From contig NZ_ML119083.1 of NCBI RefSeq assembly GCF_003789055.1, positions 62,001 to 126,000 of the forward strand: a stretch of 64,000 nucleotides of DNA. The letters run 5' to 3'. The position numbers and the translations under genes are program-made. This DNA comes from Histidinibacterium lentulum (lineage in GTDB: Bacteria > Pseudomonadota > Alphaproteobacteria > Rhodobacterales > Rhodobacteraceae). Below, piece by piece: positions 1-64,000 of the stretch. Numbering within the stretch: position 1 is the stretch's first letter; each line of letters opens with the position of its first letter. Below the pieces are notes generated by a model, which saw only the letters and a program-made list of their open reading frames with translations, was not told where the DNA came from and made no database searches.

Positions 1-696
1 CAGCGGCCGCAGGAAACCGGCCTCGGCGAATGTCATCTCCTGGCGCAGGGCGGCATCGAACTGGTCGGCCGGAACCACTCGCGCGGCGATGTGGGAGGCC
101 CAGTTGCCAAGCGGCCAGAACTCGTTGTTGCCCGTGACGATCGGCGTCTCGCCGTTCTCGGCGAGGGTGGTGATGACGGCCTTGAACTCCTCCCAGGTCT
201 CGGGCGGGGTGAGGCCGTACTCCTCGAAGATGTCGACGTTGTACCAGATCGTGTTGGTCACATCGAGCGAGAGCGGCACCATGTGGATGGCCCCGTTCAC
301 GGTGGTGCCCGCCCCGTCGGTGAAGGCGCTCTCGATGAACCGGTCGGACCAGCCCGCGCCCATCTCGGCGCTGATGTCGGCCGCGAAGCCCGCCTCCACG
401 TCGCGCGACAGGGGAAAGCCCGCCCACTGGAAGTAGATGTCGGGGACCTCGTTGCTCTGCAGCTGCGTGATCAGGCCGGTGTCCTGGTAGATGTCGTCGT
501 CGAACACGATCTGGTTGATCGTGATGCCGGGGTTCGCGGCCTCGAAATTGGCGATGATCTCGTCGAGGGCCGCGCGGTTGCTGCCGCCGGTCATCGCATG
601 GGTGAAGCGCACCTCGGTCTGCGCGGCCGCGATCGTGGCGAACCCGGCTGTCGCAAGGACTGCCAGGACGCTCGTTGTCGTCATGTGGAGTCGCAT
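1..696 (-). CDS. Sugar ABC transporter substrate-binding protein (partial, C-terminus off window)
   Basis: Periplasmic binding protein of an importer of the carbohydrate CUT1 type. The visible 232 residues start with a signal peptide ending near AIAAAQ-like cleavage (TIAAAQT) and continue with family-1 binding-protein text such as EIIANFEAANPGI and DIYFQWAG. The start at 696 follows an AGGGAGA ribosome site; a second ATG at 684 is possible. The C-terminus lies beyond base 1, so permease genes are expected further left. It is divergent from the GntR/SIS/ATPase genes, and the UgpC-like ATPase at 2354 probably energises it. Substrate not determinable. Confidence 0.85.
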   Translation of the reverse strand, partial: MRLHMTTTSVLAVLATAGFATIAAAQTEVRFTHAMTGGSNRAALDEIIANFEAANPGITINQIVFDDDIYQDTGLITQLQSNEVPDIYFQWAGFPLSRDVEAGFAADISAEMGAGWSDRFIESAFTDGAGTTVNGAIHMVPLSLDVTNTIWYNVDIFEEYGLTPPETWEEFKAVITTLAENGETPIVTGNNEFWPLGNWASHIAARVVPADQFDAALRQEMTFAEAGFLRPL

Positions 697-805
697 GTGG
701 GGTCTCCCTGTTGGTGTTCCGTCACTGGCGTGTAATTGGTCTGGTCTTTTTGGCCTGTGCGGGTCATATTGACAGGGAAGGCTTGCTCATGACAAGCGCT
801 AAACA

Positions 806-816
806 TACCACTGGTA
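806..816. promoter_or_regulatory. Palindrome, possible GntR operator
   Basis: TACCA-C-TGGTA is a perfect 5-bp inverted repeat in the space between the divergent binding-protein gene (start 696) and the GntR gene (start 849). Position and symmetry fit an operator for the adjacent HutC-type regulator. Assignment is inference. Confidence 0.4.
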
Positions 817-848
817 CAATGGCCCCGACGAAAGGTGAGTCCCACGCA

Positions 849-1577
849 ATGCTGGATGTCGTCAGCAATCGGCTGATCGCGCGCCAAGGCCCCCTGAGGG
901 AGCGGCTGCGGCTGGCGATCACCTCGGCCATCGAGGATGGCACGCTGCCGGCGAACGAGCCGCTGCCGTCGGAGCGGGATCTGGCCACGCGGCTGGGCGT
1001 CTCCCGTTCCACCGTGCGGGCCTGCATAAAGGACCTGGCGGAAAGCGGCCTCGTGCGGACGCGCCACGGGGCCGGGACCATGGTGACCGGCCCGATCCCG
1101 AAGGCGCTGACCCGGTTGTCGGGCTTCACCGAGGATGCCCGGGCGCGGGGACTCGTTCCTTCGACCGATGTGCTCGAGCGGCGGATCGGGCCGATCCAGC
1201 CTGACCTCGCGATGCGGTGCGGTCTGCCGCTGGGCACGGCCATGCTGTCGCTGGTCCGGCTGCGGCGCGCGGACGGGGAACCGCTTTCGTTCGAGAAGGT
1301 GGTTGTGCCCGTCGATGTGGTCGGCAGGGACTACGACGGAAGGGGATCGCTCTATGAACGGCTGGAGGCGGTGGGGGCGCGCCCGCGGCGCATCCTTCAG
1401 ACGCTGGAAGCCGTCGCCGCGGAGCGCGAGATCGCGAGGCATCTGGGAATCGCCACGGGCTCGCCGGTTCTGCACATCTCCCAGGTCGGATACGACTCAA
1501 GGGGCCGCGCGGTCGAGGAATCCACCGGCTGGTACCGGGGCGACCGCTATCGCTATGTGGGCGAGGTCGCGGGATGA
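849..1577 (+). CDS. GntR family transcriptional regulator, HutC/UTRA type
   Basis: DNA-binding repressor that senses a small effector, probably a sugar derivative. Residues about 15-85 form the winged helix (LPSERDLATRLGVSRSTVRA), and residues about 100-240 form the UTRA effector domain (typical LxLxRLRRADGEPLSFEKV and a final VEESTGWYRGDRY). I chose the ATG at 849 (AAGGTGAG nine bases upstream) because it gives the usual short lead before the helix and leaves the palindrome at 806-816 in the promoter. An in-frame ATG at 789 also has a good ribosome site. The stop overlaps the next start (ATGA), so it is probably co-transcribed with the SIS and ATPase genes. Confidence 0.88.
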   Translation: MLDVVSNRLIARQGPLRERLRLAITSAIEDGTLPANEPLPSERDLATRLGVSRSTVRACIKDLAESGLVRTRHGAGTMVTGPIPKALTRLSGFTEDARARGLVPSTDVLERRIGPIQPDLAMRCGLPLGTAMLSLVRLRRADGEPLSFEKVVVPVDVVGRDYDGRGSLYERLEAVGARPRRILQTLEAVAAEREIARHLGIATGSPVLHISQVGYDSRGRAVEESTGWYRGDRYRYVGEVAG

Positions 1578-2332
1578 CCGGCCGCAGCGGCGGCCTGAGG
1601 GGATCCTACCGGGACATGCTGGTTGCGCTGATGGACCGGGTTCTGGAAAGCCAGGCTCCGGCGCTGGACGCGGCCCGCGACGCGGTGGCCGACGCGCTGA
1701 TGGCGGACCGGCTGGTGCATGTTGCGGGCAGCGGGCATTCGCATCTTCTGGCCGAGGAAGTGTTCTACCGCGCGGGCGGACTCGCCGCGGCACAGGCCAT
1801 CCTCGACGAGGACCTGATGCTGCATCGGGGCGCGGAACGTTCCACCCGCATCGAACGCGAGGAGGGACGCGCCGAAGGGCTGGCCGACCGGTTCGGAATC
1901 TCCACGGGGGACGTGGTCATCGTGGCCTCCAACTCGGGCCGGAACGCCTTTCCGGTGGAGATGGCGCTGGTGGCCCGGAACCGGGGCGCGCGGGTGATCG
2001 CGCTGACCTCGTTGGCACATTCCCGGCGCTTCCCGTCGCGTCACGCTTCGGGACACCGATTGTTCGAGGTGGCAGACATCGTCATCGACAATTGCGGCGT
2101 GCCCGGCGACGCGGGACTCGCGGTCCCCGGCGTTGCCTCGCCCATGGGACCGACGTCGACCATAGTCGGGGTATTCATCCTCAACGCCCTGATGGCGGAG
2201 GGCGCGGAGACGGTCGCGGCAAGGGGCGGGCGGGTGGACGTCTACCGCAGCGCCAACAGCGATCCGTCGGCCGGGGGCGAGGCGGCCGAAAAGATGATCG
2301 AGCGCTGGCGCGCGCGGATCGCGGGCCTCTGA
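1574..2332 (+). CDS. SIS domain sugar-phosphate binding/isomerase protein (UPF0309-like)
   Basis: Cytoplasmic protein with one SIS fold, which binds phosphosugars in isomerases and in regulators. The phosphosugar loops are visible as GSGHSHLLAEE (about residue 52) and ASNSGRNAFP (about residue 118). The length of 252 residues matches the UPF0309 group, whose exact reaction is not established. It overlaps the GntR gene by four bases and is followed by an ABC ATPase, so it probably handles the phosphorylated form of the imported sugar. Confidence 0.8.
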   Translation: MTGRSGGLRGSYRDMLVALMDRVLESQAPALDAARDAVADALMADRLVHVAGSGHSHLLAEEVFYRAGGLAAAQAILDEDLMLHRGAERSTRIEREEGRAEGLADRFGISTGDVVIVASNSGRNAFPVEMALVARNRGARVIALTSLAHSRRFPSRHASGHRLFEVADIVIDNCGVPGDAGLAVPGVASPMGPTSTIVGVFILNALMAEGAETVAARGGRVDVYRSANSDPSAGGEAAEKMIERWRARIAGL

Positions 2333-2353
2333 GCCGGTGGAGGATCGCGCGTC

Positions 2354-3385
2354 ATGTCAGGGCTGATCCTGAGCAACGTCGCCAAGCGGTTCGACCGGGT
2401 GGAGGTCCTGCACGACATCAGCCTCGAGATCGCGGAAGGCGAGTTCGTCGTCTTCGTGGGGCCGTCCGGCTGCGGCAAGTCCACGCTCCTGCGGATGATC
2501 GCGGGGCTGGAGAGCGTCAGCGCGGGTGAGATGACCTTTGGCGGGCGGCGGCTGAACGAGGTGCCCCCGGCGAAAAGGGGCGTGGCGATGGTCTTTCAGA
2601 CCTATGCGCTCTACCCGCACATGACGGTGCGCGGAAACCTCGCCTACGGGCTGAAGATCGCGCGGCTGCCGAAGGCGGAGATCGACCGCAAGATCGGCGA
2701 GGCGGCGCGGATGTTGCAGATCGAGGAGCTGCTGGACCGGCGCCCGGCGCAGCTCTCGGGCGGGCAGCGCCAGCGTGTCGCCATCGGGCGCGCAGTGGTG
2801 CGGGACCCGCGCCTGTTCCTCTTCGACGAGCCGCTCTCGAACCTCGACGCCGCGCTCCGGATGGCGACCCGGGTGGAGATCGCCCGGCTGAAGGAGGCGA
2901 TGCCGCGGACGACCATGCTCTACGTCACCCACGACCAGGTGGAAGCCATGACCATGGCCGACCGGATCGTGGTGATGAACGGGGGCCGGGTGGAACAGGC
3001 GGGCGCGCCGATGGACCTCTACCGGGGGCCCGCCAACCGCTTCGTGGCGGGGTTCCTCGGGTCTCCGGGGATGAATTTCGTCGATCCGACCCGGTTGCCT
3101 GACCTCGCAGGGCAACTCGGCGTGCCAGAGGGCGGCAGCCTCGGCATAAGGCCCGAGGCGCTGAGACTGGCGCCCGGTGAGGCCGGGCTGGCCGGACGGG
3201 TGATCCTGTGCGAGAGGCTGGGGGATGCGGCGATCCTGCATCTTTCGCTCGACGGGGGTCTCGAGCTCGTGGCGAAGGTGGAGGGAACGGCGGAGCTTGG
3301 CCGGGGGGATACGGCGCGGCTGACCGTCTCGCCCGAGGCCGTGCATGTCTTCGACTCGCAAGGGCTCGCCGTCTCGCGACCCTAA
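2354..3385 (+). CDS. ABC transporter ATP-binding protein, UgpC/MalK type
   Basis: ATPase of a carbohydrate importer (CUT1). Walker A GPSGCGKST is near residue 37, the signature LSGGQRQRVAIGRA near 134, Walker B LFLFDEPLSNLD near 155 and the switch His in VTHDQVEAM near 193. The C-terminal about 110 residues form the TOBE/MOP regulatory domain typical of MalK-like subunits. No permease gene accompanies it here; the permeases are expected beyond the left edge with the binding protein that starts at 696. Its stop overlaps the stop of the convergent flavoprotein gene by four bases. Confidence 0.92.
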   Translation: MSGLILSNVAKRFDRVEVLHDISLEIAEGEFVVFVGPSGCGKSTLLRMIAGLESVSAGEMTFGGRRLNEVPPAKRGVAMVFQTYALYPHMTVRGNLAYGLKIARLPKAEIDRKIGEAARMLQIEELLDRRPAQLSGGQRQRVAIGRAVVRDPRLFLFDEPLSNLDAALRMATRVEIARLKEAMPRTTMLYVTHDQVEAMTMADRIVVMNGGRVEQAGAPMDLYRGPANRFVAGFLGSPGMNFVDPTRLPDLAGQLGVPEGGSLGIRPEALRLAPGEAGLAGRVILCERLGDAAILHLSLDGGLELVAKVEGTAELGRGDTARLTVSPEAVHVFDSQGLAVSRP

Positions 3386-4674
3386 TCCTCGCCGGAGATG
3401 AGGTCTTCGCCGAAAGTCGGATGGACCCCCGTCGCGGCGACGCGCCCACCTGCCACGAGAGCCGCGAAGGGCGCGATCATCTCGGCGGCGGCGTCCGACA
3501 TGAGCGCGACGCCGCAGATGTCCGTCCCGCCGGGCGCGATCTTCTTGAGGGTGCGGGTGCTCCAGTGTTGCTCGGGCGCGAGGGCGGTCTGCGCAAGATC
3601 CTGGCCGCCGGCCGCCCGACCCCGGTCGGGATCGCCCACCTGGGCCACGGGCGGCATGACGAAGGCCGCCGTGGCCACGAAGGCGAGATCGATCGGGGCC
3701 GGAGGATCGGCGGCGAAGAGCTGTTGCGCCAGCGTCTCGCCGTCCCGCGTGGCGACCGGGGTCAGCGGCAGCCGGTCCGCGGCGTCGCCGATGGCATGAA
3801 CGCCCGGCAGGGCGGTGCGGAACGTCTCATCCACGACAACGGCGCCGCTCTTCGCCGTCTCGAGTTTGGACGAGATCGGGCCGAGGCGATCCACGTTCGG
3901 GCTGCGCCCCGTGGCGTTGACGATGCACTCGGCAGCGATGCTCCCTCCATCGTCGAAGTGCACGCGGCGAGCCCCGTTCTCGTCGGTGATGCGGGCAGGC
4001 GTCGCGCCCAGATGGACGGTGAGGCCCCTCTCCCTCAGGATGTCGAGCGCCGCGCCGGCGAGATCGGGGTCGAAGCCGTCGAGGATGCGGTCCGACGGAT
4101 CGACGAGCGACACCTCAACCCCGAGAGCGGCGAGGATGCCCGCGAGTTCGCAGCCGATATAGCCCGCCCCGAGGAAGACCGCGCTGGAGGGAAGGGTCGT
4201 CCAGCACAGGAGGTCGTCGCTGGTCAGCGCAAGTTCCGCCCCCGGGATGTCGAGCGCGGTCGGCCGCGCGCCGCAGGCGAGAATCACGCGATCGCTGCGC
4301 AACCGCTCGCCGGAAACCTCCACCGAGCCATCGCGGTGAACCGTGGCCGCCGCGCTGAGGCGCAGGACGCCTCGGCGCGCGAGGTCTTCCTCGTAACTCG
4401 CGTGAATGGCTCGGAGCTTGGTCCCGATGGCGGCTTGCAATGGGCCGAAGTCAGGCGGGGGCGGGCTCGCGCCGGGCAGGAGACCGCGCCGGACATGGCG
4501 CCAGGCTGCATCCCAGAGTAGCTTCTTCGGCACGCAGCCGCGATTGACGCAGGTGCCGCCGATAGGTCCGGGTTCGATCAGGGCGACGGAGGCCCCCAGA
4601 TCGGCCGCTGTGCGGGCGAAGGACAGGCCTGCGGACCCGCCGCCGACCACGATCGCATCGAAGCTCTGCTCCAT
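3382..4674 (-). CDS. Class I pyridine nucleotide-disulfide oxidoreductase (glutathione-reductase-like)
   Basis: FAD flavoprotein that moves electrons between NAD(P)H and a disulfide. The N-terminal FAD motif is VGGGSAGLSFARTA, the redox pair lies in GGTCVNRGCVPKK, the second dinucleotide fold is FLGAGYIGCELAG and the catalytic C-terminal His is in HPTFGED. The second fold ends in an acidic residue (VSLVD), which by family rules favours NADH over NADPH. At 430 residues it is slightly short for glutathione reductase (about 450). ATG 4674 follows GGCGGGGGGCGAG; a GTG at 4707 is in frame. Being last in the PreT-Fpg-PreA run it may serve that pathway, but the substrate is unknown. Confidence 0.82.
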   Translation of the reverse strand: MEQSFDAIVVGGGSAGLSFARTAADLGASVALIEPGPIGGTCVNRGCVPKKLLWDAAWRHVRRGLLPGASPPPPDFGPLQAAIGTKLRAIHASYEEDLARRGVLRLSAAATVHRDGSVEVSGERLRSDRVILACGARPTALDIPGAELALTSDDLLCWTTLPSSAVFLGAGYIGCELAGILAALGVEVSLVDPSDRILDGFDPDLAGAALDILRERGLTVHLGATPARITDENGARRVHFDDGGSIAAECIVNATGRSPNVDRLGPISSKLETAKSGAVVVDETFRTALPGVHAIGDAADRLPLTPVATRDGETLAQQLFAADPPAPIDLAFVATAAFVMPPVAQVGDPDRGRAAGGQDLAQTALAPEQHWSTRTLKKIAPGGTDICGVALMSDAAAEMIAPFAALVAGGRVAATGVHPTFGEDLISGED

Positions 4675-4737
4675 CTCGCCCCCCGCCTTGCGTTCCGGTC
4701 GGAACACCTGCCGGCAGGGGGCGGTTCCGGCCCCTGC

Positions 4738-6042
4738 CTATTCGGCGGCCCGCGCCATGGGGTTGTTGGGATGCGTCGTCCAGTTCGCGTAGTCCGCCAC
4801 CACTGTCTTGCCGGTGCGCGGATCGACGGTGCCCGGAGCGAGCTCTTCCATGGTGATGCAGTTCTCGACCGGGCAGACGTCCACGCAGAGATTGCAGGCG
4901 ACGCATTCGGCGTCGATCACCTCGAACACGCGGCCCGGCTTCATCGCGATGGCCTGGTGGCTGGTGTCCTCGCAGGCGGCATAGCAACGGCCGCACTTGA
5001 TGCAGGCATCCTGGTCGATGCGCGCCTTGGTGACATAGTTGAGGTTGAGATACTGCCAGTCTGTCACGTTGGGCACGGCCCGGCCGATGAAATCGGATGT
5101 GCGGGCATAGCCCTTCTCGTCCATCCACTGCGAGAGACCGCGCTTCATCTCCTCGACGATGCGGAAGCCGTAGGTCATCGCGGCGGTACAGACCTGCACG
5201 TTGCCGGCGCCGAGCGACATGAACTCCGCTGCATCGCGCCATGTGGTGACCCCGCCGATACCGCTGATCGGCAGGCCGCGGGTCTCCGGATCGCGGGCGA
5301 TCTCGGCCACCATGTTCATCGCGATGGGCTTGACCGCCGGTCCGCAATAGCCGCCGTGGCTGCCCTTGCCGTCGATGGAGGGCTCGGGGCTCATGGTGTC
5401 GAGGTTGACGGAGGTGATCGAGGAGACGGTGTTGATCAGGCTCACCGCATCCGCGCCGCCGTTATGGGCGGCCCGCGCGGGATAGCGGATGTCGGTGATG
5501 TTCGGCGTCAGCTTCACGATCACGGGCTTGTCGTAGTAGGTCTTGCACCAGCGGGTGACCATCTCGATGTATTCGGGCACCTGACCCACCGCCGAGCCCA
5601 TGCCGCGCTCGCTCATCCCGTGGGGACAGCCGAAATTGAGCTCGATCCCGTCGGCGCCGGTTTCCTTGACTCGGGCGAGGATGTTTTTCCAGCTTTCCTC
5701 CTCGCAGGGGACCATGATCGAGACGATCATCGCGCGGTCGGGGTAGTCCGCCTTTACCCGCGCGATCTCCTCCAGGTTCGTCTCGAGCGGGCGATCCGTG
5801 ATCAGCTCGATGTTGTTGAGGCCGAGGACCCGGCGGTCGGCGCCGTAGACCACGCCGTAGCGGGGGCCGTTGACGTTGACGATGGGCGGGCCGGCCTCGC
5901 CCAGCGTCTTCCACACGACACCGCCCCAGCCGGCCTCGAAGGCGCGGCGGACGTTGTATTCCTTGTCCGTGGGCGGCGCCGAGGCCAGCCAGAAGGGGTT
6001 CGGGCTGGTGATGCCCACGAAATCGGTCGTCAGGTCGGCCAT
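4738..6042 (-). CDS. preA: NAD-dependent dihydropyrimidine dehydrogenase subunit PreA
   Basis: FMN subunit that reduces uracil and thymine to the 5,6-dihydro forms, the first step of the reductive pyrimidine pathway. The TIM-barrel domain carries the catalytic Cys in NFGCPHGMSERGMGSAVG. Two [4Fe-4S] motifs sit at the C-terminus (CIKCGRCYAAC and CVACNLCVDVC), as expected for passing electrons from PreT. The ATG at 6042 has a GGAGG site and gives 434 residues, usual for the family. It is separated from its partner preT by a DNA glycosylase gene. Confidence 0.95.
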   Translation of the reverse strand: MADLTTDFVGITSPNPFWLASAPPTDKEYNVRRAFEAGWGGVVWKTLGEAGPPIVNVNGPRYGVVYGADRRVLGLNNIELITDRPLETNLEEIARVKADYPDRAMIVSIMVPCEEESWKNILARVKETGADGIELNFGCPHGMSERGMGSAVGQVPEYIEMVTRWCKTYYDKPVIVKLTPNITDIRYPARAAHNGGADAVSLINTVSSITSVNLDTMSPEPSIDGKGSHGGYCGPAVKPIAMNMVAEIARDPETRGLPISGIGGVTTWRDAAEFMSLGAGNVQVCTAAMTYGFRIVEEMKRGLSQWMDEKGYARTSDFIGRAVPNVTDWQYLNLNYVTKARIDQDACIKCGRCYAACEDTSHQAIAMKPGRVFEVIDAECVACNLCVDVCPVENCITMEELAPGTVDPRTGKTVVADYANWTTHPNNPMARAAE

Positions 6043-6059
6043 GATCGGACCTCCGTTGC

Positions 6060-6836
6060 TCAGCTCTGATGTTCGGAACAGTAGAAGGCGGTGCGGCCGC
6101 CCACCGTGGCCTTGCGGATCGTCCCGTCGCAGAGGCCGCAGGCGGCGCCAGCCTCGCGGCGGTGCCTGAGCCAGTCCTTCGGGACCGGCCCGCCGTCGTT
6201 GGCGGCGAGCAGGGTGTCGAGCACGTCGCACAAGGCGGAATGCACCTTCTTCAGCGTCGCGGCGTCGAGGTCGCTGCCTTTCGCCTTGGGAGAAATCCCC
6301 ACCTGATAGAGGGTCTCGTCGGAATAGAGATTGCCGATCCCTGCGATCTTCTTCTGGTCCATCAGCGCCGCCTTGATCGCGCCGCGGCTCTTGCCGAGCA
6401 TGTCGACGAAGGCGTTCTCCCCCATCTCCATGGCGTCGGGTCCGACCCCCGTATCGTCGAGGTAGGTGGCGGGATCGTCGATCACCTTCATCCATCCCAG
6501 CTTGCGCCGGTTGTGAAAGACCAGCCTCCGGTCGCCTTCGAAGCAGATGACGAAATGGCCCCAGTTCGGTGGCTCGAACGACCCGTCCACGCAGTCGAGC
6601 CACCCCGTCATGCCGAGGTGCACGGAGATCCAGGGGCCCGTCGCGCTCCCGGCGAAGATGAGTTTGCCGTGGCGGCGGGCCTCGGTGAATTGCCGTCCTT
6701 CGAGGCGCTTGCGCTCCGAGGGCGTCGGCAGGTCGAGATGCGTGACGTTGCCCTCGGAAAAGCCCGTGATCGTGCGGTTGAGCGCGCCGTCCTCGACGCG
6801 TCTGCGGTTGGCTTCGCACTCGGGCAGTTCGGGCAT
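6060..6836 (-). CDS. Fpg/Nei family DNA glycosylase
   Basis: Base-excision repair enzyme that removes oxidised bases and nicks the DNA. It has the N-terminal catalytic MPELPE, the conserved Lys in RRHGKLIF, the H2TH region (KKIAGIGNLYSDETL) and a C-terminal zinc finger with its GGRTAFYC Arg. The finger reads CGLC...CSEH, so the fourth ligand would be His instead of the usual Cys. The gene starts four bases after preT ends and precedes preA by 17 bases, so it is embedded in the pyrimidine operon. Fpg versus Nei specificity cannot be set from sequence alone. Confidence 0.88.
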   Translation of the reverse strand: MPELPECEANRRRVEDGALNRTITGFSEGNVTHLDLPTPSERKRLEGRQFTEARRHGKLIFAGSATGPWISVHLGMTGWLDCVDGSFEPPNWGHFVICFEGDRRLVFHNRRKLGWMKVIDDPATYLDDTGVGPDAMEMGENAFVDMLGKSRGAIKAALMDQKKIAGIGNLYSDETLYQVGISPKAKGSDLDAATLKKVHSALCDVLDTLLAANDGGPVPKDWLRHRREAGAACGLCDGTIRKATVGGRTAFYCSEHQS

Positions 6837-6839
6837 CGC

Positions 6840-8165
6840 TCAGCCCATCAGCTGTGCGTGGATGTCTTCGGCGGCGTCGCGCCCCTCGGCCACGGCGACC
6901 ACCGTCAGGTCCTCTCCCGGCGTGCAATCGCCCCCGGCCCAGACTCCGGGCACGGATGTGCGGCCGGTGCCCGAGACGCGCAGCTTGCGCCCGTCCATCT
7001 CCAGCCCGTCCACGGGCGTCAGGGTCTGGCCGATGGCGCGGAACACCTGGTCGGCGGGCAGGCGCAGGCGTTCGCCGGTGCCTGTGAGGCCGTTTTCGGT
7101 CTCGGCAGTGTATTCCAGCTCGATCTCCGCCGCGGCGCCCGTGCCGTGGACGGCGACGGGCATGACATTGGCGAGGATGCGCACGCCCTTGGAGGCGGCG
7201 AGGTCCTGTTCGTAGCGTGACGCGCCCATCTTCTCGCGGCTGCGGCGGTAGGCGATGGTCACGGACTCCGCCCCCAGAAGCTTCGACTGCACGGCGGCAT
7301 CCACCGCCGTCATGCCGCCGCCGATCACCACGACATTGCGGCCCACGGGCAAAGTGGTCAGATCCACGGACTGACGCAGGTCGGCGATAAAGGCCACTGC
7401 GTCCTCCACCCCGTCCTTGTCGGCGCCCTCGGCCATCAGGGCATTCACGCCGCCGAGACCGACACCGAGGAACACCGCGTCGAACTCCGCGCGCAGGCTC
7501 TCCAGCGACAGTTCGCGGCCGAGCGCCGTGCCGGTCTCGAGGGTGATGCCGCCGATGCCGAGGAGCCAGGCCACCTCGCGTTCGGCATAGCCGCCGACGG
7601 TCTTGTAGGCGGCTATGCCGTATTCGTTGAGCCCGCCCGGTTTTTCCCGCGCCTCGTAGAGGGTCACGGAATGGCCGTGCATCGCCAGCCGGTGCGCGCA
7701 GGCAAGGCCCGCGGGCCCCGCGCCCACCACGGCGACCCGCTTACCGGTCTCGGGCGCGCGGTCGAAGGGATGGCCCTGCCGCGCCATCAGGCTGTCGGTC
7801 GCGTGGCGCTGGAGGCGGCCGATCTCCACCGGCTTGCCCTCGGCGGCCTCGCGCACGCAGGCCTCCTCGCAGAGCTGTTCGGTCGGGCAGACGCGGGCGC
7901 ACATGCCGCCGAGGATGTTCTGCTCGAAGATCGTCCGGGCCGCGGCCTCGGGCTGTCCGGTGCTGATCTGCCGGATGAAGAGCGGGATGTCGATCTCCGT
8001 GGGACAGGCCGTGATGCAGGGCGCATCGTGGCAGAAATAGCAGCGATCCGCGGCCACTGCGGCTTCGTGCGCGTCGTAGGGGCCGTGAAGATCGGCGAAG
8101 TTGCGCGCCACCTCCTCGGCCGAAAGACGTCCCGCGGCGATCCCGGGCGTGAACGGGCTGGTCAT
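6840..8165 (-). CDS. preT: NAD(P)-dependent dihydropyrimidine dehydrogenase subunit PreT
   Basis: Electron-input flavoprotein of dihydropyrimidine dehydrogenase. It takes electrons from NAD(P)H and passes them to PreA. The N-terminal iron-sulfur region has CYFCHDAPCITACPTEI and CARVCPTEQLCEEAC. The FAD fold GAGPAGLACAHRLA and the nucleotide fold IGGGMTAVDAAVQ follow, and the C-terminus has GVWAGGDC. The 441 residues fit the family. It is the first gene of the preT-fpg-preA run and has a RutR-like palindrome about 50 bases upstream. Confidence 0.94.
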   Translation of the reverse strand: MTSPFTPGIAAGRLSAEEVARNFADLHGPYDAHEAAVAADRCYFCHDAPCITACPTEIDIPLFIRQISTGQPEAAARTIFEQNILGGMCARVCPTEQLCEEACVREAAEGKPVEIGRLQRHATDSLMARQGHPFDRAPETGKRVAVVGAGPAGLACAHRLAMHGHSVTLYEAREKPGGLNEYGIAAYKTVGGYAEREVAWLLGIGGITLETGTALGRELSLESLRAEFDAVFLGVGLGGVNALMAEGADKDGVEDAVAFIADLRQSVDLTTLPVGRNVVVIGGGMTAVDAAVQSKLLGAESVTIAYRRSREKMGASRYEQDLAASKGVRILANVMPVAVHGTGAAAEIELEYTAETENGLTGTGERLRLPADQVFRAIGQTLTPVDGLEMDGRKLRVSGTGRTSVPGVWAGGDCTPGEDLTVVAVAEGRDAAEDIHAQLMG

Positions 8166-8215
8166 GGTTCCGGGCTCCCTGTCCTCGTTTCGAAAGAGCC
8201 TGACACGATCCGAAA

Positions 8216-8233
8216 TTTTATCAAACGGTAAAA
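8216..8233. promoter_or_regulatory. RutR-like operator upstream of preT
   Basis: TTTTATCAAACGGTAAAA is an imperfect inverted repeat (6 of 9 pairs) in the 91-base gap before preT. It resembles the palindrome at 14373-14388 and the E. coli RutR box TTGACCA-NN-TGGTCAA. It is probably the control site of the pyrimidine dehydrogenase genes; this is inference. Confidence 0.45.
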
Positions 8234-8256
8234 TTCAGGCAGTCTGTGAACGGCCC

Positions 8257-8907
8257 TCAGCCACAGTCCTCGCCGCCGATGCGGAGCACCCTGCCCCCGG
8301 CGGCCGCGGCATCCTCTGCGTCGTGGGTCACCATGAGGACCGGCAGGGACCGCGCCCGCGCACGGTCGAAGACGAGGCGGCGGATCTGGTTCCGGCGCTC
8401 GGCGTCGAGGCCGGAGAACGGCTCGTCGAGGAGGAGCGCACAGGGCTCCGACAGGAGCATCCGCATCAGGGCGACCCGCGCGCGCTGGCCGCCTGAGAGC
8501 GTGGCGGGGTCGCGTTCGGCGAAGCCTTCGAGCCCCACCTCGGCCAGCGCAGCCTCGATCCGGGCGCGCCGATCGCGGCGGCGTTCGGGACCGGGCGCGA
8601 GACCGAAGGCGAGGTTCTGGCCCACGGACATGTGGGGAAAGAGCAGGGCATCCTGGAATAGTAGGCCGATGCGGCGGCAGTGGGCCGGAAGACGGGTGAT
8701 GTCCTCGCCGTGCAGCAGAACGCTGCCGTCCACGTCGAAGGCGGGGGCGAGCGTGCCTGTCACGAAGGACAGCAGCGTCGACTTGCCCGATCCGGACGGA
8801 CCCATGACACTCAGAACCTCGCCGGGGGCGATTTCGCAATCCACCGACAGCAGCGTCGCGCCGGCGCGGCGTATGGTGACGGCTATCAGGTTCAGGGACC
8901 TATCCAT
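8257..8907 (-). CDS. ynjD: ABC transporter ATP-binding protein YnjD-like
   Basis: Small ATPase (216 residues) of the ThiQ/YnjD type. Walker A GPSGSGKST, signature LSGGQRARVALMRM, Walker B LLLDEPFSGLD and the switch His in VTHDAEDA are all present, with no extra C-terminal domain. I use the ATG at 8907, which overlaps the permease stop by eight bases. With the genes upstream it reproduces the E. coli ynjB-C-D order. The substrate of Ynj transporters is not established. Confidence 0.87.
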   Translation of the reverse strand: MDRSLNLIAVTIRRAGATLLSVDCEIAPGEVLSVMGPSGSGKSTLLSFVTGTLAPAFDVDGSVLLHGEDITRLPAHCRRIGLLFQDALLFPHMSVGQNLAFGLAPGPERRRDRRARIEAALAEVGLEGFAERDPATLSGGQRARVALMRMLLSEPCALLLDEPFSGLDAERRNQIRRLVFDRARARSLPVLMVTHDAEDAAAAGGRVLRIGGEDCG

Positions 8908-10588
8908 CCTGCATCCCCCTGCGGTTCCGGAAGAGCAGCGCGGGAAGGCCGAGCGCAAGGGCGAAGGGCAGAAAGGCGGCCCCGGTCTGCAGGATCGCCC
9001 AGACCCCGATCGCACGGCGGTCTCCGCCGGAGGCCAGCGCCACCGCCTCGGTCGTCAGGGTGGCGACCCGCCCGCCCCCGGCGAGAAGCGTGGGCAGGTA
9101 CTGGCCCACGGAAACGGCCATGCCCACCGCGACGGCGGTCAGGCAGGCGCGGGTCAGCATCGGGAGCCGCACCCGCCAGAGTACCCGCCCCGAAGCAGCG
9201 CCAAGAGTTGCGGCGACGGTGCTGTAGCGCGCATCCCAGGCCCTGTAGGGCCCCGCGAGCGACAGGAACACGTAGGGCAGCACGAAGACCAGATGCGCCA
9301 CGACAACCGGGCCGAACCCCGTGTCGAGCCCGGCCGACAGAAGGCCGATCTGCACCCCCGGCAGAAACGCCGTCTGCGGCACGAGAAGCGGCAGGTAGAG
9401 CAGCCACATCGCCCGGGACGGACGCACGCCGCGGCGCTCCTCGGTCTCGAGACAGCCGATGGCAAGGACGAGGGCCACCGCCGTGGCGATGGCGGCGATG
9501 GCCAGCGTCGTGCCCATCGCCTCGAGCCCCGGCGGGCCGTGGCGCTGCCAGCTGCGCCAAGTGAGACCGTCGGGCAGTGCGGAGGGAAAGCTCCAGAGCC
9601 CCGCGACGGACCAGACCGCCAGTCCGGCGATCCCCGCAACGAGGGCCAGCGCGCTCAGGGCGCCGAGGGCATAGCCCGCCACCCGCCCGGCGCCCTCGGC
9701 GGACCCGCGCCGCCCGCTCTCGATCCAGCGGCGACCGAGGAAGGCCACGCCCCGTTCCGCGAGCCGCCACGCGAGGATCGCCGCGATCACCAGCGCCAGT
9801 TGCAGGAGCGCCGCCACCGCCGCCAGGTCCCGGGTGCCGATGTCGGGGTCGGACATCCAGCGCACGATCTGCACCGACAGGGTGGGCGGCGTGTTCGGCC
9901 CGAGGATGATCGCCACGTCCACCGTAGACATGGCGTAGGCGAGGGTGACGTAGACCGGCAGGCGGATCTGGACGTAAAGCCTTGGAAAGACCGTCTTGAG
10001 AAACCCCGTGACCCGCCCGTATCCCAGCGCGGTGGCGACGTTGCGGCTTCGGCCCGGAGCGGTCTGCGGCAGGGCGGCAAGGGCCATCAGCAGCAGGAAC
10101 GGCACCTCTTTCGTCACCAGACCGGCAATCAGCGTCAGCCCCCATGGGTCCTGCAGGATCAGCAGGTCCGGCGGCCTGTCCCAGCCGGTCACCCCCGGCG
10201 ATAGGCTGCGGGCGATCCAGCCCGAGGGCGCGATGAGGAACGCGAGGCCGAAGGCCGCGGCCGCATGGGGCAGCGCGAGGAGGGGCGAAAGCAGCCTCTG
10301 CAGCACGGCGAAGGCGCGCGTGCCGCTCCATCCCGCAAGGATCAGGGCCGTGATCGCCAGCGCGATCACCGTGGAGCCGATGCCGGTGGTGACCGAGAGC
10401 AGGCTCGCCTCGCGCAGGCCAGGCCAGGCGAGGGCAGCCCTGAGGGGACCGAGGGACAGCCCCTCAGACAGGAGACCCAGAGCGGGCGCGAGGGTCCACC
10501 AGAGACCCAGCAGCACCGGGCCGAGCATGACCATGAGGGTCAGGAGCGGCAGCGCCCCCGGCAAGATGCCCCAGACGCTGCGGTGCAC
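8900..10588 (-). CDS. ynjC: ABC transporter permease YnjC-like (fused two-repeat)
   Basis: Inner-membrane permease of 562 residues made of two fused binding-protein-dependent permease halves, as in ThiP and YnjC. Each half has a run of hydrophobic helices and an EAA-like loop (GYGRVTGFLKTVFPRL near 190; GAASGRVLWRVRLPML near 470). The start is GTG at 10588, one base after the ynjB stop. It forms the channel for the YnjB-bound solute and is energised by YnjD. Confidence 0.87.
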   Translation of the reverse strand: MHRSVWGILPGALPLLTLMVMLGPVLLGLWWTLAPALGLLSEGLSLGPLRAALAWPGLREASLLSVTTGIGSTVIALAITALILAGWSGTRAFAVLQRLLSPLLALPHAAAAFGLAFLIAPSGWIARSLSPGVTGWDRPPDLLILQDPWGLTLIAGLVTKEVPFLLLMALAALPQTAPGRSRNVATALGYGRVTGFLKTVFPRLYVQIRLPVYVTLAYAMSTVDVAIILGPNTPPTLSVQIVRWMSDPDIGTRDLAAVAALLQLALVIAAILAWRLAERGVAFLGRRWIESGRRGSAEGAGRVAGYALGALSALALVAGIAGLAVWSVAGLWSFPSALPDGLTWRSWQRHGPPGLEAMGTTLAIAAIATAVALVLAIGCLETEERRGVRPSRAMWLLYLPLLVPQTAFLPGVQIGLLSAGLDTGFGPVVVAHLVFVLPYVFLSLAGPYRAWDARYSTVAATLGAASGRVLWRVRLPMLTRACLTAVAVGMAVSVGQYLPTLLAGGGRVATLTTEAVALASGGDRRAIGVWAILQTGAAFLPFALALGLPALLFRNRRGMQDG

Positions 10589-10589
10589 G

Positions 10590-11780
10590 TCAGCGGGTCC
10601 CGTAGCGCTCCTGCCAGTCGTCGGCGAGAGCGGTCGCCCAGGAGGGATGCGGCTCGTCCTGCACCTGCCCCAGTTCGGCGGGCGACAGGGTCGCGATCCC
10701 GAGGGCGAGGCTGTCGAAGGCGCTGCGATCCTCCTCGGAGAGCGCGGCCATGTCGAGGACCGTGCCGTAGCCCAGGATCTCGGGGTCCTGCGCCCGGAGC
10801 TGCGCCTCGGGCGACATCAGGAAGTTGGCGAGCACCATCGCGCCCGCCTTGGAGCCCGAGTTGTAGGGGATCGCCACGAAGCTGGCGTTGCCGATGGTGC
10901 CCTTGTCCAGCACGAAGGTCCGCACGGTCTCGGGCAGTTCGAAATTGGCGATGGCGGTCGAGGCCTCGCCCGGAGAGAAGGAGATCGCGAGGTCGATCTC
11001 GTCGTCGTTCATCAGCTGGAGTTGCCGTGGCCCGGTCTGCGGATAGGCCCGCCCCTCGCGCCAGAGGTGAGGGGTCAGCTCGTCGAGAAAGGCCCAGAGC
11101 GGGGCGGTGACGGCGTCGTAGTCGCTTTCCATCACCGGGACCGCCAGCACCGAGGGATCCTCCGACAGGTCGATCAGCGCCTGTTTCAGGAAGGTCGTCC
11201 CGAGGAAATCGGGCGGCTGCGGATAGGTGAAGCGGCCGGGATTCGACGTCGCCCAGTCGAGAATGGCCTCCATCGAGCCCAGCGGCTCTGCCAGATCGGC
11301 CGTGTCGTGCATGAAGACCACCTGCGCCATGGCCCAGGGCGCCTCATAGCCCTCGGTCGGGACGGTGAAGTCGGTGGTCACGGTCTTGCCGTTCACGTCG
11401 ACATACTGCCAGTTCGGCAGGTCGAAGGCGAAGGGGCCGAAGAGCAGGCCTTCCTCCTTCATCGAGGCGAAGTTGGCGCCGTTGATCCAGATGAGGTCCA
11501 CCGCACCGTCCTCGTCCTCGCCGGCCTGCCGCTCGGTCAGGACGCGGGTCACGGCGTCGGCCGTGTCCGTCAGCTTCACATGTTCGAGGGTCACCCCGTA
11601 CTCCTCGTCGATCCGCTCACCGGCCCAGGCGATGAAATCGTTCGTCGTCGTCGAGCCGCCCCAAGCGTGCCAGTAGACTGTCTGCCCCCGCGCCTCATCG
11701 AGAACCGCGTCCCAGTCGGCGGGGTCCGGCTGGGCGTATGCCGCGACGGGCAGGAGAGAGGCGAGAATGGCAAGACGCAT
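10590..11780 (-). CDS. ynjB: ABC transporter substrate-binding protein YnjB-like
   Basis: Secreted binding protein of 396 residues with a signal peptide (MRLAILASLLPVAAYAQ) and the YnjB hallmark region QTVYWHAWGGS followed by DLIWINGANF. The family resembles thiamine and iron binding proteins, but its ligand is unknown. ATG 11780 has a GAAAGG site, and the gene begins 11 bases after ynjF. Confidence 0.87.
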   Translation of the reverse strand: MRLAILASLLPVAAYAQPDPADWDAVLDEARGQTVYWHAWGGSTTTNDFIAWAGERIDEEYGVTLEHVKLTDTADAVTRVLTERQAGEDEDGAVDLIWINGANFASMKEEGLLFGPFAFDLPNWQYVDVNGKTVTTDFTVPTEGYEAPWAMAQVVFMHDTADLAEPLGSMEAILDWATSNPGRFTYPQPPDFLGTTFLKQALIDLSEDPSVLAVPVMESDYDAVTAPLWAFLDELTPHLWREGRAYPQTGPRQLQLMNDDEIDLAISFSPGEASTAIANFELPETVRTFVLDKGTIGNASFVAIPYNSGSKAGAMVLANFLMSPEAQLRAQDPEILGYGTVLDMAALSEEDRSAFDSLALGIATLSPAELGQVQDEPHPSWATALADDWQERYGTR

Positions 11781-11791
11781 GGACGGCCCTT

Positions 11792-12457
11792 TCAGTTGGA
11801 AAATACCTGTCGCGCGGCAAGGACCCGCGACGCGGCGGTGACAAGACAGAGCACCGCGAAGACCCAGGCGAGCGGTGCGAAGAACCCGGGCATCAGACAG
11901 ATCAGGACAAAGAAGAGGATCGTCTCCGTGCCCTCGAGCAACCCGTTCGAGAAATAGAGGCTCTTCGATCCCTGGGCGGTGGTCTCCATGCCGCGTTTCT
12001 CCGCAAGAATCGCATATCCCAGAAAGCTGGTGCCGTTGACATAGAAGCTGGCCAGGAGCACCGCGCCCGCGACGCCGTTGGCCGCAGGGTCCAGCAGGAC
12101 GAAGGCAAGAGGGACCGCGCCGTAGAAGGCGAAATCCGCGGTGATGTCGAGATAGCCGCCGAAATCCGTCTTGCGCGTCGCGCGGGCAATGGCGCCGTCG
12201 AGACCGTCCGCGAGCCGCGAGGCTAGCAAGAGGACCAGCGCCAGCCCCATCGCCCCGGCCCAGATCGCCGCTGCGGCGCCGAGACCCAGCGCAAATCCCG
12301 CGAGAGTGACCGCGTTCGCCGACACGCCGAAGCCGGCGATGCGGCGGCCCAGCGCATTCAGCGGTGGGTCGATCAGCTTGCGGGCGGCGGCGTCCAGCAT
12401 CGGGTCCCCATGCGGCAGGTCTGCCCACAGATGACGCAGCTTTTCGGGACCGTCCAT
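11792..12457 (-). CDS. ynjF: CDP-alcohol phosphatidyltransferase family protein, YnjF-like
   Basis: Membrane enzyme that joins a CDP-linked lipid or alcohol to an alcohol acceptor. The family signature is complete: DGLDGAIAR, then GGYLDITAD, at about residues 83-108. Several hydrophobic helices surround it, and the length is 221 residues. The E. coli ynj locus also contains a CDP-alcohol transferase beside the same transporter, so the pairing is conserved, though its purpose is not known. The ribosome site is weak. Confidence 0.85.
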   Translation of the reverse strand: MDGPEKLRHLWADLPHGDPMLDAAARKLIDPPLNALGRRIAGFGVSANAVTLAGFALGLGAAAAIWAGAMGLALVLLLASRLADGLDGAIARATRKTDFGGYLDITADFAFYGAVPLAFVLLDPAANGVAGAVLLASFYVNGTSFLGYAILAEKRGMETTAQGSKSLYFSNGLLEGTETILFFVLICLMPGFFAPLAWVFAVLCLVTAASRVLAARQVFSN

Positions 12458-12496
12458 CTGCTTGTCGTGAAAGTTACCGGGCTGAAAGGCGGCCGG

Positions 12497-13600
12497 TCAG
12501 ACCGCCGGGACGGCGACGATGGCAGGCGAGAGCGGCACGGTGACCCTGAGCGCATGGCCGCCGCCTGTCGCCCTTGTCTCGACGGTGCCACCGATCTGCT
12601 GCGCCGTCGTGTCGATGATCGTCAGGCCCAGCCCCGCCGGAGCATCGCCCGGGATGCCCACGCCGTCGTCGCCGCAGTCGAGCACATAGCTGCCGTCGAC
12701 CGCGAGCCCGGAGACCTGGATCGCGCCCTGCCGTCCGTCCGGAAACGCGTGCTTGATCGCGTTGGCCACGACCTCGTTTAGAATGCCGGCGCAGCCGGTG
12801 GCGATGGCGGTGGGCACCATCGCCGTCTCCGCGGTCACGGCGAGACGGATGTTAGGCGGGCAGCCTGCACGAAGCAGATCGCCCACGTTCAGCAGGTAGC
12901 GGCCGATATCCACCGTGTCGTCCGCGTCGGACCGGTAAAGCTCGGCATGGAGCGCGGCCACCGTCTGGATACGGCCCTCGACCCGGGTCAGCGCACGTTT
13001 CGTTTCCTCGGACCGCGACCGGAGCCTCAGGAGCCGCGCATAGGAGGCGACAGACTGCAGCGAGTTCTTCACACGGTGATCCGCCTCGCTGCGCTGGGTC
13101 TCGGCCAGCCGCTGGGCGCGGCGCGCGTCGAGCTGGCGCACCACCTGGCGGGCCATGACGAGAAGGGTCTGGCGCTGCGTGGGCGTCAGCCGGCGCGGGC
13201 GGGTATCGAGCACGCAGAGAGAGCCGATGGCGACGCCGGACGGGCTGACAAGCGGCGCACCAGCATAGAACCGAAGGTCCGGGCGGGCGGTGACGAGGCC
13301 ATGTCCTCGGGTCCGCGGATCGGTGTGCAGGTCCTCTATTTCGTAGAGGTCGCCCTGGCGAATCGTCTGGGCGCAGATCGACATCTCGATCGGCGTTTCC
13401 CGTTCCTCCACCCCGACATGCGCCTTGAACCACTGCCGGTCCGGTTCGACGAAGCTGACGAGGGCCACCGGCGCCTCGAGCAGTTGCGCCACCAGCGCCG
13501 CGATCTCGTCGAAGTCCGTCTCCGGTGCGGTGTCGAGAATGCCGTAGGCGCGGAGCTCGGCCTGACGGGCGATTTCGGAGGTGGCAGAAGTCATGTTCAT
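12497..13600 (-). CDS. GAF-domain sensor histidine kinase (HisKA_2/HWE-like)
   Basis: Soluble signal-transducing kinase of 367 residues without membrane segments. A GAF domain spans about residues 20-160 (PVALVSFVEPDRQWFKA, FYAGAPLVSPSGVAIGSLCV). The phospho-acceptor His is in EADHRVKNSLQSVASYARLL near residue 175, and the ATPase domain has NEVVANAIKHAF, DDGVGIP and GLGLTIIDTTA. The HRVKN pattern places it in the HisKA_2 family common in alphaproteobacteria. No response regulator lies nearby. It precedes ynjF on the same strand by 39 bases; whether they are functionally linked is unknown. Confidence 0.88.
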   Translation of the reverse strand: MNMTSATSEIARQAELRAYGILDTAPETDFDEIAALVAQLLEAPVALVSFVEPDRQWFKAHVGVEERETPIEMSICAQTIRQGDLYEIEDLHTDPRTRGHGLVTARPDLRFYAGAPLVSPSGVAIGSLCVLDTRPRRLTPTQRQTLLVMARQVVRQLDARRAQRLAETQRSEADHRVKNSLQSVASYARLLRLRSRSEETKRALTRVEGRIQTVAALHAELYRSDADDTVDIGRYLLNVGDLLRAGCPPNIRLAVTAETAMVPTAIATGCAGILNEVVANAIKHAFPDGRQGAIQVSGLAVDGSYVLDCGDDGVGIPGDAPAGLGLTIIDTTAQQIGGTVETRATGGGHALRVTVPLSPAIVAVPAV

Positions 13601-13660
13601 GATGCCGGACAGATTCAGGTGTCAGCCGCCGCAGTCAACCTCGCGCCCTGCAAGGCGACG

Positions 13661-14299
13661 TCAGGTCGCGAGGATCCGCTCAAACACGGTCCTCAGATGC
13701 GCCTCGGCACCGGGGAAGGGATCCGTCTCGCCGAGCACGGCGCGGACCTGAACGTCGAAATCCGCGTAATGCTGGGTCAGCGCCCAGACCGAGAAGATCA
13801 GGTGCACGGGATCGACCGGCGCGATGCGGCCCCTGTCGATCCAGCCCCGGATGATTCCGGCGCGCTCCTCCACCAGACTGCGCAGATCCTGCTCCAGCAC
13901 CGCCCGGATGCGCGGCGCGCCCTGCATGATCTCGTAGGCGAAGAGCCGGCTTTCCAGAGGATAGTCCCGCGCGAGGTCGAGCTTGCGCCGGACGTAGCCG
14001 AGAATTTCCGCCACCGGGTCGCCCTCGGGGTCGAGCATCCTGAGCGGGTCGAGCCAGGTGTCGAGCAGACCCTGAAGCAGCGCGGTGTAGATCGCGTCCT
14101 TCGAGCGGAAATAGTAGAGCAGGTTGGGTTTCGACAGGCCGGCGGCCCGCGCGATGCGGTCCAGCGTGGCGCCGCTGTAACCCGCTTCTGCAAACACGCC
14201 GAGGGCGGCGGCGAGGATCGCTTCCCGGTTCCTTTTCTGGATTCGACTGGACGACACCGACCGGCGCGTTTTCCGACTGCCGAGTGTCTGACCGTTCAT
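13661..14299 (-). CDS. rutR: TetR family regulator, RutR-like pyrimidine repressor
   Basis: Transcriptional regulator of 212 residues. The TetR helix-turn-helix is at about residues 22-68 (AALGVFAEAGYSGATLDRIA, then LSKPNLLYYF), and the NLLYYF turn with the following SKDAIYTALL is close to RutR. The C-terminal ligand domain matches the RutR type. In E. coli RutR binds uracil or thymine. ATG 14299 follows AAAGGA. It is divergent from the carbamoyl-amidase gene, with a RutR-like box between them, so autoregulation and control of the pyrimidine genes are likely. Confidence 0.83.
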   Translation of the reverse strand: MNGQTLGSRKTRRSVSSSRIQKRNREAILAAALGVFAEAGYSGATLDRIARAAGLSKPNLLYYFRSKDAIYTALLQGLLDTWLDPLRMLDPEGDPVAEILGYVRRKLDLARDYPLESRLFAYEIMQGAPRIRAVLEQDLRSLVEERAGIIRGWIDRGRIAPVDPVHLIFSVWALTQHYADFDVQVRAVLGETDPFPGAEAHLRTVFERILAT

Positions 14300-14372
14300 G
14301 CCTGTCCTTTCGGCAGATGCCGCCTGCGCGGGCAGGCCGCTTGACTGACCCCATCGGGGTGGTAGCGTTCGT

Positions 14373-14388
14373 TTTACCATATGGTCAA
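14373..14388. promoter_or_regulatory. RutR-type operator between rutR and the pyrimidine hydrolase gene
   Basis: TTTACCATATGGTCAA differs at one base from the E. coli RutR consensus TTGACCA-NN-TGGTCAA. Its centre lies about 40 bases before the ATG of the carbamoyl-amidase gene (14422) and about 80 before the ATG of rutR, a position suited to repressing both. Confidence 0.75.
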
Positions 14389-14421
14389 ACCGAACCCGAC
14401 CTGTTTCTCCGGAGCCTGCCC

Positions 14422-15672
14422 ATGTCCCCTCCCGCCGCCAACCTTACCATCGACGGCGCGCGACTCTGGGACAGCATCATGGAGATGGCGAAGATCGGCC
14501 CCGGCGTCGCGGGGGGCAACAACCGCCAGACGGTCACCGATGCCGATGGCGAGGGCCGCGAACTGTTCCAGAGTTGGTGCGAGGCCGCGGGCCTGACCAT
14601 GGGCCTCGACCAGATGGGCAACATGTTCGCCCGCCGCGAGGGCACGGACCCGGAGGCGTTGCCGGTCTACGTGGGCTCGCATCTCGACACCCAGCCCACG
14701 GGCGGGAAATACGACGGGGTTCTGGGCGTGCTGGGCGGGCTCGAGGTGATCCGCACGCTGAACGATCTGAACATCCGCACGAAGCATCCCATCGTGGTGA
14801 CGAACTTCTCCAACGAGGAGGGCACGCGGTTCGCTCCGCCGATGCTGGCCTCGGGCGTCTTTGCGGGCATCCATGACCAGGACTGGGCCTATGCGCGCAC
14901 CGATGCCGAGGGAAAGACCTTTGGCGCGGAACTGGAACGGATCGGCTGGAAAGGCGAGGAGCAGGTGGGCGCGCGGAAGATGCACGCCTTCTTCGAACTG
15001 CACATCGAGCAGGGCCCGATCCTCGAGGCCAAGGGCAAGGACATCGGCGTCGTCACCCACGGGCAGGGCCTGAGCTGGACCCAGATCACCGTGACCGGCA
15101 AGGAGAGCCATACCGGATCGACCCCGATGCCGATGCGCCGGAACGCGGGCCTTGCCATGGCGCGCATCCTGGAAAAGGTCGACGCCATCGCCTGGGCACG
15201 CCAGCCCCATGCGCTGGGCGCCGCGGGCCATATCGAGGTCTACCCGAACAGCCGCAACGTGATCCCCGGAAAGGCGGTGTTTACCGTCGATCTGCGCTCC
15301 CCCGATCTGGCGCAAATCGAGGAGATGGAGGCGGAGGTCCGCACCGCGGCGCAGGAGATCTGTGAGCGCATGGGGCTCGAGGTCACTTTCGAGAAGGTGG
15401 GCGGGTTCGATCCAGTGACGTTCGACGAGGGTTGCGTGGCGGCAGTGCGGAACGCGGCGGAACGGCTGGGCTACAGCCACATGCCGATCATCTCGGGCGC
15501 GGGGCACGACGCCTGCTGGATCAACCGCGTGGCGCCCACGGCGATGATCATGTGTCCCTGCGTGGACGGGCTGTCGCACAACGAGGCGGAGGAAATCACG
15601 CCCGACTGGGCCAAGAAGGGCGCGGACGTGCTCTTTCACGCGGTGGTCGAGACGGCGGAGATCGTGGCGTGA
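14422..15672 (+). CDS. N-carbamoyl-beta-alanine amidohydrolase (beta-ureidopropionase, M20 type)
   Basis: Zinc enzyme of the hydantoinase/carbamoylase family, predicted to release beta-alanine, CO2 and ammonia from N-carbamoyl-beta-alanine, the last reductive pyrimidine step (PydC role). Zinc-site motifs are GSHLDTQPTGGKYDG, NEEGTRF, HIEQGP and SHNEAEE near the C-terminus; the lid domain holds TGKESHTGSTPM. The 416 residues fit. ATG 14422 has a GGAG site. The nearby dihydropyrimidinase and PreTA support this over other N-carbamoyl amino acid substrates. Confidence 0.87.
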   Translation: MSPPAANLTIDGARLWDSIMEMAKIGPGVAGGNNRQTVTDADGEGRELFQSWCEAAGLTMGLDQMGNMFARREGTDPEALPVYVGSHLDTQPTGGKYDGVLGVLGGLEVIRTLNDLNIRTKHPIVVTNFSNEEGTRFAPPMLASGVFAGIHDQDWAYARTDAEGKTFGAELERIGWKGEEQVGARKMHAFFELHIEQGPILEAKGKDIGVVTHGQGLSWTQITVTGKESHTGSTPMPMRRNAGLAMARILEKVDAIAWARQPHALGAAGHIEVYPNSRNVIPGKAVFTVDLRSPDLAQIEEMEAEVRTAAQEICERMGLEVTFEKVGGFDPVTFDEGCVAAVRNAAERLGYSHMPIISGAGHDACWINRVAPTAMIMCPCVDGLSHNEAEEITPDWAKKGADVLFHAVVETAEIVA

Positions 15673-15862
15673 TGTCCCTCCGCTCCTCAGGACCCCGCGG
15701 GTCGGGACGCTCTGTTGCGGAGCCTGCGGGGTGACACGGGATTGCCTGCCTTCGTCCCGGGCAAGAAGGCCCCTGCCATGGCAGCCGAAGTCAGGGAGCG
15801 GCACGGCATTCGCGGAGGCCGGCTTGCGTCCATCTGGAACGGGTCCGACCGGATCGAAAGGC

Positions 15863-16099
15863 GTGTGGACCCGGTTGACGGGCAGCCTCTGCTTCCTGTC
15901 GGCCTGCGGTTTCGGCCCTGACCCGGGCGGCCCATTTCGTGCACCGGCCGACCTGCCGCTGCCGCTGGGCGTGGCGGAGCGCCTGCCCGATGGCATCACG
16001 CCGTCGGATGTCTTCGTCCGGACCGGGAATGCCGACCTCGCGGGCTGCTACTACTACGAACTGGACGGCGCCGATGTCCTGCTCGACTGTGTCGGCTGA
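15863..16099 (+). CDS. Putative small lipoprotein
   Basis: Possible 78-residue protein with a short hydrophobic start and a lipobox-like LSAC (residues about 12-15), followed by a Pro-rich tail and TGNADLAGCYYYELDG. The GTG start has GAAAGG too close; a TTG at 15875 has better spacing. It ends 13 bases before the next gene. The 190 bases between the amidohydrolase stop and this start hold no better gene. No family recognised; it may be spurious. Confidence 0.4.
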   Translation: MWTRLTGSLCFLSACGFGPDPGGPFRAPADLPLPLGVAERLPDGITPSDVFVRTGNADLAGCYYYELDGADVLLDCVG

Positions 16100-16112
16100 T
16101 CGGAGGTCCCGG

Positions 16113-16766
16113 ATGCGCCATGCCCTGACGCTCGCTCTTTGGGTTCTTGCCGCGCCGGCGGTTGCGGAGACCTCGGACGCCGAGGGCGATCCCTGGTGTG
16201 ACGATATCGCCCCGGGCGAAGCAGGCGGCGTCACCTGCTTCCTGCCTTTCGATACCGACCTGCTGTACTTCTTGTACGAGGAAACCGGCGAACCGGCGGT
16301 CTGGAACCTGCGGTTCACGCAATTCGGATTCGATTTCTCGACCCGCGCCGAGAGCGACCCGATCCGCGTCGAATACGTGATGACAGCGCCGGAACTGCGG
16401 GATGTCACCGACGACGGGATCGCGGAACTGTTCATTCCGGTGATGTCGGGGATGGTCAACATCACATGGTCGGTCTGGACCACGACCGGCAGCGGCATTT
16501 TCGTGCCCGTCGGCGAAATCTCGGGCATCGCCGTGGACGCGCTGGAGGTGCGCGACGGACTGATCGTGTCCGCCACACGCGACAACGCCGCCGTCTGGAC
16601 AGAGACGGGTACCCGGATCTGGCCGACCGGGATGGACGACATCTACAGCTTGTCGGTGAACCACGCCGACCGGACGTGCGAAATCATCGCGGCTCGGGAA
16701 CTCGCGTCGGTGGGGCTGAACAAGGACCTGCTGATCGACCGCTGCGAAGCGCGGGACTGGGACTGA
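16113..16766 (+). CDS. Secreted protein of unknown function
   Basis: 217-residue protein with a clear signal peptide (MRHALTLALWVLAAPAVAET) and a strong GGAGG site before ATG 16113. The mature part is acidic and rich in beta-type segments; a phrase such as DVTDDGIAELFIPVMSG recalls FG-GAP/VCBS-like calcium-binding repeats, but I cannot confirm that. It lies between the two pyrimidine hydrolase genes and may be carried passively in that transcript. Confidence 0.7.
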   Translation: MRHALTLALWVLAAPAVAETSDAEGDPWCDDIAPGEAGGVTCFLPFDTDLLYFLYEETGEPAVWNLRFTQFGFDFSTRAESDPIRVEYVMTAPELRDVTDDGIAELFIPVMSGMVNITWSVWTTTGSGIFVPVGEISGIAVDALEVRDGLIVSATRDNAAVWTETGTRIWPTGMDDIYSLSVNHADRTCEIIAARELASVGLNKDLLIDRCEARDWD

Positions 16767-16809
16767 CCGCGCCGGTCCGAAGGACCTGCGCAGAACGAGG
16801 GAGACAACC

Positions 16810-18264
16810 ATGAGCAGCACCGTGATCCGGAACGGCACCGTCGTCACCGCCGACCACAGCTGGAAGGCCGACGTGCTGATCGAGAATGGCCTGATCACCG
16901 CCATCGGCGAGGGCCTCACCGGCGACGAGGAGCTGGACGCCACGGGCTGCTACGTCATGCCCGGCGGGATCGACCCCCATACGCATCTCGAGATGCCCTT
17001 CATGGGAACCTATTCCTCGGACGATTTCGACAGCGGCACCCGTGCCGCGCTCTCGGGCGGGACGACGATGGTGGTGGATTTCGCCCTGCCCTCGCCCGGT
17101 CAGGGTCTGCTCGACGCGATCCGGATGTGGGACAACAAGTCGACCCGCGCCGCCTGCGACTATTCCTTCCACATGGCGGTCACCTGGTGGGGAGAGCAGG
17201 TCTTCGACGAGATGAAGGAGGTGGTCGACCGCGGCATCACGACCTTCAAGCACTTCATGGCCTACAAGGGCGCGCTGATGGTGCAGGACGACGAGATGTT
17301 CGCGTCCTTCCAGCGCGTCGGAGAGCTGGGCGGCATCGCCATGGTCCATGCCGAGAACGGCGATGTCGTGGCCGACCTTCAGCAAAGGCTGCTGGCCGAG
17401 GGCAATACCGGCCCCGAGGCCCATGCCTATTCCCGGCCCCCGGCGGTGGAGGGCGAGGCTGCGAACCGCGCCATCATGATCGCCGACATGGCGGGCGTGC
17501 CGCTCTACATCGTCCACGTCTCCTGCGAGGAGGCCCACGAGGCGATTCGGCGCGCGCGCCAGCAGGGCAAGCGGGTCTGGGGCGAGCCGCTGATCCAGCA
17601 CCTGACGCTCGACGACAGCGAATACATGAGCAAGGACTGGGACCACGCCGCGCGGCGCGTTATGTCCCCACCCTTCCGCGACCAGAAGCACCAGGAGAGC
17701 CTGTGGCACGGGCTGATGTCGGGATCGCTGTCGGTGGTGGCCACGGATCATTGCGCCTTCACCACCGAGCAGAAGCGCCATGGCGTGGGCGATTTCACGA
17801 AGATCCCCAACGGCACCGGTGGGCTCGAGGACCGGATGCCGATGCTCTGGACCCATGGCGTGGGCACCGGGCGGCTGACGCCAGAGGAATTCGTCGCCGT
17901 CACGTCGACCAACATCGCCAAGGTGCTGAACTGCTATCCGAAGAAGGGCGCGATCCGCGTGGGCTCGGATGCCGATATCGTGGTCTGGGACCCGGAGAAG
18001 ACCAAGACCATCACCGCGGCTTCGCAGGTGTCCGCGATCGACTACAACGTCTTCGAGGGCAAAAAGGTCAAGGGCCTGCCGCGCTTCACCCTGACCCGCG
18101 GCATGGTGGCGGTCCATGACGGCGAGATGCGCACCGAGGAGGGACACGGCAAGTTCGTGCCGCGGCCGCCGCTGACCTCTGTGAACAGGGCGCTGTCGAC
18201 CTGGAAAGAGCTCACCGCCCCGCGCCCTGTGCAGCGCAGCGGCATCCCGGCGAGCGGCGTGTGA
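16810..18264 (+). CDS. hydA: Dihydropyrimidinase / D-hydantoinase
   Basis: Cytoplasmic amidohydrolase that opens dihydrouracil or dihydrothymine to N-carbamoyl-beta-amino acids, the second reductive pyrimidine step. Metal ligands are the HxH of DPHTHLEM, the carboxylated Lys153 in FKHFMAYKG, and His or Asp in MVHAENGD, IVHVSC and ATDHCAF. The 484 residues match the family. A GAGGGAGA-type site precedes ATG 16810. It sits between the carbamoyl-amidase and an NMT1-type importer, completing the pathway with PreTA. Confidence 0.94.
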   Translation: MSSTVIRNGTVVTADHSWKADVLIENGLITAIGEGLTGDEELDATGCYVMPGGIDPHTHLEMPFMGTYSSDDFDSGTRAALSGGTTMVVDFALPSPGQGLLDAIRMWDNKSTRAACDYSFHMAVTWWGEQVFDEMKEVVDRGITTFKHFMAYKGALMVQDDEMFASFQRVGELGGIAMVHAENGDVVADLQQRLLAEGNTGPEAHAYSRPPAVEGEAANRAIMIADMAGVPLYIVHVSCEEAHEAIRRARQQGKRVWGEPLIQHLTLDDSEYMSKDWDHAARRVMSPPFRDQKHQESLWHGLMSGSLSVVATDHCAFTTEQKRHGVGDFTKIPNGTGGLEDRMPMLWTHGVGTGRLTPEEFVAVTSTNIAKVLNCYPKKGAIRVGSDADIVVWDPEKTKTITAASQVSAIDYNVFEGKKVKGLPRFTLTRGMVAVHDGEMRTEEGHGKFVPRPPLTSVNRALSTWKELTAPRPVQRSGIPASGV

Positions 18265-18292
18265 CGGCGGCGGACCAGGCGAGGCGGCCCCG

Positions 18293-18751
18293 ATGACCGG
18301 CAGCGGCAGCGCAGGGGCGGGCCGGGGCGCCCGGGTGACCGCGGCGATCTCGGCGCCGGCATTCTGGCTCCGGGCGTTCGTCGGGTTCCTGACCGCGATG
18401 CCCATCGCCGTCGGGCTCGCGGCCTCGCTCGCGATCTCGTTCGACGGCGGCTTTCCTCCGCCGGCGGGACTGATCCTCGGGGTGATCGTGCAGGGGACGC
18501 CGAGGGCGTATTTGGTCTTCCTGATACCTGCGCTGCTGTGCCGTCTGCTGGTCGAGGCGGCGGGACCGTTCAGCCGATCCTCGGCCGTCGGCATGGGGGC
18601 CGGGACGGGGCTGCTCGGACTTGGGGCGATGTCGATGCTGTCGGGGTCCGAAGGTCCGCCCTTCGATGCGGTCATCCTGGCGGTGACCGTGTTTTCGGGC
18701 GCAGTGGCGGGACTGATCTGGCGGACCGTGGAAAGGCTTCTGGCGCAATGA
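18293..18751 (+). CDS. Small integral membrane protein of unknown function
   Basis: 152 residues with four hydrophobic segments (about 25-48, 58-82, 98-115 and 122-145). No domain recognised. Its stop overlaps the start of the ABC ATPase gene (ATGA), so it is probably translated with the importer and may be an accessory membrane component of it. Confidence 0.65.
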   Translation: MTGSGSAGAGRGARVTAAISAPAFWLRAFVGFLTAMPIAVGLAASLAISFDGGFPPPAGLILGVIVQGTPRAYLVFLIPALLCRLLVEAAGPFSRSSAVGMGAGTGLLGLGAMSMLSGSEGPPFDAVILAVTVFSGAVAGLIWRTVERLLAQ

Positions 18752-19560
18752 CGGGAGACATGCCGACCCCTGCGGGCTCCATGGGGGCGCCGGTGATCGC
18801 CGCAGAGGGGCTGAACCTGACGTTCCAGACGGCGGACGGTCCGGTCCATGCGCTGTCGGACGTGTCTCTGGCGATCGCTGGAGGCGAATTCGTCTCCTTC
18901 ATCGGGCCGTCGGGCTGCGGCAAGACCACCTTCCTGCGCTGCATCGCGGCGCTGGAGCAGCCGACGGGCGGAACGCTCTCTGTCAACGGGATGACGCCCG
19001 ATGCCGCGCGGAGGGCGCGGGCCTATGGCTATGTCTTCCAGGCGGCGGGGCTTTACCCCTGGCGCACCATCGGGCGGAACGTGGCACTGCCGCTGGAGAT
19101 CATGGGATTTCCGAAGGACGAGCAGGACTCCCGGGTCGCGCGGGTGCTCGAGATGGTGGAGCTGACGGGGTTCGAGAAGAAGTTTCCCTGGCAGCTATCC
19201 GGGGGGATGCAGCAGCGCGCCTCCATCGCGCGGGCGCTGGCGTTCGACGCGGACATCCTCCTGATGGACGAGCCGTTCGGCGCGCTCGACGAGATCGTGC
19301 GCGACCGGCTGAACGAGGAACTGCTGTCGCTCTGGGCGCGTACCGGCAAGACGGTGTGCTTCGTGACCCATTCGATCCCGGAGGCAGTATATCTGTCCAC
19401 GAAGATCGTGGTGATGAGCCCGCGCCCCGGGCGGATCACCGACGTGATCGACAGCCCCCTGCCGAAGGAACGTCCACTCGATATCCGCGACACGCCCGAG
19501 TTCCTGGCCCTTGCGCACCGGGTCCGGGAAGGACTGAGGGCGGGCCATGCCTATGAGTGA
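18748..19560 (+). CDS. ABC transporter ATP-binding protein, NitT/TauT/ThiZ type
   Basis: ATPase of 270 residues. It has Walker A GPSGCGKTT, Q-loop VFQAAGLYPWRT, signature LSGGMQQRASIARAL, Walker B ILLMDEPFGALDE and VTHSIPEAVYL. The PWRT and PFGALDE forms are typical of the nitrate/taurine/thiamine-precursor importers. It is the first core gene of an importer next to dihydropyrimidinase, so pyrimidines or their derivatives are the likely cargo. Confidence 0.9.
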   Translation: MTGDMPTPAGSMGAPVIAAEGLNLTFQTADGPVHALSDVSLAIAGGEFVSFIGPSGCGKTTFLRCIAALEQPTGGTLSVNGMTPDAARRARAYGYVFQAAGLYPWRTIGRNVALPLEIMGFPKDEQDSRVARVLEMVELTGFEKKFPWQLSGGMQQRASIARALAFDADILLMDEPFGALDEIVRDRLNEELLSLWARTGKTVCFVTHSIPEAVYLSTKIVVMSPRPGRITDVIDSPLPKERPLDIRDTPEFLALAHRVREGLRAGHAYE

Positions 19561-19610
19561 GGTGGCCGAATATACTGCGAACAGTCGGGAGGGGTTCCGA
19601 TCCCTGCCGT

Positions 19611-19629
19611 CGAAAGCCCGGGGCTTTCG
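19611..19629 (+). terminator. Hairpin inside the ABC importer operon
   Basis: CGAAAGCCCGGGGCTTTCG is a perfect inverted repeat with 9-base arms and a one-base centre, in the 114-base gap between ATPase and permease genes. No T-tract follows. It may be an mRNA stability or attenuation element rather than a full terminator. Confidence 0.45.
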
Positions 19630-19674
19630 CATTTCTCCCGCGGGATACTTCCGGCCAGAAAAGGCAGGACCGCC

Positions 19675-20616
19675 GTGAGAAAGGCCCTGCCGGTCCTCGT
19701 CGTGCTGGCCGCGATCCTCGGGATCTGGTGGCTGGCCGTGGCGCCCATGAACATCCGCATCGCCCTCGATGGCGCGGAACGGTCGGGCGCGGCGGTAGTG
19801 CCCGAAGGCGCGCGGGAGCGGCAGGAGGTGTCGGTCTGGGCGCTGATGGCGCGGAACCCTGACCTCGTGCCGCTGTCCTATGCGCAGGAGCGCCCGCGCC
19901 TTCCGACGCCGGGACAGGTGGCGACGGAGTTCTGGGACACGACCGGCGCCATGGCGCTCGACGGGCGGGCGATGTCGCGGCGGTCGCTGCTCTTTCACGC
20001 CTGGATCACGCTGCAGTCGACCTTCTGGGGCTTTCTGCTGGGCACGTCGCTGGGCATCGCGGGAGCCATCGGCATTGTCTACTCGCGCACGCTGAATCTG
20101 TCGCTGATGCCTTGGGCGATCATCAGCCAGACCATCCCGATCGTGGCGCTGGCGCCCATGATCATCGTGCTGGCAAGCCAGCTCGGCATCGAGGAGCGGG
20201 GCGTTCCGAAGGCGATCATCTCGGCCTATCTATGCTTCTTCCCGGTGCTCGTCGGCATGGTCTCGGGGCTGAGATCGCCCGCGGCTGCGCAGCTCGACCT
20301 CTTGCGGACCTACAGCGCCACGCCGTCGCAGGGCTTCTGGAAACTCCGCCTGCCGGCCTCGGTGCCGTACCTTTTCGCCTCGCTCAAGGTGGGGATCGCG
20401 GCGGCGCTGGTGGGCACCATCGTGGGCGAGCTGCCCACCGGGGCGATCCGCGGCCTCGGGGCGCGCATCCTGATCGGCGACCAGTTCGGCACGCCGCTGG
20501 CGATCTGGGCGGCGCTCTTCATGGCGGCGATCCTTGCGGGCGTGCTCGTCACGTTCCTCGACCTCGCCCAGCGGGTCACCCTGAGGCGCATGGGCCTCGC
20601 GGAGGCGGCCCGATGA
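19675..20616 (+). CDS. ABC transporter permease, NitT/TauT type
   Basis: Inner-membrane permease of 313 residues. It has an N-terminal helix (about 5-22), a long periplasmic insert of about 90 residues, then five or so helices. The EAA loop is recognisable in TYSATPSQGFWKLRLPASVP near residue 215. The GTG start at 19675 is preceded by AGGCAGGA. The four-base ATGA overlap with the next permease indicates coupling and a heterodimeric channel. Confidence 0.88.
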   Translation: MRKALPVLVVLAAILGIWWLAVAPMNIRIALDGAERSGAAVVPEGARERQEVSVWALMARNPDLVPLSYAQERPRLPTPGQVATEFWDTTGAMALDGRAMSRRSLLFHAWITLQSTFWGFLLGTSLGIAGAIGIVYSRTLNLSLMPWAIISQTIPIVALAPMIIVLASQLGIEERGVPKAIISAYLCFFPVLVGMVSGLRSPAAAQLDLLRTYSATPSQGFWKLRLPASVPYLFASLKVGIAAALVGTIVGELPTGAIRGLGARILIGDQFGTPLAIWAALFMAAILAGVLVTFLDLAQRVTLRRMGLAEAAR

Positions 20617-21461
20617 CCGCGCCGCTGTTCTTCGCGCTCCTGTTCTGGCTGGCGGCCTGGGGAGTGAACGTGAAGCTGGCCAATGCGCCGGGGCGCGACT
20701 CGCTCGGCGTGCGGATCGTCGTGCCGCTCCTGTTCGGCGCCGCGCTGATCGTGCTCTGGGAGGGGCTGGTGCGGCATTTCGAGGTGCTGCCCGTGATCCT
20801 GCCCGCGCCCTCGGTGGTCTGGGAGACGTTCCTTGCGTCCACGGAGATCCTGTGGGTCGACTTCCAGCAGACGGTCCTGAAGGGCGCGCTGCGCGGATAT
20901 GCGATCGGCTGCGCGGTCGCGGTGCTCTGCGCCATCGCCATCGACCGGTCCGCCTTCCTGACGCGGGGCCTTCTGCCGGTCGGCAATTTCGTCGCCGCGC
21001 TGCCGATCATCGGCATCGCGCCGATCCTCGTCAGCTGGTTCGGCTTCGACTGGCAGTCGAAGGCGGCGGTCGTCGTGGTCATGGTGTTCTTCCCGGTGCT
21101 GGTGAACACGGTGCAGGGCCTGCGCGAGGCGGATGCGATGCAGCGCGACCTGATGCGGACCTATGCGGCCAGCTACCGTCAGACGCTGTGGAAGCTGAGG
21201 CTGCCGGCGGCGATGCCCTTCGTGTTCAACGGACTGAAGATCGCCACGACGCTTGCCCTGATCGGCGCCATCGTTGCCGAATATTTCGGCTCTCCCACGC
21301 GCGGGATGGGCTTTCGCATCAGCATCAGCGTCGGCAGCTTGTCCATCGACCTCGTCTGGGCCGAGATAGCTGTCGCCGCTCTCGCGGGGACCGTGTTCTA
21401 CGGCCTCGTGGCATTCATCGAGAAGCGGGTGACATTCTGGCACCCGACCAACCGGAAGTGA
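20613..21461 (+). CDS. ABC transporter permease, NitT/TauT type
   Basis: Second permease of the importer, 282 residues with about seven hydrophobic segments. The EAA loop is TYAASYRQTLWKLRLPAAMP near residue 185, closely parallel to that of its partner. The N-terminal helix (FFALLFWLAAWGVNVKLANA) precedes the conserved LPAPSVVWETF region. ATG 20613 overlaps the previous stop. Confidence 0.9.
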   Translation: MTAPLFFALLFWLAAWGVNVKLANAPGRDSLGVRIVVPLLFGAALIVLWEGLVRHFEVLPVILPAPSVVWETFLASTEILWVDFQQTVLKGALRGYAIGCAVAVLCAIAIDRSAFLTRGLLPVGNFVAALPIIGIAPILVSWFGFDWQSKAAVVVVMVFFPVLVNTVQGLREADAMQRDLMRTYAASYRQTLWKLRLPAAMPFVFNGLKIATTLALIGAIVAEYFGSPTRGMGFRISISVGSLSIDLVWAEIAVAALAGTVFYGLVAFIEKRVTFWHPTNRK

Positions 21462-21502
21462 GGCCGGAGCAGGCACTACAGGACAACAGGGAAAGGCAGA
21501 AC

Positions 21503-22495
21503 ATGAAGTATATTGCACTCGGCGCCCTCGCGGCCCTGGGCGCGGCCGGAACGGCCGCCGCCCAAGACGACGTCACGCTGCAGCTGAAATGGGTCACGCA
21601 GGCCCAGTTCGCGGGCTATTATGTGGCCCTCGAGAACGGCTACTACGAGGAGGCCGGCCTCGACGTTACGATCCTGCCCGGCGGGCCGGACATCGCGCCC
21701 ACTCAGGTCATCGCCGGCGGCGGCGCGGACGTGGTCGTGGAGTGGATGCCCGCCGCCCTCGCCGCGCGGGAGCGGGGCCTGCCGCTGGTGAATATCGCAC
21801 AGCCGTTCAAATCCTCCGGCATGCAACTGACCTGCTGGGGCGACGTGGGGATCGAGAGCCCCGACGATCTGGACAATCGCACGCTCGGCGTCTGGTTCTT
21901 CGGCAACGAATACCCCTTCCTCAGCTGGATGTCACAGCTCGGGATGGCCACGGATGGCGCCGCCGAGGGATCGGTGGAGGTTCTTCGGCAGGGCTTCAAC
22001 GTCGATCCGCTGCTGCAACGGCAGGCGGATTGCATCTCGACCATGACCTACAACGAGTACTGGCAGGTCATTGATGCGGGCGTGACGCCCGAGGAGCTGG
22101 TGAACTTCCGGTACGAGGAGCAGGGCGTCGCCACACTGGAGGACGGGCTCTACGTCCTCGAGGAGAACCTCGAGGACCCGGCCTTCGTCGACAAGATGAC
22201 CCGCTTCGTCGCGGCCTCCATGGAAGGCTGGAAATGGGCCGAGGAGAACCCGGAAGAGGCGGCGATGATCGTGCTCGAGTACGACGAGACCGGCGCCCAG
22301 ACCGAGCAGCACCAGGTGCGGATGATGGGCGAGGTGGCGAAACTGACGGCAGGGTCCAACGGCGCGCTCGATCCGGCGGACTTCCAGCGGACGGTCGACA
22401 CGCTGCTCGCGGGTGGCTCCGACCCGGTCATCAGCGTGGACCCGGGCGACGCCGCCTGGACCCATGTCATCACTGATGCGGCGCTGATGAACTGA
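21503..22495 (+). CDS. ABC transporter substrate-binding protein, NMT1/ThiY-like
   Basis: Periplasmic binding protein of 330 residues with signal peptide MKYIALGALAALGAAGTAAA. The NMT1/THI5-like fold is shown by LQLKWVTQAQFAGYYVALENGYYEEAGLDV and by GGPDIAPTQVIAGGGADVVVEW (quoted in parts of the N-terminal 80 residues). Members bind thiamine precursors or pyrimidines; placement beside hydA and the rutR group argues for a pyrimidine. GAAAGG precedes ATG 21503. A strong hairpin follows the gene. Confidence 0.9.
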   Translation: MKYIALGALAALGAAGTAAAQDDVTLQLKWVTQAQFAGYYVALENGYYEEAGLDVTILPGGPDIAPTQVIAGGGADVVVEWMPAALAARERGLPLVNIAQPFKSSGMQLTCWGDVGIESPDDLDNRTLGVWFFGNEYPFLSWMSQLGMATDGAAEGSVEVLRQGFNVDPLLQRQADCISTMTYNEYWQVIDAGVTPEELVNFRYEEQGVATLEDGLYVLEENLEDPAFVDKMTRFVAASMEGWKWAEENPEEAAMIVLEYDETGAQTEQHQVRMMGEVAKLTAGSNGALDPADFQRTVDTLLAGGSDPVISVDPGDAAWTHVITDAALMN

Positions 22496-22503
22496 CGCCG
22501 CAA

Positions 22504-22528
22504 GGGCAGGCCGGGTCACGGCCTGCCC
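22504..22528 (+). terminator. Hairpin after the binding-protein gene
   Basis: A perfect 10-base stem (GGGCAGGCCG / CGGCCTGCCC) with a GGTCA loop starts nine bases after the stop codon at 22495. No T-tract follows, so it is a terminator-like or mRNA-end protecting structure separating the importer from ku. Confidence 0.6.
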
Positions 22529-22599
22529 GATCCGCGGGGCGCCTGCGGCCCGTGAAACCTTCGTCACGGCAGCGCGTTGCGGACGCAGGAGGTGCGACC

Positions 22600-23448
22600 A
22601 TGGCGTCACGCGCGGTCTGGAAGGGGCAGCTTCGCCTGTCCCTCGTGTCGATCCCGGTCGAGCTGCACAGCGCGACGCGATCCAACGCGAAGGTCTCCTT
22701 CCGGCAGATCCATGGCCCGTCCGGCCAGCGGGTGCGCTACGAGAAGACCGTTCCGGGCGTCGGCCCCGTCCCCTCCGACGAGATCCTGAAGGGATACGAG
22801 ACCGGTGACGGCGAGTATCTGCTGCTGGAGCCCGAGGAGATCGACGCGATCCGGCTGGAGACGAAGAAGACCCTGGAGCTGGTGCAGTTCGTCGGCGCCT
22901 GCGACATCCCCCCGATCTATTTCGACCGGCCCTACTACATCGTCCCCAGCGACGATCTGGCCGAGGACGCGTACCGCGTGGTGCGCGATGCGCTCAGGGA
23001 GAGCGAGAAGACCGGCCTCGGTCAGCTCACCATGCGCGGCAAGGAATATCTCTGCGCAATCCGGCCCTGCGGTGACGGGTTGCTGTTGGAAACGCTGCAC
23101 TATGCCGAGGAGCTGAAGAAGGCGGACCCGCTGTTTTCGGGAATCGCGGATGCGACGGCGGACAAGGATCTGCTGTCGGTAGCGACGGAGCTCATCGACC
23201 GCAAGACCTCGGCCTTCGACGCCTCGGCCTTCCACGACCGCTATGAGGATGCGCTGAAGGATCTGATCGAGGCCAAGCGCAAGAACCGCAAGACCCCCCG
23301 GGCCAAGGCCGGAGACGATACCGGCACCGGCGGCGGCGAGAACGTGGTGGATCTGATGGCGGCGCTGAAGGACAGCCTCAAGGCCGACAAGGGCGGCGGA
23401 AAGCAACCGCCGAAAAAGAAGGCCGCGCCCCGCAAGAAGTCGGCCTGA
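22600..23448 (+). CDS. ku: Non-homologous end joining protein Ku
   Basis: Prokaryotic Ku of 282 residues, which forms a homodimeric ring on DNA ends and recruits LigD. The core begins VWKGQLRLSLVSIPVEL and contains the typical KGYE...YLLLEPEEIDAI and DRPYYIVPS. The Lys-rich C-terminal tail (about residues 220-282) is the extension that aids DNA and ligase binding in other Ku proteins. ATG 22600 has an AGGAGGTG ribosome site. The ligD gene starts three bases after its stop. Confidence 0.96.
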   Translation: MASRAVWKGQLRLSLVSIPVELHSATRSNAKVSFRQIHGPSGQRVRYEKTVPGVGPVPSDEILKGYETGDGEYLLLEPEEIDAIRLETKKTLELVQFVGACDIPPIYFDRPYYIVPSDDLAEDAYRVVRDALRESEKTGLGQLTMRGKEYLCAIRPCGDGLLLETLHYAEELKKADPLFSGIADATADKDLLSVATELIDRKTSAFDASAFHDRYEDALKDLIEAKRKNRKTPRAKAGDDTGTGGGENVVDLMAALKDSLKADKGGGKQPPKKKAAPRKKSA

Positions 23449-23451
23449 CCC

Positions 23452-25881
23452 GTGTCCCGGCTGGAGACCTATATTGAGAAGCGCGATTTCGAGCGGACGC
23501 CCGAACCGGCCGGAGGCGCGCCGCAGCCCGGACTCGCCCTGCGCTATTCGATGCAGAACCACGACGCGCGGCGTCTGCACTGGGACCTGCGGCTGGAATG
23601 GGACGGCGTGCTTCTGAGCTGGGCGGTCACGAAGGGCCCATCGCTCGACCCCGGCGACAAGCGCCTGGCGGTGCAGACGGAGGATCATCCGCTGGACTAC
23701 CTGACCTTCGAGGGGATCATCCCTGCGGGCAATTACGGCGCGGGGACGGTGATGCTCTGGGACCTCGGCCACTGGCAGCCGCGCGGGGATGTCGCCGAGG
23801 GGCTGAAGAAGGGGCACCTGAAGTTTGCCCTGCACGGCGAGCGGATGACCGGCGGCTGGAGCCTCGTGCGGATGAAGCGCGAGGGCAAACGCGAGAACTG
23901 GCTCCTGATCAAGGAGGAAGACGAGGCGGCGCACCAGCCCGACCCGGTGGCGCGGCATGTGACCAGCGTTGCCACAAGGCGCAGCATGGAGGAGATCGCG
24001 CAGGACAGGCCCGATCGCCCCCAGCCCGAGCGCACGGGCGCGACGCCGCGCTGGCGGCAGCCGCAGCTTGCGACACTGACGGAGAACCTCGGCGACCCCG
24101 AGAGCCGTTGGCACGAGTTGAAATTCGACGGCTATCGTGCCCTTGCCGGCCTCGGGCGGCAGGGGCTGCGCCTCTACACGAGGAACGGTCACGACTGGAC
24201 GGAGAAGTTCGCGCAACTTGCCGGACCGTTCTTCGACCTGCCCTGCGATACCGCGCTGATCGACGGGGAGATCGTGGTGGGCGCGGGGCTCTATGGTTTC
24301 GGGCGATTGCAGAAGGCGATCAAGCTGGGCGGGCCGTTCACCTTCCAGGCCTTCGACCTGCTGCAACTCGACGGCGAGAGCCTGACGAGCTGGCCCCTGA
24401 CCGAGCGGCGCGCGGCGCTGGAAAAGCTGCTCAGGGATGCGCCTCCGCTGGGGCCGATCCAGACCTCCCCGGTCATCGAGGGCGATGCCGGACGGGCCTT
24501 TCGCGCGGTCTGCGAGAATGGCGGCGAGGGGCTGATTTCCAAACGGCGGGATGCCCCCTATCGGGGCGGGCGGGGCCGGGCCTGGGAAAAGGTCAAGTGC
24601 GTCAGGCGGGCCGAGTTCGTGATCCTCGGCTGGCAGAAGTCGGACAAGCGCGGCCGCCCTTTCGCCTCGCTGGCGCTGGGCGTGCAGGAGGCGGGCAGGC
24701 TGACCTATGTCGGGCAGGTCGGCACCGGCTGGGACACCGATACGATGGAAGAGATCGCCGCGCGGCTTCGCCCCCTCGCCCGCAAGACACCGCCCGCCGA
24801 GGTGCCGCAAGCAGAGGCGCGCGGCATGGAATGGGTCGCGCCGCGTCTGGTTGCGGAGGTGCGTTATGGCGAGATGACCGAGGACGGACGGCTGCGACAC
24901 CCGAGCTTCCTTGGTCTCCGCGAGGACAAGCCCGCCGATGAGGTCACGCGAGAGACGCCCGCCCGGTCTCTGAGTGCCGCCGCGACCGGCAGACCGCGGG
25001 TCGCGGGGGTCGCGATCAGTTCCGCCGACCGGCGGGTCTTTCCCAAGGCGGAGTTCACCAAGTTGGACGTGGCGGAGTACTACGCCCGGGCGGCCGACCG
25101 CCTGCTGGCCCAGGCCGCCGACCGGCCACTGTCGCTCGTGCGACTGCCCGAGGGGCTGGAGGGCGAGAGGTTCTTCCAGAAGCACGCGGGCAAAGGGTTT
25201 CCGAAGGCCATCGGGACCGTGCCGATCCGCGAGAAGGATGGCAGCACGCGCGACTACATATATGTGAGCGATGCCGGGGGGCTGGTGGGTGCGGCGCAGA
25301 TGGGGACCCTTGAATTTCACATCTGGGGCGCGCGCCGGGACCGGCTCGACCGGCCCGACCGCATGGTCTTCGACCTCGACCCGGACGAGGGGCTGGATTT
25401 CGCCGATGTCCGCGCGGCGGCCTTCGACCTGCGGGACCGGCTCGAGGACCTGGGCCTGTCGTCCGCGCCGCTTCTGACCGGGGGCAAGGGAGTTCATGTC
25501 GTCGTGCCCCTTCGCCGTACGGCGGGCTGGGAGACGATGACCCTTTTCAGCCGGACCTTCGCGCAGCTCTGCGCGCGTGACGAGCCGGACCGCTACGTCG
25601 CCACCATGTCGAAGGCGAAACGCAAGGGCCGCATCTTCATCGACTGGCTGCGCAACGAGCGCGGCTCGACTGCCATCGCGCCCTGGTCGTTGCGCGCGCG
25701 CCCCGGCGCGCCGGTGGCGGTGCCCGTGACCTGGGACGAGCTACCGGAAATGGAGCGCGCCGACCTCTACACGCTGGACACGGCATTGGAACGCGACCCG
25801 CAGACCGCCCCGCTCCCCAAGGCTGTCAGCCTGACGCGGGCGGTCGTCGATCGGCTGAGCGCGCGCGTGGACGGTAGCTGA
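23452..25881 (+). CDS. ligD: DNA ligase D (phosphoesterase-ligase-polymerase)
   Basis: Multidomain end-joining enzyme of 809 residues. Domain order is 3'-phosphoesterase (about 1-165, with HDARRLHWDLRLEW), ATP ligase (about 200-505, nucleotidyl Lys224 in KFDGYRA), then primase/polymerase (about 530-805, metal motif DLDPDEG and FIDWLRNERGST). It fills, trims and seals broken ends held by Ku. The start is GTG at 23452. PE-Lig-Pol is one of the known bacterial orders; mycobacterial LigD is arranged differently. Confidence 0.95.
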   Translation: MSRLETYIEKRDFERTPEPAGGAPQPGLALRYSMQNHDARRLHWDLRLEWDGVLLSWAVTKGPSLDPGDKRLAVQTEDHPLDYLTFEGIIPAGNYGAGTVMLWDLGHWQPRGDVAEGLKKGHLKFALHGERMTGGWSLVRMKREGKRENWLLIKEEDEAAHQPDPVARHVTSVATRRSMEEIAQDRPDRPQPERTGATPRWRQPQLATLTENLGDPESRWHELKFDGYRALAGLGRQGLRLYTRNGHDWTEKFAQLAGPFFDLPCDTALIDGEIVVGAGLYGFGRLQKAIKLGGPFTFQAFDLLQLDGESLTSWPLTERRAALEKLLRDAPPLGPIQTSPVIEGDAGRAFRAVCENGGEGLISKRRDAPYRGGRGRAWEKVKCVRRAEFVILGWQKSDKRGRPFASLALGVQEAGRLTYVGQVGTGWDTDTMEEIAARLRPLARKTPPAEVPQAEARGMEWVAPRLVAEVRYGEMTEDGRLRHPSFLGLREDKPADEVTRETPARSLSAAATGRPRVAGVAISSADRRVFPKAEFTKLDVAEYYARAADRLLAQAADRPLSLVRLPEGLEGERFFQKHAGKGFPKAIGTVPIREKDGSTRDYIYVSDAGGLVGAAQMGTLEFHIWGARRDRLDRPDRMVFDLDPDEGLDFADVRAAAFDLRDRLEDLGLSSAPLLTGGKGVHVVVPLRRTAGWETMTLFSRTFAQLCARDEPDRYVATMSKAKRKGRIFIDWLRNERGSTAIAPWSLRARPGAPVAVPVTWDELPEMERADLYTLDTALERDPQTAPLPKAVSLTRAVVDRLSARVDGS

Positions 25882-25961
25882 GCCCGATCGGCCTTAGCAT
25901 CGCGTCACGGAATCCTTTTGACAGACCGGGCCAAGCGGTGCTTTCGTACGGCCTGCAAGAA

Positions 25962-25974
25962 CCTGTCAGACAGG
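25962..25974. promoter_or_regulatory. FCD-GntR type operator
   Basis: CCTGTC-A-GACAGG is a perfect 6-base inverted repeat just upstream of the FCD-type GntR gene. Its TGTCNGACA core fits the TNGTNNNACNA pattern known for FadR-subfamily regulators. Autoregulation is inferred. Confidence 0.55.
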
Positions 25975-26715
25975 ATGCCGCGAACTGTGACCGAAAGACT
26001 GGCGAATGACATGATACCCGGCACACCGAAACCGGGGCGCGTCAACGACGTGATCGGTGCAGTCACTCGCCATATCCGGCACAAGGACCTGATGCCCGGC
26101 GATCGCCTGCCCAGCGAGGCGGCGCTCTCGAAGGAACTCTCTGTCTCCCGCCCCGTCGTGCGGGAGGCGCTGCGGTCGCTGGCCGCCATGCGGATCATCG
26201 AGCTCAATACCGGACGCCGGGCGACGGTGGCGCAGATCGACCACGGGCCACTGTCGCTGCTGCTGGAGCACGGCCTGAACACGGAGCAGATCAACGTCCA
26301 GCAGATCTACGACGTGCGGCGGACCATCGAGGGCCGGATCGTTGCACTGGCCGCCCTGAGGCGGACCGACGAGGAGGCGGAGGCGATCCTCGGTCACGCG
26401 CGGGCCATGCGGGGCGCCGAAGCGGACCCGCCCCGGATCATGGAGCACGATCTCGCCTTTCATGCGGCCATCGCGCGGGCGTCGCGCAACCCGGTCTTCG
26501 CCCTGATCGTGGGCGCCTTCGAGGGGATCACCCGCCAGACCTGGGCCATCGGCTGGCGGTCCCGCGTCTCGGAGGACGCGCGGCAGACCATGCTCGACAC
26601 CCACCTCGCCATGGCGGAGGCCATCGAGGCGGGCGACCCGGTGGAGGCCGCGCGGCTCATGGCGCTCCATTTCGACGAGAGCACGCGGGCGCTGCTCGAT
26701 GCGGGACTCGCGTGA
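25975..26715 (+). CDS. GntR family regulator, FadR/FCD type
   Basis: Regulator with a winged helix (GDRLPSEAALSKELSVSRPV then VREALRSLAAM) and an all-helical FCD effector domain whose metal/ligand residues lie in MEHDLAFHAAIARAS and HLAMAEAIEAGD. Such proteins usually sense acid sugars or carboxylates. The start is uncertain: ATG 25975 touches the palindrome and has a poor ribosome site, while ATG 26011 would leave the usual short lead before the helix. Its stop overlaps the start of the enolase-superfamily gene, so it very likely regulates this operon. Confidence 0.87.
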   Translation: MPRTVTERLANDMIPGTPKPGRVNDVIGAVTRHIRHKDLMPGDRLPSEAALSKELSVSRPVVREALRSLAAMRIIELNTGRRATVAQIDHGPLSLLLEHGLNTEQINVQQIYDVRRTIEGRIVALAALRRTDEEAEAILGHARAMRGAEADPPRIMEHDLAFHAAIARASRNPVFALIVGAFEGITRQTWAIGWRSRVSEDARQTMLDTHLAMAEAIEAGDPVEAARLMALHFDESTRALLDAGLA

Positions 26716-27914
26716 TGAAGATCACCGGGATCGAGACCATCCGCATCGCCGAACGCCCGAACCTGATCTGGGTGGAGGTCCATACCGACGAGGGGCTGAC
26801 CGGCCTCGGGGAGACATTCTTCGGCGCGGGCGCGGTGGAGGCCCATGTCCACGACTGGATCGCCCCCCGCGTCATCGGCCGCGACCCGCTTGAAATCGAC
26901 GGGCTGGCAGCGGACCTAGCGGGATACCTCGGCATGCGCTCGGCAGGGGCGGAGATGCGGGGCAACTCGGCCTTCGACATCGCGCTCTGGGATCTCTTCG
27001 GCAAGGCGACGGGCCAGCCCATCGCCCAGCTTCTGGGTGGGTTCACCCGCCGCTCGATCCGCACCTACAACACCTGCGCCAGCAGCGACTACATCAAGAG
27101 CGCCACGGGACAGGTCGTGTCGAACTGGGGCAAGGGCGGCGACAGCCATGATGATCTGAACGGCTTTCTGCACCATGCCGACGAGCTGGCTCAGTCGCTG
27201 CTGGAGGAGGGGATCACCGCGCTCAAGATCTGGCCCTTCGACATCCCCGCCGAGAAGACGCGCGGGCAGCACATCTCCTCCGAGGACCTGAAGACCGCGC
27301 TGGAGCCCTTCGAGAAGATCCGCCGCGCGGTCGGCGACCGCATCGACATCATGGTCGAGTTCCATTCGCTCTGGCAGCTCCTGCCCGCCATGCGCATCGC
27401 CAAGGCTCTGGAGCCCTACGGCACCTACTGGCACGAGGACCCGATCCGAATGGACAGTCTCGCCAGCCTCAAGCGCTATGCCGACGCCTCCCCCGCGCCG
27501 ATCTGCGCCTCGGAGACGCTGGCGACGCGCTGGGCCTTCCGCGACCTTCTGGAGACCGGGGCGGCGGGCGTCGTGATGCTCGATCTGAGCTGGTGCGGCG
27601 GCATCAGCGAGGCGCGCAAGATCGCCGCGATGGCCGAGGCCTGGCACCTGCCCGTGGCGCCCCACGACTGCACCGGGCCGGTCGTGCTGACCGCCTCGAC
27701 GCATCTGTCGCTGAACGCGCCGAACGCCCTTGTGCAGGAAAGCGTCCGCGCCTTCCTGCGCACCTGGTACCGCGATCTCGTCACCGCCCTGCCGGAGGTG
27801 ACAGGAGGAGAGATCACGGTCCCGCCCGGCCCCGGCCTCGGCCTGGAGCTGCACCCAGAACTCGACCGCCAGTTTTCCGCACAGCGTCGGGTCACAGAAG
27901 AAGCGGACATCTGA
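26715..27914 (+). CDS. Enolase-superfamily acid-sugar dehydratase (mandelate racemase/MLE family)
   Basis: Predicted Mg-dependent dehydratase or epimerase of a sugar acid, 399 residues. The N-terminal cap starts MKITGIETIRIAE. The barrel shows the base Lys in ALKIWPFD, ligands in MVEFHSLW, HEDPIRMD and ASETLATRW, and a His/Asp pair in APHDCTGPV. This set resembles galactonate-type dehydratases. The following sugar importer and mutarotase support sugar-acid metabolism; the exact substrate is not readable. The start overlaps the GntR stop by one base (TGATG). Confidence 0.85.
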   Translation: MKITGIETIRIAERPNLIWVEVHTDEGLTGLGETFFGAGAVEAHVHDWIAPRVIGRDPLEIDGLAADLAGYLGMRSAGAEMRGNSAFDIALWDLFGKATGQPIAQLLGGFTRRSIRTYNTCASSDYIKSATGQVVSNWGKGGDSHDDLNGFLHHADELAQSLLEEGITALKIWPFDIPAEKTRGQHISSEDLKTALEPFEKIRRAVGDRIDIMVEFHSLWQLLPAMRIAKALEPYGTYWHEDPIRMDSLASLKRYADASPAPICASETLATRWAFRDLLETGAAGVVMLDLSWCGGISEARKIAAMAEAWHLPVAPHDCTGPVVLTASTHLSLNAPNALVQESVRAFLRTWYRDLVTALPEVTGGEITVPPGPGLGLELHPELDRQFSAQRRVTEEADI

Positions 27915-27944
27915 CGACGACCGAACCCAATGGAGGAGAGACCC

Positions 27945-28919
27945 ATGAAATGCCTGACCTACGCGGCCGCCATGGCCGCCCTGATGTCCACCGCCGCCAT
28001 GGCCCAGGACGGGCCGATGAACATCGTGTTCACCCACCATTCCAGCGCATCCAACCCGTTCTGGCAGGCCGTCCAGAAAGGTTTCGACGACGCCTGCGAG
28101 AAGATCGAGGCGAATTGCCAGATGATCTTCACCCAGACCGAGGGCGCGATCGACCAGCAGGCGGCGAACATGATCACCGCGCTCGCCGGTAGCCCTGACG
28201 CGTTGATCACGTCCATCGTGGACAACACGGCCTTCGACCAGATCATCCAGCAGGCCGTCGACCAGGGCGTCACGGTCATCGCCGCCAACGTGGACGACAC
28301 CGAAGGGGCCGCAGGCAATGCGCGCGCCGCCTTCGTCGGCCAGGGCTTCATCCCGGCGGGCTATTCGCTGGGCCAGAAAATGAGCGAGTTCTTCCCCGAG
28401 GAAGGCCCGATCAACGTGGTCGTCGGTATCTCCGCCCCCGGACAGAACTGGTCGGAACAGCGCGGCATGGGCGTGATGAACTTTATGGAGGAATACGCCG
28501 CCGCAAACCCCGACCGGGAGGTGAACGTCACGCGGCTCGACACCGGCACGGATGGCGCGGTGGTGGCCGAACGCGTGGGCGCCTACCTCCTCGCCAACCC
28601 CGAGACCACCGCCTATTTCGACACGGGTCTCTGGCACGCCTACGTGGCGCAGGTGCTCGCCGACCGCAACATCCCGCCGGGCCAGGTGCTGATGGGCGGC
28701 TTCGACATCGTGTCCGAGGTGCTCCAGCAGATGGAGGCCGGCTACATCCAGGTTCAGGTCGACCAGCAGCCTTACATGCAGGGCTTCATCCCGGTCATGC
28801 AGGCCTACCTCGCCCATGCCGTCGATCTGTCGCCCACCGATGTCGACACCGGGCAGGGCCTTGTCCTGCAGGAGGATGTGCCGGCGCTGAAGGAGCTTGC
28901 GGCGCAGGGCGTCCGCTGA
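27945..28919 (+). CDS. Sugar ABC transporter substrate-binding protein (RbsB/FrcB-like)
   Basis: Periplasmic binding protein, 324 residues, with signal peptide ending AAMAQDG. Peripla_BP_4-type sequence is seen in HHSSASNPFWQAVQKGF, GAIDQQAANMITAL and AAFVGQGFIPAGYSLGQ. A GGAGGAGAG site precedes ATG 27945. It belongs to the CUT2 class; the ligand is likely a monosaccharide related to the substrate of the dehydratase. It is followed by a long hairpin. Confidence 0.9.
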   Translation: MKCLTYAAAMAALMSTAAMAQDGPMNIVFTHHSSASNPFWQAVQKGFDDACEKIEANCQMIFTQTEGAIDQQAANMITALAGSPDALITSIVDNTAFDQIIQQAVDQGVTVIAANVDDTEGAAGNARAAFVGQGFIPAGYSLGQKMSEFFPEEGPINVVVGISAPGQNWSEQRGMGVMNFMEEYAAANPDREVNVTRLDTGTDGAVVAERVGAYLLANPETTAYFDTGLWHAYVAQVLADRNIPPGQVLMGGFDIVSEVLQQMEAGYIQVQVDQQPYMQGFIPVMQAYLAHAVDLSPTDVDTGQGLVLQEDVPALKELAAQGVR

Positions 28920-28939
28920 TCCGCGCCGCCTGACCGGAC

Positions 28940-28969
28940 GGGCCGCGCCGGGACACTCCGGCGCGGCCC
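28940..28969 (+). terminator. 12-bp hairpin between binding-protein and permease genes
   Basis: Arms GGGCCGCGCCGG and CCGGCGCGGCCC are perfectly complementary around a GACACT loop, 20 bases after the stop at 28919. There is no T-tract. Such elements commonly stabilise the binding-protein mRNA and reduce read-through into the permease gene. Confidence 0.6.
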
Positions 28970-29006
28970 TCCCATGACATACGCCTTACCGGGGGACGAG
29001 CCGCCG

Positions 29007-29993
29007 ATGCGACGCCTGCTCAAGATCTACATGGAAAAGCCCGAGCTTGCGGGCATCGTCTTTCTGCTGGTCCTCGGCACGATCTTTCAGATCCAGTCGG
29101 GCGGCGTGTTCCTGAACGCGCAGAACGTGCAGGGCATCCTCGGGCTGCTGCCCGAGATGGCGCTGGTGGCCATCGGGGTAACGCTTCTGATGATCTGCGG
29201 CGAGTTCGACCTGTCCGTGGGCTCCGTCTTCGCGCTCTGCCCGATGGTAATGGGCGTCTTGCTGGCCGATGGCGTGTCGTTCTGGCTGGCCTTCCCGGCC
29301 GGACTTGGCGCGGCCCTGCTGGTGGGGCTGACCAACGGGATCATCACGATCCGCTTCAACATCCCCTCCTTCATCACGACGCTGGGAATGCTCTTCGTCG
29401 CGCGGTCGGCCACGGTGGTGATCTCGGGCGGCTTTCCCCCGATGATTCCGCAGGGCGCCATGCCGCGGGACGCCTTCGTGGCCTTCGTCGGACCTGGCGA
29501 CATGTTCCGAATGTCGTTCCTGTGGTTCCTTGCCGTCGCGATCCTTGTCTCGCTGCTGCTGGGACGGACAAATTTCGGCAACTGGGTGCGGGCGACGGGG
29601 GGCTTTCTGCCTGCAGCACAGTCCATGGGGATCCCCACGGCGCGGGTGAAGATCGCCTGCTTCATGCTCTGCTCGCTGCTGGCGGGCTTTGCCGGGACGA
29701 TCCAGGTCATGCGCCTCGGCGCCCCACTGCCGTCGATCGGCGAGGGGCTGGAGCTTCAGGCCGTGGCGGCCGCTGTCATCGGCGGTACGGCGCTCACGGG
29801 CGGGATCGGGACAATTCTGGGTGGCATCATCGGCGCGGTGCTGATCCGGGTCATCGACAACGGGCTGGTCCTGAGCCGCGTGGATGCCGACTGGTTCAAG
29901 ATGGCGCTCGGCGGGCTCACGATCTTCGCCGTCATCGTCAACGCCTGGCTGAGAAAGAAGGCCCGCGCCATGAAGGTGGAGACGAACACATGA
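29007..29993 (+). CDS. Sugar ABC transporter permease (RbsC/FrcC-like)
   Basis: Inner-membrane permease of 328 residues with eight to ten hydrophobic segments. The CUT2 signature CGEFDLSVGSVFAL (about residue 65) and the late GGTALTGGIGTILGG are present. ATG 29007 has a GGGGACGAG site; an upstream in-frame ATG at 28974 sits next to the hairpin and is less likely. It is coupled to the ATPase by an ATGA overlap. Confidence 0.9.
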   Translation: MRRLLKIYMEKPELAGIVFLLVLGTIFQIQSGGVFLNAQNVQGILGLLPEMALVAIGVTLLMICGEFDLSVGSVFALCPMVMGVLLADGVSFWLAFPAGLGAALLVGLTNGIITIRFNIPSFITTLGMLFVARSATVVISGGFPPMIPQGAMPRDAFVAFVGPGDMFRMSFLWFLAVAILVSLLLGRTNFGNWVRATGGFLPAAQSMGIPTARVKIACFMLCSLLAGFAGTIQVMRLGAPLPSIGEGLELQAVAAAVIGGTALTGGIGTILGGIIGAVLIRVIDNGLVLSRVDADWFKMALGGLTIFAVIVNAWLRKKARAMKVETNT

Positions 29994-30724
29994 GCGGCGA
30001 CGCGATCATCGAGGTCCGGGACCTGCACAAGTGGTACTCCGGCGTTCATGCCCTCAAGGGCGTCAGCCTCGACATCCGCCGAGGCGAGGCACTGGGCCTC
30101 GTCGGCGACAACGGGGCGGGAAAGTCGACGCTGATCAACATCCTGTCGGGTACGCAGCAGCCGGACGGGGGGTCGATCTCGTTCGAAGGGCGCAAGGTGC
30201 AGTTCGGAAACCCGCGCGACGCGATGGATGCGGGGATCGAGACGATCTACCAGTACAATTCCATGGTGCCGACCATGAGCATCGCCCGCAACATGTTCAT
30301 CGGACGTGAACCGCTGAAGGCCTCGATCTTCGGCGTGGGCGTCATGGACCGCAGGCGCATGGCCGAGGAGGCGATGCAGGCCCTGCGCGACGTGGACCTG
30401 CACCTGCGCTCCCCCGACGCGTTGGTCGGAGAACTGTCGGGCGGCCAGAGGCAGGGCGTCGCCATCGCCCGCGCCATGCATTTCAAGTCGAAGGTGATGA
30501 TCCTCGACGAGCCCACTAACCACCTCGCGGTCAAGGAGACCGAAAAGGTTCTGGGCTTCATCAAGTCGCTGAAGGCCATGGGGATCACGGCGATCTTCAT
30601 CAGCCACAACATCCACCATGTCTTCGACTGCACGGACCGGATCGTGGCGATGGCGCTGGGCGAAGTCGTGCTCGACAAGCGGGTGGAGGACACCAGCATG
30701 GACGAGGTCCTGGACGTCCTGTGA
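29990..30724 (+). CDS. Sugar ABC transporter ATP-binding protein, single-domain FrcA-like
   Basis: ATPase of 244 residues with one nucleotide-binding domain: Walker A GDNGAGKST, signature LSGGQRQGVAIARAM, Walker B VMILDEPTNHLA and ISHNIHHVF. CUT2 ATPases are usually about 500-residue double proteins (RbsA), so the single domain points to the Frc subgroup. A homodimer would be needed. The stop overlaps the GTG start of the mutarotase gene. Confidence 0.89.
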   Translation: MSGDAIIEVRDLHKWYSGVHALKGVSLDIRRGEALGLVGDNGAGKSTLINILSGTQQPDGGSISFEGRKVQFGNPRDAMDAGIETIYQYNSMVPTMSIARNMFIGREPLKASIFGVGVMDRRRMAEEAMQALRDVDLHLRSPDALVGELSGGQRQGVAIARAMHFKSKVMILDEPTNHLAVKETEKVLGFIKSLKAMGITAIFISHNIHHVFDCTDRIVAMALGEVVLDKRVEDTSMDEVLDVL

Positions 30725-31584
30725 CGGGGCGCGTCCTGACCCTTTCGGCCGGTCCGGCCCGTCTGGAGATTGTCCCCGACATGGGCGGCGGGATCGCGGG
30801 CCTCTGGGCGGACGGTGTCCCGGTCCTGCGCACGTGGAGCGGCGTCCCTGACGACGGGCCCTTCGCGCTCGCGTGCAACCTTCTTGCGCCCTTCTCGAAC
30901 CGCATCTCGGGCGGATTCTGCTGGGAGGGACAGAGGAACGCGCTATCGCCGAACCTCCCGGGGGAACCCTGCCCGATCCATGGCGATGCGTTCCAGCGTC
31001 CCTGGGAGGTGCGCGAGGCCAGCGGCACGCACGCGGTCCTGGCCCTCGAGCAGGGCGCCTTCGGTCCATGGCGCTATCGGGCGACGCTGCACTGCCTGCT
31101 TCTGGCGGAGCGGGTGGATCTGGACCTGACCGTGACCAACCGCGGCGACACCGCCCTGCCCTTCGGTCTCGGGTTTCATCCGTGGTTTCCACGCATGGCG
31201 GACACGGCCCTGCGCTTCGCCGCCTCCGGGGTCTGGGAAGAGGGCGCGGGGCATCTGCCCGCGGGCACCGCAGCCGTACCCCTGCCGCCCGACTGGGATT
31301 TCCACGAGATGCGCGCCCTGCCCCAGGGGTGGATCAACAACGCCTTCGCGGACTTCGGCGGAACGCTGACCATCGCCCGGGGCGCCGCGACGCCGGTGAC
31401 CCTTTCGGCGGGCGAGCCACTCTCCACGCTGGTGGTCTACTCCCCCTCCGCCGAGGCGGAGTTCTTCTGTGCCGAACCGGTCAGCCATCCGGTGGATGCG
31501 GTGAACCTGCCTGGGCTGCCCGGCCTGCGCACTCTTGCGCCGGGCGAGGCGATGACCGGCCGCATGACCCTCGGCTGGCGCTGA
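30721..31584 (+). CDS. Aldose 1-epimerase (mutarotase) family protein
   Basis: Interconverts alpha and beta anomers of free sugars. The 287-residue beta-sandwich protein shows APFSNRISGG, HGDAFQRPWEV (His near residue 80), GLGFHPWFPR (catalytic His near 150) and CAEPVSHPVDAVN with the catalytic Glu. Its GTG start overlaps the ATPase stop, so it is the last gene of the sugar import operon and probably prepares the imported aldose. It converges on the SDR gene with a five-base gap. Confidence 0.87.
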   Translation: MTGRVLTLSAGPARLEIVPDMGGGIAGLWADGVPVLRTWSGVPDDGPFALACNLLAPFSNRISGGFCWEGQRNALSPNLPGEPCPIHGDAFQRPWEVREASGTHAVLALEQGAFGPWRYRATLHCLLLAERVDLDLTVTNRGDTALPFGLGFHPWFPRMADTALRFAASGVWEEGAGHLPAGTAAVPLPPDWDFHEMRALPQGWINNAFADFGGTLTIARGAATPVTLSAGEPLSTLVVYSPSAEAEFFCAEPVSHPVDAVNLPGLPGLRTLAPGEAMTGRMTLGWR

Positions 31585-31589
31585 CCGGA

Positions 31590-32384
31590 TCAGACCACGG
31601 TGCCGCCGTCCACCAGAAGATCCTGCCCCGTCACGTTGCGGCTGAGGTCCGACAGGAGGTAGAGCACCGCGCCGGCCACGTCTTCTGACGTGGACATGCG
31701 GCCAAGGGCCGTGGAGGCGGCGAAGCTGTCATAGGCCTCCGCTGCCGGGATGCCCCGCCTCTCCGCCGCCTCGCCGAGTTGGCGGCGCAATCGCGGCCCG
31801 TCGACCCCGCCCGGAGAGACCATGTTGACGCGCACCCCCGCATGCCCCGCCTCCAGCGCCGCGGACTTGGTGAAACCGCGCAGCGCCCATTTCGTGGCGC
31901 CATAGGCCGAAGCCTCCCGCACGCCTTTGAAGCCGAAGGTGCCGCCGATGTTGACGATCCCGCCCGCGCGGGCCTCGATCATGGGCGGCAGCCAGTGCTT
32001 CATCGTCAAGAAGGTGCCCATCACGTTGAGATCGAAGACCTCGCGGTAGTCCTCCACCGTGTGCTCCCACAGCATCCTGCCCGATGGCCCGGTGCCGCCA
32101 GCGACATTCACCAGTCCCCAGTGCCGCTTATCGAAGGCTGCCCGCGCCTGCGCCACGGCGGCCGCCACGCTTCCCTCGTCGGTGACGTCGCAGGGGATGG
32201 CAACGGCGCGCCCGCCGCGGGCGGCGAGGGCCTCCGCCTGCTCCGACAGCGCCGCCCTGTCCCGCGCGGCGAGGGCCACCGCCGCCCCGGCCTCCACCAG
32301 CATGTCCACGATGGCCGGCCCCATGCCCTTGGCCGGTCCGGTGACAAAGACCGCGCGGCCCGAGAGGTCGATCCCGGGGCTCAT
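31590..32384 (-). CDS. SDR family oxidoreductase with atypical active site
   Basis: Short-chain dehydrogenase of 264 residues. The cofactor motif TGPAKGMG, NVAGG and the YGATK catalytic Tyr/Lys are present. The position of the catalytic Ser (13 residues before Tyr) is Gly in NIGGTFGFKG, with Thr next to it, so activity may be altered. It is the last gene of the minus-strand importer/amidohydrolase operon and overlaps the permease gene by four bases. The substrate is unknown. Confidence 0.85.
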   Translation of the reverse strand: MSPGIDLSGRAVFVTGPAKGMGPAIVDMLVEAGAAVALAARDRAALSEQAEALAARGGRAVAIPCDVTDEGSVAAAVAQARAAFDKRHWGLVNVAGGTGPSGRMLWEHTVEDYREVFDLNVMGTFLTMKHWLPPMIEARAGGIVNIGGTFGFKGVREASAYGATKWALRGFTKSAALEAGHAGVRVNMVSPGGVDGPRLRRQLGEAAERRGIPAAEAYDSFAASTALGRMSTSEDVAGAVLYLLSDLSRNVTGQDLLVDGGTVV

Positions 32385-33196
32385 TCCGTCAGGTTCCGTT
32401 CCAGCCGCGAGGTCGCCGCGAAGAGGGCGAAGGCCGTGGCCATCGACAGGGCCACCGCCGCGAACATCAGCGGCATGTCCCGGTAGGAATAGGCGTCGTA
32501 GATCAGCCGCCCGATCCCCGGAGAGCCCGACAGCCACTCCGCCAGCATCGCCGAGAGGAGCGCCGAGGTCGCCGCCGTCCGCAGGCCGGTGAAGATGAAG
32601 GGCAGCGCGAAGGGAATACGGGCCTTCCACAGGACCTGCCACCAGCGCGCGCCCGCGACGTGGAAAAGCTCGTCCACGTTGGCGGGCACCGACCGGAAGC
32701 CGCGCATGGCGTTCACCATGATCGGAAAGAAGCCCACGATCACCACCGTCACGATGGTCGCCCCCTGCCCCCGCCCGAAGATGAGGATCAGCAGCGGCGC
32801 CACGGCCAGAACGGGCACCGTCCGCATCCCGATCACCAGCGGCATCAACGCCCGCGACATCACCCGCGACAGCGTGAAGCCCGTGGCGAGCATCAGCGCC
32901 AGCACCGTCGCGATCACCAGCCCGATGCCCGCCCCGGTCAGCGTATGGCCCAGCGCGCCGAAAAGCTGACCCCGGTTCTCGGCAAAGGATGCAAAGGTGG
33001 CGGCGGGACCGGGGGCGATGAAGGCGGGCACGTCGAAGAGGCGGAGCGCGCCGGCCCAGAGCGACAGAAGAATAGCGAGGCCAAGCAGCACCGACAGCAC
33101 CGCGCGCCGGACGGCGGCGAGCCGCACCTGCGCCTCGGCCCAGCGGGTCGGCAGGGCGCGCCAGTCTGGCGTCTCGACCTGGCGGAGGCCGGTCAT
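32381..33196 (-). CDS. ABC transporter permease, NitT/TauT type
   Basis: Inner-membrane permease of 271 residues with about six helices, including VLSVLLGLAILLSLWAGAL and LGLVIATVLALMLA-like stretches. The EAA loop is HVAGARWWQVLWKARIPFAL near residue 180. It forms the channel with the adjacent permease; a TGATG overlap couples them. Confidence 0.9.
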   Translation of the reverse strand: MTGLRQVETPDWRALPTRWAEAQVRLAAVRRAVLSVLLGLAILLSLWAGALRLFDVPAFIAPGPAATFASFAENRGQLFGALGHTLTGAGIGLVIATVLALMLATGFTLSRVMSRALMPLVIGMRTVPVLAVAPLLILIFGRGQGATIVTVVIVGFFPIMVNAMRGFRSVPANVDELFHVAGARWWQVLWKARIPFALPFIFTGLRTAATSALLSAMLAEWLSGSPGIGRLIYDAYSYRDMPLMFAAVALSMATAFALFAATSRLERNLTE

Positions 33197-33975
33197 CAGA
33201 GCCTTCCCTCGTCCCGGTCGGCCCAGCCGAGGAAGGCCCTCTCCGCCACGGCGAAGAGGCTGTAACCACCGATGGCCATGAGACAGACCGCGACGATGGT
33301 CATCCAGACCTGCGGCGGATCGAAGGAGAACATGGCGTAGATCATCATGATCCCCACGCCGCGCTCCGCCCCCATCCATTCCGCGATGAGCGTGCCGAGC
33401 ACCGCGAGCGGCGCCGCGATCTTGAACCCGGCGAAGACGAAGGGCAGCGCGCTCGGCAGGGCGAGCTTCACCAGCCGCTGCCATCGCGAGGCGGCGAGGA
33501 CGTGGAACAGCTCGTCGGAATTGCGGTCCACGGCGCGGAAGCCCTTCATCATCCCCATCAGGATGGAAAAGAAGCAGGCCACCGCCGCCACCACGACATG
33601 CAGCGTCATGCCGCCCCCGATGAAGGCGACGAGGATCGGCGCCACCGCGATCAGGGGCGTGCTGTCCACAAGCACGCCCAGCGTGAAGACCGGCCCGCCG
33701 GCCCGGCGCCAGCTTGCCCCCACGGCGGCGAACCCCGCGGCGACCAGGGCGGAGATGGCGAAGCCCGCAACCGTCGCGAGGATCGACGGCCAGACGTGAT
33801 ACAGCAGATCGGCGCCGCTGGTGCCGAATTCCGCGATCACCGCCGAGGGCGGCGGCACCGTGATCGGCAGCCACCCTGCCCCCGAGGCGATTTCCAGCAT
33901 CGCCAGAAGCGCCGCGAAGGTCGCGGCGGGCGGCCAGACGGCAGAGGCAAGGGCGGTCAGGCGGTCACGATCCAA
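33196..33975 (-). CDS. ABC transporter permease, NitT/TauT type
   Basis: Permease partner, about 259 residues. The EAA loop is HVLAASRWQRLVKLALPSAL. I place the start at TTG 33975, which has GAAGGTGG six bases upstream and overlaps the ATPase stop by 11 bases; an ATG at 34050 would overlap by 86 bases and lacks a good site. The extra N-terminal residues from that ATG look like the shadow of the ATPase gene. Confidence 0.85.
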   Translation of the reverse strand: MDRDRLTALASAVWPPAATFAALLAMLEIASGAGWLPITVPPPSAVIAEFGTSGADLLYHVWPSILATVAGFAISALVAAGFAAVGASWRRAGGPVFTLGVLVDSTPLIAVAPILVAFIGGGMTLHVVVAAVACFFSILMGMMKGFRAVDRNSDELFHVLAASRWQRLVKLALPSALPFVFAGFKIAAPLAVLGTLIAEWMGAERGVGIMMIYAMFSFDPPQVWMTIVAVCLMAIGGYSLFAVAERAFLGWADRDEGRL

Positions 33976-34771
33976 CGGCGGCCACCTTCGGTCTCCGGGG
34001 CGCTTGCTCGGCCGGTCTGTCGTCGAGGAACAGGAGGTCCCGCACGGCATTCTCCAGCGCGTTGAAGGCCGGCAGCTTCATCTGGCCGAGGCTGCGCGGA
34101 CGCGGCAGGTCGATCTCCACCGACCCGGCAAGCCGCCCCGGATTGGCCGACAGGACATGCACCGTGTCCGCCATGAACACCGCCTCGGAAATGGAATGGG
34201 TCACGAGGACGGCCGTCGTGCCGCTTTCCTTCCAGATGCGCAGAAGCTCCACGTTCATGCGCTGCCGCGTGATCTCGTCGAGCGCGCCGAAGGGTTCGTC
34301 CATCAGGAGCACCGAGGGCTCCAGCACCAGCGCCCGCGCGATGGCCACGCGCTGCTGCATGCCGCCCGACAGCTGCGCGGGCCTTGCGTCCTCGAACCCG
34401 TGCAGGCCCACGAGGTCGATCAGCGCCTCGGGGCTGCGCCGGGGCGTGACGCCCGCGATCTCCAGCGGCAGGCGCACGTTCTCGCGCACCGTCCGCCACG
34501 GCAGGAGCGTCGCCGCCTGGAAGACGAAGCCGATCCTGTGGGACAGCCGCGCGGCCTTCGGCGGCTGGCCCGCCACGGCGATCTGTCCCTCTGTGGGTTG
34601 CAGGACGTCGGCGATCATCCGCAGGAGCGTGGACTTCCCGCAGCCCGACGGGCCGATCAGCGCGGCGAAGGCGCCTTCGGGGATCGTCATGTCGATACTG
34701 TCGAGCGCGGTCAGCTCCCGGTCCGGCAGGGCGAAGCGCTTGGTCGCGCCCCTGAGCTCTATGCCGCCCAT
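33965..34771 (-). CDS. ABC transporter ATP-binding protein, NitT/TauT type
   Basis: ATPase of 268 residues: Walker A GPSGCGKST, VFQAATLLPWRTV, signature LSGGMQQRVAIARAL, Walker B VLLMDEPFGALDE and VTHSISEAVFM. It resembles the ATPase at 18748, so the window has two importers of this class. The gap to the amidohydrolase upstream is four bases. Confidence 0.91.
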   Translation of the reverse strand: MGGIELRGATKRFALPDRELTALDSIDMTIPEGAFAALIGPSGCGKSTLLRMIADVLQPTEGQIAVAGQPPKAARLSHRIGFVFQAATLLPWRTVRENVRLPLEIAGVTPRRSPEALIDLVGLHGFEDARPAQLSGGMQQRVAIARALVLEPSVLLMDEPFGALDEITRQRMNVELLRIWKESGTTAVLVTHSISEAVFMADTVHVLSANPGRLAGSVEIDLPRPRSLGQMKLPAFNALENAVRDLLFLDDRPAEQAPRRPKVAAVGS

Positions 34772-34775
34772 GGTG

Positions 34776-36215
34776 TCAGGCCTCCTCTGTCACGATCCGG
34801 CGGTGGCATCCGCAGCGGTAGTAATCCGCGATGGCCGCCTGCAGGGGGGCAAGGTCCGGGGCCGCGCCCGCCGCTGCGCGGGCCTGGGCCATCAGCTCCG
34901 CCTCGGCGGCGGGCAGGTCGATGCCCGTGACACGCCCGGTCTCCACCACCCTGCGGCCCCCCACGATCAGGGTCCGCACATCCTCGGTCCGGGCCCGCGC
35001 GATCATCAGGTCCACGGGATCGGCCCGGTCCTCCAGCACGTCCGCGCGGATGCGGGACATGTCGAGCTCCAGAAGGTCCGCCGGGGCGCCCGCCTCGAGG
35101 CCCTGCCCCGCGCCGGGACCGAAGATCGCGCGGCGGCCGTCCAGCAGCGCCGCGTCGAGCAGGCGGTCCCGGGTCAGGATATCGTCCACGCCCCAGCCGC
35201 GCTGCAGCCGCCAGGCGACGCGCAGCTCGCGCAAGGCGTCCTCGTCGTCGTCGAAGGCCATGCCGTCGAGGCCGAGGCCGAAGCGCAGACCATGGGCGAG
35301 ATACCGCGCCACCGGCGCGATGCCCGATCGCAGGCGCAGGTTCGACGAGGCGTTGAGCGAGACCATGACCCCGCGCTCCGCCAGCAGGGCGCAATCGGCA
35401 TCGTCGAGATGCACGCCATGAGCCACGGTCAGCCGCTCGGACAGGAAGCCGATGGCATCGAGATGCCGCACCAGCCCGCCGGGATAGGCGGCGGTCGCCC
35501 AGTCCTTCTGAAAGGCCGTCTCGTAAAGGTGCATGTGCACCCGCCGGCCCGTGTCGGCGGAGGCGCGGGCGATGGCGGCGAGGATGTCGTCGTTGACCCA
35601 TTGCGGGCCGACCGGGCCGTATTGAACCGTGAAGCACTCGTGCTCGAAATCGGCGATCCGCTCGACCATGGCCAGTTGGGCGGACTGGTCCGGCAGGCTC
35701 GCCCGCCTGCGGCGCTGCGCCTCCGCCATCGCGGGCGGAAGCCGCGCGAGAAGCGGGTCCGGATCGCCATAGGCCAGAGGATTACGGCCCATGATCGGCA
35801 CGGCGAAGGCGACGCGGACGCCGACGCTCCGCGCCGCGCGGGAGACCGCCTCGGCCTCCTCCACCAGCGCGGCGGGATCGGCGGTGTTGTGGCAATGGTT
35901 GAGCGCGCCCACGCCCGCCCGCGCCATGCGGCCGAAGGCGACGGCGGCGCGCAGCCACGGATCGGTGCGCGGCTCGAGCCCCAGCGCGGCGATCCAGACC
36001 TCGAGCGCGTCGTCGCCGGCACCGAAAGCGATGGTCCGCATGCCGCGCCCGTGATCATGGGCGTTCGAGAGCGCGGGCAGGATCAGCCTGTCCTCTCGCG
36101 CCGGGGCGAGCGTCACGGCGGCGACCTGCCCGCCATCCAGCTCCAGCCGACCCGGATCGGCGCGCCATTGCCCCGCCGGAGTCCGGCGGAGCAGTTTTCC
36201 TTCGACCTGGGTCAT
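34776..36215 (-). CDS. Amidohydrolase family protein (Atz/Trz or cytosine-deaminase-like)
   Basis: Metal-dependent hydrolase or deaminase of 479 residues. Ligand regions are SNAHDHGRGM (replacing the more usual HxH context), HMHLYE, VAHGVHLDD and the Asp in LGLDGMAFDDDED. The C-terminal tail contains YYRCGCHRR, a Cys/His cluster I do not recognise in other members. It lies between binding-protein and ATPase genes of an importer, so it probably acts on the imported nitrogen compound. The substrate is unknown; a heterocycle is plausible. Confidence 0.82.
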   Translation of the reverse strand: MTQVEGKLLRRTPAGQWRADPGRLELDGGQVAAVTLAPAREDRLILPALSNAHDHGRGMRTIAFGAGDDALEVWIAALGLEPRTDPWLRAAVAFGRMARAGVGALNHCHNTADPAALVEEAEAVSRAARSVGVRVAFAVPIMGRNPLAYGDPDPLLARLPPAMAEAQRRRRASLPDQSAQLAMVERIADFEHECFTVQYGPVGPQWVNDDILAAIARASADTGRRVHMHLYETAFQKDWATAAYPGGLVRHLDAIGFLSERLTVAHGVHLDDADCALLAERGVMVSLNASSNLRLRSGIAPVARYLAHGLRFGLGLDGMAFDDDEDALRELRVAWRLQRGWGVDDILTRDRLLDAALLDGRRAIFGPGAGQGLEAGAPADLLELDMSRIRADVLEDRADPVDLMIARARTEDVRTLIVGGRRVVETGRVTGIDLPAAEAELMAQARAAAGAAPDLAPLQAAIADYYRCGCHRRIVTEEA

Positions 36216-36218
36216 AAC

Positions 36219-37283
36219 TCAGGCGACGCCGTGGGCCGCCGCGATCAGCTCCTGCGTCACCACGTCCTCCACGGCGACGGCCCCCTCCTCCATGGTGCCC
36301 GCCGCGACGTTGAAGGCGAGGCCCTGCTCGAAGACAGCCGGATCGACCCAGAGGAGCCCGTTCTCCGCCGCGTCACCGATGGGCACGAAATCCGCCATCA
36401 GCTTGCTCTCGGCGGTCTGCGCCTCGAGATCGAGCCCGCGCTGGCCGTATTTCTCGACCATCAGCACGGCCATTTCCTCGGGATTCTCCAGATGCCACTG
36501 CCAGCCGCGGATCTCGGCGCGCAGCCAGCGGGTCAGCACGTCGCCGCGTTCGGCAATGGTCTCGTCCGTCGCGGTGATGACGCCGGCATAGCCCGGCACG
36601 CCGAGGTCGTTCATGTAGGCGATGTGGATGTCCACGCCCCGGGTCATCAGCATCACGCCCTGGTTCGTGGCCCAGCCGTAATAGCCGTCCACCTGTCCGG
36701 CGGCGAGCATCCCGGGATCGGTGCCCACGGGCACAAAGGTCACCTCGGAGCTGTCGAGACCCGCGGCGGTCATCAGCGAATCGATCTGCGGCTGAAGACC
36801 GGTAGGCAGGGCGATGGTCTTGCCCGGGAAATCCTCGAGGCTGGTCAGCGGGCTTTCGGCCAGCGACATGATCGCGCCGGGGGCCTTCTGCATGATCGCG
36901 GCGATGGCCTTGATCGGCATGCCGCCGATGCGCGAGCGGATCGTGCCGTCCACATCGGTGTCCGAGGTGTCGGCCTGCCCGGTCGCGATGGCGACATCGG
37001 TGCCGATGGCGTTCGGCCCGCCCGCGAGGAACTCCGCCTCGATGCCCTCTTCCTCGAAATAGCCCTGCTCGATGGCCGCGAAGTGCCCGCCGAACTGGAT
37101 CGACTTGATCCAGCCGAGCTGGTGCGTGACCTTGTCGAGCCCCTGCGCCGACGCAGGACCCGCGCCGCCCAGAAACATCGGGGCGAACCCGACACCCGCC
37201 ATGGCCCCCATGCCGCCAAGAAACCTCCGGCGGCCCGTGATCAGGTAGGGCGTGGCGAGTTTTCCCGTGGAATTGCGCGTCAT
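36219..37283 (-). CDS. ABC transporter substrate-binding protein, NMT1-like, Tat signal
   Basis: Binding protein of 354 residues, exported folded through the Tat route as judged by GRRRFLGGMGAMAGVGF near the N-terminus. The fold matches NMT1/THI5-like proteins: LGWIKSIQFGGHFAAIEQGY and AGGPNAIGTDVAIATGQAD. It parallels the protein at 21503 but is only distantly similar. ATG 37283 follows AGGGAG. It is the first gene of the minus operon, divergent from the alpha/beta hydrolase gene. Confidence 0.9.
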   Translation of the reverse strand: MTRNSTGKLATPYLITGRRRFLGGMGAMAGVGFAPMFLGGAGPASAQGLDKVTHQLGWIKSIQFGGHFAAIEQGYFEEEGIEAEFLAGGPNAIGTDVAIATGQADTSDTDVDGTIRSRIGGMPIKAIAAIMQKAPGAIMSLAESPLTSLEDFPGKTIALPTGLQPQIDSLMTAAGLDSSEVTFVPVGTDPGMLAAGQVDGYYGWATNQGVMLMTRGVDIHIAYMNDLGVPGYAGVITATDETIAERGDVLTRWLRAEIRGWQWHLENPEEMAVLMVEKYGQRGLDLEAQTAESKLMADFVPIGDAAENGLLWVDPAVFEQGLAFNVAAGTMEEGAVAVEDVVTQELIAAAHGVA

Positions 37284-37508
37284 GGTGAGGCTCCCTGGCT
37301 GTGTCCGCTGTCTTGACGGCCAATGATGCGCCCGCCCTTCGCAGGCGCGGCAAGGATTCCGGGCAAGATGTCGCGGCGAGTCCGAGGTTGCCCCTTTCGC
37401 GCGCTGCGCTGCGGCGGCCTGCCGAAAATCCATGCGCTCGCGAATCCGCCTGAGCCATGCCGCGCGCGGGCTTTGACTCGGGCCGTGCCTGCCGGGAGCA
37501 TGAGACAC
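37284..37508. other. Divergent intergenic region (225 bp)
   Basis: This region separates the NMT1-type binding protein (minus) from the alpha/beta hydrolase (plus) and must hold the promoters of both operons. I see no convincing long palindrome or regulator box; a TTGACT at 37473-37478 lacks a matching -10. Confidence 0.5.
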
Positions 37509-38342
37509 ATGAACGTTCTCCGTGATCCGATCGGGCGGAGCATCGTGGATGCCGCCGGCCTGCCGCTGTCCATGCTTGAGGCCGGCCCCGCCGACGGGCC
37601 GGTCGTGGTCCTGATCCATGGTCTGGGCTGGGATGCGCTGAGCCTCTGGCGGGGCACCATTGCCGCGCTGTCTGAGGCCGGCTTTCGCGTTCTCGCCCCC
37701 GACATGCGCGGCGTGGGGGCAACGCCTGCGACGGAGGCGGCCTATTCCATCGACCTCTATGCCGCCGACGTCGTGGCGGCGCTTCAGACCCTCGGCGTGA
37801 CCCGCTTGGCCTTCGCGGGCTTCTCCCTCGGCGCCCCGGTCGCGGCGGCGGCGGCCCTGCGGCATGGCGGGGCCTCGGCGCTCGTCCTCGCCTGCGGCGG
37901 CCTGTCCAGCAGTCCCCAAGCGGAGGCAGGAACCGAGAACATGCTGGCGCGGGTGGCGACGCTCTCCGCCCGGGAGTTCGCCATGGAACAGGCGGAGGCA
38001 ATCTTTCATCCCGCCTGGGCCGAGGCCCATCCCGGGGCCGTCGCCGCCTTCATCGAACGGCGCACGGCGATGGACCAGGACGCGCTCTTCCGCGCCTTCC
38101 GCTCGGCGCGCGGGATCGACCTTCGCGCCTCTGTCGCCGGGCTGGGCGTGCCGGTGCAGGTGATCGCGGCGGCGGAGGACAGCTTCATCACCGTGGAGGC
38201 CCTGCGCGCCATCGCGGACGGCATTCCCGGGGCGCGCTTCGCGGTCCTGCCGGACTGCGGGCACATGGCGCCCGTCGAGCGGCCCGACCTTTTCGAGCCA
38301 CTCCTTGCCGAATTCCTGACCGCCATCGGAGCGCCCGCATGA
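37509..38342 (+). CDS. Alpha/beta hydrolase (3-oxoadipate enol-lactonase-like)
   Basis: Soluble hydrolase of 277 residues with the oxyanion segment LIHGLGWDALS, nucleophile Ser in GFSLGAP, acid in AAEDSF and catalytic His in DCGHMAP. Similarity to enol-lactonases suggests opening of a lactone or ester, but many substrates are possible. I chose ATG 37509 because GGGAG lies ten bases upstream; ATG 37500 is in frame but too close. It overlaps the next gene by ATGA, starting a three-gene operon. Confidence 0.84.
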   Translation: MNVLRDPIGRSIVDAAGLPLSMLEAGPADGPVVVLIHGLGWDALSLWRGTIAALSEAGFRVLAPDMRGVGATPATEAAYSIDLYAADVVAALQTLGVTRLAFAGFSLGAPVAAAAALRHGGASALVLACGGLSSSPQAEAGTENMLARVATLSAREFAMEQAEAIFHPAWAEAHPGAVAAFIERRTAMDQDALFRAFRSARGIDLRASVAGLGVPVQVIAAAEDSFITVEALRAIADGIPGARFAVLPDCGHMAPVERPDLFEPLLAEFLTAIGAPA

Positions 38343-39046
38343 GCCTCGACACGCCGGGAAGGCCCATCGGCCTCGTCACCGGATCGGCACCCTTCGCCGG
38401 GCTGCCCGACAACCCGGCCTCCGATCTCCTGCCGCTCTTCGACGGGCGCGAGATCGGCGGTGTGACCCTGCGCTGTATCCGGACACCGGTCAGCCGCGCG
38501 CGGCTGCCCGCCCTGAACCGTGACCTGGCGGCGGAGCATCGCCCGGTGTTCTGGGTTGCGCTTGGGCTCGCGACGGGCGAGCCCGGCTTCCGCTTCGAGA
38601 CGACGGCGATCAACCGCGTCGATTTCGGCGTGGCCGACAACGAGGGAGACCGGCCCACGGACGGCGGCCCGATCGAGCCGGCCGGCCCCGCCGCAAGGTT
38701 CGCGACATGGGATGCGCGAGCGCTGGCACGGGGGCTGCTGGCCGCGGACCTGCCCGCCACCGTGTCGCACCATGCCGGGACGCATCTGTGCAATCTCAAC
38801 CTCTACTGCCTTCTCGGCGCCATGGCCGCGGCGGGCGTGACCGGCCCAGCCGGCTTCCTGCACCTGCCTTATACGACGGCGCAGGTCGCGCGGTTCCTCC
38901 GCGAGGGGCCCGAGGGGGGCGATGCCGCGCCGATGACGCCGCGCCTGCTGCCCAGCCTGCCGCAAGAGACCCAGGCCGCGGCGCTGGAACTGACGCTGAC
39001 GGCCCTTGCAAAGGCCGCACTGATCACAAAGGAGACCCTCCGATGA
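38339..39046 (+). CDS. Pyroglutamyl-peptidase I-like protein (C15 family)
   Basis: Cysteine peptidase-like protein of 235 residues. All three catalytic residues of Pcp can be matched: Glu in FRFETTAINR, Cys in HHAGTHLCNLN, His in GFLHLPY; the N-terminal APFAGLPDNPAS matches the GPFGG...NPS region. Pcp removes N-terminal pyroglutamate or opens 5-oxoproline-like amides. Divergence from classical Pcp and its place between a lactonase-like hydrolase and an oxygenase suggest a small cyclic amide substrate rather than peptides; that is inference. Confidence 0.75.
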   Translation: MSLDTPGRPIGLVTGSAPFAGLPDNPASDLLPLFDGREIGGVTLRCIRTPVSRARLPALNRDLAAEHRPVFWVALGLATGEPGFRFETTAINRVDFGVADNEGDRPTDGGPIEPAGPAARFATWDARALARGLLAADLPATVSHHAGTHLCNLNLYCLLGAMAAAGVTGPAGFLHLPYTTAQVARFLREGPEGGDAAPMTPRLLPSLPQETQAAALELTLTALAKAALITKETLR

Positions 39047-40047
39047 CCGACCAGAAGTTTCCGAAGGCCTACGAGAAGGCCCGCGATGTCGATATCTCGG
39101 CGATCCCGGTGATCGACTTCGAGGGTTTCCGCGACGGCTCGGAGAGCACCCGCGCCGCCATCGCCGAGAGGATCGCCGCGGCCTGCGAGACGGTGGGCTT
39201 CTTCTATCTCGCCGGGCACGGCGTGCCGCAAAGCCTGATCGACGACACGTTCGGCATGAGCGCGACGTTCTTCGCCCAGCCGTTCGAGGACCGGATGAAG
39301 ACCGGCGCGACGCTCGACTGGTGGCGCGGCTACGTCCCCTCGAAGCTGGAGGGCGAGGGCGGCCAGGTGGGCGGGGCCATCGAGACCTTCCGCACCATGT
39401 TCGAACTGGCGCCCGACGATCCCGACGTGAAGATGGGCAAGCCCATGCACGCGCCGAACCGCTGGCCCGATCATCTGGCGGGCTTCAAGGACACGGTGAC
39501 GGCCTACCAGGAAAGCCAGCTCGACCTGTCAGTGCATCTGGCGAAGGCCTTCGCCATGGGCCTCGACCTGCCGGAGGACTGGTTCGCACCCTATTACAAG
39601 CGCCCGCTGGTGCAGCTGAGCCTCCTGCACTACCGCCCGCCGAAGTCCCAGCGGGAGGAGGACTTCGAGATCGGCGCGGGGGAGCATACGGACACCGGCG
39701 CCTTTACCCTCCTGATGCAGGACGACACCGGGGGGCTCGAGGTGGGGCATCTCGAGAACGAGTGGATCTCGGCGCCGCCCATCGCGGGGACCTATGTCAT
39801 CAACATCGGCGACATGATGATGCGCTGGACCAACGGGCGGTACCGCTCCACGCCGCACCGGGTGGTGAACCGGTCGACGAAGCCGCGCTATTCGATCCCT
39901 TTCTTCGCCAATCCCGATTACGACAGTATCATCGCCCCGCCGCCGCAGCTGGTGGAGCCCGGAACGCCGGTGGCCTTTCCGCCGCTCCATTTCGGCGAGT
40001 ACATGGACGACTTCTACTCCAAGGGCATGGCCTATCTGCGGAAGTGA
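39043..40047 (+). CDS. 2-Oxoglutarate/Fe(II)-dependent oxygenase, isopenicillin-N-synthase-like
   Basis: Non-haem iron oxygenase of 334 residues. The N-terminal DIOX_N region (IPVIDFEGF, VGFFYLAGHGVP) and the iron triad His/Asp in GEHTDTGAF and His in STPHRVVN are present, with the co-substrate Arg in RYSIPFF. The family hydroxylates or desaturates small molecules, including thymine in some fungi. With the amidohydrolase and importer it suggests oxidative attack on a nitrogen compound. ATG 39043 overlaps the previous stop and has AAAGGAG. Confidence 0.86.
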   Translation: MTDQKFPKAYEKARDVDISAIPVIDFEGFRDGSESTRAAIAERIAAACETVGFFYLAGHGVPQSLIDDTFGMSATFFAQPFEDRMKTGATLDWWRGYVPSKLEGEGGQVGGAIETFRTMFELAPDDPDVKMGKPMHAPNRWPDHLAGFKDTVTAYQESQLDLSVHLAKAFAMGLDLPEDWFAPYYKRPLVQLSLLHYRPPKSQREEDFEIGAGEHTDTGAFTLLMQDDTGGLEVGHLENEWISAPPIAGTYVINIGDMMMRWTNGRYRSTPHRVVNRSTKPRYSIPFFANPDYDSIIAPPPQLVEPGTPVAFPPLHFGEYMDDFYSKGMAYLRK

Positions 40048-40051
40048 CGGG

Positions 40052-40077
40052 GGCGCGGGCGTCACTGCGCCCGCGCC
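40052..40077. terminator. Convergent hairpin between oxygenase and MetE-like genes
   Basis: A perfect 10-base stem (GGCGCGGGCG / CGCCCGCGCC) whose loop holds the stop codon of the minus-strand gene. Its position between converging genes suits a two-way terminator, although there are no T-tracts. Confidence 0.45.
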
Positions 40078-41186
40078 GCGCCTTCGGCGAGAGCGGCGAG
40101 TTTCGCATAGGCGATATCGGGATCGACGGCGCCGAAGCCCGCGAAGGTGCCGAAACCGCAGTCGGACCCGGCGATCACCCGCTCGCGGCCCACGATGGCC
40201 GTGAACCGCTCCAGCCTTTGCGCGACGAGGTCGGGATGCTCGACGAAGTTCGTCGTCGTGTCGACGACGCCGGGCACCAGCACCTTGTCCTCGGGGATAT
40301 CCGCCTTGCGGTCGCGGAACACCGTCCATTCATGGCCGTGGCGGGGGTTTGACGTCTCGAACAGCACATAGCGCGCGCGGGCGGACATGAGCGTGTCGAA
40401 CATCTGCGCCATCGGGATATCGCAGATATGGGGCCCCTCGTAGTTGCCCCAGCAGATGTGAATGCGGATCCTTTCCTCAGGCAATCCCTCCAGCGCGTGA
40501 TTCAGCGCCTCCACATGCTGGCCCGCAATCCTTACGAAGTCCTTGTCGGAGAGATCCGCGAAGAGCATGTGTCGCGACAAGGCCAGATCGGGGCAGTCGA
40601 GTTGAAGGTCGAGACCGGCCTCGACGATCGTGCGGTACTCGTCGCGCATCGCATCCGCGAGGGCGGCGAGATAGGCCTCGCGCGTGGGATAATGGGCGTT
40701 CTGCAGGAAGAGCGAGATCACCCCCGGCGAGGCCGCGTTCATGAAGCCGTGCGCGATCCCGTGCGCCTCCATCGCGGTCTTTAGGTTGACGATGTCCTTT
40801 TGCAGTTCGCCCTGTCCCCTCGATGTCACTTCGCCCACGCACATCGGGCGGGCGAAGCGGGGGGAGCCGTCGTCGCGGGACAAGCGTTTGAGATAATTCG
40901 GGAAAAGGCTCAGGTCGGCTGGCGTGTTCCGGGGACTGTCACCGCCGAAGCCGGTGTAGCGGTCCTTCACATAGGTGGCGTAGCTGATCTTCGAGGTCTC
41001 GCCGTCGGAGACGATGTCGACGCCTGCAAGCCTTTGACGTCGGACGGTTTCCATCACCGCCTCGGCGATGGTCGCGTCGAACTCCGACGCGTCCGCGGGC
41101 TCTCCGCGTTCGCGGGCGAAGAGGGCATCGACCACCCGCTGGCTGCGGGGGAGGCTGCCGACGTGGGTGGTTGCGATGGGGGTCAT
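40062..41186 (-). CDS. Cobalamin-independent methionine synthase II family protein (MetE C-terminal-like)
   Basis: 374-residue protein matching the catalytic half of MetE: TTHVGSLPRS at the N-terminus, DGE in VDIVSDGETSK, and zinc-ligand-type residues in IHICWGNYEGPH and AGSDCGFGTF. It lacks the N-terminal half of true MetE, as in many stand-alone homologues whose methyl donor is not folate. It may demethylate or cleave a small molecule. ATG 41186 follows AGAGG. It faces the preceding plus operon. Confidence 0.82.
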   Translation of the reverse strand: MTPIATTHVGSLPRSQRVVDALFARERGEPADASEFDATIAEAVMETVRRQRLAGVDIVSDGETSKISYATYVKDRYTGFGGDSPRNTPADLSLFPNYLKRLSRDDGSPRFARPMCVGEVTSRGQGELQKDIVNLKTAMEAHGIAHGFMNAASPGVISLFLQNAHYPTREAYLAALADAMRDEYRTIVEAGLDLQLDCPDLALSRHMLFADLSDKDFVRIAGQHVEALNHALEGLPEERIRIHICWGNYEGPHICDIPMAQMFDTLMSARARYVLFETSNPRHGHEWTVFRDRKADIPEDKVLVPGVVDTTTNFVEHPDLVAQRLERFTAIVGRERVIAGSDCGFGTFAGFGAVDPDIAYAKLAALAEGAARAQ

Positions 41187-41310
41187 TTGAGGCCTCTGCG
41201 ATGTGATGCAAGCCGTGCACGGAGCGTGCACCGGACCGGCACCGCCGGAAACGGACCCTCCGCGATCCGGCGGCGCGCGTCGAGGCCATCGCCGGGAAAG
41301 ACCGGCTCTC

Positions 41311-42333
41311 TCACCTGCTCCAGCCCGCAGGAACCCGGGCGGAGCCGCGCACCCTGAGATCGGCGGAAATGGCGATGCGGCGGGGTTCGTCGCACGCCTG
41401 CTCGATCTGGTCGATCAGGATCGCGACGGTTTCCGCGACCATGCGGGTCGCGGCCTGACGGACGGTGGTGAGATCGTAGGCGGGCCAGGCGGCGGGGGGC
41501 ACGTCGTCATAGCCCACGACGGACACGTCACCGGGCACCGACAGCCCCAGTTCGTGGCGCAGCACGTCCATGACGCCGAAAGCCATGTGGTCGTTGGCGA
41601 CGAAGACGGCGTCGGGCCGGTCGGGCCCGGCAAAGAGAACGCGCGCGGCGGTGCGGGCGGTCTCGAGGCGAAACTCTCCGGCTGCGCGGGAATGGAGCGC
41701 GGCGCCGCCACGCGCGAGGCCCGCGAGAAAGCCGAACTCGCGGTCGCGTTGGGTGGAGGCGCCCTCCCAACCGGCGATGTAGGCGATACGGCCGTGGCCC
41801 CCGGCGAGCAGGAACTCTGCCACCCGGCGCCCGCCCGCGACGTTGTCGGAGGTAACCGCCGAGAGCGAGGGATCGTCCTGGCTCCGGTTGAAGAGAACCA
41901 CAGGCACGCCCGCCGCGCGGCATCGGGCCGACAGTTCCGACCCCAGCCCGGCGGAGGCGGCGACGATACCGTCGACCTGATGGTCGAGGATGCGCTCCAC
42001 GATGTCGTCCACGTTCTCGGCGGTCTGGGAGGCCATGAACAACAGGACGTGATAGCCGCGGTCCTGAAGCAGCTTCGACAGCTTCTCCAGCGCCTCCGGG
42101 TAGAAGTAGTTGTCGAGATAGGCGACCACGAGGCCGATGATGCGGCTGCGCCCCGAGGCCATGGTCCGGGCGATGACATTCGGACGGTAACCCAGTTCCG
42201 CCGCGGCCTTGCGCACCTTCTGCACGGTCCGGGGCGAGGCGGAGGCCCCGGGGGTGAACACGCGGCTCACGGCGGACTGGGACACGCCGGCGCGCGCCGC
42301 CACGTCCGCCGAGGTGATCTTGCGCCCCCGCAT
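41311..42333 (-). CDS. LacI family transcriptional regulator
   Basis: Repressor of 340 residues: helix-turn-helix ITSADVAARAGVSQSAVSRV, hinge RPNVIARTMASGRS, then a periplasmic-binding-like domain (IIGLVVAYLDNYFYPEALE, FVANDHMAFGVMDVL, VVGYDDVPPAAW). It is the last gene after the HisD-like and SDR genes, overlapping the SDR stop by one base, and probably binds the palindromes at 44470-44485 and 44549-44564 in front of that operon. Confidence 0.92.
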   Translation of the reverse strand: MRGRKITSADVAARAGVSQSAVSRVFTPGASASPRTVQKVRKAAAELGYRPNVIARTMASGRSRIIGLVVAYLDNYFYPEALEKLSKLLQDRGYHVLLFMASQTAENVDDIVERILDHQVDGIVAASAGLGSELSARCRAAGVPVVLFNRSQDDPSLSAVTSDNVAGGRRVAEFLLAGGHGRIAYIAGWEGASTQRDREFGFLAGLARGGAALHSRAAGEFRLETARTAARVLFAGPDRPDAVFVANDHMAFGVMDVLRHELGLSVPGDVSVVGYDDVPPAAWPAYDLTTVRQAATRMVAETVAILIDQIEQACDEPRRIAISADLRVRGSARVPAGWSR

Positions 42334-43100
42334 CAGTCGGCGGTCCAGCCTCCGTCCACCAGGATCGCCGTGCCGGTGACCAGAGAGGAGGCCGGGGAGG
42401 CGAGGTAGAGCACGGCGCCCATGATGTCCTCCGTCTCTCCCACCCGGCCCAGCTTGATCTTCTGCATCAGCCAGTCGCGTTTCGCGGGATCGTCGAATGT
42501 CGCCTGGGTGAAGGAGGTGAGGATGAAGGTCGGGCAGACCGTGTTGATGCGGATGCCCTGCGGGCCGAATTCCAGCGCCATCGCCTTGGTGAAGCCTTCG
42601 ACGGCGAATTTCGACGCGCAGTAGACGGCGCGGTCGAGACCGCCGACATGGCCCATCTGGCTGGAGATGTTGATGAGCGATCCGGGCTTTCCGGCGGCGA
42701 TCAGCCCCCTGGCCACGGCCTGCGTCAGGAAATAGGCGCCGCGCAGGTTCACGCCCATGACGGTGTCGAAATCCTCGGGCGTCGTCTCGGTCGCCTTGGT
42801 GTGCTTCGCCACCCCGGCGGAATTCACGAGAATGTCGAACGGGCCGTGGTCCGCCACGGTGGCGGCGGTCGCCTCCACATCGGCGACGTCGAGCCGGAGG
42901 GCGGCTGCCTTCCAACCGCGGGCGGTCATTTCTCCTGTAATTTCTTCCAGCGCCTCGATGCGCCGGGCCGCCAGCGTCACCTCGGCCCCGGCCTCGGCCA
43001 GCGCGGTGGCGCAGGCAAGTCCGATGCCCGACGAGGCGCCCGCGACCAGCGCGCGCTGACCGTCGAGCCGGAAGGACGGGGGATTGGGCAGGGTCACCAT
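42333..43100 (-). CDS. SDR family oxidoreductase
   Basis: Short-chain dehydrogenase of 255 residues with AGASSGIG (cofactor), NSAGVAK, NISSQMGHVGG (catalytic Ser), YCASK (Tyr/Lys) and the C-terminal LVDGGWTAD. All active-site residues are present. It starts one base after the HisD-like gene with a GGAG site. The pair suggests two sequential alcohol oxidations of a polyol-like compound. Confidence 0.88.
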   Translation of the reverse strand: MVTLPNPPSFRLDGQRALVAGASSGIGLACATALAEAGAEVTLAARRIEALEEITGEMTARGWKAAALRLDVADVEATAATVADHGPFDILVNSAGVAKHTKATETTPEDFDTVMGVNLRGAYFLTQAVARGLIAAGKPGSLINISSQMGHVGGLDRAVYCASKFAVEGFTKAMALEFGPQGIRINTVCPTFILTSFTQATFDDPAKRDWLMQKIKLGRVGETEDIMGAVLYLASPASSLVTGTAILVDGGWTAD

Positions 43101-43101
43101 G

Positions 43102-44430
43102 TTACTCCGCCGCCTCCCGCGGGGCCGCGCCCTCGCCGTAGGGGACGTTGCGCCCCCCGTAGCGGCGCACGCGGATGTTGCATTGTTCGGCATGGCCCAC
43201 GAATCCCTCGAGCATGCAGAGCCGCGAGCCGTACTCGCCCACCATGGCGGCGGCCTCGTCGGTCAGCACGCGCTGGTAGGAGTGGGTTTTCAGGAACTTG
43301 CCCACCCAGAGCCCGCCGGTATAGCGGCCGGCCTTCTTCGTCGGCAGGGTGTGGTTCGTGCCGATCACCTTGTCGCCGTTGGCCACGTTGGTGCGGGGGC
43401 CGAGGAACAGCGCACCGTAACTGTGCATGTGATCAAGAAACCAGTCGTCCTGGTCCGTCATGACCTGCACATGTTCATATGCCATGTCGTTGGCGGTCTC
43501 GAGCATCTCCTCGTAGCTGTCGCAGAGGATCACGTCCCCGTAGTCGCGCCACGACACGGAGGCGGTCTCGGCGGTGGGCAGGATCTGCAGGAGGCGGTCC
43601 ACCTCGGCGAGCGTCTCCTCGGCCAGCTTGCGGGAGTTGGTGATCAGGCAGGCGGGGGAATTGTAGCCGTGCTCAGCCTGGCCGAGGAGGTCGGTGGCGC
43701 ACATCTCGGCGTCCACGGTGTCGTCGGCGATCAGCATGGTTTCCGTCGGGCCGGCGAAAAGGTCGATGCCCACGCGGCCGTAGAGCTGGCGCTTCGCCTC
43801 GGCGACGAAGGCATTCCCGGGGCCGACGAGCATGTGCACGGGCTCGAGGCTCTCCGTGCCCAGCGCCATGGCGCCCACGGCCTGGATACCGCCGAGGCAC
43901 AGGATCTCGTGCGCGCCGCCCATGTGCATGGCGGCGACGATGGCGGGATGGGGCGCGCCCTTGACCGGCGGGGCGGAGGCCACGATGCGCGGCACGCCGG
44001 CCACCGAGGCAGTCAACACCGACATGTGGGCGGAAGCGACCATCGGGAACTTGCCGCCGGGGACGTAGCAGCCCACCGACTGCACCGGGATGTTCCTGTG
44101 GCCCAGGATGACGCCCGGCAGCGTCTCGACCTCGATATCCGTCATCGAGGCGCGCTGCGCCTCGGCGAAGGTGCGGATCTGGTCCTGGGCGAACCGGATG
44201 TCGGCCATCTCCCTGTCGGAGACCTTCTGCATCGCGGCCTCGATCTCCGAGGACGTCAGGCGAAAGGCCTCGGGAGAATAGCCGTCGAACTTCTCGCTGA
44301 GCTCGCGCACGGCGGCGTCGCCTCGGGTCTCGATGTCGGCGAGGATGCCCTCGACGGTCGCGCGGACCTTCGCGTCGTCCTCGGCGCGTTCGGTCTCGGG
44401 TTTGCCCTGTTTCAGGCGCTCGATCGGCAT
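43102..44430 (-). CDS. Histidinol-dehydrogenase family protein (possible sulfopropanediol dehydrogenase HpsN-like)
   Basis: NAD-dependent zinc dehydrogenase of 442 residues homologous to His[48 protein letters not shown] and [12 protein letters not shown]. It has no histidine genes around it but an SDR and a LacI regulator, the arrangement of catabolic HisD homologues such as HpsN, which oxidises dihydroxypropanesulfonate. The HpsN assignment is a suggestion only; another vicinal diol is possible. ATG 44430 has an AAGGAGG site. Confidence 0.82.
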
Positions 44431-44469
44431 GTGTGGTTCCTCCTTGCGGTTCGCGTCGGGCGACCCGCT

Positions 44470-44485
44470 TTGCATACGAATGCAA
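44470..44485. promoter_or_regulatory. LacI-type operator O1
   Basis: TTGCATACGAATGCAA matches itself in 7 of 8 pairs around a central CG, the hallmark of LacI-family operators, 40 bases before the HisD-like start. Confidence 0.65.
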
Positions 44486-44548
44486 GGCCGGACCCTATCC
44501 GCAGACAGGGGCAATCGGCAAGGACAACATCGGTCCAGGCCCGATGGA

Positions 44549-44564
44549 TTGCACGCGCTTGCAG
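44549..44564. promoter_or_regulatory. LacI-type operator O2 (weaker)
   Basis: TTGCACGCGCTTGCAG repeats the TTGCA...TGCA half sites around a central CG with two mismatched pairs, centred 79 bases from O1. Spacing would allow DNA looping by a tetrameric or paired repressor. Confidence 0.4.
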
Positions 44565-44692
44565 ACATCCGGCACAGCCCTGCGGGCAAAGAAGGCTGGA
44601 CCCGGACCGCGCACACGGCACATCCTGTCCGAAGCTATGTCCCTCTCTCGAGCGGAATGCATGATGCGGAGACCTGTCCCGGACCGGCGGCC

Positions 44693-45172
44693 ATGACCCG
44701 GGCGTTTCTCTTCGAGACGCGGATCGTTCCGGAGTGGATCGACTACAATGGCCACATGCGGGACGCCTACTTCAACCTCGTCTTCAGCCTCGCGGTGGAT
44801 GCGCTGCAGGACGAGGTGGGTCTGGGGGAGGCCTACCGAAGGGAAACCGGCTGCACGATCTACCTGCTCGAGGGGCATGTGACCTTTCTGAGGGAGATGA
44901 AGGAGGGTGCGGTCGCGAGGGTCGAGACCCGCGTCATCGGCCTCGATTCGAAGCGGTTTCACCTTCACGCGCAGATGTGGGCGGGGGAGAGGCTTGCCGC
45001 GGTGGGCGAGTTCATGGAGCTGAACGTCCGTCAGACGCCGGAGCCGCGTGCAGCGCCGATGCCCGACGGGCCGCTCGCCAGGCTGGAGGACGCGCTGGTG
45101 CCGCAGGCGGAGGTGGCCGCCCTGCCGCACCGGGCGCGGGCCATGGGGCTGGAGGCCCGATCGGCGGGCTGA
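44693..45172 (+). CDS. Acyl-CoA thioesterase, betainyl-CoA thioesterase-like
   Basis: Hot-dog-fold thioesterase of 159 residues. The active-site region VPEWIDYNGHMRDAYFNLVF with the conserved Asp/Asn/His and the VDALQDEVG segment resembles CdhB and the thioesterase domain fused to carnitine 3-dehydrogenase, which release betaine from betainyl-CoA. The other carnitine genes are not in this window, so the gene stands alone. ATG 44693. Function by family only. Confidence 0.75.
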   Translation: MTRAFLFETRIVPEWIDYNGHMRDAYFNLVFSLAVDALQDEVGLGEAYRRETGCTIYLLEGHVTFLREMKEGAVARVETRVIGLDSKRFHLHAQMWAGERLAAVGEFMELNVRQTPEPRAAPMPDGPLARLEDALVPQAEVAALPHRARAMGLEARSAG

Positions 45173-45215
45173 GACCGGCCCCCGGACGCCCCAATCCGGC
45201 ACGGCGAGAAACGTC

Positions 45216-45245
45216 TTGCCCGGCCCTCGATGTGATGTTATATCA
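45216..45245 (+). promoter_or_regulatory. Possible sigma70 promoter with palindrome
   Basis: TTGCCC (45216) and TATATC (45239) are spaced 17 bases; the -10 overlaps an inverted repeat TGATGTTATATCA (45233-45245). It may be a secondary or regulated promoter upstream of the phosphatase gene. Confidence 0.3.
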
Positions 45246-45280
45246 TGTCGCATACAGAATAGAGGAGGATGCACCGGCGG

Positions 45281-45309
45281 GTGTCATCCTCTGTTCATCG
45301 TTCTGTCGT
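45281..45309 (+). promoter_or_regulatory. Pho box (three 11-bp repeats) upstream of alkaline phosphatase
   Basis: GTGTCAT, TGTTCAT and CTGTCGT start at 45281, 45292 and 45303, exactly 11 bases apart, with 4-base spacers. The PhoB consensus is CTGTCAT-N4-CTGTCAT. The outer repeats match 6 of 7, the middle 4 of 7. The array lies 59 bases before the phosphatase ATG. Confidence 0.65.
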
Positions 45310-45367
45310 CCCAGCTTCAAACGCGCGCCTTAGTCCTCCCCGGGCAACCACACCTGAGGGGGTCCCC

Positions 45368-46861
45368 ATGACGCGATTTCTTGCTTCGGCCGCGGCCGTC
45401 GCCCTTGCCACCGCAGCGCAGGCCCAGGACCTGCCGCAGGCGTCCAGCGACTGGTTCGTCGCAGGCCAGACCACGATCCAGGAACTCCTCGATCGCCAGC
45501 CCAACACGAACCGCGCCCGCAACGTCATCCTGATGAATGCGGACGGCAACGGTGTCGGCACCAACTACGCCATCCGCCTGTTCATGGGTCAGCAGGAGGG
45601 CGGCCTGGGTGAGGACTACGTCCTGCCCTACGAGACGACCGAATGGTATTCGGCTCTGGTCAAGACCTACAACATCAACGCCCAGACCCCGGACAGCGCG
45701 CCGACCGCCGGTTCGATGAACACCGGTGTCAAGCAGCGCTTCAACCTGATCAACCTCGGCGAGAACGCGATCACCGAGGATTGCACCACCGAAGCCGGCA
45801 ACGAGCTGACCACCTTCGCCGAGATCGTCGCGGAGATGGGCAAGTCGGTCGGCGTCGTGTCGACCGCCCGCCTGACCCATGCCACCCCGGCGGCCACCGT
45901 GGTCAAGACCGCCTACCGCAACTGGGAGGACGCCGTGCCCGAGGGCTGCGAGAACTCCCGCGACATCGCCACCCAGATGTACGACGCCATGGAGTCCGGA
46001 CTGCTGGACTTCGCGATGGCGGGTGGCTTCCGCCATTTCGCGCCCGAGGGCTTCGAGATGGACGGCCTGACGGGAGGCCGCCCGGACGACGTGAACCTGA
46101 TCGAGCAGGCGCAGGCCTTCGGCACGCAGTTCGTGACAAATACCGAAGGCTTCGAGGCGCTGGTCCTCGACCACTCCACCCCGGTCCTCGGGCTGTTCGA
46201 GAACAGCCACATGCAGTACGAGTTCGACCGCACCGACGAGCCCTCGCTTTCCGAGATGACCGCCGCGGCGATCGAGTATCTCTCGAACAACGAGGACGGC
46301 TACTACCTGCAGATCGAGGCCGGCCGCGTCGACCACGCCCTGCACGGCGGCAACCTGCACCGAGTCCTCGTGGACGGCGTGGCCTTCGCCAACGCGGTCG
46401 CGACCGCGATGGAGCTGACCGACCCCGCCGACACGCTGATCATCGTCACCGCCGACCACGAGCACGCCATCGCCTTCAACGGCTATTGCGGCCGCGGATC
46501 GTCGATCACGGGCCTGTGCTACGGGATCGACAACGAGGGCATCCAGCACAACGGCGAAGCCGAGCTGGGCGACGACGGCCTGCCCTACACCGTCGCGGGC
46601 TTCCTGAACGGCGCGGGATCGGTCCTGGCCCCGTCCGGCGACGGCAACGCGTTCGTCGGCTCGCGTCCCGAGCTGAGCCAGGAAGAGGCCACCGATCCGG
46701 ACTACCTGCAGCAGGCCCTGATCCCGATGTCGTCGGAGACCCATTCCGGCGAGGACGTGGCCGTCTATGCCCGCGGTCCCTTCGCGCATCTCTTCGACGG
46801 CACAATCGAGCAGAACGTGATCTTCCACGTCATGCACCACGCCGCCGTCGTGGCCGAATAA
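45368..46861 (+). CDS. Alkaline phosphatase, PhoA family, secreted
   Basis: Periplasmic phosphomonoesterase of 497 residues that releases phosphate during starvation. The signal peptide ends ATAAQAQ. The nucleophile is Ser110 in TPDSAPTA. Metal and active-site regions follow: RLTHATPAA, IEAGRVDHALHGGN, VTADHEHA and SETHSGEDVAVYARGP. The metal Asp region reads MNADGNG instead of the usual GDGMG, a small departure. GAGGGGG precedes ATG 45368. The Pho-box-like repeats just upstream fit PhoB control. A hairpin follows the gene. Confidence 0.9.
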   Translation: MTRFLASAAAVALATAAQAQDLPQASSDWFVAGQTTIQELLDRQPNTNRARNVILMNADGNGVGTNYAIRLFMGQQEGGLGEDYVLPYETTEWYSALVKTYNINAQTPDSAPTAGSMNTGVKQRFNLINLGENAITEDCTTEAGNELTTFAEIVAEMGKSVGVVSTARLTHATPAATVVKTAYRNWEDAVPEGCENSRDIATQMYDAMESGLLDFAMAGGFRHFAPEGFEMDGLTGGRPDDVNLIEQAQAFGTQFVTNTEGFEALVLDHSTPVLGLFENSHMQYEFDRTDEPSLSEMTAAAIEYLSNNEDGYYLQIEAGRVDHALHGGNLHRVLVDGVAFANAVATAMELTDPADTLIIVTADHEHAIAFNGYCGRGSSITGLCYGIDNEGIQHNGEAELGDDGLPYTVAGFLNGAGSVLAPSGDGNAFVGSRPELSQEEATDPDYLQQALIPMSSETHSGEDVAVYARGPFAHLFDGTIEQNVIFHVMHHAAVVAE

Positions 46862-46881
46862 GTCTCCCGCGTTCGCCGGGG

Positions 46882-46907
46882 CAGGGCCGTCCGCAGGGGC
46901 GGCCCTG
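46882..46907 (+). terminator. Hairpin after alkaline phosphatase
   Basis: CAGGGCCG and CGGCCCTG form an 8-base stem around a 10-base loop, 20 bases after the stop codon. No T-tract follows. Confidence 0.5.
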
Positions 46908-46936
46908 TCCGTTCGTGCGGCAGCGGTCCGGTGCCG

Positions 46937-46954
46937 CTGTCATCGAAATTTCAT
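46937..46954 (+). promoter_or_regulatory. Pho box upstream of the secreted-protein/ABC operon
   Basis: CTGTCAT-CGAA-ATTTCAT matches the two-repeat PhoB consensus at 12 of 14 positions (7 of 7 plus 5 of 7). It lies 110 bases before ATG 47064, after the phosphatase hairpin. Confidence 0.6.
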
Positions 46955-47063
46955 CGCTTTCCCGCCCGGTCCATCTGCCAGAGCCGCGCGCGGGACGCTA
47001 TGTTGCGGGCGAAGCGACGTCCGCCCGTTCCGAGACCCGACGATCGAGAAAGGGAACATTGCC

Positions 47064-47480
47064 ATGCTGCGCCGCACCTTCCTGATGTCCTCCGCCGCTC
47101 TGCCGCTGGCCGCGCCCGCTTTCGCCCAGGCCAACCCGATGATGGTGCGCGAGCTCTACGAGCGGGACGGCAGCCTCACGCAATGGGCGCTCGACAACGA
47201 GGGCCGGCGTGTCCGTTTCCGGGGCTTCATGGCGCCGCCCCTGAAGGCCGAGGCGCAGTTCTTCGTGCTGACCCAGCGCCCCATGGCGGTCTGTCCGTTC
47301 TGCGAGACCGCCGCCGAATGGCCCGACGACATCATGGCGATCTATACCAAGCGCGTCGTCGATCCTGTCTACTATACCGTGGGCATCGAGGTGGAAGGCG
47401 TGCTGGAGATTGGCGAATACCGCGACCCGGACACCGGCTTTCTCAGCCTCGTGCGGCTCTCCGACGCGACCTATGGCTGA
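47064..47480 (+). CDS. Secreted CxxC protein of unknown function
   Basis: 138 residues with an N-terminal export signal (MLRRTFLMSSAALPLAAPAFAQ). The mature domain has RVRFRGFMAPPLK, a CPFC pair near residue 77 and a final beta-rich part. The arrangement is that of a small OB-like periplasmic domain, possibly metal binding through the two Cys. It overlaps the ABC ATPase gene by eight bases, so it is very probably an accessory of that transporter. No family assigned. Confidence 0.75.
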   Translation: MLRRTFLMSSAALPLAAPAFAQANPMMVRELYERDGSLTQWALDNEGRRVRFRGFMAPPLKAEAQFFVLTQRPMAVCPFCETAAEWPDDIMAIYTKRVVDPVYYTVGIEVEGVLEIGEYRDPDTGFLSLVRLSDATYG

Positions 47481-48150
47481 GGGCCTGCCGCTCACGGTGC
47501 GGGACCTCGCCGTGAGCGGCGAGCGCGGCCGCACGATCCTGTCGCTGGCATCGCTCGATCTCGCGCCCGGCACGGCGCTGGGCGTGGAGGGTCCGTCGGG
47601 CGCGGGAAAGTCCACGCTGATCTACGCCCTCGCGGGCCTCGCCACCCGGGTGGAGGGCGCCGTCACCTGGGGCCGCACGGACCTGCTCTCCCTGGGTCCC
47701 GAGGCGCGCGCGCGGTTCCGGTCGGAACGGGTCGGGCTGATCTTCCAGGACTTCCTGCTGTTCGACGAGCTGGGCGCCGAGGCCAACGCCGCGATCCTCG
47801 CCAGCTTCACCCCGCGCACCGGACGGGGCGCCATCCGCGGGCAGGCGCGTGACCTTCTCGACCGGCTCGGCGTGCCGCGCGCGGCACGCACCGTCGCCAG
47901 CTATTCAGGCGGCGAACGGCAGCGCGTGGCCGTGGCCCGGGCGCTCGCTCACGACCCGATGATCGTCATCGCAGACGAGCCCACCGCCGCCCTGCACCGG
48001 CAGGCCGCCGACGCGCTGACCGACGACCTTCTGACCGCCGTGCGCGAACGGGGCCGCACCCTGATCGTGGCGAGCCACGACGAGCGGCTCCTCGCCCGGA
48101 TGGACAGGAGGCTGCGGCTGGTGGACGGCGCCCTGGCGGAGGCCGCGTGA
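47473..48150 (+). CDS. ABC transporter ATP-binding protein, LolD/MacB-like
   Basis: ATPase of 225 residues: Walker A GPSGAGKST, VGLIFQDFLLFDELGA, signature YSGGERQRVAVARAL, Walker B IVIADEPTAALH and ASHDERLL. These are features of the LolD/MacB/FtsE group that drives conformational work on FtsX-like permeases rather than import. It starts inside the end of the CxxC protein gene. Confidence 0.88.
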   Translation: MAEGLPLTVRDLAVSGERGRTILSLASLDLAPGTALGVEGPSGAGKSTLIYALAGLATRVEGAVTWGRTDLLSLGPEARARFRSERVGLIFQDFLLFDELGAEANAAILASFTPRTGRGAIRGQARDLLDRLGVPRAARTVASYSGGERQRVAVARALAHDPMIVIADEPTAALHRQAADALTDDLLTAVRERGRTLIVASHDERLLARMDRRLRLVDGALAEAA

Positions 48151-49457
48151 TGGACTGGTGGCGCAGTCTTCCGGCAGGCGGGCAGGACACGCTCATCGTG
48201 GTGGCGCTGCTGCTGCCCTCGCTGATCGTGGCCGGGCTCGTGCTGTCGCGCCTGACGCCCTGGCCGCTGGTCCGGGCGCTGCTCTGGCGGTTCCGCTGGG
48301 CCAACGGCGTCTTCGTGGCGCTGATCGCGATATCCGTGGGCATGGGGATCGGCCTCATCGCGCAGGAGCGGGGGCTGCGGCAGGGCACGGCACAGGCCGC
48401 GGACAAGTTCGACATGATCGTCTCCGCCCCCGGATCCGAGCTGACGATGATGCTGGCAGCGGTGTTCCTGCAGCCCTCCGACGTGCCGCTGCTGGACGGC
48501 GAGATCTACAACGAGGTGACCAACCATCCCCGGGTCGACGTGGCCGCACCCCTCGGCTTCGGCGACAGCTACGAGGGCGCGCCGGTGATCGGCACCATCG
48601 CGGACTTCGTGACCTACCTCAGCGACGACCGCATCGAGGGCCGGATGTGGCAGGACCCGTTCGAAGCCATCGCCGGAGCGGCGGCGCCCGTGGACATCGG
48701 CGATGTCTTCGTGCCGGCCCACGGCCACGGCGCCTCGGCCGATCCGGACGCCCACAGCGACGAATACACCGTCGTGGGGCGCATCGCCCGAACCGGATCG
48801 CCCTGGGACCGGGCGATCATGGTCCCGATCGAAAGCGTCTGGGCCGTGCACGGTCTGGCGGACGGCCATGCGCCCGAGGACGAGGAACGGCTCGGCCCGC
48901 CCTACGACGCCGCCTATTTCCCCGGGACCCCCGCCATCGTGGTGCGCGCCGAGAGCCTGCCCGCGACCTACGCCCTGCGCTCCGAGTTCAGCCGCGACAG
49001 CGAGACCATGGCGTTCTTTCCGGGCACCGTCCTGTCGAACCTCTACCGGGTGATGGGCGACGTGCGGCAGGCCATGTCGATCCTGACGCTGGTGACGCAG
49101 ATGCTGGTGGCGGCGAGCGTGCTCCTGGGCCTCTTCATCCTCTCGCGCCTCTTCCGCCGACAACTGGCCCTGTTGCGGGCCCTGGGCGCCCCGGCGAGGT
49201 TCGTGCTGGCGGTGGTCTGGTCCTATGCCGCGTCGCTGCTGGTCACGGGCGCGGTGCTGGGGCTGGCGCTGGGCTACGGCACGGCGGCGGTGCTCAGCCG
49301 CATCGTGACCCAGCGGACGGATATCCTCGTTCAGGCCAGCATCGGCTGGACGGAGATCCACCTCGTCGCGGCATTCCTGTCGGCCACGCTGCTGCTGTCG
49401 CTGATTCCCGCCTGGTCGGTCCTGCGCACGCCGGTGATGTCGGCGCTCAGGTCCTGA
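48150..49457 (+). CDS. FtsX-like ABC transporter permease
   Basis: Membrane protein of 435 residues with an N-terminal pair of helices (about 15-35 and 52-72), a large periplasmic region and three C-terminal helices (about 310-335, 355-385, 400-425), the MacB/FtsX topology. The periplasmic part has a His/Asp-rich loop HGHGASADPDAHSDE near residue 190 that could bind metal. The start is ATG 48150 or the overlapping GTG 48147. The end overlaps the convergent LacI gene by 11 bases. Cargo unknown; a Pho box precedes the operon. Confidence 0.86.
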   Translation: MDWWRSLPAGGQDTLIVVALLLPSLIVAGLVLSRLTPWPLVRALLWRFRWANGVFVALIAISVGMGIGLIAQERGLRQGTAQAADKFDMIVSAPGSELTMMLAAVFLQPSDVPLLDGEIYNEVTNHPRVDVAAPLGFGDSYEGAPVIGTIADFVTYLSDDRIEGRMWQDPFEAIAGAAAPVDIGDVFVPAHGHGASADPDAHSDEYTVVGRIARTGSPWDRAIMVPIESVWAVHGLADGHAPEDEERLGPPYDAAYFPGTPAIVVRAESLPATYALRSEFSRDSETMAFFPGTVLSNLYRVMGDVRQAMSILTLVTQMLVAASVLLGLFILSRLFRRQLALLRALGAPARFVLAVVWSYAASLLVTGAVLGLALGYGTAAVLSRIVTQRTDILVQASIGWTEIHLVAAFLSATLLLSLIPAWSVLRTPVMSALRS

Positions 49458-50469
49458 GGAGCGTGTCGCCGGGGTCGAGCGAGGGCTCGAGCTCCACCAC
49501 TTCGGAGGCGAGCGTGGCGTCGAGCTGGCGGGCGAGCACCATCTGCGCCGCCCTCTGCCCGATCTCGCGGCGGCAGGCGTCGGTGGTTGCGAGCCGGCGC
49601 GGCAGGCCCTCGAGCAGCTCTACCCCGTTGAACCCCGCGAGGCCCACGCGGCCCGGGATGTCGATGCCCTTCTCCAGGAGGTAGAGCAGCCCGCCCGCGC
49701 CGATCATGTCATTGGAATAGTACAGGAAATCGAGATCGGGCGTGCGCCCCAGCATGGCCGCGGTCATCTCCCGGCCCTTGGCCAGCGCCGATCCGCCGGA
49801 ATAGAACTCCTGGTCCGCCATCTCGATTCCCGCCTTGCCCAGCGCCCGGGTGAAGCCCTCGAAGCGCTTGCGGGCCCGGTGGTCGAGCGGCATCTTCGTG
49901 CCCATGAAGCCCACGCGGCGATAACCTTGGGCGATGATCGCCTCCGCCATATGGCGGCCGGCGCGGCGGTGCGAGATGCCGACGCAGCAGTCGATGGGCT
50001 CGCCGTCGGTGTCCATGATCTCCACCACCGGGCAGCCGGCGTTGTGCAGCATCGCCTGGGCGGTTTCGGAATGCTCGAGCCCCGCCACGATCACGCCGGC
50101 AGGGCGCCAGGACAGCATCTCGAAAAGGACCTTCTCCTCCTTGTCCTGCCCGTAGTCGGTGACACCCACCACGGGTTGCAGTGCCGTGGTCTCGAGCGTT
50201 TCCGAGATGCCGGAGAGGACCTCGGGAAAGACCATGTTCTTCAGCGAGGGGATCACCACGGCCACGAGGTTGACCCGGCTCGACGCCAGCGCGCCCGCGA
50301 TCTTGTTGGGCACGTAGCCCAGCCGCTTCGCCGCCTCCTGCACCCGGGCGCGGGTGGCCTCGCTCACGTCGCCCTTGTTGCGCAGCACCCGGCTGACGGT
50401 CATTTCGCTCACCCCCGACGCTTCGGAGACGTCGCGCAGGGTCAGCGGTCGGCGGGGGGGCGTTGTCAC
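49447..50469 (-). CDS. LacI family transcriptional regulator, GntR (gluconate)-like
   Basis: Repressor of 340 residues: helix-turn-helix LTLRDVSEASGVSEMTVSRV, then VPNKIAGALAS and a sugar-binding domain (VVIPSLKNMVFPEVLSGI, FLYYSNDMIGAGGL). The family includes repressors of gluconate and related sugar-acid use. I use the GTG at 50469, with GGAG nine bases upstream; a TTG at 50499 is in frame. It is a lone gene next to tRNA-Arg, and its targets are not evident here. Confidence 0.9.
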   Translation of the reverse strand: MTTPPRRPLTLRDVSEASGVSEMTVSRVLRNKGDVSEATRARVQEAAKRLGYVPNKIAGALASSRVNLVAVVIPSLKNMVFPEVLSGISETLETTALQPVVGVTDYGQDKEEKVLFEMLSWRPAGVIVAGLEHSETAQAMLHNAGCPVVEIMDTDGEPIDCCVGISHRRAGRHMAEAIIAQGYRRVGFMGTKMPLDHRARKRFEGFTRALGKAGIEMADQEFYSGGSALAKGREMTAAMLGRTPDLDFLYYSNDMIGAGGLLYLLEKGIDIPGRVGLAGFNGVELLEGLPRRLATTDACRREIGQRAAQMVLARQLDATLASEVVELEPSLDPGDTLLRT

Positions 50470-50584
50470 GGTCGTGCGTCTCCGGTGGCCTCTGCGCAAG
50501 AGTGTTACGCCCTCGCCCGCCGATCTCCAACCCGTTCCCGCCGCCGTTGACCGCAGGCGCCCGAGAGGGCAAGACCAGGGAGAC

Positions 50585-50661
50585 GACCCCGTGGCTCAAC
50601 TGGATAGAGCAGCCCCCTCCTAAGGGGCAGGTTGCAGGTTCGAATCCTGCCGGGGTCGCCA
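50585..50661 (+). tRNA. tRNA-Arg (anticodon CCU)
   Basis: The cloverleaf is complete: acceptor GACCCCG/CGGGGTC, D-arm GCTC/GAGC, anticodon arm GCCCC-CTCCTAA-GGGGC with anticodon CCT at positions 34-36, T-arm GCAGG-TTCGAAT-CCTGC, and encoded CCA (50659-50661). It decodes the rare AGG codon. Confidence 0.96.
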
Positions 50662-50687
50662 TCTTCCCCCTCGGCCGGAGCGCGGCC

Positions 50688-52787
50688 TCAGCCGACCGAC
50701 AGCGCGAACCCCGCACAGGGGTGGTCGAGCAGATCCAGAAGCTCGTCGTCGAGCTTCATGAGGGTGATCGACGCGCCCACCATGTCGAGCGAGGTGCAGT
50801 AATGGCCCACGAGATTCCGGACGGCCACAGCCCGGCGCGCCGAAAGCCGCTCGTGGACCCGGCGCGCCATGATCAGAAGCTCCATCATGGGCGTGCCGCC
50901 GAGCGAGTTGACCAGCAGCGCGACCCGGTCGCCGGCGGAGAGGTTCATCTCGGAGAAGAGCCGGTCGCAGATGTGGTCCACCGCCAGATCCGCGGCCGTG
51001 ATGCCTGTCCGGAGCACGCCGGGCTCCCCGTGGATGCCGATGCCCACCTCCATCTCGTCCGCGCCGATCTGGAAGCTCGGCCGCTGCGTCTCCGGCAGCG
51101 AACAGGATTCGAGCCCGATCCCCATGGTGAAGGTCGCGCCGTTCGCCTTGCGGGCGAGGCGTTCGCATTCGTCCAGCCCGTACATCCGGTCGCAGGCCGC
51201 GCCCGCCACCTTGAAGACGAAGACGTTGCCCGCGGTTCCCCGCCGCCCCTGGCGCTGTTCGGGCGGGGAGGAGGCGACGTCGTCTGTCGTGAGGATCGTG
51301 CGCACGTCGATTCCGTCCGCGGCAGCCATCTCGGCGGCCATCTCGAAGTTCATCACGTCGCCGGTGTAGTTGCCGTAGATGTAGAGGACGCCGGCGCCGG
51401 CAGAGGCGGCGCGGGTGCAGGTCAGCACCCGGTCCGGCGGGGGGGAGGCAAAGACGTTGCCCACGGCCACGGCATCGGCGAGCCCCTTCCCGACATACCC
51501 CAGAAAGCAGGGTTCGTGCCCGGCGCCGCCGCCGATGACGAGGCCGACCTTGCCCTCCCGCGGGGCTGCGCAGGACCGGATCGCCCGCAGCGAGCCGTCG
51601 ATCGGCTCGATGACCTCGGGAAAGGCCCTGAGCGCCCCGTCGAGGGATTCCGAGACCGCATCTCGCGGCGCGTTGAGAAACTTCTTGATGACCGTGCGCG
51701 GCGCGATCTCCGGCCTGTCGGTCCGGGCCCGGCGGGCCGCCGAGGGGGCAGAGGTCTGGACCCCGTCCGCCCGCAGGATGCCCTCGCCCGTCGCGGCATC
51801 GGTCACCAGGATGCTGGCATACCCGCCCCGGAGAGCAGCCAGCATCGCAGGGACCTTGTCATAGCCGCCGGCCACCGCGATCCGCGTCCTGACCTTGCGC
51901 AGGCGGTCGAGGCCGATCCCGATGGTCCGGTCCCCCAGTGGCCCTTCCACGGGAGAGCCGTGGGCATCGATGAAGCGCCCCGCGACGGAACCCACCGCGC
52001 GCCTGTAATGGTCGTGCTGCTCGACCGAGTTCTCGAAGAATCCGCTCTGGTGGATCGTGGAATCCGGTCGCAGGGAGGAGATGCCGAAGACGATCCGGTT
52101 GACCGCGTCGAGGGCGGAGATCTGTTCCGACACGACGGGTTCGGCCAGCAGGATGCGCCGCGCCTGTGCCGAGGACACGATTGCCGGGGCGGAGATCGAG
52201 ATACAGCGCGCCCCCAGCGACTCGGCAAGCTGCGTGGCGCAGGCCTCCGGCGTGTAGGGGATCACGGCCGTGGTCCCGCCGGTGGCCTGGACCACCCGCA
52301 GATCGCTCAGACCGCTGCGCCGCACGGCCCTGGCCACCGCCAGCATGGTCCGGCCCCAGGTGATGCCGACGGTGTCGCCGGAATGGACCAGCCGTTCCAG
52401 CGCCTGCGCCCCCGCCGCGCCCAGACGGTCGATCAGCGACCGCGCTCCGCCCTCGCCCGGGATCACGAGGCATTCCTCCAGGCCGAAATGCTCTTGCAGC
52501 TGCCGGGCGACCGAGAGCGACTTGAAGCGTTCGGCCGCGATGGAGATGTTGACGATCCCGGCGGCCCGGGCATCGGCGAGATAGCTGTTCACGGTGGGGC
52601 GGGAGACGTTCATCGCCTCGGCGATCTCGCCCTGGGTCAGGCCCTCCTCGTAGTAGAGCCAGCTGGCCCAGAGCAACGGGTCGTCGTTGAACCGCAGCGG
52701 CGGGCCGGCCTGTCCGGCGGCGGCAGACTGGGCTCCGCGCCCCCGGGTCGTCCCGGTCTTCTGCCGGCGCGTCGCGGACCCCGCCAT
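50688..52787 (-). CDS. Fusion: SorC-type sugar-sensing transcriptional regulator + dihydroxyacetone kinase DhaK domain
   Basis: 699-residue bifunctional protein. Residues about 40-75 form a SorC/DeoR-like helix-turn-helix (LTQGEIAEAMNVSRPTVNSY); about 90-340 the SorC sugar-binding domain (GDTVGITWGRTMLAVA, GGTTAVIPYTPE); about 366-699 a DhaK domain with GGGAGHEPCFLGYVGKGL and the substrate-binding His586 in GIGIHGEPG. DhaK holds dihydroxyacetone or a ketotetrose covalently on that His while DhaL supplies ATP. The fusion could couple substrate binding to gene control. It is the last gene of the operon and overlaps the dhaL-like gene by one base. Confidence 0.9.
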   Translation of the reverse strand: MAGSATRRQKTGTTRGRGAQSAAAGQAGPPLRFNDDPLLWASWLYYEEGLTQGEIAEAMNVSRPTVNSYLADARAAGIVNISIAAERFKSLSVARQLQEHFGLEECLVIPGEGGARSLIDRLGAAGAQALERLVHSGDTVGITWGRTMLAVARAVRRSGLSDLRVVQATGGTTAVIPYTPEACATQLAESLGARCISISAPAIVSSAQARRILLAEPVVSEQISALDAVNRIVFGISSLRPDSTIHQSGFFENSVEQHDHYRRAVGSVAGRFIDAHGSPVEGPLGDRTIGIGLDRLRKVRTRIAVAGGYDKVPAMLAALRGGYASILVTDAATGEGILRADGVQTSAPSAARRARTDRPEIAPRTVIKKFLNAPRDAVSESLDGALRAFPEVIEPIDGSLRAIRSCAAPREGKVGLVIGGGAGHEPCFLGYVGKGLADAVAVGNVFASPPPDRVLTCTRAASAGAGVLYIYGNYTGDVMNFEMAAEMAAADGIDVRTILTTDDVASSPPEQRQGRRGTAGNVFVFKVAGAACDRMYGLDECERLARKANGATFTMGIGLESCSLPETQRPSFQIGADEMEVGIGIHGEPGVLRTGITAADLAVDHICDRLFSEMNLSAGDRVALLVNSLGGTPMMELLIMARRVHERLSARRAVAVRNLVGHYCTSLDMVGASITLMKLDDELLDLLDHPCAGFALSVG

Positions 52788-53452
52788 CAGGCGCCGATGC
52801 CGGCAGGCCGCGGACCGACGGCCTCCGCGAATCCCTCGAGGATCAGCGCCGCCGAGACCGCGCCCGGATCGCGATGGCCAAGGCTCCGCTCCTTCAGTCG
52901 CGCGGCCCGGCCGCGGGAGGCGATCATCGTGGCCGTGGCCTCCGCGCCGGCGCGGGCGCTCGCGGCCGCCCGCCAGGCGGCCTCGGAAACGCTCGCCCCC
53001 TCGCGCAGCGCCAGCTCCGCCGCGTGAACGGCGGGCAACCAGGCATCCAGCATCGTCTTGTCGCCCGGCCCCGCCTTGCCGCGCCGCGCGATGCCCCCCG
53101 CCATGGCGGCGAGGAACTCCGGTGACCTGTCCAGCGGCAACGGCCCCCGGTCGAGCGCCTTGGCCGCGTCGAGCATGGCGGTGGCATAGAGCGGGCCGAC
53201 CGTTGCGCCGACATCCCCCAGGAATGCCGCTGCGGCCTCCCGCATCAGCGCGGCCGGATCCTCCGGAACATGCCGCCCCCCCCGGACCAGAGCCGCGACG
53301 GCCGCGAATCCGTTCGCCATTGAGGAGCCGTGGTCCCCGTCTCCGATCTCCCCGTCGAGGTGACAGAGCTCGTCCCGCTGCGCGTCGAGCCGCGCGGCGG
53401 CGGCCTGGAAGAAGCGCGCGAGAAAGTCGGTATCGATCCGGCCCATGGCCAT
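52787..53452 (-). CDS. Dihydroxyacetone kinase subunit DhaL-like
   Basis: ATP-binding subunit, 221 residues, carrying the Mg-ADP motif in DGEIGDGDHGSSMANGF near residue 35 and GATVGPLYATAML and GPGDKTMLDAW further on. It phosphorylates the ketose bound by a DhaK subunit. No PTS-type DhaM gene is present, so ATP is the expected donor. I use ATG 53452, which gives the normal lead; an ATG at 53494 overlapping the upstream stop would add 14 residues. The C-terminal about 30 residues are less conserved. Confidence 0.88.
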   Translation of the reverse strand: MAMGRIDTDFLARFFQAAAARLDAQRDELCHLDGEIGDGDHGSSMANGFAAVAALVRGGRHVPEDPAALMREAAAAFLGDVGATVGPLYATAMLDAAKALDRGPLPLDRSPEFLAAMAGGIARRGKAGPGDKTMLDAWLPAVHAAELALREGASVSEAAWRAAASARAGAEATATMIASRGRAARLKERSLGHRDPGAVSAALILEGFAEAVGPRPAGIGA

Positions 53453-53493
53453 TTCATGAGCCAAATCGGCGCCCCCGACAAGGCGCGGGGGCA

Positions 53494-54123
53494 TCAGCCG
53501 AGACGGCGGGCGACGCCGTCCGCAAGCGCGGTGAGGATCATGCAGCACGATGTCGCTCCGGCGTCGAGAACCCCGCGGGACCGCTCGCCGAGGCGGCTCG
53601 ACCGGCCGACCCTGGCCACCATGTCCTTCGTGGCGTCACGCCCTTCGGCCGCGGCGGACTTCATCGCCTCGAGCTTCGCGGCAAACTCGCCCGCCGTACC
53701 GGCAAACGCATCGACCGCGGGACACAGCGTGTCGAGCAGCGTCTTGTCGCCGACCTGCGCCTCGCCGATGGCCATGACGCCGTCCCGGCCGGCCGCGAGC
53801 ATTGCGCCGAAAGCCTCGGCATCGACGGTGTCCTGGCCGGCGATCGCGCTCGCCATGTCATCGAACATCATCCCGTAGAGCGGCCCCATGGACCCGCCGA
53901 TCTCCGACATCAGCACGTCGGACAGCTTCGAGAACCCGGCATCCAGAGTATCGCCGTCCGCGACCCGCTCCGCGGCCCGGCCGAATCCCTTGGCCATGTT
54001 GTTGCCGTGGTCGCCGTCACCGATCCGGCCGTCGATTTCGGAGAGATACGCCTTGTTGGCCACGATCACCGCGGCGATCTCCCGCACGATCGCGCCGGCG
54101 CCGGCGTTGGCGAAACCGCTCAT
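53494..54123 (-). CDS. Dihydroxyacetone kinase subunit DhaL
   Basis: Second DhaL subunit, 209 residues, with DGRIGDGDHGNNMAKGF near residue 31, GGSMGPLYGMMF and VGDKTLLDTLCPA. It is closer to the family norm than the neighbouring copy. It overlaps the dhaK gene by four bases, so it is probably the main partner of that DhaK, leaving the other DhaL for the regulator-DhaK fusion. Confidence 0.91.
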   Translation of the reverse strand: MSGFANAGAGAIVREIAAVIVANKAYLSEIDGRIGDGDHGNNMAKGFGRAAERVADGDTLDAGFSKLSDVLMSEIGGSMGPLYGMMFDDMASAIAGQDTVDAEAFGAMLAAGRDGVMAIGEAQVGDKTLLDTLCPAVDAFAGTAGEFAAKLEAMKSAAAEGRDATKDMVARVGRSSRLGERSRGVLDAGATSCCMILTALADGVARRLG

Positions 54124-55124
54124 GCCGACACCCCCAGTCCCGGGCTTGCCGCCTCGGCCGCCAGGAGGGCCTTCAGGTCCTCGTCGAGCTTCATGACGGT
54201 CAGCGTCGCGCCCATCATCTCCAGCGAGGTGAAGTAGTTCCCGACGAAGGGCTTGTGGACCCGGATACGGCGCTCCGAGAGCTGGCTTTCGATCCGGTTG
54301 TAGAGGACATAGAGCTCGTTCACCGGCGTCGCGCCCAGACCGGAGACCAGGACGCAGACCTCGTCGCCCGCGCCGAGGTCGTGATCGTCGAGGACGATCC
54401 GCAGCATCTCGTCCGCAACCCCGTCGGCGGAGGCGAGGTCGACCACCTCCCGTCCCGGTTCGCCGTGATGCCCGATGCCGATCTCCATGCGACCCGCAGG
54501 GATCTCGAAGTTCGGCTTCCCGTTGGCCGGCAAGGTGCACGGCGCGAGCCCCACGCCGACCGAACGCGTGGCATCGAGCGCCTTCTGCGCCGCCGCCTGG
54601 ACCTCGCGGACCGAGGCGCCCTGCGCGGCCTTCGCGCCGCCGATCTTCCACATCAGGATCTCGCCGGCCACGCCGCGCCGCTTGTCGCGCTCTTCCGGCG
54701 GGGCCGAGCAGATATCGTCGTTGGCGACGACCGTGAGCACCTCGATGCCCTCCTTCGCGGCCATGCGGGCGGCCATCTTCACGTTCATGTTGTCGCCAGC
54801 ATAGTTCCCGTAGAGCACGCAGACGCCGCTGCCGCCGTCGGCCGCCCTGATGGCGTCGAGGAAGCTCTTGGCGGTCGGGGAGGAGAACAGCTCTCCCACC
54901 GCCACCGCGTCGACCATGTTGCGGCCGGTATAGCCGATGAAGGCCGGCTCGTGGCCGGAACCGCCCCCGGTCACGATGCCGACCTTGCCCGCCACCGGGG
55001 CGCCCTGCGCGACGACCACGCGCGCGTTTTCGGGGTGCTGCCGCACCAGATCGCCATGCGCCTTGACGAAGCCGCGCACGGTCTCGTCCACGATGTCGTC
55101 GGGGTCGTTGATGAATCTCTGCAT
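54120..55124 (-). CDS. Dihydroxyacetone kinase subunit DhaK
   Basis: Substrate-binding subunit, 334 residues, with GGGSGHEPAFIGYTGRNM near residue 53, YGNYAGDNMN and the covalent His220 in GIGHHGEPG. It receives dihydroxyacetone or a related ketose such as erythrulose, likely produced by the SDR encoded upstream. With DhaL it makes an ATP-dependent kinase. The gene follows the SDR by 31 bases. Confidence 0.92.
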   Translation of the reverse strand: MQRFINDPDDIVDETVRGFVKAHGDLVRQHPENARVVVAQGAPVAGKVGIVTGGGSGHEPAFIGYTGRNMVDAVAVGELFSSPTAKSFLDAIRAADGGSGVCVLYGNYAGDNMNVKMAARMAAKEGIEVLTVVANDDICSAPPEERDKRRGVAGEILMWKIGGAKAAQGASVREVQAAAQKALDATRSVGVGLAPCTLPANGKPNFEIPAGRMEIGIGHHGEPGREVVDLASADGVADEMLRIVLDDHDLGAGDEVCVLVSGLGATPVNELYVLYNRIESQLSERRIRVHKPFVGNYFTSLEMMGATLTVMKLDEDLKALLAAEAASPGLGVSA

Positions 55125-55155
55125 TTTCCCTCTCGTATCCGGCCCACCCCCGGAC

Positions 55156-55905
55156 TCACCTGACGGTGAACCCGCCGTCGATCAGAAGATCGGCACCGTT
55201 GATCATGTCCGCACCGCCCGACGCGAGGAACACCGCAGCCGCCGCGATCTCCTCCGGTTCGGCGAACCGGCCGGAGGGGATCTGGGCCTTCATCGCCTCG
55301 CCTTTCGGCCCCTCCCAGGCCTTGCGACCGAGTTCGGTGAGAACCACCGTGGGCGAGATCGAGTTGACGCAGATGCCGTGCAGTCCCCATTCGAGGGCCA
55401 TCACCTTGGTCATCCCGAGGACGCCGAACTTCGAGGCGCAGTAGGCGAGGTGTCCCTCGATGGCGACGGTCGCAGCCTGGCTGGCGAGGTTGACGATCTT
55501 GCCGCCGCCCTGCGCGATCATCCGACGCGCCACGGCCTGCGCCATCAGGAAGCTGCCGGTCAGGTTCACGTCGAGCGTGCGCTGCCACGCGGCGAGGCCG
55601 AGCTCCTCGGCCGGGGCGAGATCCACGATCCCCGCGCTGTTCACGAGGATGTCGATGCGGCCGAAGGCGTCGGCAACTGCGCTCACGCAGGTCTCCGCGC
55701 TCACGGCCTCGGCCACGTTGCAGCCGAAGGCCTGCGCCGCCCCGCCGAGCGCCTCGGCCTTCTCGCGCGCGCGGGTCTCGTCGAGATCGCAGAGCGCGAG
55801 CTTCACGCCCTTGGCGGCATAGGCCTCGGCGATGGCCGCGCCGATCCCGGAGGCGGCGCCGGTGACGAGGGCGACCTTGCCCTCGAGCGGAAAGTCGAAA
55901 TTCAT
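55156..55905 (-). CDS. SDR family polyol dehydrogenase, GolD/DthD-like
   Basis: Short-chain dehydrogenase of 249 residues with TGAASGIG, NSAGIVD, NLASQAATVAIEG (catalytic Ser), YCASK and LLIDGGFTVR. Its overall text resembles GolD/DthD dehydrogenases, which oxidise polyols such as threitol to ketoses. Placed between a polyol/sugar importer and DhaK/DhaL it would supply the ketose for phosphorylation. The exact polyol is not determinable. Confidence 0.87.
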   Translation of the reverse strand: MNFDFPLEGKVALVTGAASGIGAAIAEAYAAKGVKLALCDLDETRAREKAEALGGAAQAFGCNVAEAVSAETCVSAVADAFGRIDILVNSAGIVDLAPAEELGLAAWQRTLDVNLTGSFLMAQAVARRMIAQGGGKIVNLASQAATVAIEGHLAYCASKFGVLGMTKVMALEWGLHGICVNSISPTVVLTELGRKAWEGPKGEAMKAQIPSGRFAEPEEIAAAAVFLASGGADMINGADLLIDGGFTVR

Positions 55906-55925
55906 CTGCCGGTTCTCCGTTGGGT

Positions 55926-55959
55926 GGCGGCCGGCCCGGGAAAGCCCGGGCCGGCCGCC
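55926..55959 (-). terminator. 15-bp hairpin between binding-protein and dehydrogenase genes
   Basis: GGCGGCCGGCCCGGG and CCCGGGCCGGCCGCC pair perfectly around a four-base loop, just after the binding-protein stop. No T-tract. It probably protects the upstream mRNA and lowers read-through, as at 28940. Confidence 0.65.
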
Positions 55960-55966
55960 ATTGCCG

Positions 55967-56956
55967 TTACTGCCGCATCTCGAGGAGGGCGTCGACGTTG
56001 TCGAGCGTCACCGGGGTCCACGGCACGTTGTACTCGGCATCCGCGCCATCGTTCCACGGCATGTCGGGATACTGCTCCCAGATGTCGGACTGCGGCTCAT
56101 AGCTCTCGTCCGCCGCCTTCAGCACGACGTCGAGAGCGCCCTGCGCCTGGGCTCGGGCATCCTGAAGGATCGAGGCCATGTCGCCCGCCTTCACCGCCAT
56201 CAGCGCGTCTGTCACGCCATCGATGCCGGCGATGGCGAAGTCCTGCGGCTCGAGCCCCGCGCCCCGGATCGCCTCGATCGCGCCGAGCGCCATCTCGTCG
56301 TTCTGGCCGATCACCCCGTCGATCTGGTCGGGGTGCGCAGTGAGCCAGTTCTCCATGAGGGTCTGCGCCTCGGCGCGCGACCAGTTCGCGGTCTGCCGCT
56401 CCAGCACCTCGACGTCGGGGCACTCCTCGAGGGCCATGAGGTTGCCCTCGAGCCGGCTGATCTGGGCGGACTGTCCGATGGGCCCCTCGAGGATCACGAC
56501 ATTGCCCTCGCAGCCGATCTGGTCGAGAACGTAGCGCGCCTCCATGTAGCCGGACTGCACGTCGTCGGAGCCGACATAGGCCGTCAGCAGGTCGCTGTTG
56601 ACCCGCGTGTTAGACCCCACGACCGGGATACCGGCGTCGGCCGCGGCCTGAACGGCCGTGGCGCCAGCCTCGATGTCGATGGGCACGAAGATGATCGCGT
56701 CGAACTGCTGCGTGATCATCGTCTCGAACTGCTCCTGCTGGACCAGGGCGTCGTAGCGGCCGTCGAAGATCGTCAGCTCGACATCGCCGGACTGCACCGC
56801 CGGGTGCTGTTCCAGCGCCTCGGACCAGATCTGCATGAACTCGGCCTGAAGCCCGTAGACGGCCGCGCCGACCCTGATCGGGTCGTCCTGGGCCATGACG
56901 GGAGCGGCCGCGAGGGCCATGGCGGTCGTCAGACCCAGCAGTTTCATCGTCTTCAT
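55967..56956 (-). CDS. Sugar ABC transporter substrate-binding protein (RbsB-like)
   Basis: Periplasmic binding protein of 329 residues with signal peptide ending APVMAQDD. It has Peripla_BP_4 features: FETMITQQFDAIIFVPID, NTRVNSDLLTAYVGSDD, GVIGQNDEMALGAIEAI. This is the third gene of the transport set (ATPase, permease, binding protein). Given the kinase and dehydrogenase downstream, a four- or five-carbon polyol or sugar is the likely ligand. Confidence 0.91.
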   Translation of the reverse strand: MKTMKLLGLTTAMALAAAPVMAQDDPIRVGAAVYGLQAEFMQIWSEALEQHPAVQSGDVELTIFDGRYDALVQQEQFETMITQQFDAIIFVPIDIEAGATAVQAAADAGIPVVGSNTRVNSDLLTAYVGSDDVQSGYMEARYVLDQIGCEGNVVILEGPIGQSAQISRLEGNLMALEECPDVEVLERQTANWSRAEAQTLMENWLTAHPDQIDGVIGQNDEMALGAIEAIRGAGLEPQDFAIAGIDGVTDALMAVKAGDMASILQDARAQAQGALDVVLKAADESYEPQSDIWEQYPDMPWNDGADAEYNVPWTPVTLDNVDALLEMRQ

Positions 56957-57017
56957 GACAGGTTTCCTCCCTGGTTTCGAAAAGGTGCCCGGCCCCGCCG
57001 GACAGCAGGCGGCGCGC

Positions 57018-58046
57018 TCACGCCCGCCTGTTTCGCGACTGGTCGAGCAGCACGGCCGCCACGATCAGGACGCCTTTGATGACCTGCTGGTAGTAGGATT
57101 CCACTCCCATCAGATCGAGACCGTTGTTCACCACCCCAATCAGCAGCGCCCCGATCAGGGTGCCCCCGACATGCCCGACCCCGCCGGCGAGGCTCGTGCC
57201 GCCGATGACCACCGCGGCGATCGCGTCGAGCTCGTAGGCGATGCCCGCCTGCGGCAGCGCCGAGCCCGTCCGCGCGGCGAGGATCATCCCGGCGAGACCC
57301 GCCAGCGCGCCCGAGATGACGTAGACGGAAAAGCGGATGCGCGTGACGTTGATCCCCGACACGGTCGCGGCATGGGGATTGCCCCCCGCGGCATAGACGC
57401 GCCGCCCGAACCGCGTGGACGACAGCACGTACCACGACACGAAGAAGACCGCGGCGAAGATCACCACCGGCAGCGGGATCCCCCAGACGTCGCCCGTCCC
57501 GATCCAGCGGTAGCCGTCGGTCAGCGCGGGGATCGGCCGGCCGCCGGAGGCGAGGAGCGTCAGCCCCCGCGCCGCCGAGAGCATCCCGAGCGTCGCAACG
57601 AAGGCCGGGACATTGTAGCGCGCGACCAGCACCCCCGAGACCGCCCCGGCGCCCATGCCCACGCCGATACCGATCACCAGCGCGATCACCGCAGGATAGG
57701 GACCGCCTGCGATCGACGCGATGGACGAGGTCGTGGCGAACGTCGCCGAGACAACCCCAGCGAGCGCCACGACCGAGCCCACCGACAGGTCGATGCCCCG
57801 CGTCAGGATGACGAAGGTCATGCCGATGGCGAGGATGCCGTTGATGGAGGTCTGTCGCAGGACATTGACGATGTTGCGGGTCGTCAGGAAGTACTCGTTG
57901 GCGATCGAGAGAACCACGCAGAGGAGGACCAGCGCGATCAGGATGCCGAACCGCTGGACATAGGCGGACACCCGGGCCCGGTGGCCCGCGGCGTTCGTCG
58001 TCTCGGTTCCCGATCCGGCCGCCGCCGGCGTCATCTCTTCGCTCAT
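57018..58046 (-). CDS. Sugar ABC transporter permease (RbsC-like)
   Basis: Inner-membrane permease of 342 residues, eight to ten hydrophobic segments. The signature LTRGIDLSVGSVVAL lies near residue 83 and GGTSLAGGVGHVGGT near 270; NIVNVLRQTSINGILAIGM is the usual N-terminal motif. It starts 36 bases after the ATPase gene. Confidence 0.92.
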   Translation of the reverse strand: MSEEMTPAAAGSGTETTNAAGHRARVSAYVQRFGILIALVLLCVVLSIANEYFLTTRNIVNVLRQTSINGILAIGMTFVILTRGIDLSVGSVVALAGVVSATFATTSSIASIAGGPYPAVIALVIGIGVGMGAGAVSGVLVARYNVPAFVATLGMLSAARGLTLLASGGRPIPALTDGYRWIGTGDVWGIPLPVVIFAAVFFVSWYVLSSTRFGRRVYAAGGNPHAATVSGINVTRIRFSVYVISGALAGLAGMILAARTGSALPQAGIAYELDAIAAVVIGGTSLAGGVGHVGGTLIGALLIGVVNNGLDLMGVESYYQQVIKGVLIVAAVLLDQSRNRRA

Positions 58047-58082
58047 CGCCTGTCTCTCCTCCCGGCCCGTCGGACCGCCTTG

Positions 58083-59564
58083 TCATGCGGCCAGATGGAC
58101 CAGCTCTTCCGCCGTCATCGCGGCGCGGCTCAGCTCGCCCGCGATGCGCCCGTCCTTCATCACGATCACCCGGTCGGCCATGCCCAGCACCTCGTCGGTC
58201 TCCGACGAGATCATCAGCACGGTGCCGCCCGCCGCGGCGAAATCCGACATGATCCGGTAGATCTCGCGCTTGGCGCCCACGTCGACGCCCCGCGTGGGCT
58301 CGTCGAGCAGCAGGACCTTCGGATCGGTCATGAACCACTTGCCCAGCACGACCTTCTGCTGGTTGCCCCCCGACAGGCCCGACACCTCGAGCTGATCTCC
58401 GCTCGTCTTGACGCCGAAAAGGTCGATCATCCGCTGCGCCGCGCGCTTCTCCGCGGCAACGCTCATGTTGACCCCCCGCGACAGGGCCGGCAGGCTCGCC
58501 ATGCAGAGGTTGTTCCGGACCGAGGCCAGGAGCACGAGCCCGCTCTCCTTGCGGTCCTCAGTGACGAAGGCCAGGCCCTTCGCGATGGCATCCGCCGGGG
58601 CGCGGACCCTGAGGTCCTCGCCATCCAGCCGCACCGTGCCGGCCCGGTGCGCGCTCAGCCCGAAGAGCCGCTCGAAGATTTCCGTCCGCCCCGACCCCAT
58701 CAGCCCGTAGAAGGCGAGGATCTCCCCCCGCCGCGCTTCGAAGGACACGTCCCGGACGCCGTTCCGCCCGTCGATCCCCGAGACGGCCAGCGCGATCTCG
58801 TCGGTCGGCCGGTTCTCCTTGACGAATTCCTCGGTCAGCGGCCGGCCCACGATCATCCGGATCAGGTCGCCCTTGCCCACGTCGCCGATGGCCCCGTCCG
58901 CCACATAGGCCCCGTCGCGGAAGACCGTGTAGCTGTCCGCAATGTCGAAGATCTCCGACAGCCGGTGACTGACGTAGATCACGCCCTTGCCCTGCGCCTT
59001 CAGCCGGCGGATCGCGGCGAACAGGTGGTCCGCCTCGCTCTCGCCCAGGGCCGAGGTCGGCTCGTCCATGATGATGACCTCGGCGTCGTAGGACAGCGCC
59101 TTGGCGATCTCCACGAGCTGCAGCTTCGCGACGCTCAGGTCCATCATCAGCGCGGTCGGCGGAATGTCGAAGCCGAGCTGGTCCAGAAGCTCCTTCGCGC
59201 GGGCGTTCATGCTGCGGAAGTCGACACGCCCGAAGGCGCGCAACGGCTCGCGCCCGAGAAAGATGTTCTCGGCGACGGTCATCGCCGGAACCGGGCTCAG
59301 CTCCTGCTCGATGATCGAGATGCCGTTCTCGAGCGCCTCGCCGGGCGACGCGAAATGCACCTCGCGTCCGTTCCGGCGGATCGTTCCGGCGTCGCGCTGC
59401 TGGATCCCCATGACGATGGTCAGGAAAGTCGACTTGCCCGCGCCGTTACCGCCGCAGAGCGCATGGACGCTTCCCCGCTCGAGCCGGAAGCGGCCGTCCC
59501 AGAGAGCGGCCACGCCTCCGAAGGACTTCTTGAGACCGCTGACCTCCAGCAGAACGTCGCCCAT
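58083..59564 (-). CDS. Sugar ABC transporter ATP-binding protein (RbsA-like, two domains)
   Basis: ATPase of 493 residues with two nucleotide-binding domains. The first has Walker A GGNGAGKST and LSVAKLQLVEIAKAL with MDEPTSALGE. The second has the degenerate GLMGSGRTE in place of Walker A, signature LSGGNQQKVVLGKW and LLDEPTRGVDVG. This asymmetry is normal for RbsA/XylG. It is the first gene of the nine-kilobase polyol operon, behind the repeats at 59599-59629. Confidence 0.93.
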   Translation of the reverse strand: MGDVLLEVSGLKKSFGGVAALWDGRFRLERGSVHALCGGNGAGKSTFLTIVMGIQQRDAGTIRRNGREVHFASPGEALENGISIIEQELSPVPAMTVAENIFLGREPLRAFGRVDFRSMNARAKELLDQLGFDIPPTALMMDLSVAKLQLVEIAKALSYDAEVIIMDEPTSALGESEADHLFAAIRRLKAQGKGVIYVSHRLSEIFDIADSYTVFRDGAYVADGAIGDVGKGDLIRMIVGRPLTEEFVKENRPTDEIALAVSGIDGRNGVRDVSFEARRGEILAFYGLMGSGRTEIFERLFGLSAHRAGTVRLDGEDLRVRAPADAIAKGLAFVTEDRKESGLVLLASVRNNLCMASLPALSRGVNMSVAAEKRAAQRMIDLFGVKTSGDQLEVSGLSGGNQQKVVLGKWFMTDPKVLLLDEPTRGVDVGAKREIYRIMSDFAAAGGTVLMISSETDEVLGMADRVIVMKDGRIAGELSRAAMTAEELVHLAA

Positions 59565-59598
59565 GTTGCCTCCTCCCCGAGAACATGTGCCGATGCAT

Positions 59599-59629
59599 CA
59601 TTTGTCGCATCGCTTCTGACATTTGTCAA
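59599..59629 (-). promoter_or_regulatory. Operator/promoter of the polyol operon
   Basis: CATTTGTC occurs at 59599 and 59620, exactly 21 bases (two helical turns) apart; the second copy lies in the perfect palindrome TGACA-TT-TGTCA (59617-59628). On the minus strand a TTGACA (59629-59624) forms a -35 with 17 bases to GACAAA. The SorC-DhaK fusion is the natural binding protein; inferred. Confidence 0.55.
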
Positions 59630-59812
59630 ACCAACTTGGAGAGATGTAAGGGAAAGGTTCTTTTTAGATTTCCCATCAATTACTTACGCTCCCACTGCCG
59701 GACCCGTTCGGACGTGGGTCTGGCCGGCGGGCGCCTGTCCATGCCCGCCTGGGGGGCGCTCCGCCCAGTTTGGGCCGGCCCCCCCCCGGACGACGGTCCG
59801 CCCCTGCGGTCG

Positions 59813-59827
59813 TTAACCTGTTGTTAA
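59813..59827 (+). promoter_or_regulatory. CtrA-type box TTAA-N7-TTAA
   Basis: TTAACCTGTTGTTAA fits the full CtrA consensus. It lies 65 bases before the ATG at 59892. Confidence 0.6.
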
Positions 59828-59891
59828 GGTTTTGCGCGACGGCGCCCGAGCGGCGCGGTAAGGCGTCCCCGGCATGTCTGTCGGAGGTTCC

Positions 59892-60251
59892 ATGAGTAAC
59901 GCGCGCACAGCAGTGCTGGACGAGATGACCGAATTCGCCATCGAGGAGCTTCTGTCGGGGCGGCCCGAGCGACCCGCGGCGCTGGTGCGGCGCATGGCGG
60001 AGCGATGGCCGGAAGAGCCGGCGCTGGGTCTCGTCTTCGCCGTCACCTCGGCCGTCGCGGGGATCGAGGACAGCTTCGGAGGCGCCGCGCCGCAGGAGCC
60101 GGTGATCAGTCTCGGCTACCGGATCGCGGCCTTGGCGGCGGCGGATGTCCACGCGATCCAGGCCATGGGTCATGTCCCCGCCTTGGCGGAGGACCTCCTG
60201 CACTTCTGGCGTCGGTCCGATCCCGCCTATTTCGGCCCGAGGGGACGGTAG
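59892..60251 (+). CDS. Conserved-looking small protein of unknown function, CtrA-box gene
   Basis: 119-residue soluble acidic protein, mostly helical by its residue pattern, with DEMTEFAIEELLSG, GLVFAVTSAVAGIED and a C-terminal LAEDLLHFWRRSDPAYFG. No family recognised. The start at 59892 has a GGAGG site; the ATG at 59874 is less likely. The CtrA-type box upstream suggests cell-cycle or motility/gene-transfer linked expression, as for other CtrA targets in this group. Confidence 0.7.
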   Translation: MSNARTAVLDEMTEFAIEELLSGRPERPAALVRRMAERWPEEPALGLVFAVTSAVAGIEDSFGGAAPQEPVISLGYRIAALAAADVHAIQAMGHVPALAEDLLHFWRRSDPAYFGPRGR

Positions 60252-60352
60252 GTCGCGACGACCTGCGCCATGTCCGGGGCGGATGGTGTTGTGGGGGGTG
60301 CGGAGCGGAAGCCCGGCCCGCGGCTGAGAGGCGTACCGGAACGCCCGGGCAG

Positions 60353-60370
60353 GCCGGGCTTCTGCCCGGC
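60353..60370. terminator. Hairpin between convergent genes
   Basis: GCCGGGC-TTCT-GCCCGGC, a perfect 7-base stem with a four-base loop, lies in the 154-base gap between the genes ending at 60251 and 60406. It could end both transcripts; no T-tract. Confidence 0.4.
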
Positions 60371-60405
60371 ACATGGCAAGGCGGGGCGCGCGGGTCAGAA
60401 CGGTG

Positions 60406-61107
60406 TCACAGCACCCGGATCACGCTCTTGTCGATGGCCAGCATGTAACCCTGACGAGCGATGTTCTTGACCAGCAGCTCGGAGATCATCTGGTTCCCGA
60501 GGCTGTCCCGCAGGCGTTTGATACGCGTGGCCCCTGCCGCCTCGTCGCAGTCGTGGGCGGGACGGCCCGAGATGACCGCCTCGATCTCCGCGCCCGTCAT
60601 CACCTCGTCGTCGAGCCGCGCCTCGGCCAGCACCGAGAGCGTTTCCATCGCAGCGGGCGTCAGCTTGAACTCGAAGTTGTTGAGATAGACGAGGTTCTGC
60701 TCCCGCGCGAGGGTCAGGGCATTCACCTCTATCCCCTTCTGGGCGATCTGCCCCATCCGCCGGTTCAGCGCGATCAGCATGACGACGAAGGTCAGCGCCG
60801 CGATCATCAGGCCCGATGCGAAGATCAGCAGCACGAAGATGATGTAGCGGTAGCTCGACAGCACGTCGGAAAACGCCTGGGACGAGCTGACCATGACCTT
60901 CATCAGCTCGAGCTCCGCCGGGCTGGTCAGATCGGCCTCCACCACGATGCGGTTCGCCAGCGCCTCGAAGGCGGTGGCGCTGGGCAGGCCCGTCAGCAGG
61001 AAGTATCCCGCCCCCGCGAGGATCAGCGCGATCGCGGCGAGGCCGATGGCGACGGCGCGGACGCCGGTCTGGCGGGTCTCAATAGCGGAGGTAGAAATTT
61101 CCCGCAT
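60406..61107 (-). CDS. Membrane protein with C-terminal winged-helix domain
   Basis: 233 residues. Two transmembrane segments (about 18-40 and 88-112) flank a periplasmic loop of about 45 residues. The C-terminal part (about 135-230) reads like an OmpR-type winged helix: FKLTPAAMETLSVLAEARL, TRIKRLRDSLGNQ, LLVKNIARQGYML. ToxR/CadC regulators have the reverse order (DNA-binding domain first). It may be a membrane-anchored regulator. A strong GAGGAGAACC site precedes ATG 61107, inside the end of the secreted-protein gene. Confidence 0.78.
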   Translation of the reverse strand: MREISTSAIETRQTGVRAVAIGLAAIALILAGAGYFLLTGLPSATAFEALANRIVVEADLTSPAELELMKVMVSSSQAFSDVLSSYRYIIFVLLIFASGLMIAALTFVVMLIALNRRMGQIAQKGIEVNALTLAREQNLVYLNNFEFKLTPAAMETLSVLAEARLDDEVMTGAEIEAVISGRPAHDCDEAAGATRIKRLRDSLGNQMISELLVKNIARQGYMLAIDKSVIRVL

Positions 61108-61366
61108 CGGTTCTCCTCGATTCGGCGCCGGCACTGTCGAAGGTGCCGCGAACGACGAGGAGTTGCCAGCCGGCTTCGGCGAGACGGTCCCGAAGCTCCT
61201 CGGTGGCGGCGGGCACGGTGCAGTCGCCCCGGATCTCCGCCACACCGTAATGGAGGTCGTAGGGGTCCGATTGCGATGCGGTGTAATCGGCATAGCAGGA
61301 GGCCTGGGCCGCCGCCGATGAGGCGAGACCGAGGGCGAGCGCGAAGGCGAGGGCAAGACGTGTCAT
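61079..61366 (-). CDS. Small secreted protein of unknown function
   Basis: 95 residues with signal peptide MTRLALAFALALGLASSAAAQ. Mature part has two Cys (ASCYADY and GDCTVP), enough for one disulfide, and ends NFYLRY. It overlaps the start of the membrane winged-helix gene by 29 bases, so the pair is translationally linked and might act together, with this protein as a periplasmic partner. No family recognised. Confidence 0.65.
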   Translation of the reverse strand: MTRLALAFALALGLASSAAAQASCYADYTASQSDPYDLHYGVAEIRGDCTVPAATEELRDRLAEAGWQLLVVRGTFDSAGAESRRTDAGNFYLRY

Positions 61367-61392
61367 GACCGGACCCTGCGCCCGCGGAACGT

Positions 61393-61405
61393 GCTATTCA
61401 ATAGC
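61393..61405. promoter_or_regulatory. Palindrome in divergent intergenic region
   Basis: GCTATT-C-AATAGC is a perfect 6-base inverted repeat, 27 bases before the minus-strand ATG at 61366. A second one (CCGGCAAT 61432-61439 / ATTGCCCGG 61448-61456, one bulge) lies nearby. Possible operators for the regulator-like protein next door. Confidence 0.4.
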
Positions 61406-61528
61406 GGGAGATCCCCGCTGGCCGCCATCGCCCGGCAATCCGACGTTATTGCCCGGCAACGCCGGCGGGCTGCACCCTCGGTGCGCAATCCGCGTTCGAC
61501 GAACGGACATGACCGAAAGGAGTCGCAG

Positions 61529-62053
61529 ATGCTCAGAGAGGGACTTTCCCGCCTCACCGCTGTCGTCCTCAGCGCCGCCCTTGCCCTCGGCACGATGGCC
61601 CCCGCCCCTGCCGCCGCGGAGGGGCGAAGCGAGGACCGGCAAGGCGCGCAGGATACCGCCGCGCTTCTGTTCTTCGGGCTCGCGGCCGCGGCGCTGATCG
61701 CGCATCTCGCCAGCAAGGATGACGACGACCGCAAGGACGACGCGCCGCGCATCCGGATACCGCCCCCCGACGACCGCGGCGGGGACGGGTTCGGCGACCA
61801 CGGGCCGGGCATCCATGTCCCGCCTCCCGACGACCGCGCGCTCCCGATCTCGTGCGTGAACCGCGTGCTGAGCCCCGATGGCACGATCACGCCCCTCTAC
61901 ATCCGCAACTGCCTCGCCCGGGAGGGTGTGGACGTGAACAGGCTTCCCCGGCAGTGCTACCGGGAGGTCATGGGCCGGCAGAACAACCTGCGTCACGGCT
62001 TCGTCACGCGGTGCCTTGCCCGCCACGGCTATTATTCGCCGGACCTGCAATAG
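61529..62053 (+). CDS. Exported protein of unknown function
   Basis: 174 residues. A signal peptide (about 1-29, ending APAAAEG) is followed by a hydrophobic helix (about 45-62, LLFFGLAAAALIAHLA), a charged low-complexity stretch (KDDDDRKDD) and two short repeats IPPPDDR/VPPPDDR. The C-terminal 75 residues hold four Cys (SCVNRV, RNCLAREG, QCYREV, RCLARHG) likely paired in the periplasm. AAAGGAG precedes ATG 61529. A strong terminator follows. Confidence 0.72.
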   Translation: MLREGLSRLTAVVLSAALALGTMAPAPAAAEGRSEDRQGAQDTAALLFFGLAAAALIAHLASKDDDDRKDDAPRIRIPPPDDRGGDGFGDHGPGIHVPPPDDRALPISCVNRVLSPDGTITPLYIRNCLAREGVDVNRLPRQCYREVMGRQNNLRHGFVTRCLARHGYYSPDLQ

Positions 62054-62090
62054 TCCTTCGAGCAGTCGGCGCGCCAGGCATCGCGCCGGC

Positions 62091-62127
62091 AAAGGGGGCG
62101 AGGGTCGGATGCCCTCGCCCCCTTTTT
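62091..62127 (+). terminator. Intrinsic terminator
   Basis: A 14-base perfect stem (62091-62104 with 62112-62125), a 7-base loop and a TTTTT run at 62123-62127, 38 bases after the stop at 62053. This is the clearest rho-independent terminator in the window. Confidence 0.92.
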
Positions 62128-62165
62128 GTCTTGCGGTCCGGAGCCGGGCGCGGTTTGCCTGAGGC

Positions 62166-62795
62166 ATGACCGGGACAGCCGACTTCACGCGCGAGGCAGA
62201 CGCCACGGCCCGCGGCTTTCTCGCCGTGGCGGGCGTGGACGAGGTGGGACGCGGTCCCCTGGCCGGTCCGGTGACGGCGGCGGCGGTGATCTTCGACCCG
62301 CGGCGCATCCCCGACGGCATCGCAGACAGCAAGACGCTCACGCGGCCGGCGCGGGAGAGGCTGGCGGAGGAGATTCGCGCGGTGGCGCGGGTCGCCGTCG
62401 CCCATGCCTCGGTGGAGGAGATCGACCGGCTCAACATCCTGCGCGCCGCCCATCTGGCCATGTGCCGGGCGATGCAGGCGGTGGGGGCGGATTACGCGCT
62501 GATCGACGGCCCGCACCTGCCGCGGGAGATGACCTGCCCCGGGGTCGCCCTGGTCAAGGGAGACGCGCTCTGCGTCTCGATCGCCGCGGCCTCCATCGTG
62601 GCCAAGGTGGCCCGCGACGCCCTCATGGTGGGTTTGGCGCAACAGCACCCCGGCTACGGCTGGGAGACCAACATGGGCTACGGTGCAAAGCGTCACATTT
62701 CGGCACTTCAAAATCTCGGACCGACCCCACACCATAGGCGGAGCTTTGCGCCGGTGCACAATATCTTGTGTCGAGACAATTCCATAACCGACTGA
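62166..62795 (+). CDS. rnhB: Ribonuclease HII
   Basis: Endonuclease of 209 residues that cuts RNA embedded in DNA:RNA hybrids and single ribonucleotides. Catalytic acids are Asp25-Glu26 in GVDEVGRG, the Asp in ALIDGPHLP and the last Asp in ASIVAKVARD. The GYGAKRHISAL C-terminal motif is typical. It lies directly before ccrM on the same strand, with a separate promoter region between them, and its last codons contain a GANTC site. Confidence 0.95.
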   Translation: MTGTADFTREADATARGFLAVAGVDEVGRGPLAGPVTAAAVIFDPRRIPDGIADSKTLTRPARERLAEEIRAVARVAVAHASVEEIDRLNILRAAHLAMCRAMQAVGADYALIDGPHLPREMTCPGVALVKGDALCVSIAAASIVAKVARDALMVGLAQQHPGYGWETNMGYGAKRHISALQNLGPTPHHRRSFAPVHNILCRDNSITD

Positions 62796-62837
62796 TTCAA
62801 ATATGTTTTTGACACCGAATCGCCACTGACTCATGTT
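62794..62837 (+). promoter_or_regulatory. ccrM promoter region with three GANTC sites
   Basis: GATTC (62794), GAATC (62817) and GACTC (62828) lie within 39 bases. A TTGACA -35 (62809-62814) places the latter two in the promoter spacer before a weak CATGTT -10. GANTC is the target of the enzyme encoded downstream, as in the Caulobacter ccrM control region. Confidence 0.7.
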
Positions 62838-62840
62838 TGA

Positions 62841-63986
<1,146 letters not shown>

Positions 63987-64000
63987 TAGACCGCCGGTGC

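Follow-up and report, generated by a model that had tools for sequence, protein, structure and literature searches.

The window analysed here, a stretch of 64,000 nucleotides from Histidinibacterium lentulum, carries an operon on its reverse strand which reads, from position 59564 downwards, ABC ATPase, permease, sugar-binding protein, dehydrogenase, free DhaK (K1), DhaL1, DhaL2 and finally a single open frame in which a SorC-type regulator is fused to a DhaK domain (Table 1). Pfam analysis confirmed one free DhaK and two DhaL in addition to the fusion, as an earlier sequence-only reading of this DNA had proposed. The same reading had placed the fusion at the end of the operon, which holds for this genome and for Rhodobacteraceae, where DhaL2 is followed by the fusion, but not for most Rhizobiales, in which the fusion is followed by DhaL2. 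The DhaL2 stop and the fusion start share one base. The true start of DhaL2 may lie inside its ORF, and the start of DhaL1 near 54120 is approximate, its ORF extending to 54651. The neighbouring LacI-type gene at 49447-50499 was considered as a possible controller and discarded because it is not conserved, matches of 26-34% being present in 3 of 52 loci.

Table 1. Features of the SorC-DhaK fusion operon in the window; residue numbers refer to the fusion protein unless otherwise stated.
Feature	Location	Strand	Remarks
SorC-DhaK fusion protein	50688..52787	-	699 aa; ATG start; single open frame
Fusion, N-terminus	residues 1-29		variable
Fusion, HTH	residues ~36-80
Fusion, SorC effector domain	residues 88-337
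Fusion, linker	residues ~343-363		flexible
Fusion, DhaK domain	residues 366-692		His424, Asp477, His586
DhaL2	52787..53548	-	adjoins fusion; DAK2 domain at ORF residues 68-242; 161 bits (cut-off 138.3)
DhaL1	53494..54120	-	presumed partner of free DhaK; 169.7 bits (cut-off 138.3)
Free DhaK (K1)	54120..55124	-	clade separate from fused DhaK
Short-chain dehydrogenase, GolD/DthD family	55156..55905	-	NF005309, 375.6 bits (cut-off 286)
Periplasmic sugar-binding protein, Rbs-type ABC transporter	55967..56956	-	Pfam and NCBIfam models
ABC permease	57018..58046	-	Pfam and NCBIfam models
ABC ATPase	58083..59564	-	first gene of operon; Pfam and NCBIfam models
Primary operator palindrome (putative)	59616..59629		CTGACATTTGTCAA; conserved in relatives
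Second operator copy (putative)	59595..59608		GCATCATTTGTCGC; 21 bp from first; supported by position only

That one frame encodes a helix-turn-helix, a SorC sugar-binding domain and a full DhaK domain, as had been read from the sequence, was corroborated by Pfam with exact coordinates, strand and frame. Several HTH-type Pfam matches fell within residues 42-87 and were followed by PF04198 (Sugar-bind) at residues 88-337 with 198.9 bits (cut-off 27), which is the domain order of the SorC family, and PF02733 (Dak1) matched residues 383-691 with 383.9 bits (cut-off 31.4) along the whole length of a DhaK, covering positions 2-310 of the 313 in the profile. Matches to PDB sequences agreed with this division: SorC, DeoR and LsrR structures aligned with the fusion from residues ~38-40 to ~339, and E. 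coli DhaK from ~365 onward. With the NCBI equivalog model for DhaK, TIGR02363, the fusion scored 363.8 bits, below the cut-off of 406.25, and the operon's free DhaK was likewise under this cut-off with 355.7 bits; the LsrR model NF011947 gave 135 bits over residues 40-338, below its cut-off of 486. A frameshift separating the halves, which the earlier reading had named as an observation that would overturn it, is ruled out, and the explanation that sequencing or gene calling joined two neighbouring genes was rejected as vanishingly improbable, since orthologues are conserved at full length in many independent assemblies and the frame in the window contains no stop.

An AlphaFold model of the fusion (35 orthologues), which was used for domain and linker confidence only, showed two domains that were predicted for the most part with confidence (mean pLDDT 82.1, pTM 0.52), while confidence was low for residues 1-33 and 79-84 and for the linker at 347-362. 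Among 35 fusions the linker was 22-33 residues long with a mean identity of 23%, and the mean identities of the HTH, the SorC domain and the DhaK domain were 78%, 63% and 69%, respectively. As the linker is both variable and modelled with low confidence, a rigid coupling between the two halves is not apparent from the model. In the SorC half, W144, G145, R146, G307, G308, D310 and K311 were invariant in the 35 fusions; judging from the NagB-like fold we take these residues to form the phosphate pocket, and the conservation of this region suggests that the SorC half probably keeps a ligand of its own. The lysine in 'QLKGG' of DeoR, presumably the one that binds its effector, was aligned with a threonine in 'QATGG' of the fusion.

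In the kinase half, His424, Asp477 and His586 aligned with the His, the Asp and the covalent His of E. coli DhaK, the first two of which we take to be catalytic, and all three were identical in 52 of 52 aligned fusion rows, two of which (L005 and L086) represent the same genome. The fusion thus possesses the covalent His and the two further residues of a DhaK active site, and the previous assignment of His586 as the covalent-binding residue of a full domain with an intact site proved right. It is through such a histidine that DhaK holds its ketose covalently, as described in the available text of PMC6429413.

A quick DhaK tree of 144 rows, with SH-aLRT support, joined 54 fused domains, the cut copy of L049 and six free DhaKs in one group (support 100); the six free proteins (L014, L024, L037 and L117-L119), the nearest DhaKs to the fused ones, are each followed by a DhaL, which speaks for kinase function. 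All fused domains but one, i.e. 53 of 54, formed together with L049 a group with a support of 99, from which the fused domain of L045 was excluded, branching at an open fork. Judging from this topology, a single origin of the fusion is probable, and the position of L045 permits a second origin or a loss. The 49 operon DhaKs constituted a separate group (SH-aLRT 100), which argues that the fused domain stems from a different DhaK lineage and led us to reject the possibility that it had been duplicated recently from the DhaK of the same operon. The non-fused SorC gene beside the free DhaK of L119 was evaluated as an unfused ancestor, which was not supported as the identity amounted to 36-37% only; a SorC of the own genome (L114) with a similar identity adjoins an aldolase/dehydrogenase gene. 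Of the 54 fusion loci, 52 also contain a free DhaK, which is of the operon type in 49 and of the sister type in three; the exceptions are L045 and L047, with further DhaKs elsewhere in the L047 genome. Because of this free DhaK a second kinase would not be required for flux, and sensing might be the only task of the fused pair.

A DhaL2 gene was found at 54 of 55 fusion loci, the exception being L038. DhaL1 proteins formed a separate group (support 96), in a tree that is less certain because several DhaL2 branches are long. The motif D..[IVL]GD.DHG was exact in 52 of 54 DhaL2 sequences, L035 and L039 carrying A for the second G. In the 48 loci that contain all five parts, median pairwise identity was 0.822 for K1, 0.741 for DhaL1, 0.725 for the fused DhaK, 0.680 for SorC and 0.574 for DhaL2; sequence change is thus faster in the fused DhaK and DhaL2 than in K1 and DhaL1, which would be permissible if their role were non-catalytic. 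Distances correlated at 0.93 between fused DhaK and DhaL2, 0.93 between K1 and DhaL1, 0.82 between K1 and DhaL2 and 0.92 between fused DhaK and DhaL1, and as the last value nearly equals that of the fused DhaK with DhaL2, these correlations do not prove pairing; shared ancestry, as far as the sequences indicate, explains much of them. No DhaM was found in the own genome, which makes a kinase of the ATP type likely and led to the rejection of a PTS-type kinase.

The regions upstream of the ATPase gene in 38 loci and in the window share a palindrome, and 29 of these 39 regions contain GACAAATGTC on one strand. The repeats that had been pointed out at 59599-59629 do exist, as CTGACATTTGTCAA and the weaker GCATCATTTGTCGC 21 bp away, the latter scoring -5.6 and thus lying under the 90% background line (-4.8). 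Using a position weight matrix built from the 39 upstream regions and a site threshold score of at least 13, sites, most of them of the form TTGACA-WW-TGTCGA, were detected in 51 of 54 fusion loci (missing in L007, L031 and L123) and in 13 of the 15 fusion loci that had been left out of matrix building; two further sites, in L042 and L107, stand away from the operon. The 32 loci that lack the fusion, 553,822 bases in all, contained six sites; these loci are A+T-richer (GC 0.39 vs 0.62), so that chance matches are favoured there. When a symmetric matrix was used, 37 of 54 loci had their best neighbouring site within 60 bases at a distance of exactly 21 bp, and 32 of these 37 second copies exceeded the 95% background score, all of these operator counts being derived from related and hence non-independent loci. 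Paired sites at this spacing fit a dimer of dimers, and conserved palindromes that are often doubled 21 bp apart would be compatible with a SorC tetramer on its operator. The conservation of the operator lends support to the earlier proposal that the fusion probably controls its own operon through these repeats.

The exact 14-mer TTGACAWWTGTCGA occurred once each in 17 of 18 genomes or records, namely the pSymB record and 16 of the 17 genomes examined, and the reversed control gave 0; since these 18 of the 54 loci were chosen because the motif or a near form had already been seen in them, this count tests uniqueness and not presence. The genome of L023 lacked the exact 14-mer and has a variant, and all 17 positions were located at the fusion operon when compared by hand with the contig ranges. 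Even where the contents of the operon change, as in L014, L024, L037 and L045, the operator is retained: in the first three it precedes operons that encode PfkB and a DhaK-DhaL pair of the sister type (for L024, the one locus tested in this respect, the ABC transporter was maltose/glycerol-3-phosphate-like), and in L045 the fusion itself follows the operator directly. In L008, L018 and L025 the operator is flanked by a DerI-like gene on one side and by the divergently oriented operon on the other, and in L005, L006 and L107 it drifts to TGACTTTTGTCA. Similar sites precede non-fused SorC genes of the own genome (L114:4124, and TGACATCTGTCA at L115:3471), so this type of operator is not exclusive to the fusion and is probably common to the SorC family. 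Two perfect copies of TGACANNTGTCA are present in the own genome, one at this operon and the other at L115 (C2:415471); the second has no matrix score and was not counted as a chance match, as it is positioned just before another SorC-type ORF. TTGACA, the first half of the operator, is also the -35 consensus, and the best hexamer 15-19 bases further on agreed with TATAAT at three to five of six positions in 38 of 39 upstream regions, the 39th being that of L031, which has no operator site. A promoter scan of 59400-59900 found none; an overlap of operator and promoter is plausible on the basis of these hexamers.

The distribution of the fusion was surveyed as the earlier reading had suggested, and fusion, DhaL2 and operator recurred together in many alphaproteobacteria. 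Among the best 80 loci of at least 592 related stretches obtained in a pattern scan of genome contigs, L005-L048, L050, L051 and L062 carried full fusions, L049 was cut by the contig end and the rest were free DhaKs. Full fusions were present in five of 198 genomes of the window's family, the own genome included, in one of 385 genomes of the class, which was the own genome (E <= 1e-150), and in five of 398 genomes of the phylum sample, again including the own (E <= 1e-130), where four further matches were free DhaKs. One of the five full matches of the phylum sample, G891, has a TGA inside the matched stretch. Of 1051 matching plasmid records listed, 109 cover at least 80% of the fusion query in one place, and pSymB of Sinorhizobium meliloti 1021 is among the full-length matches. 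Full-length orthologues belong to Rhizobiales, Rhodobacteraceae and Thalassospira, and among the matches listed all named organisms with a full fusion are alphaproteobacterial. Public records from Ponticoccus, Thalassospira, Shinella, Ensifer and Sinorhizobium plasmids bear the product name 'bifunctional sugar-binding transcriptional regulator/dihydroxyacetone kinase subunit DhaK'; they represent the same family, under a name that conveys neither operator nor partner nor mechanism. A functional study of a SorC-DhaK fusion was not found in the part of the open-access literature that was searched. The domain order is already known by its product name. The present analysis adds the operator together with its tandem arrangement and uniqueness, a DhaL2 dedicated to the fusion, an origin of the fused DhaK apart from that of the free one, and a context that points to C4 substrates.

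As to the substrate, the dehydrogenase of the operon would turn a polyol into a ketose, as inferred from its GolD/DthD type, and its Sinorhizobium orthologue is annotated as a D-threitol dehydrogenase. DthD is part of the tetritol catabolism system that originates from M. smegmatis. Genes resembling DerI (D-erythrulose-4-phosphate isomerase) were detected by tblastn near the fusion in seven of 55 loci, one of them being tested against the DerI model, and TIM-like genes within three of 55; tblastn found neither in the window, and DerI is encoded elsewhere in the own genome. In the annotation of the S. meliloti locus, no GolD/DthD-type dehydrogenase was found next to the kinases. The DthD-type dehydrogenase and the DerI-like genes argue for a C4 substrate (threitol/erythrulose) rather than dihydroxyacetone, and the gene content points to a C4 tetrulose of the erythrulose type, with dihydroxyacetone as a possible alternative. 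According to the available text of PMC10733421, tetritols are converted by EltD, LerK, LerI and DerI, i.e. a polyol dehydrogenase, an erythrulose kinase and erythrulose-phosphate isomerases; the operon described here differs in having two DhaK-DhaL pairs, one of which is fused to the regulator.

With regulator and kinase subunit on one chain, and with a conserved operator, a conserved partner gene and conserved active-site residues, we give an even chance to the interpretation that the fusion is a SorC repressor which acts on its own operon, one of the tetrulose (threitol) type, and which brings with it the kinase subunit that makes its inducer. In this proposed scheme, SorC dimers would pair without substrate into a tetramer that occupies both palindromes, at their 21-bp spacing, ahead of the ABC ATPase gene and blocks the promoter. 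Upon entry of a C4 polyol and its oxidation to an erythrulose-type ketose, the ketose would be held by His586 of the fused DhaK, acting as a kinase, and phosphorylated with ATP delivered by DhaL2, and we infer that the ketose phosphate, not the free ketose, would bind the SorC effector domain and release the DNA. The bulk of the operon flux would be handled by the separate free DhaK-DhaL1 pair. The sequence-only reading had proposed that the phosphorylation state of the ketose could be read directly as gene control, which is hypothetical at this point. The L038 locus, which lacks DhaL2, the three loci without a site and the weak second copy in the window are points against this model. In its fullest form, which we advance tentatively and with less than even confidence, the repressor would make its own inducer: it would capture the ketose, a private DhaL would phosphorylate it and the product would reach the protein's own effector domain, an arrangement that would have become established a single time in an ancestral alphaproteobacterium and have travelled with its operator since.

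It is also possible, though rather doubtful, that the fused domain acts as a ketose sensor and not as a kinase, in which case free ketose bound to His586, together with the state or presence of DhaL2, would alter DNA binding by the SorC half and phosphorylation would be incidental or absent. The separate free DhaK in nearly all loci and the faster evolution of fused DhaK and DhaL2 are in keeping with such a role, and DhaK-type sensors are known, TIGR02362 being described in NCBIfam as 'DhaKLM operon coactivator DhaQ'; with this model, however, the fusion scored 206.9 bits, far under the cut-off of 413.25, and a DhaQ-type classification was rejected for this reason. Moreover, three invariant residues of the catalytic site and the preserved Asp/His motif of DhaL2 exceed the needs of a pure sensor, and the conserved pocket region of the SorC half probably serves a ligand of its own. 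A regulatory purpose is favoured by the presence of a further kinase at almost all loci and by the higher evolutionary rate of fused DhaK and DhaL2, and turnover by the retained catalytic residues; we therefore prefer a turnover-dependent signal, which fits both. That the two halves do two jobs without cross-talk, the fusion merely ensuring joint expression of a normal SorC repressor and of an additional kinase that acts on a different ketose or isomer, with no regulatory function for the DhaK half, appears improbable. The long and variable linker and the separate clades of the two DhaK-DhaL pairs would suit it, but the fused domains fall, with a single exception, into one supported group and the fusion has seldom been split despite its flexible linker. 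Nor are two kinases for two isomers supported by the available text of PMC10733421, where one kinase, LerK, serves L-threitol and erythritol alike together with EltD.

If the reading of a repressor producing its own inducer is true, gene control would read the turnover of the kinase, and thereby ketose and ATP supply together, and not a pooled metabolite, and a circuit like that of LsrR and LsrK would be compressed into one protein. LsrR is a SorC-type repressor whose inducer is phosphorylated by a kinase of the same system and taken up by an Rbs-type ABC transporter, features shared by the predicted fusion system. LsrK, which makes the inducer of LsrR, is a separate FGGY-type kinase, whereas the fusion has a DhaK domain in the same chain and a DhaL partner. 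SorC/DeoR-type proteins are described in the available text of PMC11229326 as tetrameric repressors on two half-operators, whose effector domain binds phosphosugars and for which sugar phosphates act as the releasing signal; FBP and DHAP do so for CggR, and in DeoR the effector is bound covalently (PMC11229326). These two proteins of B. subtilis resemble the fusion in their HTH and phosphosugar-binding domain and, unlike it, have no kinase domain. Cases are known in which a repressor and the kinase whose product releases it are separate proteins; the stable fusion would be a compact case of turnover wired to transcription, having a nucleotide-carrying partner and a single exact operator in most genomes searched and being represented by an orthologue in the model organism S. 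meliloti 1021. The fusion also suggests a regulator and an operator for the tetritol-type operon of many rhizobia and some Rhodobacteraceae.

DhaK-type proteins also act on transcription elsewhere, L. lactis DhaQ acting on DhaS, and E. coli DhaK and DhaL on DhaR, which is of the sigma-54 AAA type. The comparison with E. coli DhaR drawn in the sequence-only reading fits poorly: a DhaR-type classification was rejected as no DhaR-type domain was present among the Pfam matches (E <= 0.001), and the regulatory half is of the SorC/DeoR type. Both DhaQ-DhaS and DhaR with DhaK/DhaL consist of separate proteins with regulators of types other than SorC, unlike the fusion; they have in common with what is proposed for it that a DhaK-type protein takes part in the transcriptional control of a ketose operon, which for DhaR is dhaKLM according to the available text of PMC6643234.

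Elsewhere in the H. lentulum genome, the third DhaK gene (locus L114) is accompanied by a DhaL that is weak by score (101.5 bits, cut-off 138.3). A pair of SorC genes and an ABC system of the Rbs type are its neighbours, and SorC-type palindromes lie at positions 289, 309 and 4124 of the same locus. The sole further perfect copy of TGACANNTGTCA in this genome (L115) lies immediately upstream of a non-fused SorC-type ORF and is separated from the third DhaK by ∼7 kb. The erythritol-like cluster of the same genome (L116) contains DerI, a DeoR/GlpR-type regulator and a SorC regulator, and one of its ORFs looks, by eye, like a glycerol-3-phosphate dehydrogenase.

Coordinates of features in the window and at the compared loci
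Feature	Location	Strand	Remark
Erythritol-like cluster	L116 = C2:186000-200000		own genome
Third DhaK of own genome, with weak DhaL	L114:13708-15320 (C2)		
Perfect TGACANNTGTCA	L115:3471-3482 = G000:C2:415471-415482		
Single annotated gene holding free DhaK and DhaL1	L107:7414-9198		Thalassospira marina
tRNA-Arg (anticodon cct)	window 50585-50661	+	immediately past stop of fusion
LacI-type regulator, GntR/IdnR-like	window 49447-50499		downstream of fusion

Free DhaK-DhaL pairs of the sister type were found at two further loci (L117 and L118). Judged by eye, the genes next to them resemble those for a sugar isomerase, a LacI regulator and an ABC system; on these putative labels, the same kinase lineage stands there under a different regulator.

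In the window, the listed reading frames overlapping the tRNA-Arg gene (MATPAGFEPATCPLGG...) look spurious. The LacI-type regulator scored 295.9 bits against a Pseudomonas GntR model, below the cut-off of 400, and is not conserved alongside the fusion at the compared fusion loci. In T. marina, a triose-phosphate isomerase gene is divergent from the operon.

Apionate-type genes occur in the vicinity of the fusion at L045 and L047. An OiaK-like kinase was recognised by similarity at L045, and one at L047 scored 466.1 bits, below the cut-off of 700. L045 also encodes a protein of the phosphogluconate-dehydrogenase type and one that is RuBisCO-like. Apionate, through its catabolic pathway, may be the source of C4 ketose in some lineages.
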